Source: a virus. Taken from it: a stretch of DNA of 28,378 nucleotides. Where the stretch lies: the IMG/VR virus record IMGVR_UViG_3300028829_000677, positions 1 to 28,378 of that record, one strand, 5' to 3'. A program made the translations under genes and the position numbers. Shown piece by piece: positions 1-28,378 of this stretch. The notes under the pieces are model-generated. The model ran no database searches, was not told the origin of the DNA, and saw only the letters and a program-made list of their open reading frames with translations. Every line of letters starts with the position of its first letter. The stretch's first letter is position 1.

Positions 1-90
1 GCTGCTAAAAAGAAAATGGGTATGAAGAGTAAACGTACTTATATGAAAGGTACTGTTAACATCCCTAAATCTAGAGCGCGTAAGAAATGA
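1..90 (+). CDS. Partial small basic protein (C-terminal end only)
   Basis: An open frame runs from the window edge to a TGA at 88-90, giving a 29-residue C-terminal fragment very rich in Lys and Arg, ending in SRARKK. The true start lies outside the window. Its stop overlaps the start of the next gene (ATGA at 87-90), which indicates translational coupling in one operon. The composition resembles the basic proteins that follow (94-aa protein and the repetitive protein at 1726), so a nucleic-acid-binding or virion DNA-associated role is possible, but nothing shows it. It is too short to assign to a family. Confidence 0.6.
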   Translation, partial: AAKKKMGMKSKRTYMKGTVNIPKSRARKK

Positions 91-371
91 AAAAGAAAGA
101 CCCTCGTCTAGAGAGGGCTGGGGTCTCTAGTTTTAATAAACCTAAGAGAACCCCCGGCCACCCTACTAAGAGTCATATTGTTGTGGCTAAAGAAGGGGAT
201 AAAGTTAAGACTATCCGGTTTGGTTCTCAGGGTGCTAAAGGTTCCCCTAAGAAGGCTAATGAATCGGAAGCTTATAAGAAACGCCGTCTAGCATGGAAAG
301 CACGACATGCTACTAACATTGCTAAAGGCAAGATGTCAGCAGCTTGGTGGGCTAATAAAGTTAAATGGTAA
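87..371 (+). CDS. Small basic conserved phage protein next to terminase
   Basis: A 94-residue, strongly basic protein. It begins MKKKDPRLERAG, has a FNKPKRTPGHPTKSH stretch, and ends with KARHATNIAKGKMSAAWWANKVKW-type sequence. From memory, near-identical small proteins (LERAGVxGFNKPKRTP, KARHxKNIxKGKMSxAxWANKVKW) sit beside terminase genes in many marine phages; I think they form a DUF6321-type family, function unknown. The ATG at 87 overlaps the upstream stop as ATGA, and the large terminase starts 6 bases after its TAA. Its position suggests a packaging or DNA-binding accessory role, which is inference. It could be a small-terminase analogue, but it is short for one and has no obvious HTH. 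Confidence 0.8.
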   Translation: MKKKDPRLERAGVSSFNKPKRTPGHPTKSHIVVAKEGDKVKTIRFGSQGAKGSPKKANESEAYKKRRLAWKARHATNIAKGKMSAAWWANKVKW

Positions 372-377
372 TGTATT

Positions 378-1709
378 ATGGAAATCGAACTACATCCCGG
401 ACAAAGTGAAGTTATTAAAGACCTTTTTATAGATCAATCAGTAAGATATCCTGTTGTTAATGCTAGTCGAGGCTTCGGTAAGTCTTATTTAGCGGCTACT
501 GCTGCTATGTTAGCTGTACAAGAACTAATGGATATGCCAGCTGATGTTCCTAATAAGAACGTTGCTCTTATTGCACCAACTTACGGACAGGCAGTTGATA
601 TCTATTTTCCACTGATTGCTTGGCAGTTAGGTATGGAAGAATACGCTGATAAGTCTTCTAAGGCTTCAGGAACTTTCTGGTTTCCTAATAACGTTCAGCT
701 TAGGCTATGGTCTTACGAGGCATCTGAGAGGATGCGTGGTAGTGGTCAGTACTTTGTTATACTTGACGAGGTGACCTCTTGGAAGGGCGCTGGTATGAAC
801 TTTAAGGAGTCTTGGGAGTCAATTATTCAGCCTTGTATTACTACTCGTTGGTCTGACAGTATGTCTAATAAGTTTAATGCTCCCGCCCCCGGTAGAGCTT
901 TAATCATCAGCACCCCTAAAGGCTATGACTACTTCTATGAGCTATGGAATAGACAAGACACAGATAGTCAATGGAAAGGCTATCACTATACCTATAAAGA
1001 CTCTCCTTATGTTGATGATGCTGAAATCGAAAGAGTTAAACAAACACTAGACCCATTGAAGTTCTCACGAGAGTATGAGGCTTCCTTTGAGGACTCTGGT
1101 AATAATGTATTCTATATGTTTGACCGTAAGAAGCATATAGATAAAACCCTTCCCTACTTTGAGGAAGGAGAAGATGTACACTGTGCTATCGACTTTAACG
1201 TTGGCATCCAAGCGACTACCCTATTCGCAGTTAGAGGTGGTCAAATGCACATCTTAGACGAGATGATAGGTCATCCTGATACCGAATCTTTAGCTATGGC
1301 TATTAAAGCTAAGTTCCCCGGTCATCGTATCAGAGCCTATCCAGACCCTGCAGGTAAGGCTCGTAAGACCTCCGCCGCAGTAGGCGTCACCGACTTCTCT
1401 ATTCTACAATCAGCAGGTCTTGGGATTCTAGCTAGGCCCAAGGCTCCACCTATTGTAGACTCTGTAAACGCTGTAAACAGAAAGTTAGAGAATGCTCATG
1501 GGACTATAGACATACTAGTTCACCCTAAGTGTACTAATGTAATCCAATCCCTAGAACGTACCGTGTGGGTCGATAACAACCCTAACACTGCAACTATCTG
1601 CAAAAAAGAAGGTGTAGAACACTTCTCAGATGGAATCCGGTACGCAGTAGAGTACCTATGGCCACTAAGGGCCGGTACTAAGACAACAACAAGAGGCTTC
1701 GGCTTCTAA
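378..1709 (+). CDS. terL: Terminase large subunit (DNA packaging motor)
   Basis: A 443-residue ATPase-nuclease that pumps DNA into the prohead and cuts the concatemer. The ATPase domain shows a Walker A variant at residues 29-36 (ASRGFGKS), a Walker B ending VILDE with D130 and E131, and a coupling motif LIISTPKG at 175-182. The C-terminal RNase H-like nuclease domain shows the expected acidic residues: D272 in IDFNVG, D323 in YPDPAG and D418 in HFSDGIRYA. Length fits the family. The ribosome site upstream is weak, so translation is probably coupled to the preceding gene, which ends 6 bases earlier. It would dock on the portal encoded at 18581. No small terminase is recognisable in this window. 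Confidence 0.96.
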   Translation: MEIELHPGQSEVIKDLFIDQSVRYPVVNASRGFGKSYLAATAAMLAVQELMDMPADVPNKNVALIAPTYGQAVDIYFPLIAWQLGMEEYADKSSKASGTFWFPNNVQLRLWSYEASERMRGSGQYFVILDEVTSWKGAGMNFKESWESIIQPCITTRWSDSMSNKFNAPAPGRALIISTPKGYDYFYELWNRQDTDSQWKGYHYTYKDSPYVDDAEIERVKQTLDPLKFSREYEASFEDSGNNVFYMFDRKKHIDKTLPYFEEGEDVHCAIDFNVGIQATTLFAVRGGQMHILDEMIGHPDTESLAMAIKAKFPGHRIRAYPDPAGKARKTSAAVGVTDFSILQSAGLGILARPKAPPIVDSVNAVNRKLENAHGTIDILVHPKCTNVIQSLERTVWVDNNPNTATICKKEGVEHFSDGIRYAVEYLWPLRAGTKTTTRGFGF

Positions 1710-1725
1710 TCAAAAGGACAAAATT

Positions 1726-2862
1726 ATGTCAATCTCCTCATATATGAAAGCTGCTAGAGACGCCTACTCACAGGCTTCTGATGCTGCTTCTAGTGCATAC
1801 ACAAAGGCTTCTGGTATGGCCTCTGATGTAGCTAGTAGTATTCGCAATACTATCACAGGTACTGCTGCTAACGCCTTATCTCGTGCTCGTCAGGGTACAG
1901 GTGCTACTAAAGGGCGTACTGTTCGTACAAGGTCTCGCGGCCTTACTAATGAGAACCGTGTTCGTAAAGCTGTTACAGGTGCTGTTAACAAGGCTCGTAA
2001 AGCTGCTGCTAACGCCTCATCCCGTGCTCGTCAGGGTACAGGTGCTACTAAAGGGCGTACTGTCCGCACAAGGTCTCGTGGTCTTACTAATGAGAACCGT
2101 GTTCGTAAAGCCGCTTCAAGTGCTCGTAAGGCTGTTACAGGTGCCGCTTCAAGTGCTCGTAAAGCTGCTGCTAACGCCACATCTCGCGCTCGTCAAGGCA
2201 CAGGCAAGACCCAAGGACGTACTGTTCGTACAAGGTCTCGTGGTCTTACTAATGAGAACCGTGTTCGTAATGCTGCTTCAGGTGCTGTTAACAAGGCTCG
2301 TGGTGCCGCTTCAAGTGCTCGTAAGGCTGTTACAGGTGCTGCTTCAAGTGCTCGTAAGGCTGTTACAGGTGCTGCTTCAAGTGCTCGTGGTGCTGCTAAC
2401 AAGGCTAAATCAGCAGCAATCCGGACAGCAGGGGCCAACACAAGCGGACGAGTTCGTACAGCCCTAGTAAACGCAACTATGGCTAAAGGTACTTCTACAC
2501 GTAAGCCTAAGAGTGCTGCTGGCAAGTCAACAGTTAATCTCATGGGTAAAGGCAATACTGCCCGTAAAGTTAAAACTGCTGCTGGTAAGACAACAGCTAA
2601 TCTCATGGCTAAAGGTACTTCTACACGTAAGCCTAAGAGTGCTGCTGGCAAGTCTACAATGGGTATCAAGCGGAATACCGCTGGTCAACGGCGTTCTAAG
2701 TTCCTCAACCCCGGTGGTAAACCTTCTAGCCGTATCGGTAAAGCCCTAGACACTGGTAAAGTTGGTCGCGGTAAACAGATGTCTGCTAAACAGAAAATTG
2801 CTCTTAAGAAGGCGCAACAGGCTTCTGCAAAGAAACGTAGAGGTAAACGTATTGATCGTTAA
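1726..2862 (+). CDS. Highly repetitive Lys/Arg/Ala-rich basic protein (histone H1-like composition)
   Basis: A 378-residue protein built of two repeat families. The first is a 31-residue unit at residues 52-82, 99-129 and 153-183, beginning SRARQGTG and ending GLTNENRVRxA, separated by SSARKAVTGA-type spacers. The second is a 21-residue unit at 252-272, 273-293 and 294-314 with core KGTSTRKPKSAAGKST. A basic tail follows, ending KKRRGKRIDR. It is almost devoid of aromatic and acidic residues, so it is probably disordered or weakly helical and binds nucleic acid, like histone H1 or bacterial Hc1/AlgP-type tails. A good Shine-Dalgarno (AAAGGAC) precedes the ATG. I do not recognise a family. Its place between terminase and PhoH suggests a packaged or DNA-condensing protein, which is inference. 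Confidence 0.85.
   Translation: MSISSYMKAARDAYSQASDAASSAYTKASGMASDVASSIRNTITGTAANALSRARQGTGATKGRTVRTRSRGLTNENRVRKAVTGAVNKARKAAANASSRARQGTGATKGRTVRTRSRGLTNENRVRKAASSARKAVTGAASSARKAAANATSRARQGTGKTQGRTVRTRSRGLTNENRVRNAASGAVNKARGAASSARKAVTGAASSARKAVTGAASSARGAANKAKSAAIRTAGANTSGRVRTALVNATMAKGTSTRKPKSAAGKSTVNLMGKGNTARKVKTAAGKTTANLMAKGTSTRKPKSAAGKSTMGIKRNTAGQRRSKFLNPGGKPSSRIGKALDTGKVGRGKQMSAKQKIALKKAQQASAKKRRGKRIDR
1879..2274 (+). repeat. Three 93-bp coding repeats in the basic protein
   Basis: Units at 1879-1971, 2020-2112 and 2182-2274 are nearly identical in DNA as well as protein; for example, they share the stretch encoding RTRSRGLTNENR. They are separated by shorter repeats encoding SSARKAVTGA. 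The high nucleotide identity points to recent expansion or ongoing gene conversion. Confidence 0.9.
2479..2667 (+). repeat. Three tandem 63-bp coding repeats in the basic protein
   Basis: Adjacent 21-codon units lie at 2479-2541, 2542-2604 and 2605-2667. The first and third are almost identical (MAKGTSTRKPKSAAGKST) and the middle one has diverged (MGKGNTARKVKTAAGKTT). The repeat is exactly in frame with the codons. Confidence 0.9.
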
Positions 2863-2882
2863 TCTACATTAAAGCATTGGTG

Positions 2883-2920
2883 GTTGGCTTTAAACTAACC
2901 ACACCTTATTATTTTTATAA
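2883..2920 (+). terminator. Weak hairpin between the repetitive protein and PhoH genes
   Basis: GTGGTT and AACCAC form a short stem with an 11-base loop, followed by a T-rich stretch (TTATTATTTTTAT). This is the right shape for a rho-independent terminator or attenuator, but the stem is short. The rest of the gap holds the PhoH ribosome site (AAGGA). Confidence 0.35.
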
Positions 2921-2937
2921 AAACAAGGACTATACAC

Positions 2938-3648
2938 ATGGCCCGAAAGAACAAAAAATCTCGTTATCAAGAAAGAAATGAACATAACTATGGAGGAAAT
3001 GTTTATACACTATCGCGATTTAATGTGATTCCCAAGAATACTAAACAGGATCGACTTATACAATCGATTAAGGAGTATCCTGTGACGGTTACTATTGGGT
3101 GCGCTGGTACAGGTAAGACTTATTGTTCTGCCGGTACAGTAGCGCAGCTGTTCTTAAAAGGCCAATACACTAATATCGTATTAACTCGTGCTAACGTCCC
3201 TACAGGTAAGTCGCTAGGTCACTTCCCCGGTACTATTCAGGAGAAGATGACACCTTGGCTGACACCTATGCTAGAAGTACTGTCTAAAGCCTTTGGTAAA
3301 GGCAAGTATCAGTATATGCTCTCTAAGGGTGATATTGAGATTCAACCTATTGAAACTATTCGTGGTCGCTCTTATGAGGACTCTTTAGTTCTTGTAGATG
3401 AGGCACAGAACCTATGTATGGATGAGATTAAGGCCATTACAACACGACTAGGTGAGAACTCTAAGCTAGTGCTTATGGGTGACCCTGCACAGTCTGATGT
3501 TAAAGATGGTCGTGACTTAACTACCTTCTGTAAGATGGCCGAGAAGAACGGTCTAGATATTCCTGTCATCCGCTTTGGTGTGGATGATATTGTTCGTAGT
3601 GACATTGTGGCTGACTTGGTCAAAATGTTTATCAAAGAAAACCTATAA
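2938..3648 (+). CDS. phoH: PhoH-like P-loop ATPase
   Basis: A 236-residue P-loop NTPase of the PhoH family. Walker A is at residues 54-61 (GCAGTGKT), Walker B at 151-155 (VLVDE) followed by AQN, and the family motif MGDPAQSD is at 180-187. PhoH proteins are predicted RNA/DNA-dependent ATPases related to superfamily 1 helicases. Phage copies are very common in marine phages and their role is unsettled; a link to phosphate stress is often proposed but unproven. The start is supported by an AAGGA site about 10 bases upstream. It sits just after the terminase region, away from any replication genes visible here. Confidence 0.93.
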   Translation: MARKNKKSRYQERNEHNYGGNVYTLSRFNVIPKNTKQDRLIQSIKEYPVTVTIGCAGTGKTYCSAGTVAQLFLKGQYTNIVLTRANVPTGKSLGHFPGTIQEKMTPWLTPMLEVLSKAFGKGKYQYMLSKGDIEIQPIETIRGRSYEDSLVLVDEAQNLCMDEIKAITTRLGENSKLVLMGDPAQSDVKDGRDLTTFCKMAEKNGLDIPVIRFGVDDIVRSDIVADLVKMFIKENL

Positions 3649-3690
3649 GTAGGCCAGAATGGCTAACTATGTAACTAAATTTAACTAACG

Positions 3691-3744
3691 GTGACCTCTT
3701 CGGGGGTCATCAACAACCCTCAGAATCCCCAATCGCGATTCGGG
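3691..3744. promoter_or_regulatory. Hairpin plus near-perfect palindrome upstream of 3760 gene
   Basis: The 111-base gap after phoH holds a small hairpin at about 3691-3709 (TGACC...GGTCA). It also holds an 18-bp near-palindrome at 3727-3744, CCCCAATCG/CGATTCGGG with one mismatched pair and a perfect AATCGCGATT centre. These could be a transcript end and an operator or promoter element for the fibre block. No strong -35/-10 pair stands out. Confidence 0.4.
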
Positions 3745-3759
3745 AAAAGGATTTATTTT

Positions 3760-4203
3760 ATGGCACGTTCAAAAATTACAAGCACATCAAAAGATATTAT
3801 CACAGATGATGGAGCTATACTCGTTTCTGTGGTACATGGGGAACAAACACGACTATCTTTAACAATCGGTTGGATTACCAACCTATCTGGCTACTCGATT
3901 ACATGTAAAGTAGTTGAAGGTGATAACCTACAAGGTTCTGGCAGTATCCCCTCTACAGCGTCTGATTCTCCTGTTATTACTACCCTCCCTATTATTGACG
4001 TGGACCCTACTGACAATGTTTTTGAGGTGGTTATTCCCGAAACTCTTATTGATTCTTGGGATACGAGTCCGGAAATTGGCAAACCTATCTACGGCTTCGT
4101 TGGCCTTGAGATTAAGGATGTAGGCGTAGGCAACGCCCAACAAATTTGGAAGCCTATGCGTGGGCTTATTCAGGTTCTTTATTCTGCAACTGAGGTAAGC
4201 TAA
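3760..4203 (+). CDS. Small beta-rich virion protein, start of the fibre block
   Basis: A 147-residue protein starting MARSKITSTSKD. I chose ATG 3760 over an in-frame GTG at 3691 because an AAAAGG ribosome site lies about 9 bases upstream of the ATG, and the extra N-terminus would run through the palindrome. The sequence is rich in Val, Ile, Thr and Ser with alternating beta-strand patterns, and has no signal peptide or membrane segment. It ends GLIQVLYSATEVS. It is one base short of the next fibre gene. Its composition suggests a baseplate or fibre-attachment beta-sandwich (BppU N-terminal-like), but this is only a guess. Confidence 0.75.
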   Translation: MARSKITSTSKDIITDDGAILVSVVHGEQTRLSLTIGWITNLSGYSITCKVVEGDNLQGSGSIPSTASDSPVITTLPIIDVDPTDNVFEVVIPETLIDSWDTSPEIGKPIYGFVGLEIKDVGVGNAQQIWKPMRGLIQVLYSATEVS

Positions 4204-4204
4204 A

Positions 4205-5764
4205 ATGCCTAATTACACAGTTTCAGTTAGCAACAACGAATACACCTTAAATACAACATCACAGGCAATAAACCTAAGCTTGGCCAGAACAGGCGGTCAG
4301 GGTTCCAAAGGGGACTCTATTACTGATGCTTATCTTGATGGCAATAATGACTTTATTGTTGAAATATCAAATTCAGCCGGGGTAGTTGTTCAAACATTAA
4401 ACATTGGCGGCGGAACTATTGCGGGTAATCTTGCTGCTTTTGATACTATTTATTTAGGTGCTAAAGCCTCTGAACCCACTACAGACAATAGTGGAGATAG
4501 CCTTGTTGATGGTGCCTTGTTCTTCAATACAACAACAAATGAAATTGGTGTATTCGACTTAGGTGCTTCTACTTGGGAATACCCTACTTTGGAGGCAACT
4601 ACCAGTGCAACTAATGCTTCTGCTTCTGCGGCCTTAGCTACTACAAAAGCTTCGGACTCTGCCACCTCTGCCACTGACGCAGCTAGTTCTGCCTCTGCGG
4701 CTTTCACTTCAGCGACCAACGCTGCAACCTCAGAAACCAACGCATCGGCTCACGAGGCTCAAGCTTCTTCTCAGGCAGCAAGCGCAGCAACGTCTCTAGC
4801 AAGCGTTCAAACACTCTTTGATAACTTTTATAGTGATTTCTCCGCATCAGACCCTATCTTAACCATTCACGATGCTAACACCTCAACCCCTGCTGGCGAT
4901 GCAGGTCTTGAAGTATACCGTGGTGGTACAGAGGAATCCCAGCGTCTAATCTGGAACGAAACAGATGACAAGTGGGAATTCAAAGACACTGCTGGTACTC
5001 CTAACTATGCGACAGTTAAAGCTGCTGCTTTTGAAGGTCCACTTTCTGGTACTATCACCGGTGATGTTACTGGTGATGTTTATGCTAATAACGGTACATC
5101 TAAAGTTCTAGAGAATGGTACTGACGGCACAGATGCTACCTTTACAGGTGATGTTACAGGTCAGGTTTCTGACATCAGCAACCATAGCACAACAAACTTA
5201 TCTGAAGGTACTAACCTATACCATACAGATGCGCGCGCTCGTGCTGCTGTTAGTGTTACTGATGCAGGTGGCGACGGCTCACTAAGCTATAACTCAGGTA
5301 CTGGCGTTGTAACATATACAGGGCCGAGTGCTGCTGAAGTACGTGCTCATATTACTGCGGGTACCGGTGTTAGCATTTCTAGCGGTCAAGTATCTATTGG
5401 TCAGGCCGTTGCTACATCTGATGACGTAACCTTCAATAAAGTTACTACAAGTCTCATTGAAGGTGGTTCTGTTCTTACTATTGACCCTGCTACTACAGGT
5501 GACGCAACAGGCGAAGTTATCATTGCTGGCTCCCTTACTGTTCAGGGTACAACAACTTCAATCAACTCAAATGAAGTTAACATTGGTGACTCAATTATCC
5601 TACTAAACAGCGATGAAACAGGTACACCTTCTCAGAACGGCGGTATCGAAATTGAACGCGGTACTGCGGCTAATAAGTCCTTCCTTTGGAACGAGGCAGC
5701 TGCTGCCTGGGATTTAAGTAACGAAGAACTACAAAATGTTACCCTTGATGGTGGCACTTACTAA
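4205..5764 (+). CDS. Tail fibre protein with Ala/Ser-rich coiled stalk
   Basis: A 519-residue fibre protein. The N-terminus (residues 1-80) looks like an attachment domain with a GGQGSKGDS collagen-like turn. Residues about 130-200 are an Ala/Ser/Thr-rich heptad-like stalk. Residues about 270-350 hold repeated GDVTG motifs and a NLYHTDARARAAVSV segment. The C-terminus carries the LTVQGTTTSINS ... NIGDSIILLNSDETGTPSQNG module that, from memory, recurs in marine phage fibres. No enzymatic motif is visible. It starts one base after the stop of the previous gene. It probably trimerises on the tail tip or baseplate. Confidence 0.85.
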   Translation: MPNYTVSVSNNEYTLNTTSQAINLSLARTGGQGSKGDSITDAYLDGNNDFIVEISNSAGVVVQTLNIGGGTIAGNLAAFDTIYLGAKASEPTTDNSGDSLVDGALFFNTTTNEIGVFDLGASTWEYPTLEATTSATNASASAALATTKASDSATSATDAASSASAAFTSATNAATSETNASAHEAQASSQAASAATSLASVQTLFDNFYSDFSASDPILTIHDANTSTPAGDAGLEVYRGGTEESQRLIWNETDDKWEFKDTAGTPNYATVKAAAFEGPLSGTITGDVTGDVYANNGTSKVLENGTDGTDATFTGDVTGQVSDISNHSTTNLSEGTNLYHTDARARAAVSVTDAGGDGSLSYNSGTGVVTYTGPSAAEVRAHITAGTGVSISSGQVSIGQAVATSDDVTFNKVTTSLIEGGSVLTIDPATTGDATGEVIIAGSLTVQGTTTSINSNEVNIGDSIILLNSDETGTPSQNGGIEIERGTAANKSFLWNEAAAAWDLSNEELQNVTLDGGTY

Positions 5765-5774
5765 GTAAACTTTT

Positions 5775-5798
5775 AGGGGAGGGTTTCGGCCCTCCTCT
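5775..5798 (+). terminator. Strong hairpin after the 519-aa fibre gene
   Basis: AGGGGAGGG and CCCTCCTCT form a 9-bp stem (one G-T pair) with a TTTCGG loop, 10 bases after the stop codon. There is no proper T-tract downstream (ATTAAGG), so it could be an intrinsic terminator of reduced strength or an mRNA end-protecting hairpin. Confidence 0.6.
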
Positions 5799-5803
5799 AT
5801 TAA

Positions 5804-5828
5804 GGGTAATGTTCTATAACGTTTACCC
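5804..5828. promoter_or_regulatory. Imperfect inverted repeat before the 1187-aa fibre gene
   Basis: GGGTAATGTT-CTAT-AACGTTTACCC pairs over most of its length, with a small bulge. It lies between the fibre terminator and the start at 5853. It may be an operator or a leader hairpin. The sequence directly after it, ACCCCCTCAC (5825-5834), recurs at 18473-18482 upstream of the portal gene. Confidence 0.35.
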
Positions 5829-5852
5829 CCTCACACATAGGAAACTAGCCCA

Positions 5853-8800
5853 ATGGCAACTAAAATTATTCATAAGAAATCTTCTGTCGCTTCATCAGTG
5901 CCTTCTACCGGAGACCTAGAACCCGGTGAACTAGCTGTAAACCTAGCTGACCAGAAGATCTATTCAAAGACTACAGGTGGCGCTATTATTGAGATGGCAC
6001 CCTCAGGTGTCACAGAGTCCATCGTAGAGACCGCTAAGAACGTTTCAGGGGTTAGCCTAGCAATAGGTGCACCTGTATACCAGAGCGGCACCTCTGGCAA
6101 CGCTATGGAGGTTCAGGCGGCGCGTGCTGATACTTCCAGTAGTATGCCCGCAGTTGGTCTACTTAACTCTACCCTTGCGGATGAAGCTGAAGGTAGTATC
6201 ACTCTAGTCGGCTTACTTAAAGGTCTTAACACTACTTCTTATTCTGAAGGTGATACCTTATACATTGCTGCGACAGGTGGCTTAACAGCAACACCACCAA
6301 CAGGTGAATCAAACCTTATCCAGAACATTGGTAAGGTTGTTAAAGTACACGCCTCAAATGGCTCTATTATGGTTACTGGTGCTGGTCGTTCTAACGCTAC
6401 ACCTAACCTTGATAATGGTGCTTTCTTCCTTGGTAATGGTTCTAATCAGGCTGTTGCTACTGACTTTGACACGGCTGTTGAGGCTAACTCAAAGATTGCT
6501 GGTATTGAAGCTGGTGCTACTGCTGATCAGACTGCCTCAGAGATCCTAACAGCTATTAAGACAGTTGACGGCTCTGGATCTGGCCTAGACGCTGATACCT
6601 TAGATGGCATTGGTAGTAGCCTTTTTGTATATGGCACCAATTCAAACAAAACTACAAACGTATCCAATCTAAGCACTGCTTTACCTTCTGGTTTTTATGA
6701 TGCTAATAATGCAACGGGATCACCAGCATCGGGTTGGTATACTGTTTACAATGCTCGTCATAACAATATAGGAAACAACTACGGATCGCAGATTGCTTGT
6801 TCGTTCCATGATACGCAAAACTTCTATGTGCGAAACATCTCCAATAATTCATATGGCGCATGGGCCAAAATTTGGAACAGTAGCAATGACGGCTCTGGAT
6901 CTGGCTTAGATGCTGATACCTTAGATAGCATTCAGGCCACTAGCTTCTTACGCAGCGATGCTAATGATAGCTTCAGCGGAACAATTACAAACAGTGGTAC
7001 ATTTGTTTCGTCTCACAACTCAAGCACCCCGTCTACAAATTTAAGGCTTGGTAGAGACGGTAGTCAGTATTACACTTTCCACGGCTCAGCTTCTGGAAAC
7101 TTTTTAACTAGTGTATCTCAAACTAGTAACCCAAAACCCGTCCTAAAATTTGGTTATTCAATAGACGGCGGCTCAACCCTCGCTAGCAACTACACTCTCA
7201 ATGGATCAAGTGGAACCATCTGGCATACTGGTAACGATGGTGCAGGCTCTGGCCTAGACGCTGACACTGTAGATGGTATTGAAGCAAGTGCTTTCCTTCA
7301 AACATCTGGCGGCACTATGACAGGTAACCTTTCTTTAGGTGATAACGATCAGATACTTCTTGGCGCTAGCAATGACCTAACCATCGAGCATAATGCCACC
7401 AACGGGATAATTGCCAACAATACCAATAACCTCTACTTAACTAACACGGTCCAGTCCGACGACGGCTCTGGCGGTATTGCGAATTACTTCGCTGCGGATG
7501 GCTCTACTGGTGAGGCTATGTTGTATCACTACGGGTCTGAAAAGCTGAACACTAAAAGCACCGGCGTTGATATCACGGGCGACCTAACTGTAGACACCAC
7601 TACTCTACACGTTGACAGTACAAACAACCGCGTAGGCATTGGAACCAACGCCCCTGCCGTAGAATTGCATATTGACGGTAGCAACCCACAACTACGTTTT
7701 CAGGTGGTCGACGACACTCATAAAAGCCGAATTGAGTTCTGCGACGCCGCTGGCAATATTGATTCTCAAATTCAAGGCGGTGGTTCCCTTGGAAGCGAGA
7801 TTGATGTTTATGGGTCTTTTCATGTTAATTCTGGGTATAACATGTTGTTTGCTGACAACTCAGAACTTCGCTTTGGCAACAGCAACGACCTAATTATTGA
7901 ACATACCGGAAGTTTCGCCGACATCCGTAATGGCTCCGGCCACATGTACATACGCAACTTTGCGGACGACAGCGACGTTTATATCCAGTCTGACAACGGG
8001 TCAGGTGCCACTACAAATTACTTCGTTGCTGATGGCTCTACTGGCGAAGCAAAGCTGTACCATTACGGAAGTGCGAAGGTCACCACTCAGAGTGATGGCG
8101 CTCACATTTCTGGCGGACTTACGACCAACGACGAAGTTACAGCAAAAGTTGTCACCTACGCTCCTAGCCAAGATGCGCCGTACATGATCGCGGCTACTAC
8201 AAGCTACACAGGGGCAGCTACTAACGCTGGCACTTATGGCCTCCAGCACCGGTATAAATATGATTCCGGCGGGTCATCACGAATTACAGTGGATGGCACT
8301 ATAGGCGGCGTAGCTACGGAGCTTTGGGCATTGTACGGCACCGGTAACATGGATGTCTATGGTAGTCTGGATGTTGGAGGCAACGTCAACCTCGGTGACA
8401 ACGGCAGATTGCGGCTTGGATCGGGCAACGACCTAGACATCTATCACGATGGCGGAAACAGTTACATTGCTGAAACAGGAGCGGGTGCTTTAATATTTAG
8501 GTCTAACACCTATAGCTTTAGGAACAGTGCCAATACAGAACAGGTTATGCTGGCTTCAGAAAATGGTGCTGTTACTCTTTACCATGATAACTCAGCCAAG
8601 CTTGCTACTAGCAGCATTGGCGTAGATGTTACCGGTTCGCTCCATGCATCTAGTACCACTGACGCCTCTCTGTCCTCTACAGGTCATGCTTTCCAAGCAG
8701 GGTCTACTGCTGGCCTAAATCTAGCCATAGATACTAATGAGATCATAGCAAGGAACAACGGCGCTGCATCCCCTCTTTACCTAAACCTAGGGAGCGGAAC

Positions 8801-9416
8801 AACTTTCGTTGGTAGTGATCTGTCTGTGGGCCAACACGTCTACCTCGGCGATTCCCAACAGATACGTCTTGGCGCTAGCAACGATTTGATCCTAGAGCAT
8901 AACGGTAGCAACGGGGTAATTACCAACAATACCAATCACCTCTACTTACAAAACACGGCGGACGACAAAGACATATACCTCCAGACTGACAACGGTTCAG
9001 GCGGCGTTACAAATTACTTTATGGCTGATGGCTCTACTGGCGAAGCTAAGATGTACCACTACGGGTCTGAGAAGTTTGCTACAAAGACTGGCGGTGCAGA
9101 GGTCACAGGAGACTTTACTGCTACGGGTAACGTCACAGCATACTCTGATGAACGCCTTAAGGAAAACATCAAGCCTATCGAGAATGCTGTTGATAAGGTT
9201 AAGCAGCTTCGTGGTGTAACTTATGACTGGAAAGAAACAGGTAAGGCTAGTGTAGGTGTTATTGCTCAAGAAGTAGAGGTTGTTTTACCCGAACTTGTAG
9301 TAGAAAACGAAGAGTACAAGTCTGTAGACTATGGCAAGCTTACTTCTGTTCTTATTGAAGCTATTAAAGATCAACAGAAACAGATTGATGAGCTTAAAGC
9401 TAAGTTAGGAGAATAA
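5853..9416 (+). CDS. Large tail fibre/spike with C-terminal S74 self-cleaving chaperone
   Basis: A 1187-residue modular fibre. Residues 1-50 carry the VPSTGDLEPGELAVNLADQKIY attachment motif common in phage fibres. DGSGSGLDADTLDG-type linkers occur near 239, 346 and 462, flanking a pyocin-knob-like segment (about 270-345, WYTVYNARHNN ... YGAWAKIWNS). Four copies of an LGxSNDLxIEHxG beta-repeat begin near 500, 673, 854 and 1004, three followed by NYFxADGSTGEAxxYHYGSxK. The C-terminus is a peptidase S74 intramolecular chaperone. The YSDERLKENI motif places the autocleavage Ser at S1098 and its partner Lys at K1103, so the last 90 residues should be released after trimer folding. It ends in a coiled coil (IEAIKDQQKQIDELKAKL). 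It is the likely main adhesin. Confidence 0.93.
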   Translation: MATKIIHKKSSVASSVPSTGDLEPGELAVNLADQKIYSKTTGGAIIEMAPSGVTESIVETAKNVSGVSLAIGAPVYQSGTSGNAMEVQAARADTSSSMPAVGLLNSTLADEAEGSITLVGLLKGLNTTSYSEGDTLYIAATGGLTATPPTGESNLIQNIGKVVKVHASNGSIMVTGAGRSNATPNLDNGAFFLGNGSNQAVATDFDTAVEANSKIAGIEAGATADQTASEILTAIKTVDGSGSGLDADTLDGIGSSLFVYGTNSNKTTNVSNLSTALPSGFYDANNATGSPASGWYTVYNARHNNIGNNYGSQIACSFHDTQNFYVRNISNNSYGAWAKIWNSSNDGSGSGLDADTLDSIQATSFLRSDANDSFSGTITNSGTFVSSHNSSTPSTNLRLGRDGSQYYTFHGSASGNFLTSVSQTSNPKPVLKFGYSIDGGSTLASNYTLNGSSGTIWHTGNDGAGSGLDADTVDGIEASAFLQTSGGTMTGNLSLGDNDQILLGASNDLTIEHNATNGIIANNTNNLYLTNTVQSDDGSGGIANYFAADGSTGEAMLYHYGSEKLNTKSTGVDITGDLTVDTTTLHVDSTNNRVGIGTNAPAVELHIDGSNPQLRFQVVDDTHKSRIEFCDAAGNIDSQIQGGGSLGSEIDVYGSFHVNSGYNMLFADNSELRFGNSNDLIIEHTGSFADIRNGSGHMYIRNFADDSDVYIQSDNGSGATTNYFVADGSTGEAKLYHYGSAKVTTQSDGAHISGGLTTNDEVTAKVVTYAPSQDAPYMIAATTSYTGAATNAGTYGLQHRYKYDSGGSSRITVDGTIGGVATELWALYGTGNMDVYGSLDVGGNVNLGDNGRLRLGSGNDLDIYHDGGNSYIAETGAGALIFRSNTYSFRNSANTEQVMLASENGAVTLYHDNSAKLATSSIGVDVTGSLHASSTTDASLSSTGHAFQAGSTAGLNLAIDTNEIIARNNGAASPLYLNLGSGTTFVGSDLSVGQHVYLGDSQQIRLGASNDLILEHNGSNGVITNNTNHLYLQNTADDKDIYLQTDNGSGGVTNYFMADGSTGEAKMYHYGSEKFATKTGGAEVTGDFTATGNVTAYSDERLKENIKPIENAVDKVKQLRGVTYDWKETGKASVGVIAQEVEVVLPELVVENEEYKSVDYGKLTSVLIEAIKDQQKQIDELKAKLGE
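6567..9100 (+). repeat. Interspersed coding repeats within the large fibre gene
   Basis: Two repeat families are visible. GACGGCTCTGGATCTGG-type blocks lie at about 6567, 6888 and 7236 (the last diverged). Longer blocks encoding LGASNDLxIEHN plus NYFxADGSTGEA begin at about 7359, 7869, 8412 and 8862. The blocks at 7359-7550 and 8862-9075 are especially alike in DNA. The first type also occurs in the other fibre gene near 11530. Confidence 0.8.
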
Positions 9417-9417
9417 A

Positions 9418-10203
9418 ATGGCCCTACAATCAAGTGGAGCAATCTCCTTAAACGACATTCACATAGAGGCAGGTGGTACAACAGGTACTAATGCTTCTAT
9501 TAACGACTCAGACATCAGGGGCCTTATTAGTAAGGCTTCTGGTGCTACAATGTCATTTAGTGAATGGTATGGTGCTTCTGCTGTTATTACCTTGACATAT
9601 GTGGCTAAAAGCAGTTCATCAGCTACTAGTAGTATTAGTTACCCTACAGGTACATCTTCAGGCGATCTTATTATTGCTTGTATGTCAGACTCTCGTTCAA
9701 ACTTAGGTAGTGCTTTAAGCCCGGATTGTGACATAACTGGCTTTACTCAGCTTAATAACAAAATTGATACTGAGAACCAATCTACAAAGAGCGGCACTGA
9801 GTATTATAGAAGTCGAGTAAGAACCCTGTATAAAATAGCGGGAGCTGAGTCTAGTGCTACTACTTCCTTTAGCGGAAGCGGGGGTATTACTTTGTACACG
9901 TTTACTCCGTCTAGTTCTATTACAACAGTAACTGCTAATAGTTTTGTTAAGGATGACTCCTCAGCTAATGATGTTAGCCTTTCTACTACAGAAAGCCAGC
10001 CGGTTATTCTTGTTGCTAACTCTTGGACTAATGATATAAACGGGACACCGTCCCCTGTTACTGACTTTGCTGATATAGATAGGAATTGTAGTGCGATACT
10101 CTACGATGCGGATGGTACAGCTACTCTTACTGTCGATTTTGATGGCGGTACAGAGACTAACTTTCCACGCTTCAACCATAACGGGTATTTAACATGGTCA
10201 TAA
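9418..10203 (+). CDS. Fibre-like virion protein with short N-terminal anchor motif
   Basis: A 261-residue protein that starts MALQSSGAISLNDIHIEAG and continues to SFSEWYGAS near residue 55. This N-terminal motif recurs in marine phage structural proteins near tail fibres. The remainder is Ser/Thr-rich and beta-patterned, with no recognisable catalytic motif, as expected for an adhesion or receptor-binding domain. The ATG follows the upstream stop by one base, and its own end overlaps the next gene by 10 bases, so it is co-translated with the fibre cluster. Function beyond virion or adhesin is not determined. Confidence 0.8.
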   Translation: MALQSSGAISLNDIHIEAGGTTGTNASINDSDIRGLISKASGATMSFSEWYGASAVITLTYVAKSSSSATSSISYPTGTSSGDLIIACMSDSRSNLGSALSPDCDITGFTQLNNKIDTENQSTKSGTEYYRSRVRTLYKIAGAESSATTSFSGSGGITLYTFTPSSSITTVTANSFVKDDSSANDVSLSTTESQPVILVANSWTNDINGTPSPVTDFADIDRNCSAILYDADGTATLTVDFDGGTETNFPRFNHNGYLTWS

Positions 10204-10724
10204 CATATCATACAGGTAACTTCTCCGATAGCAATCAACAAGCTATTAAGGATTTCATATTTGAGCTAAGTCCTAGATACACTGAAAGTCTAGAGATGGA
10301 GTTTGATTCAATCCTTTCTAAAGCACATTGTTGCTATGCTATTGCTAAAGACGGGGATGCAATCGTTGGGTTGCGCCTCCAGTTTAGCGTAGAAAGTAAT
10401 TTATATCTTACTAATCACACAGAGCTTATTGGCTTTTTAGAGACTGTCCCTACTACTCTTTCATCTTTGGTTGTACCTGCTCATATTTTTGTCAAGAGTG
10501 AATACTTAAACCAAAACATCGGGGCTGAGCTTTCTAAACGCACGGCGCAGTGCAGTATCGACGCTGGCTACGTCTATCAGATTAACTACGGATACGAAAC
10601 ACAAGCTATTTTTAACTACGCACAGAAGATTGGTAATCTAATCGACACTGGCGTAGAAGACTACAGTGACTTCCGTATTTATCTTCGTGAGCTACAAGAT
10701 ACTGTTAACTATGTAAGCCCTTAA
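10194..10724 (+). CDS. GNAT-like acyltransferase embedded in the fibre cluster
   Basis: A 176-residue protein with a GNAT-like pattern. A central strand AIAKDGDAIVGLRLQ (about residues 49-64) is followed by VPAHIFVKSEYLNQNIGAELSKR (about 94-116). The latter resembles motif A, in which acetyl-CoA pyrophosphate binds the R/Q-x-x-G-x-G/A loop; here the loop reads LNQNIGAEL. A strand-loop segment INYGYETQAIFNYAQKIG follows. The start overlaps the upstream gene by 10 bases. Family assignment is moderate because the motif A glycines are only partly kept. It may modify a surface glycan or a virion protein, which is inference. A non-catalytic structural protein remains possible. Confidence 0.6.
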   Translation: MVITYHTGNFSDSNQQAIKDFIFELSPRYTESLEMEFDSILSKAHCCYAIAKDGDAIVGLRLQFSVESNLYLTNHTELIGFLETVPTTLSSLVVPAHIFVKSEYLNQNIGAELSKRTAQCSIDAGYVYQINYGYETQAIFNYAQKIGNLIDTGVEDYSDFRIYLRELQDTVNYVSP

Positions 10725-10746
10725 CACGGCTATTAAAGGAAATATA

Positions 10747-12114
10747 ATGGCACAATTCTCAATCACACTAGATGAGAACCTTTCTGGTCTCAACTACGAT
10801 GGCGTTTTAGAGCAAGCCCTCTCAGCAGTAGATACCTGCCATGCAGGGGCTTCCGCGCCCACAACAGACCTAGCTGCTGGTAAACTATGGCTAGACACTA
10901 CTTCAGGCACTAACTATGATCTTTATATCTATGACGGAACCACTTGGCGTTTAATTGTAGACAACATTACTTCAGGCACTAACTATGATCTTTATATCTA
11001 TGACGGAACCACTTGGCGTTTAATTGTAGACAACATTACTACATCTGGCACAACAACAAAGGCAAGTATTGGTAGCGCCGCTGCACCCTCTTATACTTTC
11101 TCCTCAGACACTAATACTGGTTTATACCGTGCAAGCGAGAATATCCTAGGGTTTTCTACAGCTGGCAGTGCTCGTTTTTATATTAATACTAATGCGATTA
11201 AAGCTATCGGGAGCGGTTCTGCTACTGAACCTGTTTATACATGGAACGGAGACGCGAATACAGGTATGTATCGTCAAGCAGCTGATCGTCTTGGGTTAAC
11301 CGCAGGTGGTGTTCAAAACCTTACTGTTAACGCTACGGGGGTAGGCGTTGGCAATATTGTACCAACATCACCTTTACATGTCAACGGTAATGCTCACTTT
11401 GAAAACAGCATTACAGTAGACGGTACAGTAGACGGTCGTGACGTAGCTTCAGATGGTTCGAAGCTAGATGGTATTGAGTCAGGAGCTACCGCTGATCAGA
11501 CCGCTGCTCAGATCCTAACATCAATTAAGACAGTAGATGGTTCAGGCTCAGGGCTAGATGCTGACACTCTCGATGGTGTCCATGCGTCAGCCCTCGGTGG
11601 CGACCTTGAATTAGTCTTTTCAGACACAAACATCGGCGGTGCTTCTTCAGTATCCGCTGATAACATCTTTGATACCAGTGATCGTAACTACCTTATCTTT
11701 ATGGATAACATCTTACCTGCTACTGATAATACATTTGTGCGGTTTAGGTTTCATAACTCTAGCAGCACAGAGCTTACAGGTAACTACAGGTTTGTTGGGC
11801 TGAGAGGTACTAGCTCTTCAGCTTCCGATCGTTACACTAATAGTTTTGTTCATCTTCATGCTGATGGTCAGTCAAAAGTTGCAACTGACGGTGCTTTTAA
11901 TGGAACTATTACTCTGTATGATCCTTCAGGTGCTACGCGAAGATCCTCTGGAATAGCGAGCGTTGGTCACAGTAACATTACCGGCGACCCGACAATAGTT
12001 CAAACCGCCTTTAGGTATGACGCAGCTAACACAGCAGCGGCGGGCTTCCGGTTATACATGTCAGCGGGTAACTTCACTAGCGGTCGTGTATTTGTTTATA
12101 AGGTAAAATCATAA
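10747..12114 (+). CDS. Tail fibre protein with tandem duplicated knob and lectin-like C-terminus
   Basis: A 455-residue fibre. Residues about 38-52 carry the AAGKLWLDTT ... DLYIYDGTTWRLIV motif, which is present twice because of a perfect 69-bp duplication (23 residues, about residues 52-97). TNTGLYR and ANTGMYR pairs follow, then SPLHVNGNAHFE, and then the GIESGATADQTAAQILTSIKTVDGSGSG linker shared with the 1187-aa fibre. The C-terminal ~180 residues (from LELVFSDT) look like the beta-sandwich domain common at the tips of marine phage fibres. A ribosome site (AAAGGAAAT) precedes the ATG. It is probably a second host-recognition fibre. Confidence 0.88.
   Translation: MAQFSITLDENLSGLNYDGVLEQALSAVDTCHAGASAPTTDLAAGKLWLDTTSGTNYDLYIYDGTTWRLIVDNITSGTNYDLYIYDGTTWRLIVDNITTSGTTTKASIGSAAAPSYTFSSDTNTGLYRASENILGFSTAGSARFYINTNAIKAIGSGSATEPVYTWNGDANTGMYRQAADRLGLTAGGVQNLTVNATGVGVGNIVPTSPLHVNGNAHFENSITVDGTVDGRDVASDGSKLDGIESGATADQTAAQILTSIKTVDGSGSGLDADTLDGVHASALGGDLELVFSDTNIGGASSVSADNIFDTSDRNYLIFMDNILPATDNTFVRFRFHNSSSTELTGNYRFVGLRGTSSSASDRYTNSFVHLHADGQSKVATDGAFNGTITLYDPSGATRRSSGIASVGHSNITGDPTIVQTAFRYDAANTAAAGFRLYMSAGNFTSGRVFVYKVKS
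10900..11037 (+). repeat. Perfect 69-bp tandem duplication in fibre gene
   Basis: Copy 1 is 10900-10968 and copy 2 is 10969-11037, identical at every base. Each encodes 23 residues around NYDLYIYDGTTWRLIVDN. The absence of any synonymous difference means the duplication is very recent, or it is an assembly artefact. Confidence 0.95.
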
Positions 12115-12407
12115 TGGACTTAGTTTATAAAAGAGTTAACGGTGAAACCGTACAACTAGTAGGTGACGAACTTGCTGAATATCATGCTTTACAAAACGAA
12201 TGGGAAGCTAGCCGAGACTATCGTGCTGCTAAAGGAATTCGTGCTGAGCGTGATAACCTACTAAATGAAACTGACTGGGTTGTTACGAAAGCAGCAGAAG
12301 AAGGTGTTGCGGTTTCTGAAGAATGGCGTACTTACCGCTTAGAGCTTCGTAATATTCCCTCTCAAGAAGGATTCCCACACCATATTGTGTGGCCTACAAA
12401 ACCATAA
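12114..12407 (+). CDS. Phage tail assembly chaperone-like protein
   Basis: A 97-residue protein. Its C-terminal half reads RDNLLNETDWVVTKAAEEG ... WRTYRLELRNIPSQEGFP ... VWPTKP. This matches the pattern I recall for the phage tail assembly chaperone family (PF16778-like: RDxLLxxTDW, WxxYRxxLRxIPxQxGFPxxVxWPxxP). Such proteins sit directly after fibre genes and assist fibre folding or attachment. Its ATG overlaps the fibre stop (TAATG), typical of a fibre/chaperone pair. Confidence 0.85.
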   Translation: MDLVYKRVNGETVQLVGDELAEYHALQNEWEASRDYRAAKGIRAERDNLLNETDWVVTKAAEEGVAVSEEWRTYRLELRNIPSQEGFPHHIVWPTKP

Positions 12408-12418
12408 AGAGTATTAAT

Positions 12419-12883
12419 ATGTATTATTCAGACTTGTTTATTGAAGAATGTATCGAGAAAACTAAAGACAAGCTTGAAGTACTCAGCAAAGAAGCCGGGG
12501 AAGTTATCCCCGGTTTTAACTGTTGTTGGGTTCTTGCTAAGTTTTATATTAGTGAGTTAAAGAAAGAAGAAGACCGCAACAAAGGCTTTATTACAAAGTT
12601 TAAAGACTCTAAGGAGTTTCAAAACCTACTAAAGCAAAATGGCTATGAGGGAATAGTCGCATTTGCTAAGTCAGAAGGATTTGAAGTTATGGATAAGTCT
12701 TCACTAGTTTTAAGTGGCGATATCGGAATACATTTCGGGCCAGATAGGTCTATTTGCACTACTATAGCACATAACAAATTTTGGCTTGGCGTTGATGATA
12801 CAAAAGGATGGGCTTACGGCCCTAAAATAAATCGTATTGAACGCCGCAGATTATTCTTATTTAGACCACAACAAGGGGTATAG
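12419..12883 (+). CDS. Tail assembly protein, NlpC/P60-like (DUF6950-like)
   Basis: A 154-residue protein. I place the start at ATG 12419 (MYYSDLF) because AAAGAG lies 7 bases upstream; an alternative GTG at 12389 would overlap the previous gene by 19 bases. The segment PGFNCCWVLAKFYISEL resembles the Cys-helix of NlpC/P60-like tail proteins. Later SGDIGIHFG and FWLGVDDTKGWAYGP fit the GDxxxx ... G-x-D ... G pattern I associate with the DUF6950 family. In lambda-type tails the equivalent (gpK) acts near the tip and may cut peptidoglycan on entry. A catalytic His is not obvious, so activity is uncertain. Confidence 0.6.
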   Translation: MYYSDLFIEECIEKTKDKLEVLSKEAGEVIPGFNCCWVLAKFYISELKKEEDRNKGFITKFKDSKEFQNLLKQNGYEGIVAFAKSEGFEVMDKSSLVLSGDIGIHFGPDRSICTTIAHNKFWLGVDDTKGWAYGPKINRIERRRLFLFRPQQGV

Positions 12884-12887
12884 CACA

Positions 12888-13502
12888 ATGGCTACCTACA
12901 CATACAATGGCAATACTATTATTGCACCTATAACATTTAGCTCCAATGAGCCTGTGTTCGTTTCTGAGTCTATCTCTCTAAAACAAAACAGGGTCTCCCA
13001 AGGCGCACAACGCTGGGAGCTATCCTTTCAAGTACAAAACAATTCATCAAGCGCGGACCTTCTTATCGGTACAGTCGATGAGATTGATAACGCAGCCACA
13101 ATGATTATGCCACAGCTTAAAGACGTTGCTGATGAAGCTAACGCCCTAGGTGTCGTTGCTTCTAACGCGAGTTATTCCGCCGGTACCACAAGCATTCAAA
13201 TTCGGGTTTCATCTGTTACTTCGGGTAAGATCCCTAAAGGCTCATTCGTTAAATGGTCTAATCATTCTAAAGTATACTTACTAAAAGAAGAACTAGACAT
13301 TGAGGCTATTGGCGCAGGTAACACACAAACAGTTGATTTCTACCCTGCCTTAAAGGCCGACATTAACTCCTCTACATTCCTACAGTGGGGTAACTCCTGT
13401 GTAATTACTTACTACCGTGATGTTTCAGATGTTGCAGGTATTACCTATCAAGATGGGGTAATGTATAACGCGGGAACTATTAGTTTAGTCGAGGCATTGT
13501 AA
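12888..13502 (+). CDS. Putative minor tail protein in the tail-tip module
   Basis: A 204-residue protein starting MATYTYNGNTIIAPITF. ATG 12888 is preferred because AAGGGG lies about 9 bases upstream and it follows the previous stop by 4 bases; an in-frame upstream ATG at 12837 would overlap by 47 bases. It is beta-rich with no membrane segment. Its order (before a hub-like protein and the J-like tip) is where distal tail proteins lie in lambda-type siphoviruses, so a Dit or gpM-like role is possible. I do not recognise its family from sequence. Confidence 0.7.
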   Translation: MATYTYNGNTIIAPITFSSNEPVFVSESISLKQNRVSQGAQRWELSFQVQNNSSSADLLIGTVDEIDNAATMIMPQLKDVADEANALGVVASNASYSAGTTSIQIRVSSVTSGKIPKGSFVKWSNHSKVYLLKEELDIEAIGAGNTQTVDFYPALKADINSSTFLQWGNSCVITYYRDVSDVAGITYQDGVMYNAGTISLVEAL

Positions 13503-14059
13503 TGAGAACCTTTTCAAGTAACGCACAAACTGCCTTAGCGGAAAGTCTTGTTGACTACTATACATTGATTGATTTGAACCTTAATTCTGATTACTACCTT
13601 ACAGATTATGCTACAAACTTAACTATTGGTTCTACTACTTACTTGTCTTCTTCTGTATTGGTTGAAATCTCACCACCAAGAAACAGCACAGTAGTTGACC
13701 GAGCGCCTTACAAGATTGTCCTAGATGATCAGAGTAATGAGTTCCAGAATGAAATGCGAGCTAATATTATCGGAATGCCTATCCGTATCCGGATTGGATT
13801 CTTTGATAGTAACGATCAGCCATACACCTCTGAAAGTGATCTTGTAACTGTTTATAAGGGTCGTGTTGACTCTCCTGCTATTAACAACAATATGGAGAAC
13901 AAGTACGCGGCTATTGAAGGGTCTTCCCCTATGGCAGACTTAGACTCTACAAAACCGTTGTTTGTATCTAAAGACGGTATGGATCAGTTTAGTTTGACCG
14001 ACACTTCCTTTGACAAAATGTTTAAGAACGATGTCGAAGTAAAATGGGGGAAAATCTAA
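13502..14059 (+). CDS. Putative tail hub / minor tail protein (gpL-like position)
   Basis: A 185-residue protein starting MRTFSSNAQTALAESLVDYYTLIDL and continuing through TIGSTTYLSSSVLVEISPPRN. This N-terminal pattern (a short helix, then a strand with F or Y specifying a described tail element, then VDRAPYKIVLDD) resembles DUF2163/gpL-type minor tail proteins. Its ATG overlaps the preceding stop (TAATG) and its end overlaps the J-like gene. No iron-sulfur Cys cluster, as lambda gpL has, is present. Role: probably the baseplate hub linking the tail tube to the tip. Confidence 0.7.
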   Translation: MRTFSSNAQTALAESLVDYYTLIDLNLNSDYYLTDYATNLTIGSTTYLSSSVLVEISPPRNSTVVDRAPYKIVLDDQSNEFQNEMRANIIGMPIRIRIGFFDSNDQPYTSESDLVTVYKGRVDSPAINNNMENKYAAIEGSSPMADLDSTKPLFVSKDGMDQFSLTDTSFDKMFKNDVEVKWGKI

Positions 14060-17000
14060 TGACAGGAGTTGAAATACTCGTTGTAGCGCAGATCGTTTTA
14101 ACCGTTGCGTCTATTACTTACCAACAAATTCAAGCTAACAAAGCAAAGAAAGCTGCTGACAAAAACCGTGGCTTTAGGTTTACCGTTGGTGGTGAAGCAA
14201 CCACGGCACCTGTTGTTTATGGTAAACAAATGGTAGGTGGTGTTCACAACAACCCTATTGTATCTAGCGATTATGAACACGCAGCTATTGACGCAGGTGG
14301 TACCGAGTTTAGCCGTCAGTTAGCATCAAGCATTGACGGTAAAAAGAATGAATATCTCTTTATTCAGCTTGCTTTAGCGGCAGAAGGTCTTAATGATTTC
14401 AAGCACCTTAATGTTAACTCTAAACCCTTCACTCACAGGGACTTTAAAGGTAAGCGTAAGGGTCATCGTATTCATGCTTACAAAGATGGTCTTTCTTCTG
14501 GCACAGATAGTATGGCAGCAGCAAACGGTTATCCTACAACAAACAACTTTACTGGTTTCGCGAATGCTCACGCAGCGTTCCGTCTTGACCGTAAGAACTC
14601 GCAATATAACGGTATTCCTAACCTACAGTTCTTTGTGGAAGGCAAGAAGTTAAAGTATGTTAGCGTAACCAATACTCTAGTAAGCACGGAGCGTTATGAC
14701 GGTAATACTGACTCAGGTTGTACGAACCACAATATTGGTAATAACCCTGCTTATGTTCTTCTTGACTACCTAATGAACGCTAATCATGGGGCAGGTGTTC
14801 CTGAAAGTGAAATAGATCTACCTTCTTTCCGCGCTTCTGCTATCGTATGTGATACTACAGTAGCTACTGGAAAAAGTGTAGCAGGCCGAGTAAATGGTTC
14901 ACTACCTGTTGAATTAGCAGGGTCACTACCTGATCCGGATGGTAATAGCGGTCTAGAAGACAAGATCCTTAAAGTAGGTGATGTTTATTATGAGTGGACA
15001 AAGACGGGTGGTAGTTTCGACAGGGAAAGTTCTTTAGAAGGAGAATGGAATGTAGTAACTCTTCCTACTCGTGACGTTCCCTTATATGAATGTAATATCT
15101 CTTTAGACACACAAGAAACTGTTCGTGATAACATTAATAAAATCCTTTCTACAATGGACTTCGCAGAGTTAACTTGGAATTCAGAAGGCAAGTATCAGCT
15201 AAGTGTCAACTACCCTACCAACCAAACAGAACTTGAGGCTTTAGTAGACCCTTCTCATGTATTCGGCGACGAGGATATTGTTCGTGATTCATTTGATATC
15301 GGTTTCTATACTGCTAATGAGCGGTTTAACCAGTTTACTATCTCTTTTAGAAACGAGCATGAGGACTTTAACCAAGACAGTATTACTTGGCCCGCTCGTA
15401 CTAGTAGTGTTTATACAACCTACTTAGACGACGATAACGGTGTTTTTCTCAATGGTAGCGACACTATCGACGGTATCACAGACCCTTATCACGCCAAGGC
15501 TAAGGCCGAACAGATTGTTCGTGCTTCTCGTGCGCAAAATTCAGTATCATTTGTTCTAAACAAAGCAGGTCTAACAGTGGAACCCGGTGACTTAATTAAG
15601 GTTACTTGTTCAGTTGCTGGTGTAACAGATGAGATTTACCGTGTTCAAGCTATCTCTATCACTTCCGATTTCAACTGTAAGATTGAAGCTTACTCTTTCT
15701 CTTGGGACTTCCTTGCTTGGAATGTTGGGGATGGTGCTGTTAATGCCCCCGGTGCGGAAAGAGACTTTGTAGAATTCAAAGTAGATGATGTAGAAAATGT
15801 TGCATATGTTGCAGGTAGTGATACCTCAGACTATAACATTGGTAAGCTGACTTGGGACTTCCCAACAGACTTTAATGCTGAAAAGGTTAAGATTTATCAA
15901 AAGCTATCTTCTGCTTCGGACTATGTTTATATAGGTGAAACACAGGCTGATGAGTTTTTTATTCCGTTTTTAGAAAATGGTACTTACGATTTTGAGCTTG
16001 AAAGTGTTTCTCCTCTCGGTTCTGTTAATGATGGCGTAGAACTTACTAACGTATCAGTAACAAACGAGCCAGAAGAAGTAGCTAATATTGTTGCCGCTGA
16101 AGAGCTATATTATACTAACGTTGCAGCAGGTGTAAAATCTAAACTAATTATTAACTGGGATTCACCTACATCTGGTGTTGCTCCTCTTCTATTCAGAGTT
16201 TCTATTAAACCTGCCGCTGACTCTACTTACGTTCATGTATTAGACGTAGGTAAAGGCAGTACTAACGAGGCTGAAATCTTTGACCTTGAGGCAGGTATCT
16301 ACGATATTAAGATTGAAACCGTTTCTTTCAGGGGTATTGTAAGCACAGGGGTTATTCTTCGTAAGACTGTTGCAGGTAAGTCAACCTTACCTTCAGATCC
16401 TACAGGCTTTACAGGTAACCTCAACGGTGAAAACATTTCACTAAGCTGGAATTTACCAACTGCTAACAATGACCTTGATGTTGTTTATGGCGGTTCTTCA
16501 CAGATTCGTTATTCTTCTTCAACCGATGGTTCTGCTTCTTGGGAGTCATCTGTTACTCTTGTGGAATCTCTTGCAGGCGCTGTTACTAACAAAACAGTGC
16601 CGACCCTACCGGGAACATATTTGATTAAGTTTGAGGACTCCTCTGGTAACCTTTCTGCTAACGCTGCTACCTTTATTAGTACATTCATTGACCCTAACTT
16701 TAATGTTGTTACTACAGTTGATGAAAATACTGGCGGATTTACAGGTACTAAAACTAACTGTTCAGTTGTTAGCGGGGACTTAGTACTTAACTCAGGTCAG
16801 ACAGAAATGACTTATGAGTTTGCTAACACAGTAAACCTTAACGAATCTACCATTGTCAGGTTAACTCCAGACTTTAATGCTGTTGCTACTCAAAGAAACC
16901 AAGCAATGAAGGACTACACAAGCATTGCTTCTGTTCCTCGATTTGCAGGTAGTATTGAGCCAGCAGCTATTACCGTCTATGTTAAGACATCAGAAGATAA

Positions 17001-17388
17001 TGTGACTTATACTGATTGGAAAGTACTTACAGCAGGTAACTACACAGCGCGTTACTTTAAGTTTAAAGTAGAGGCTACTGTAGAATCAACAAACAACGTT
17101 ATTACATTTACAGAACTTGGCATTAATGTTGACAAGAAAGACCTTGTACAATCTGACGAAGTTTCTGTACCAGCCTCTGGATCAACTAGTGTTACCTTTA
17201 CAAACGCTTTCTATGGTGGCGTAGGTGGCTCTACTGTTCCCCGCATTGGTACAGGCGTTATCAGTGGCTCAAGTGGTGATACAGTCGTAGTAACAAATCT
17301 AACAAAAACAGGAATGGACTTACAAGCCTTTAACAGTTCTGGCACACAAGTGGTTAGAACAGTTCATTATCAGGCTATAGGTCAGTAA
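14059..17388 (+). CDS. Tail tip attachment protein (lambda J-like) with fibronectin-type domains
   Basis: A 1109-residue tip protein. I choose ATG 14059, which overlaps the upstream stop (TAATG) and has GGGGA about 8 bases upstream, over ATG 14044. Residues 4-20 form a hydrophobic helix (VEILVVAQIVLTVASI). Next come the VYGKQMVGGVHNNP segment and a hub-like domain to about residue 550, including ANYPYHAKAKAEQIVRASRAQ-like order typical of Phage_tail_3/J proteins. Three fibronectin type III-like domains lie around 575-890. The C-terminal ~75 residues (SGSTSVTFTNAFYGG ... VRTVHYQAIG) resemble the small beta-sandwich found at the ends of many phage receptor-binding proteins. It likely contacts the receptor and triggers DNA ejection. 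Confidence 0.88.
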   Translation: MTGVEILVVAQIVLTVASITYQQIQANKAKKAADKNRGFRFTVGGEATTAPVVYGKQMVGGVHNNPIVSSDYEHAAIDAGGTEFSRQLASSIDGKKNEYLFIQLALAAEGLNDFKHLNVNSKPFTHRDFKGKRKGHRIHAYKDGLSSGTDSMAAANGYPTTNNFTGFANAHAAFRLDRKNSQYNGIPNLQFFVEGKKLKYVSVTNTLVSTERYDGNTDSGCTNHNIGNNPAYVLLDYLMNANHGAGVPESEIDLPSFRASAIVCDTTVATGKSVAGRVNGSLPVELAGSLPDPDGNSGLEDKILKVGDVYYEWTKTGGSFDRESSLEGEWNVVTLPTRDVPLYECNISLDTQETVRDNINKILSTMDFAELTWNSEGKYQLSVNYPTNQTELEALVDPSHVFGDEDIVRDSFDIGFYTANERFNQFTISFRNEHEDFNQDSITWPARTSSVYTTYLDDDNGVFLNGSDTIDGITDPYHAKAKAEQIVRASRAQNSVSFVLNKAGLTVEPGDLIKVTCSVAGVTDEIYRVQAISITSDFNCKIEAYSFSWDFLAWNVGDGAVNAPGAERDFVEFKVDDVENVAYVAGSDTSDYNIGKLTWDFPTDFNAEKVKIYQKLSSASDYVYIGETQADEFFIPFLENGTYDFELESVSPLGSVNDGVELTNVSVTNEPEEVANIVAAEELYYTNVAAGVKSKLIINWDSPTSGVAPLLFRVSIKPAADSTYVHVLDVGKGSTNEAEIFDLEAGIYDIKIETVSFRGIVSTGVILRKTVAGKSTLPSDPTGFTGNLNGENISLSWNLPTANNDLDVVYGGSSQIRYSSSTDGSASWESSVTLVESLAGAVTNKTVPTLPGTYLIKFEDSSGNLSANAATFISTFIDPNFNVVTTVDENTGGFTGTKTNCSVVSGDLVLNSGQTEMTYEFANTVNLNESTIVRLTPDFNAVATQRNQAMKDYTSIASVPRFAGSIEPAAITVYVKTSEDNVTYTDWKVLTAGNYTARYFKFKVEATVESTNNVITFTELGINVDKKDLVQSDEVSVPASGSTSVTFTNAFYGGVGGSTVPRIGTGVISGSSGDTVVVTNLTKTGMDLQAFNSSGTQVVRTVHYQAIGQ

Positions 17389-17399
17389 GGAGTTTTAAA

Positions 17400-17801
17400 A
17401 TGATTGCAGCACTAATTCCAGTGCTTGCTCCAATCGTGGGGGATCTAATTAAACGGATCGCCCCCGATCAGGACAAGAAAATTGACATTGAACGTGAATT
17501 AAATATTTCATTGCTAACTCATGCTAGTAAATTAGAAAGCATGAAAGGCGAAATTGTACTTGCAGAAGCAAAGTCTAAACATAGTATTACAGCTATGTGG
17601 CGACCAATTCTAATGCTAGTTATTGTTGCTATTATTGCAATTCAATATTTGTTCTTTCCCGTCATTAATCTATTCTATCCAGACCAAATGCTAATGATTG
17701 ATCTTCCAGAAGAACTTTGGAAGCTTCTACAGCTAGGTGTTGGTGGCTACATTGTAGGCCGCTCTGGTGAAAAGATGATGGGCAAATTTAAGGAGAAGTA
17801 A
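17400..17801 (+). CDS. Holin, 3TM / gene-transfer-agent type
   Basis: A 133-residue membrane protein. It has a hydrophobic N-terminus (residues 1-17), a charged middle, a W67-R68-P69 motif leading into a long hydrophobic segment (about 69-92), and a C-terminal LGVGGYIVGRSGEK motif (112-125). The WRP ... GGYxxGRSxEK combination is characteristic of the 3TM holin family (PF11351-like), known from alphaproteobacterial gene transfer agents and phages. It permeabilises the inner membrane to time lysis. A ribosome site (AAGGAG) lies upstream, and its stop abuts the endolysin ATG directly, forming the lysis cassette. Confidence 0.9.
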   Translation: MIAALIPVLAPIVGDLIKRIAPDQDKKIDIERELNISLLTHASKLESMKGEIVLAEAKSKHSITAMWRPILMLVIVAIIAIQYLFFPVINLFYPDQMLMIDLPEELWKLLQLGVGGYIVGRSGEKMMGKFKEK

Positions 17802-18341
17802 ATGAAACTTTCAAAGATGAAATTTGCTAAAGACCCCTTTCTAGAAAAGCCTAAACTAGAGGTTGAAGAAAAACCTGTTGGATTTAAGTTTAGCAAGCGT
17901 TCTAAAGACCGCCTTGAGGGTGTACACGAAGACCTAGTAGAGGTATGTGAACAGGCTTTAGCGCACTCTAAAGTAGACTTTGGTATTACCGAAGGTCTAC
18001 GTACTATCGAGCGTCAAGAAAAGCTTGTTGCTCAAAAGAAGTCTAAGACAATGCGTTCGCGCCATCTTACAGGCCACGCTATCGACATCGTTTGCTACGT
18101 AGACGGTAAAGTGTCTTGGGATATGAAGTACTACATCCAAGCAGCAGAAGCTTTCCACAAGGCTGCCGAAGAGCTTAAAGTAGAAGTTAAATGGGGCTGC
18201 GCTTGGCTTGCACCTCTAAACGACTATAAGTCAGCCAAGATTGCCCGTGAGCAGTATATCCGTGAGCGTAAACGTCAAGGGCGTAAACCATTCCAAGACG
18301 GACCTCACTTTGAACTTACGAGGCGTTGGTACCCCGAATAA
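17802..18341 (+). CDS. Endolysin, M15-family zinc peptidase
   Basis: A 179-residue peptidase that cleaves peptidoglycan cross-links. The M15 signature SxHxxGxAxD is at residues 86-95 with zinc ligands H88 and D95. The third zinc ligand is H169 in the DGPHFEL motif, with D166 nearby. Between W131-G132 and that motif lies an extra charged segment (about 134-163, including IAREQYIRERKRQGRKP) absent from short T5-type enzymes. No signal peptide is visible, so it depends on the holin. ATG 17802 directly follows the holin stop, with AAGGAGA upstream inside the holin gene. T5 and phage enzymes of this family are L-Ala-D-Glu or D-Ala carboxy/endopeptidases; which bond is cut here is not determined. 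Confidence 0.92.
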   Translation: MKLSKMKFAKDPFLEKPKLEVEEKPVGFKFSKRSKDRLEGVHEDLVEVCEQALAHSKVDFGITEGLRTIERQEKLVAQKKSKTMRSRHLTGHAIDIVCYVDGKVSWDMKYYIQAAEAFHKAAEELKVEVKWGCAWLAPLNDYKSAKIAREQYIRERKRQGRKPFQDGPHFELTRRWYPE

Positions 18342-18372
18342 AAAATATTAAAATAGAGGCCCATTATGATAT

Positions 18373-18405
18373 AAGAGACAGAAACTTACTTTCTGACAGT
18401 CTCTT
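18373..18405 (+). other. Nested hairpin in the lysis-head gap
   Basis: AAGAGAC pairs with GTCTCTT. Inside it, CAGAAA pairs with TTTCTG around a CTTAC loop (the two stems compete for one base). Confidence 0.6.
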
Positions 18406-18408
18406 GAC

Positions 18409-18444
18409 GAGGAACCTACTGGGATTACCCGGTAGGTTTTCCTC
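18409..18444. terminator. Strong hairpin, possible terminator of the lysis operon
   Basis: GAGGAACCTACTGGG and CCCGGTAGGTTTTCCTC pair over 15 bp with a 2-base bulge and one G-T pair, around an ATTA loop. It is followed by ACAAAAAAT and not by T's, so termination would be factor-dependent or use a phage-specific mechanism. Confidence 0.55.
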
Positions 18445-18464
18445 ACAAAAAATAGAGGCCCATA

Positions 18465-18527
18465 ATGAGGGGACCCCCTCACCCCTTTAAATATACCTTT
18501 AAATATATCCTAAAACATATACCTTGA
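18465..18527 (+). CDS. Possible 20-codon leader peptide
   Basis: An ATG at 18465 sits 6 bases after AGAGG inside the second 19-bp repeat and opens a 20-codon frame to TGA at 18525-18527. The first repeat offers only a two-codon frame (ATG ATA TAA). The peptide begins MRGPPHP and contains the tandem FKYxFKY imposed by the 12-bp DNA repeat. It may be chance. A regulatory leader for the portal transcript is conceivable. Confidence 0.2.
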   Translation: MRGPPHPFKYTFKYILKHIP

Positions 18528-18542
18528 TTGTTGTATGTTTTA
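18511..18542. promoter_or_regulatory. 9-bp inverted repeat upstream of the portal gene
   Basis: TAAAACATA (18511-18519) and TATGTTTTA (18534-18542) are perfect arms with a 14-base centre. The spacing fits either a dimeric repressor operator or an mRNA stem-loop, 39 bases before the portal start. Confidence 0.5.
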
Positions 18543-18580
18543 AGATGTATTTATCATTCACAACCAACATAGGTGACTAA

Positions 18581-20158
18581 ATGGCTTTATTACGTAAACC
18601 ATCTAATAACCGTAAGAGGTCTGTTGCTGATCCTAGTGACATTTATCATTCTTTAGCACCTCTATGGAAAAAGTCTCGTGCTATCCTTCAAGGGCAGTCT
18701 AACGTTAAGGCTCACGATGATCTTATCGATCGTTCATACGGAAACCTCTTGCTACCCTTCTCCCCTAGCATGACTCAGGCTCAGTATGACTTTTATCGTT
18801 CTGAAGCAGAACTCCCCGGACTTACTTCACAGTATGCTCGTGTGTTGATTAGTTCTCTTCTACGTAAGCGATCACAACTAACACTACCTGAAGAATTAAC
18901 TAACCTTGCAGCATCAGACCCTATGGAGTGGATTGAAACTAACTTTACTCTTGATGGTCGTTCTTTGTTCAACTTCCTAGACATGGCTTTATGGGAAGAA
19001 CTTCAGACATCTCGCGCTTGGGTTTATGTTGATTTTCCACAGGTATCAGACGAACAATTTTTTAATTTAACTCCTGAAGAGCGTGACACGGTAAACCCTT
19101 ATCCTGTACTTCTTAAGGCCGAGCATGTTATTAACTATCACACAAACATGCATCCGATTACTCGTAAGCGTACTCTTACACGGCTTGTTACTCGTTATGT
19201 TCGTGAAGATTACTCAAACAATCAGTGGCACCCAGATTATATTGACACTGTATGTGATCATTATCTTGATGACGAAGGTAAGCTAGTTCTGAACTATTAC
19301 CGTAAGAAAGATTCAACTCACGATGTTCAAGTCCTAAACGGTGATATTTCTCGTGAATATGCTGAGAGCGCCTCTGAATCAGGCTTTGAACTTTATGATA
19401 CCGTCTATCCAATGAAGTTTGGTGAACGCCTAGGTAAGATCCCTGCGTGGCCCCTTAACGGTCATATTGATCCTGTTGAGCCAGTTCTAATGCCTCTCAT
19501 CGATCGTGAAGCATCACTCTACAACAAAGTATCTCGTCGTAACCATCTACTGTATGGTGCAGCAACTTACACTCCTATTGTATCTTCTGATATGAGTGAC
19601 GAAGAGTTCGAGGAACTAGTTGGTGCTGGTCTCGGTACTTGGCTACGTGTACGTGCTGGTGAGTCAGTTAGTGTTCTAGAAACACCGACTTCTGCGCTAT
19701 CAGACATGGACCGTGCTATTGACAACACCGTTAATGAAATGGCTAAGATGGGTATTCGGATGCTTTCACCTGAACAAGCCGCTTCAGGTATTGCCTTAGA
19801 GATTCGTAACTCCTCACAGACAGCACAGCTTGGTACACTAAACGCTAAAGTATCTTCCACAATGGAATCAGTTATTGCTTTCATGCTTAACTGGAAATAC
19901 GGTACAGACTACAGTTCTCGTGATATTGAGTTCTCCTTATCAAGTGACTTCTCACCAATGGTAGGTGGTAACGAGTCTATGCGTCTAGTTTCAGAGTGGT
20001 ATCAGTCAGGACTTATTAGCCGTTCTACTTGGCTTAACATTGCTAAGTTCAACGATTTCCTTCCTGCTGACTATGATGATGAAGAAGCAATTCAAGAGAT
20101 TCAGACAGACCCGCTAACACAGCAGGTTCCTGATGATCAAGTAGATATTGAAGAATAA
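18581..20158 (+). CDS. Portal protein (DUF4055-like)
   Basis: A 525-residue portal, the dodecameric gate at the head vertex where the terminase docks and DNA passes. Evidence: the N-terminal segment with YGNLLLPFSPSMTQAQYDFYRSEA; SLFNFLDMALWEELQTSRAWVYVDFP at about 128-153; the DREASLYNKVSRRNHLLYGAATYTPI helix/strand; and a long helix after SPEQAASGIALEIRNSSQTAQLG. The pattern matches the DUF4055 portal family as I recall it. Length is typical. The acidic C-terminus (DPLTQQVPDDQVDIEE) is common in portals. Position before MuF, scaffold and capsid genes is the standard head order, which supports the call. Ribosome site AGGTGA precedes the ATG. Confidence 0.87.
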   Translation: MALLRKPSNNRKRSVADPSDIYHSLAPLWKKSRAILQGQSNVKAHDDLIDRSYGNLLLPFSPSMTQAQYDFYRSEAELPGLTSQYARVLISSLLRKRSQLTLPEELTNLAASDPMEWIETNFTLDGRSLFNFLDMALWEELQTSRAWVYVDFPQVSDEQFFNLTPEERDTVNPYPVLLKAEHVINYHTNMHPITRKRTLTRLVTRYVREDYSNNQWHPDYIDTVCDHYLDDEGKLVLNYYRKKDSTHDVQVLNGDISREYAESASESGFELYDTVYPMKFGERLGKIPAWPLNGHIDPVEPVLMPLIDREASLYNKVSRRNHLLYGAATYTPIVSSDMSDEEFEELVGAGLGTWLRVRAGESVSVLETPTSALSDMDRAIDNTVNEMAKMGIRMLSPEQAASGIALEIRNSSQTAQLGTLNAKVSSTMESVIAFMLNWKYGTDYSSRDIEFSLSSDFSPMVGGNESMRLVSEWYQSGLISRSTWLNIAKFNDFLPADYDDEEAIQEIQTDPLTQQVPDDQVDIEE

Positions 20159-20233
20159 AGTTGCATGGTAGGGTCGCTACCTACCCCAGACCGTAAGGAT
20201 AACGGTGACAGGCGCGGAGAGACGCGCACAAAC
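20159..20233 (+). other. Hairpin-rich leader between portal and tRNA
   Basis: Three short stems are visible: GGTAG/CTACC (about 20167-20181), CCGT/ACGG (about 20191-20206) and GCGCG/CGCGC around GAGAGA (about 20211-20226). They may help tRNA processing or act as transcript-end signals. No open reading frame fits. Confidence 0.35.
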
Positions 20234-20308
20234 GCCGGTTTAGCTGAGTTGGTTTAGCAGCTGATTTGTAATCAGCAGACGGGGGTCCGAATCCCTCAAC
20301 TGGCACCA
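20234..20308 (+). tRNA. tRNA-Thr(UGU), CCA encoded
   Basis: 75 bases fold as a complete cloverleaf. The acceptor GCCGGTT pairs with AACTGGC (one G-T). The D arm is GCT-GAGTTGGTTT-AGC. The anticodon stem GCTGA/TCAGC surrounds loop TTTGTAA, whose anticodon TGT reads ACA (Thr). The variable loop is AGAC. The T arm is GGGGG-TCCGAAT-CCCTC. The 3' end ACCA is encoded. It lies between the portal and MuF-RNAP genes on the same strand, so it must be processed out of the head transcript. ACA is a frequent Thr codon in the surrounding genes, so the tRNA may support late-gene translation. Confidence 0.95.
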
Positions 20309-20326
20309 CCACCCTTTAACTTCTCA

Positions 20327-20337
20327 GGAGAGAACTA
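20327..20337 (+). promoter_or_regulatory. Ribosome binding site shared by MuF-RNAP and connector genes
   Basis: GGAGAGAACTA directly before ATG 20338 is identical to the 11 bases before ATG 26691 (26680-26690). It fixes both starts and suggests matched, strong initiation. Confidence 0.75.
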
Positions 20338-23300
20338 ATGAGTGCTAATGATAAAGTCTTTGATAGGATCATTGACAACGCGGCTGATGTTCGCCTCTAT
20401 GAAGAGGGCGTCCAGCTGCAAAACAGGCGTATCGTTAAACGCCATAGAAAGAATTTAAGAGATCTTTTGCGCGGCGATGTACGTGCAGACGTAACCAAAG
20501 AAGTAAACCGCTTTGGTCGTGAGCTACTTGTACATCAGACAGGTTCCGTTAAGGAGCTTTCTACTGCTGCATTAGACTTCCACACAGACAACCTCAACAA
20601 AGAGGTAAGGAAATTTTATAAGACATCTCGTCCTCGTAGCAAAGAGCTACTAGCAGAAGTTACAGGTCCCTTAATTAAAGGTGACAAGTCAATTTCGAAG
20701 AATATTAGAAACATCTCTGCTGGTGAACTTGTTCGTATTCAGACCAAGGTTAAAGGCGGACTAGCTCGTGGTGCTGGTAAAAACGAGATTATACAAGACG
20801 TACTGAAGACAACTAAGTTAACCGAGCATCAAGCTAAAACGCTAACAAGGACTTCTATTACATCCACACAAAGTGCTGCCTTAAATAAAGTAGTACAACA
20901 GAACAAAGACATTATCTCTGGCTATGTGTTTACTGCTATTCTTGATAGCAGAACTAGTCCTACTTGTCAACACCATAACGGAAAGTTTTACGATGTAAAT
21001 GATGATAGGTTTGTCCCTCCATTACATTGGAACTGTCGTAGTACTCTTGTACCCGTAATTAAAAGCAAAGAAGATCTCCTCAAAGAAGACACTTCTAAGC
21101 TCAAAAAGAATAAACTTAAAGAAGCTAATGAACTAGACTTTAACGGTAAACCTACTAAACCACAAAGTTTTACTAACTGGTTACGAGGTCAGCCCTTAGA
21201 TATTAAGTCAAAGTTCTTAGGTGGTATGGAAAAGGCTAATCTGTTTGACACAGGTGCTTTAAAGGTTTCTGACTTTGTTACATCAAAAGGTAAGGGGTTA
21301 TCTATCTCTGCTCTACGCCGTAAAGCTGCTCAGATTACTTCTGTGTATCCTAACCGGCAAAAGGTAAGAGAAGTTAACCTAAAAGCCACTGCTAACACTC
21401 CTAACCAGCTTCTAAACAACCCTGCTAAAAAAGAAGAGCTAAGGAATCTTTTCCTACTAGACTCTGACGACTACAACCAGTCTATTGCTCTTACTGACTT
21501 TAAGGGTACATCCTTGGTTGGTAAGCAAGCTAGTCGTAGGCGAGTTAGTAATCAGTTTGATGAACGGAACTTCTCTGTTGATCCTATGACTGGTGAAGTT
21601 AAGAATAACCTACTGTATGACCCTGACTATACTCTGCTTCAGGAACGTACTGACTTTCTACGTAACTCTAAGCTTCTTTCCTCAGAACAAAAGAACTTTA
21701 TTGAAGACTTCGCAGGTTCTATTGAAGGTAAGGTTTCAGTAAACCAACAGACAGTTGTTACAGAAAACCTACGTGTTGTCTTTGAACGTTTTGCTAAAGA
21801 CAAGACTAAGTGGGATGATCTTGGGTCTATTGTTCGTGCTGAGAACCGCTTTGCTGTTCAGAACGTGTCAAGACTACTAGATACTCGTTCTCGTCAGCGT
21901 TCTTCAATGTTTTCCCGCTTTGCTACAGATGATACGCCTAAAGTTCAAATCATGGGTGACTACTACAGTCTTGATGACCTACAAAAGAACATGCTTAAAG
22001 ATCAGCGTTTCATTGATGGATGGCGTCAGAACGAAGGTCGTAAGTTAGCACGTAAAGTATACTTCTCTGGTAGAGCACCTTTAAAGACATACTTCAGAGG
22101 TTTAACTGAGAAGTACCCTACTAAAAAGCGTATTGTCAAAAAGCTAAAAGATAAAGCTACCCCCGGCTTCGTTAAGAAGTACAATGACTTCGTTAAGAAG
22201 CGCGGTGAACCTTCTGATGATTGGCTAGTAAGAACCTATGCAGCTGGTCGTGAAAAGGTAAGGCAAATACTTGATATTGAATTTTCTTTGGCTAAAAAGA
22301 AACCTAAACCCCTTATTGCAGATGACATGGCATTAAACGAAATATCCAAGGCTGCTAAACTTGTAGCAAGCGGTCAGTCAACCGACTATGACACTTTGGC
22401 TATTAACATCGGTAAGAAGTTTGATAAAGACGAGAAGTTCCTGGAACTCAACCCCTTTAAAAAGAATACTCTGCAAGACTATCACAAGGACGGTAGCCGT
22501 ATTCTTGATCTTATGGTTGACCAGAACCTTATTCGTACTAACTTCCGAGGTAAAGTCCGCAGGGGTGTTGTAGACGTTGACACAGGGCGCGCTTCTGGAT
22601 CTTGGGGAGATACACTCTCAAGAGAAGTTCAGGTCATTGACAAGGGTCTGCTAGAGCTTCAAAAAGCAGAACGCAGGGTTACTATTGCCAGGCGTTTAGG
22701 TAATGTCTCTGATAGAGACCGTCTTTATGCCAAGGCTAACAGTACAAACTACTTTGATGCCCGTGGTAAAGAAACTGGAGCCTCTATTGTTACTCGCCGT
22801 GCTTCGGCTACTTTCGATAAGAAGCAGGTTGATCGTGACTTCTCAAACATGCTTAATCAGGTTATGAACACTGAGTATGAAGTTGATAGTGAATACTTTG
22901 ACTTCATGGATAAGCTACTTCGCTTCCGTGACCCTCGTGGTAATGTTAAGAAGTATGACGAACTAAACGAATTCCGTCACCTTATCTTACAACGTGGTGA
23001 ACAGGGTTACGGCATGATGGCCACTGCCAAGTGGCACAGGCAACGGGGTAAACCTTTTAGAACTAACGCTCAGATTGATGGTCGTGGTCGTGTTTATCAC
23101 TCAGGTTACCTGACACCTACTGGTGGTGAGACTGTTCGACCCTTCCTTAACTCCGCTCGTAAGGTAAACTTCTCACCTAAAGCTCTCGATGAACTACGCA
23201 TTCAAACCGGAGCCATGATCGGACCCGGCACAGAGGCGCTCACAGAGGCAGGTAGGAGAGCCATCTTTGCTCGCAATGAGGCGAGGATACGGGAAGTAGG

Positions 23301-24723
23301 AGACCTTGTTCTAGCGCCCACACAGAGAGACAGGCGTGTAAGAGAGTTTCTAGAGAACCCCTTAGTACGTCAGTTTGAAGGTGAAGAGATTCCTAAGTTC
23401 TCTCGTCTAGCTACTGAGTATGCTCGTGTGTATAAACACACCAACGGTGACTTAACAGATGTAAATAAACTACGATCTTACAAGACTCAGCTAATGATCG
23501 AAAACGATGCGTCCTCAAGTGGTGCTCAGATTATTGGCTTGTCTACACGAGATCGTAATATTTCAATTAACAGTAACGTTCTAGCTACAGATAAAAAGAA
23601 CAGGTTGTATGACCTTGTAGCTATGGACACTGCAAACGACCCTGAGTTATTAAAGATCCCTGCTTTAAGGGATGCTGATATTGACTGGGAAGATTTGGCG
23701 AAAGCCGCTAAAGCACAGAACATGGTGTCGTTCTACGGTGCGGGTGATGCAACCCAAGCCGCAAACATCGAAGCTAAGTTCTCAAAGGTGCTTGATGTAA
23801 AAGGCTTTCAAGTAATCACTAAAGCTGAAGTTTCAGAATTCTCAAGAAAGATTGAATCAGCTGCCAAGCAAGCCGACCGTGTCGGGGCTGAAGCAACTGC
23901 TACTCAGTTAAGAGGTATGAAGGCTGAAGTTATTGAACTTGTAAATAAGAACGAGCCTGTGGGTCGTGGCTTATTAAAGCAAGCACAAGACATTCATCCT
24001 GCTAGTTCTGATTTTGTCAACAAACTAACGGATACCCGTAGAGGTATCGTAGGGCCAAAAGACTTTGAAGCGGTCTCAAGGATCATGTCAAAACATTTGG
24101 CTGAACGAGCACCTGTTACTCTAGACTTCGTTAGATTTTGGAACAAAGCAGCTAAAACTTATGTACGTGAAACAGAGAGTGTTGATGTACCGTGGGTGAC
24201 TTTCGACGGAAAGAAACTCAAACAAACGGCTTACAGATCACCTTTACAAGAGCGTATAGAGTTTACAGACCCTGTGTCCGGACGTAAAGTAGCAAACATT
24301 TACGAAGCACAAGCTGAAGATGGTAAACTCCTAGGTAAGTCATCTATTCAGAGAGCTGGTATCGGCGCTGGGGTTAACGGCAACCACATGAACGACGCAA
24401 CACTTGTTCGTCAATTTCATTTGTGGGGGCGTAAAAATAAAGTACCTACTGCATCAATCCACGATGCATTCTTTACTAACATCGGCGATGCTGATCTAGC
24501 AAAGAATGCACTTCGTGATATTTATGGTGATGCTGTAGAAGGGGAGACTATTCGTAAAACTTTAAAATACATGAGAGACGAAGGTTTATCCAACAAAAGC
24601 TATAGAGAGCTATTAGCAGAAGCTAAGTCTCTCGGACTCGTAGATCCTGAAGGTGGGATCACCAAAAAGGATGTATTAGCACCAATTCCTGACGGCAAAA
24701 GCTGGTATGGGATCGGTCCTTGA
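20338..24723 (+). CDS. MuF minor head protein fused to a T7/N4-type single-subunit RNA polymerase
   Basis: 1461 residues in one uninterrupted frame. Residues ~1-240 are a MuF (SPP1 gp7-like) domain: TRTSITSTQSAALNKV, then a C210-x2-H213 / H230-x2-C233 pair in DSRTSPTCQHHNG and PLHWNCRS. Residues ~240-880 are basic and unrecognised. Residues ~900-1461 carry polymerase motifs in order: DxxGR D914-R918 (IDGRGRVY); motif A D1057 in D-A-S-S-S-G-A-Q (T7 D537); motif B K1125, Y1133, G1134 in KAQNMVSFYGAG (T7 K631, Y639, G640); WVTFDGKKL and LQERIEF (T7 WVTPDG, IQTRLNL); H1350-x2-D1353 (T7 H784 region); motif C H1375-D1376 in SIHDAFFT (T7 H811-D812). The position of T7 R627 is A1121 with K1122 beside it. 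It starts after AGGAGA and lies between portal and scaffold. MuF proteins bind portal and enter the head, so this is probably a packaged, ejected RNA polymerase (inference). Confidence 0.92.
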   Translation: MSANDKVFDRIIDNAADVRLYEEGVQLQNRRIVKRHRKNLRDLLRGDVRADVTKEVNRFGRELLVHQTGSVKELSTAALDFHTDNLNKEVRKFYKTSRPRSKELLAEVTGPLIKGDKSISKNIRNISAGELVRIQTKVKGGLARGAGKNEIIQDVLKTTKLTEHQAKTLTRTSITSTQSAALNKVVQQNKDIISGYVFTAILDSRTSPTCQHHNGKFYDVNDDRFVPPLHWNCRSTLVPVIKSKEDLLKEDTSKLKKNKLKEANELDFNGKPTKPQSFTNWLRGQPLDIKSKFLGGMEKANLFDTGALKVSDFVTSKGKGLSISALRRKAAQITSVYPNRQKVREVNLKATANTPNQLLNNPAKKEELRNLFLLDSDDYNQSIALTDFKGTSLVGKQASRRRVSNQFDERNFSVDPMTGEVKNNLLYDPDYTLLQERTDFLRNSKLLSSEQKNFIEDFAGSIEGKVSVNQQTVVTENLRVVFERFAKDKTKWDDLGSIVRAENRFAVQNVSRLLDTRSRQRSSMFSRFATDDTPKVQIMGDYYSLDDLQKNMLKDQRFIDGWRQNEGRKLARKVYFSGRAPLKTYFRGLTEKYPTKKRIVKKLKDKATPGFVKKYNDFVKKRGEPSDDWLVRTYAAGREKVRQILDIEFSLAKKKPKPLIADDMALNEISKAAKLVASGQSTDYDTLAINIGKKFDKDEKFLELNPFKKNTLQDYHKDGSRILDLMVDQNLIRTNFRGKVRRGVVDVDTGRASGSWGDTLSREVQVIDKGLLELQKAERRVTIARRLGNVSDRDRLYAKANSTNYFDARGKETGASIVTRRASATFDKKQVDRDFSNMLNQVMNTEYEVDSEYFDFMDKLLRFRDPRGNVKKYDELNEFRHLILQRGEQGYGMMATAKWHRQRGKPFRTNAQIDGRGRVYHSGYLTPTGGETVRPFLNSARKVNFSPKALDELRIQTGAMIGPGTEALTEAGRRAIFARNEARIREVGDLVLAPTQRDRRVREFLENPLVRQFEGEEIPKFSRLATEYARVYKHTNGDLTDVNKLRSYKTQLMIENDASSSGAQIIGLSTRDRNISINSNVLATDKKNRLYDLVAMDTANDPELLKIPALRDADIDWEDLAKAAKAQNMVSFYGAGDATQAANIEAKFSKVLDVKGFQVITKAEVSEFSRKIESAAKQADRVGAEATATQLRGMKAEVIELVNKNEPVGRGLLKQAQDIHPASSDFVNKLTDTRRGIVGPKDFEAVSRIMSKHLAERAPVTLDFVRFWNKAAKTYVRETESVDVPWVTFDGKKLKQTAYRSPLQERIEFTDPVSGRKVANIYEAQAEDGKLLGKSSIQRAGIGAGVNGNHMNDATLVRQFHLWGRKNKVPTASIHDAFFTNIGDADLAKNALRDIYGDAVEGETIRKTLKYMRDEGLSNKSYRELLAEAKSLGLVDPEGGITKKDVLAPIPDGKSWYGIGP

Positions 24724-24753
24724 TTGTTGTTTGTAACATCAATCGATCAAACA

Positions 24754-24806
24754 ATATTAGGGGATGTTCCCTAGAATAAATTTAACACAACTCTGTCTGT
24801 GACAGA
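24754..24806 (+). promoter_or_regulatory. Hairpins between MuF-RNAP and scaffold genes
   Basis: The 95-base gap holds TAGGG/CCCTA around GATGTT (24757-24772) followed by an A/T-rich stretch. It also holds a perfect 6-bp stem with a 3-base loop, TCTGTC-TGT-GACAGA at 24792-24806, placed immediately before the scaffold ribosome site (AAAGGAT). The second may modulate scaffold translation or serve as a promoter element. Confidence 0.5.
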
Positions 24807-24818
24807 AAGGATATTAAA

Positions 24819-25520
24819 ATGAGTATTGAAGAAGATAAAGTAGCTGTAGAATCATCAGCTGTAGAAGAACCCTCCGTAAACGAAACAGTTATTGCTGAAG
24901 CAGAAGCAGAAACCCCTGCTGCAGAAGCTGGAGAAGTTACAGAGGATGCACTAGAAGCCGCAGTAAATGAACGCCTATCAAAGATGAAGGCGAACATGGA
25001 CCGCATGGCCTCAGAGCGCGACGAAGCTTTGAAGATTAAGAACCAGATGGAAGCAGACGCAAAATCTGCTAAAATCAAACAACTAGAAGAAGAAGGCAAA
25101 CTACAAGAACTAGCAGAAATGAAAATTGCTGATCTTGAAGCGAAGCTAAAAGTCTTTGAAGCAGAAAACGTAAAACTTAATCGTGATAATGTCGTTAACA
25201 CCAAACTCGGTGCTCTTGACTTCCGTAATGATCGTAGCCGTGATATGGCCCGTAAGGACATTGTTGATCAGCTTGTTCAAAGTGAAGAAGGTGCTTGGGT
25301 GCACAAATCTGGCGTTGGCATCAACGACTTTATTGAATCATACTCAAAGAGTGAAGACAACTCTTTCTTATTCCGTGTCAAATCCAATTCTGGGGCTGGC
25401 ACTTCCGCAACTCCATCACAGACCTCTGCTCCATCAGAAAACAAAAGCATTATGGACATGTCTACTGATGAGGTACTCGCTCTAGCCGCCGCTGGTAAGC
25501 TAGGGACACAATCATACTAA
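24819..25520 (+). CDS. Capsid scaffolding protein
   Basis: A 233-residue acidic protein. Residues 1-45 are rich in Glu, Ala and Val (low complexity). Residues about 46-130 are predicted long coiled coil with charged heptads (ERDEALKIKNQMEADAKS, KQLEEEGKLQELAEMKIADLEAKL). A globular segment around VVNTKLGALDFRNDRSRDMARKDI follows. The tail is Ser/Thr/Pro-rich and ends with a short helix (MDMSTDEVLALAAAGKL) likely to contact coat protein. Composition, length and position directly before the major capsid gene fit a head scaffold that is lost or degraded on maturation. No protease is seen in this window. Confidence 0.88.
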   Translation: MSIEEDKVAVESSAVEEPSVNETVIAEAEAETPAAEAGEVTEDALEAAVNERLSKMKANMDRMASERDEALKIKNQMEADAKSAKIKQLEEEGKLQELAEMKIADLEAKLKVFEAENVKLNRDNVVNTKLGALDFRNDRSRDMARKDIVDQLVQSEEGAWVHKSGVGINDFIESYSKSEDNSFLFRVKSNSGAGTSATPSQTSAPSENKSIMDMSTDEVLALAAAGKLGTQSY

Positions 25521-25556
25521 TACATAGTAAAAAGCTATATCTTAAGGAATAGAATA

Positions 25557-26672
25557 ATGCCTATTACAAACTCTGACTTTCAGAACGTAAACCTCGCAAT
25601 CTCAGCTTATGCTGACGAAGCTTACACAACTGCCAAAAAGCTAAACAGCTCAGGTATCGTTGGAAGCCGTGACGACATCAAAACCGACATGGAATCTTTT
25701 GTTGGCCAGATGCGCTACTACAAACCACTTGCAAAGCAGATCAACATTGCAAGCCTTTCTTCTTCAACAGATGGCACATACACTGACATCAGCACTGAAA
25801 TCGCTAACTACGTTAAAACAGTTCGCACATTTGGCGCACAGCAGGTCAACATGCAGGAAGTTATTTCCCAGCAGGACGGTCTAATGAAAATCGCTCGTGA
25901 CTTCGCTGAAGTCCGCGCACAGGACGAACACGACGCACTACTAGCAATCCTAAAAGGTGTTGCTGCTTCAGAGGTTACTCTCGGTGACCTCGGTGGCTCC
26001 GGTAACGGTGGTTACATCGCATTCGACACAGATGGCGACGCTTCTGCAACGGGTCACTTCGTTGACATCAACGCCCTAGGTGAATTCGGTGCCGCTGCAA
26101 CAGGTGCTGGCGACGCTCGTAAACTATTCGACTCTTCAGCGGCGGGTGCTGCCCGTGGTGAGCGTCTATTCAAAGCTGTCGGCATGGCAATGAAAGACTA
26201 CGAGCCAGACTTTATGTACCTTGTAACTTCACCTGAGATCATGGCTGAAATGCGTGCCGCCAACCTTGTTGACGAAACACGCGTTCAGGACGGCAACCTC
26301 GAATTCCAGACTGTTTTCGGTGGCAAATTCCGCCTAATTATGACTCGTGCCAACCAGTTTGGTACATTTGCCTCTGGTGACCTAAACGCACAGTCAACCA
26401 AATGTTCATTCATCATTAAGCCGGGTGCTGTTTCAGCTGCTCCAATCGCTGTACCAATGCCTGTTGAAGTTGACCGCGACGCGGCTTCTTACACTGGTGG
26501 TGGTTCAACAAACGTTTGGTACCGTTACGGCTTCGTAATGCACCCCGGTGGTTACGACTGGGCTGGTTCAACTTCTGCGTTCGCAACCAACACAACACTA
26601 GGTGCTGCTGCTTCTTACACTCGTAAGTGGGGCGCTCTAAATCTAGAGATTCTACCAGTCTTCCACGCCTAA
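25557..26672 (+). CDS. Major capsid protein (HK97-fold)
   Basis: 371 residues. N-terminal helix region MPITNSDFQNVNLAISAYADEAY, an extended segment, a central domain with QDEHDALLAILKGVAAS (spine-helix-like), then LVTSPEIMAEMRAANLVDE and the C-terminal VMHPGGYDWAGS ... RKWGALNLEILPVFHA. Codon use changes here to many C-ending codons (AAC, GAC, ATC), as expected for the most highly expressed virion gene. It follows the scaffold and precedes the connector genes. An AAGGAAT ribosome site lies upstream. The family resembles coat proteins annotated from marine phages; exact Pfam is not determined. An HK97 fold is inferred from context and pattern. Confidence 0.88.
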   Translation: MPITNSDFQNVNLAISAYADEAYTTAKKLNSSGIVGSRDDIKTDMESFVGQMRYYKPLAKQINIASLSSSTDGTYTDISTEIANYVKTVRTFGAQQVNMQEVISQQDGLMKIARDFAEVRAQDEHDALLAILKGVAASEVTLGDLGGSGNGGYIAFDTDGDASATGHFVDINALGEFGAAATGAGDARKLFDSSAAGAARGERLFKAVGMAMKDYEPDFMYLVTSPEIMAEMRAANLVDETRVQDGNLEFQTVFGGKFRLIMTRANQFGTFASGDLNAQSTKCSFIIKPGAVSAAPIAVPMPVEVDRDAASYTGGGSTNVWYRYGFVMHPGGYDWAGSTSAFATNTTLGAAASYTRKWGALNLEILPVFHA

Positions 26673-26690
26673 TAGCTTTGGAGAGAACTA

Positions 26691-27200
26691 ATGGCACTAG
26701 TACTAAACACAAACAGTTATGTTACTGTGGATGAGGCAGACTCATACTTTGAGACTCGCATTGACTCAGCTAATTGGACTGCTGCCGATGACGAGATTAA
26801 AGAATCTGCGCTAGTTACAGCTACAGATCTTGTAGATGATAACGCATGGATTGGTTCTGCTGTTAGTTCTTCCCAAGCACTCGCATGGCCACGCAATAAC
26901 GCTACCTACTACGACACCCGTATGGGTACGTCAATTACTATTGGTAGCACTATTGTACCTGATCAAGTAAAAGAAGCTGTCTATGAACAAGCACTTCATC
27001 TTGTAGATAACGAAGATCTATTACAGGGTAAGACACAAACGTTTGAGTCTATCTCTGTTGGATCAATTAGCATTTCCGATAGTAACAACGACGTTACCCG
27101 GACCTCTATTAAACCTAAGCTAGTTCGCAATAAGATTCGTCTATTGCTAAACAAAGCCTATGCTAATGGCGTAGGTAGCCAATGGTGGAGGGCTAATTAA
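26691..27200 (+). CDS. Head-tail connector, DnaT-like adaptor
   Basis: 169 residues starting MALVLNTNSYVTVDEADSYFETR, then W, KESALVTATDLVDDNAWIG, LAWPRNNATYYD and VPDQVKEAVYEQALHLV. This matches what I recall of the DnaT-like/head-tail adaptor family (SYVTVxEADxYF, ALxxATDxxD, LAWPR, IPxxVKxAxxExAL), a helical adaptor that binds under the portal. Position directly after the capsid gene is standard. The ribosome site GGAGAGAACTA is shared with MuF-RNAP. Confidence 0.82.
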   Translation: MALVLNTNSYVTVDEADSYFETRIDSANWTAADDEIKESALVTATDLVDDNAWIGSAVSSSQALAWPRNNATYYDTRMGTSITIGSTIVPDQVKEAVYEQALHLVDNEDLLQGKTQTFESISVGSISISDSNNDVTRTSIKPKLVRNKIRLLLNKAYANGVGSQWWRAN

Positions 27201-27541
27201 TGTCTTTATCTGCTAAGTTGACTGCTGCCGTAGACAAAGCTTTTACTGCTGCTGGAGACTTGGTTAAGACTGCTACACTATCTGATAAGACTGTTTCAGG
27301 TTATGATTTTTCAACTGGAACAGCAACAAGCACTTCTAAGACAGTTACTGTCGATATTATTCTATTTACAAAGTCACTCCCTTCGGGGGGTGGCTACTCT
27401 GTAGAGGGGATAATAAAGTCTTCAAGTGCTATCGATGTTAATGTATACGACACGATTACTGTCGGCTCAGATAGCTATAACATTATTAGTGCTGCGGATG
27501 ATGGTTTCGCAATTACTCTCCAACTTAAAAAGGAGAAGTAG
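27200..27541 (+). CDS. Putative head-closure or neck protein
   Basis: 113 residues starting MSLSAKLTAAVDKAFTAAGDLVKTATLSD, then a beta-rich body with GGGYSVEGIIKSSS and VNVYDTITVGSDSYNIISAADDG. The pattern (N-terminal amphipathic helix, then strands including an xxGDxxxxxxxYxI-like element) fits head-closure/neck proteins (SPP1 gp16-like or phage stopper) and the gene order. Its ATG overlaps the upstream stop (TAATG). The family is inferred from position and fold pattern. Confidence 0.65.
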   Translation: MSLSAKLTAAVDKAFTAAGDLVKTATLSDKTVSGYDFSTGTATSTSKTVTVDIILFTKSLPSGGGYSVEGIIKSSSAIDVNVYDTITVGSDSYNIISAADDGFAITLQLKKEK

Positions 27542-27943
27542 ATGTACGCTACCTTAATCTCTAGCATAGAAAACTTGTTCGCATCTGCTACTTGGACTGC
27601 TGCTAACATAGCAATTTATCCTGATAACTATCAGGGAACTATTTCAGACCAAAACGAGTTTTGCAGACTTAACATTCTTCCTGCCTCTGGTACTACCCAA
27701 GATCATAACGGGAAGAAAACTCTATCAGGTACGGTTATTGTCACGATGTATGTAAAAGCTGGGGAGGGTCAACGTCGTGTTTCTGCTATTGCAGACACAT
27801 TAGACACTCTTCTTGAGCACAAATATCCAACATCCGGCCTTGGGCTTGGAGCCTCCTTTGTCACTATTGGAGGTTTAGATTCACAGAACTCTGCGTTATA
27901 TACAGCGCAATACATTATACCATTTACATACTATGAGGATTAA
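27542..27943 (+). CDS. Tail terminator-like protein (gpU / DUF4128-like)
   Basis: 133 residues starting MYATLISSIENLFASATWTAANIAIYPDNY, with FCRLNILPASGTTQ, VIVTMYVKAGEGQRRVSAIADTLDTLLEHK and a C-terminal strand YTAQYIIPFTYYED. A helix-strand pattern with a central amphipathic helix (RRVSAIADTLDTLL) is typical of the tail terminator ring that caps the tail tube, including the DUF4128 family. It lies exactly where expected, between neck and tail tube genes, with AAGGAGA upstream. Confidence 0.78.
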   Translation: MYATLISSIENLFASATWTAANIAIYPDNYQGTISDQNEFCRLNILPASGTTQDHNGKKTLSGTVIVTMYVKAGEGQRRVSAIADTLDTLLEHKYPTSGLGLGASFVTIGGLDSQNSALYTAQYIIPFTYYED

Positions 27944-27949
27944 ATAGAA

Positions 27950-28378
27950 ATGGCACATATTTCTGACCTTCGCGCAGGTATTTATACATACCTCGACATT
28001 CACACAGTTGCACCAGTTGATGCTACAGACACCGCTGCTGAATACGCTGCTCTATTCGTAGGCTCAACTCCCGGCACAGCTGACACTTCAGACGGTGACA
28101 CAACAGGCGTTGCAGAACACCTACGTATGCCTTCTGTCCGTGAGTTCCCTTCAATCGGTACACCTGCAAACATCGTAAACGTTCCTGTTTACGGTCAGGC
28201 TAGCTCTTCACAGGTTCAGGGCCAAGCCGACGCCCCTAACCTTGAAATAACAATCAACTACAATGCAGCAGATGCTGGCGATCTACACGATCTAATTGGC
28301 AAGGCTGTTACATTCCGCTTTATGATGGTTGACGCCGCTTGTACACTAGATGAAGCTGCCGACACTACCCTTTCTGGC
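27950..28378 (+). CDS. Major tail tube protein (partial, N-terminal 143 residues)
   Basis: An ATG at 27950 opens a frame that runs off the window end. It starts MAHISDLRAGIYTYLD and includes VREFPSIGTPANIVNVPVYGQASSSQVQGQADAPNLEITINYN. The G-xPANIVNVPVYGxxxxxQVQGQADAPxLE pattern is, from memory, characteristic of siphovirus tail tube proteins. Its place after the tail terminator supports this. Codon use is C-rich like the capsid gene, as for an abundant protein. Confidence 0.87.
   Translation, partial: MAHISDLRAGIYTYLDIHTVAPVDATDTAAEYAALFVGSTPGTADTSDGDTTGVAEHLRMPSVREFPSIGTPANIVNVPVYGQASSSQVQGQADAPNLEITINYNAADAGDLHDLIGKAVTFRFMMVDAACTLDEAADTTLSG

Follow-up and report, generated by a model that had tools for sequence, protein, structure and literature searches.

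A MuF-RNA polymerase fusion as a candidate virion-carried polymerase of long-tailed phages

One gene of the viral record IMGVR_UViG_3300028829_000677 joins a MuF domain, found in proteins that enter the phage head, to what looks like a single-subunit RNA polymerase (RNAP), which raises the question of what a transcription enzyme would do on a head protein. The stretch of DNA analysed here, hereafter the window, comprises positions 1 to 28,378 of this IMG/VR record (28,378 nucleotides). An initial annotation, made from the letters and their open reading frames, proposed that the MuF domain loads the polymerase into the capsid for ejection, giving a siphovirus-type virus its own first round of transcription.

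The MuF-RNAP gene and its two domains

The MuF-RNAP gene is a single uninterrupted ORF encoding 1461 amino acids, with an ATG start codon and the Shine-Dalgarno sequence AGGAG (Table 1). The gene order is portal, MuF-RNAP, scaffold and major head protein, so that MuF-RNAP occupies the position of gp7 in the gp6-gp7 arrangement of SPP1, and the MuF domain is expected to dock on the portal. A tRNA between the portal and MuF-RNAP genes was considered as a conserved part of this locus and rejected, being found in the window and its nearest relatives only. A replication module is absent from the window.

Table 1. Coordinates of the MuF-RNAP gene, its domains and motifs, and neighbouring head genes in the window
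Feature	Position	Strand	Basis
Portal protein gene, directly 5' of MuF-RNAP	18581..20158	+	PHROG 145 portal, E 2.9e-50
MuF-RNAP fusion gene	20338..24723	+	1461 aa; intact homologues in >100 contigs
MuF domain core, residues 134-237 (C210/H213, H230/C233)	20737..21048	+	Pfam PF04233 (Phage_Mu_F), E 1.1e-15; Cys/His motif nearly invariant
Predicted single-subunit RNA polymerase, residues 548-1459 (N-terminal domain, thumb, palm, fingers)	21979..24714	+	AlphaFold model; VIA-align Z 31.5 to T7 RNAP residues 38-882
DxRGR motif, residues 914-918	23077..23091	+	D914, R916, R918 in 139/139 proteins; T7 alignment
Motif A catalytic aspartate D1057 (DASSSG)	23506..23508	+	139/139 proteins
Motif B, K1125 to Y1133-G1134, spacing as T7 K631-Y639	23710..23739	+	139/139 proteins
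Predicted beta-hairpin at T7 promoter-specificity loop position, residues 1302-1325	24241..24312	+	Predicted hairpin; T7 comparison
HxxD motif, residues 1350-1353	24385..24396	+	139/139 proteins
Motif C, H1375-D1376	24460..24465	+	139/139 proteins
C-terminus YGIGP, conserved, aligned with T7 C-terminus	24706..24720	+	Y1457, G1458 in 135/135 proteins reaching the position; model end = T7 residue 883
Head scaffolding protein gene	24819..25520	+	PHROG 206, E 1.3e-7
Major head protein gene	25557..26672	+	PHROG 247, E 2.1e-28

The N-terminal part scores 58.8 bits against Phage_Mu_F, for which the curated cut-off is 29.6, and the protein also matches PHROG 241 (head morphogenesis; E 1.5e-44). Conservation was assessed in 139 rows, consisting of the window protein and 138 non-identical homologues of 30-100% identity, and C210, H230 and C233 are invariant among them. 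These two profile matches agree with the Cys/His motifs (C210, H213, H230 and C233) that the initial annotation had pointed out, and every residue it named, in either domain, was found in its place. Comparison of the N-terminal model with the PDB gave helical-bundle matches only, with no solved MuF entry among the matches listed.

The polymerase motifs claimed by that annotation are likewise all there. D914, R916, R918, D1057, K1125, Y1133, G1134, H1350, D1353, H1375 and D1376 are kept in 139 of 139 proteins, with zero exceptions. Residues 910-1149 match PHROG 414 (E 5e-18), a family of which T7 RNAP itself is a member (1139 bits), and a profile comparison of MuF-RNAP with T7 RNAP by hhalign gives E 2.5e-7. 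The PF00940 match to the window protein is weak (E 1e-3, under the curated cut-off), and most relatives are over that cut-off; a phmmer search of PDB sequences with the window protein found no relative. The motif B site is a target of mobile introns, as happens in conserved enzymes.

An AlphaFold model of residues 262-1461 superposes on T7 RNAP residues 38-882 with Z 31.5 and an rmsd of 3.7 over 522 residues, and the top Foldseek matches in the PDB are T7 RNAP (E 2.5e-19). Palm, fingers, thumb and N-terminal domain are all matched. Because the match includes the T7 N-terminal domain, the polymerase starts near residue 548, and not at residue 850 as had been annotated. The fold is also related to those of mitochondrial RNAP (Z about 28) and N4 mini-vRNAP (Z 17.7); the protein is closer to T7 and mitochondrial RNAPs than to N4 vRNAP. 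Descent from N4 vRNAP is unsupported, as there is no PHROG 2206 match and hhalign gives E 0.64. Judged by sequence and predicted structure, the C-terminal two thirds of MuF-RNAP is a catalytically complete T7-type polymerase.

Relatives and a second polymerase

Relatives of MuF-RNAP are encoded on about 380 viral contigs, so the metagenome search that had been suggested for the same architecture shows that the fusion recurs. The carriers form a large, widespread and mostly aquatic phage family. An assembly join between separate MuF and RNAP genes is rejected, since the intact fused ORF occurs in more than 100 independent contigs from many samples and in the cultured roseophages DSS3_VP1 and DSS3_PM1 (Naomviridae). 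Compared by these genes, the window's phage and the two roseophages have full-length fusions that are 58% identical, matching head-gene order and a similar separate RNAP gene. The roseophage records annotate the fusion, a product of 1463 amino acids in DSS3_VP1 (QGH74596.1), as 'minor head protein-like protein' only and leave the polymerase domain unnamed. The initial annotation was aware of no MuF-RNAP fusion, and our literature searches, outside which the original description of DSS3_VP1 and DSS3_PM1 lies, likewise found none. A tie between the fusion and dU-DNA was considered and rejected, as the DSS3-type dTMP phosphatase family occurs in only 3 of 24 records. Genes resembling dCMP deaminase occur commonly across the phage group.

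The separate enzyme, termed RNAP2, is a free T7-like RNAP. It lies on MuF-RNAP's own record in seven of nine records of at least 46 kb and in 9 of the 11 records found by a search for the early motif described below, and it is present in DSS3_PM1. Sixteen records carry RNAP2 together with MuF-RNAP, and a relative with 30% identity has it too. For the window's own phage, RNAP2 and three copies of the early element reside on overlapping contigs that are 99.9% identical. EBPR siphovirus 1, a partial record, contains neither RNAP2 nor the early element. MuF-RNAP does not look like a recent duplicate of RNAP2 (hhalign E 0.18 against RNAP2 versus 2.5e-7 against T7), this being a weak test with single-sequence templates.

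RNAP2 may have promoters of its own. In DSS3_VP1, an RNAP2-type promoter-like motif, TAATAGGKTRCGTTAAAGAGGG, is confined to middle and late genes and absent from the early block. A de novo search for RNAP2-type promoters found none in the window and, among distant contigs, a related element in one only.

A promoter-like element upstream of RNAP2

A conserved element, GTGAGAAAA...A.G.ATCTATAAT, lies 5' of RNAP2, and in many cases a covarying hairpin stands at a set position after it. All 65 copies checked are co-oriented with RNAP2 and lie 0.8-7 kb upstream of it. In record MN602266.1, copies lie near 35,795 and 36,242. A blind search of IMG/VR for the element returned 103 stretches, and each of the 23 long contigs among them carries a single-subunit RNAP; a control search with the reversed pattern gave 0 matches. 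The start of the hairpin is fixed at the base after TATAA, which is the last base of TATAAT. Hairpin arms pair with their own partners at 35 of 80 sites, compared with a mean of 9.6 (maximum 17) when partners are swapped. The relative with 30% identity has a different repeated element, GGTATCTTATATGA plus a hairpin, in the same layout.

The free RNAP2, the early promoter-like element and the same layout on contigs that continue the window support the first-round transcription role proposed in the initial annotation. Neither conservation of the specificity loop nor its covariation with promoter elements discriminates between MuF-RNAP and RNAP2.

A possible route to early transcription, and its alternatives

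MuF-RNAP is probably a virion-carried polymerase of a long-tailed phage that transcribes early genes, including RNAP2, after which RNAP2 would transcribe the rest. By comparison with SPP1 gp7, the MuF domain would bind the portal and carry a small number of MuF-RNAP copies into the procapsid. On infection, MuF-RNAP would leave the head with the DNA and might transcribe the early block from GTGAGAAAA...A.G.ATCTATAAT and its hairpin. RNAP2, made from that block, could then transcribe middle and late genes from promoters such as TAATAGGKTRCGTTAAAGAGGG. The parts of this proposal differ in strength. That MuF-RNAP is an active polymerase is almost certain, and its location inside the head, argued by analogy, is very likely. 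Ejection into the cell is likely, although a folded protein of 165 kDa could pass a long tail only if it unfolded or took a special route, which counts against it. That MuF-RNAP drives the early element is somewhat probable.

In the most serious alternative, MuF-RNAP is packaged and active, and mainly pulls DNA in or uses other sites, while transcription from the early element falls to the host's sigma-70 RNA polymerase. Every copy of the element has a perfect TATAAT, as this reading would predict, although some of the counts come from searches whose pattern itself included TATAAT. By inspection, however, there is no -35 hexamer 15-19 bases before TATAAT, and conservation extends over about 38 bp, AAAAGTGAGAAAA included, which is unlike the sigma-70 pattern. 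A sigma-70 start would be expected about 7 bases beyond TATAAT and so within the hairpin, whose first base is the final T of that hexamer. The early region of DSS3_VP1 has no excess of sigma-70-like sites, and the GGTATCTTATATGA element of the 30%-identical relative lacks TATAAT. We consider transcription of the element by the host enzyme unlikely.

MuF-RNAP might instead be made late and work in the cell where it is made, perhaps on late genes; the MuF domain would then serve head assembly only, and there would be no delivery. The gene does sit within the late structural cluster, but the late role already belongs to RNAP2, whose own promoter-like motif lies at middle and late genes, the fusion is intact over 30-100% identity, and MuF proteins enter the head (PMC6316719); such late action is very improbable. 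Less probable still, to the point of being nearly negligible, is that the polymerase-like region has no catalytic activity and survives as a structural remnant of the head protein. The equivalent of T7 R627 is A1121, so this arginine is not kept (the adjacent K1122 is nearly invariant), but invariance of the metal-binding and substrate-binding residues down to 30% identity and the intron insertions at motif B argue for a working enzyme.

Delivery of MuF-RNAP with the phage DNA has its nearest precedents in N4 vRNAP and in the tape-measure-fused vRNAP of P23-45. N4 vRNAP (gp50, Schitoviridae) is also a single-subunit enzyme of related fold that is followed by a second phage RNAP; the N4 virion carries it to transcribe early genes, a role that MuF-RNAP would share. 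Unlike MuF-RNAP, it has 3500 amino acids with injection and packaging regions of its own, has no MuF domain, belongs to a podovirus and has a dissimilar sequence profile. A survey of polyvalent proteins reported N4-type RNAP in N4-like phages only (PMC5512222). The siphovirus P23-45 resembles the MuF-RNAP phages in having an RNAP fused to a structural protein, a second, non-virion RNAP made early and a dedicated early motif (PMC10770324). Its virion RNAP, gp96, is from another polymerase superfamily, a double-barrel relative of cellular enzymes on the tail tape measure (PMC10770324), whereas MuF-RNAP is a T7-type enzyme on a portal-associated head protein. T7 RNAP shares the complete fold and all catalytic motifs, but is free and made after entry, whereas MuF-RNAP is fused to MuF and has about 550 extra N-terminal residues; RNAP2 is the counterpart of T7 RNAP in these phages.

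SPP1 gp7 enters the procapsid through the portal, and MuF-fused toxins are thought to be delivered likewise (PMC6316719). As in SPP1 gp7, Mu F and MuF-toxin fusions, the MuF domain of MuF-RNAP is encoded beside the portal gene and carries a C-terminal cargo (PMC5512222); this cargo is an RNA polymerase in place of a toxin, RNase or protease. We lean towards a separate origin of this virion RNAP, in which a T7/mitochondrial-type enzyme was captured through MuF head entry in widespread aquatic siphoviruses. It would have its own promoter class (a 38-bp block and a positioned hairpin) through which a second phage polymerase is switched on, so that early transcription would not depend on the host.

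If this is true, the MuF entry route, so far tied to toxins and host-modifying enzymes, delivers a transcription enzyme as well, and virion polymerases have more than one origin, in different families of polymerase. For in vitro transcription, the early element and its polymerase may amount to a new promoter-polymerase pair. The element, together with the cultured phages DSS3_VP1 and DSS3_PM1, makes the idea directly accessible to experiment. The proposal would also explain how gene expression starts without host promoter recognition in widespread aquatic phages, including roseophages with uracil-containing DNA.

The fusion gene and its relatives

The window carries a siphovirus-type phage fragment with all genes on one strand (see table). 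Its open reading frame MuF-RNAP is intact and encodes 1461 amino acids, with the residues named in the initial annotation all at the positions given there. On sequence grounds the N-terminal part is assigned to the MuF head proteins (Pfam, E 1.1e-15; PHROG 241, E 1.5e-44); a PDB search with a model of the N-terminal 600 residues matched no solved MuF structure among the matches listed. The C-terminal part matches a PHROG family containing T7 RNA polymerase (RNAP; E 5e-18). The gap between portal and MuF-RNAP, which holds a tRNA-Thr gene in the window, contains tRNA-Asn in the cultured roseophages DSS3_VP1 and DSS3_PM1 and no tRNA in most distant relatives.

An AlphaFold model of residues 262-1461 (39 sequences; pLDDT 78.5, pTM 0.71) has T7 RNAP as its best PDB matches (Foldseek, E 2.5e-19). 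VIA-align matched it to T7 residues 38-882 (Z 31.5 over 522 residues), so in the model the polymerase part is about residues 548-1459, N-terminal domain included; Z is about 28 with mitochondrial RNAP and 17.7 with N4 mini-vRNAP. The single-subunit RNAP fold that had been proposed is thus borne out by both programs. The last residues of the protein, a conserved YGIGP, align with the C-terminus of T7 RNAP, and a search of viral models with the polymerase model returned the DSS3_VP1 protein first, followed by free T7-like RNAPs.

Relatives were collected from IMG/VR with a single query (best 80 of 119 confirmed loci kept) and a profile query (best 80 of 380). The fusion is present from the N-terminus onward in more than 100 of the proteins examined. 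DSS3_VP1 and DSS3_PM1 encode full-length proteins, 58% identical to that of the window and annotated simply as minor head protein-like protein. These relatives and cultured phages rule out an assembly join between separate genes and establish the fusion as a real gene. The catalytic residues are invariant in 139 proteins with 30-100% identity to the window protein, and the enzyme is therefore very likely active.

In EBPR siphovirus 1, known from a partial record, the gene is split exactly inside motif B by a group I intron with an HNH gene, and the record lists the two halves as separate proteins. In IMGVR_UViG_3300034072_000514, one insertion occupies this motif B site and another lies in a second polymerase gene, each of roughly 250-310 codons and in a long open frame; both are candidate inteins, and the MuF-RNAP segment also contains a stop. 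Three divergent proteins (contigs L061, L069 and L070) have some 330-500 additional residues ahead of YGIGP. One gammaproteobacterial MAG includes two divergent copies, on contigs L107 and L108; these contigs probably belong to phages and were binned together with the host.

Coordinates of features in the window and in related records
Feature	Record	Position	Strand
Terminase, PhoH-like protein, tail fibres, distal tail protein, lambda J-like protein, holin, endolysin	window		+
Portal, MuF-RNAP, scaffold, major head protein	window	20338-24723 (MuF-RNAP)	+
tRNA-Thr	window	20234-20308	
Intron/HNH interruption of motif B	EBPR siphovirus 1 (L083)	23179-23405 and 23359-24039	
Insertion in MuF-RNAP	IMGVR_UViG_3300034072_000514	52645-53390	
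Insertion in second polymerase	IMGVR_UViG_3300034072_000514	8020-8960	
TAATAGGKTRCGTTAAAGAGGG, 22-bp T7-like promoter motif, middle and late genes	DSS3_VP1 (MN602266.1)	2240-59194	+
Three-copy early repeat with perfect hairpin, ahead of RNAP2	L299 (MAG contig of JAOUJT)	14833, 16949, 17365	

A second polymerase and its candidate promoters

MuF-RNAP occurs together with a free T7-like polymerase, RNAP2 (722-737 amino acids), in seven of the nine records of at least 46 kb. The two without it are the partial EBPR record and a 52-kb contig that, estimated from the usual spacing, may end before the RNAP2 region. RNAP2 is also found in DSS3_PM1, in 9 of 11 MuF-RNAP contigs from a motif search, and, paired with MuF-RNAP, in a 30%-identical relative on a gammaproteobacterial MAG contig.

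DSS3_VP1 contains 13 strong copies of TAATAGGKTRCGTTAAAGAGGG, at 2.2 to 29.4 kb and 45.9 to 59.2 kb, and none in its early block, from 35.7 kb to RNAP2. This distribution fits the use of TAATAGGKTRCGTTAAAGAGGG by RNAP2, for which it is probably the promoter at middle and late genes. A similar element was detected in one other contig, and none was found within the window.

The early element upstream of RNAP2

The DSS3_VP1 early block extends from after the tape measure gene and a terminator as far as RNAP2, and is preceded by two identical 30-bp copies of AAAGTGAGAAAACTAAGGCATCTATAATGA, a promoter-like early element. Copies of this type (up to 11 mismatches allowed) precede RNAP2 in seven other genomes. 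A blind IMG/VR search with the pattern GTGAGAAAANNNANGNATCTATAAT found 103 stretches. The reversed pattern, used as a control, had no matches. All 23 element-bearing contigs of at least 26 kb encode a single-subunit RNAP, and 11 encode MuF-RNAP; the remaining 12, to judge by their coordinates and the usual gene spacing, seem to stop short of the MuF-RNAP region. On stretches containing RNAP2, all 65 copies lie on its strand, 0.8-7 kb upstream. Conservation is wider than the searched bases, with A-rich flanks and GA.A.AA downstream.

Contig L197, 99.945% identical to the window over positions 24757-28378, extends the sequence of the window's own phage: beyond the overlap are a tape-measure-like open frame of 1556 codons and three element copies. 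It is overlapped at 99.97% by L263, on which RNAP2 lies about 4 kb past the last copy.

Directly 3' of TATAA there is often a hairpin whose 5' arm begins at a fixed base; shifting the folded segment by two bases weakens the energy from about -3.0 to -0.8 kcal/mol. Five-pair stems form with the site's own partner at 35 of 80 non-redundant sites, whereas 2000 partner swaps averaged 9.6 such sites and never gave more than 17; these own-partner stems include seven different arm sequences. With relatedness among sites left in, this result lends support but is not conclusive. The 30%-identical relative does not have the early element, and carries ahead of RNAP2 its own repeat, GGTATCTTATATGA then ATAGGA-ATAA-TCCTAT, which is alike in layout but different in sequence and without TATAAT. 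Because the layout is kept with another sequence, this relative argues for, but does not prove, a phage-encoded reader of the early element rather than host sigma-70.

Proposed role at infection

Virion RNAPs are already known, and that of the siphovirus P23-45 is fused to the tape measure, a structural protein (PMC10770324). MuF-enzyme fusions are likewise known, and N4-type RNAPs are said to occur in N4-like phages only (PMC5512222). No account of a fusion between MuF and an RNAP turned up in the literature searched, which did not extend to the original DSS3_VP1 paper.

Portal binding brings SPP1 gp7, the best-studied MuF protein, into the procapsid, and MuF-fused toxins are thought to be delivered at infection (PMC6316719). 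By analogy with both, we infer that MuF-RNAP would be loaded beside the portal and then ejected, and that the ejected enzyme would use the putative early promoters to read the early block, including RNAP2. Such a role would be like those of the N4 and P23-45 virion polymerases, which transcribe early genes.
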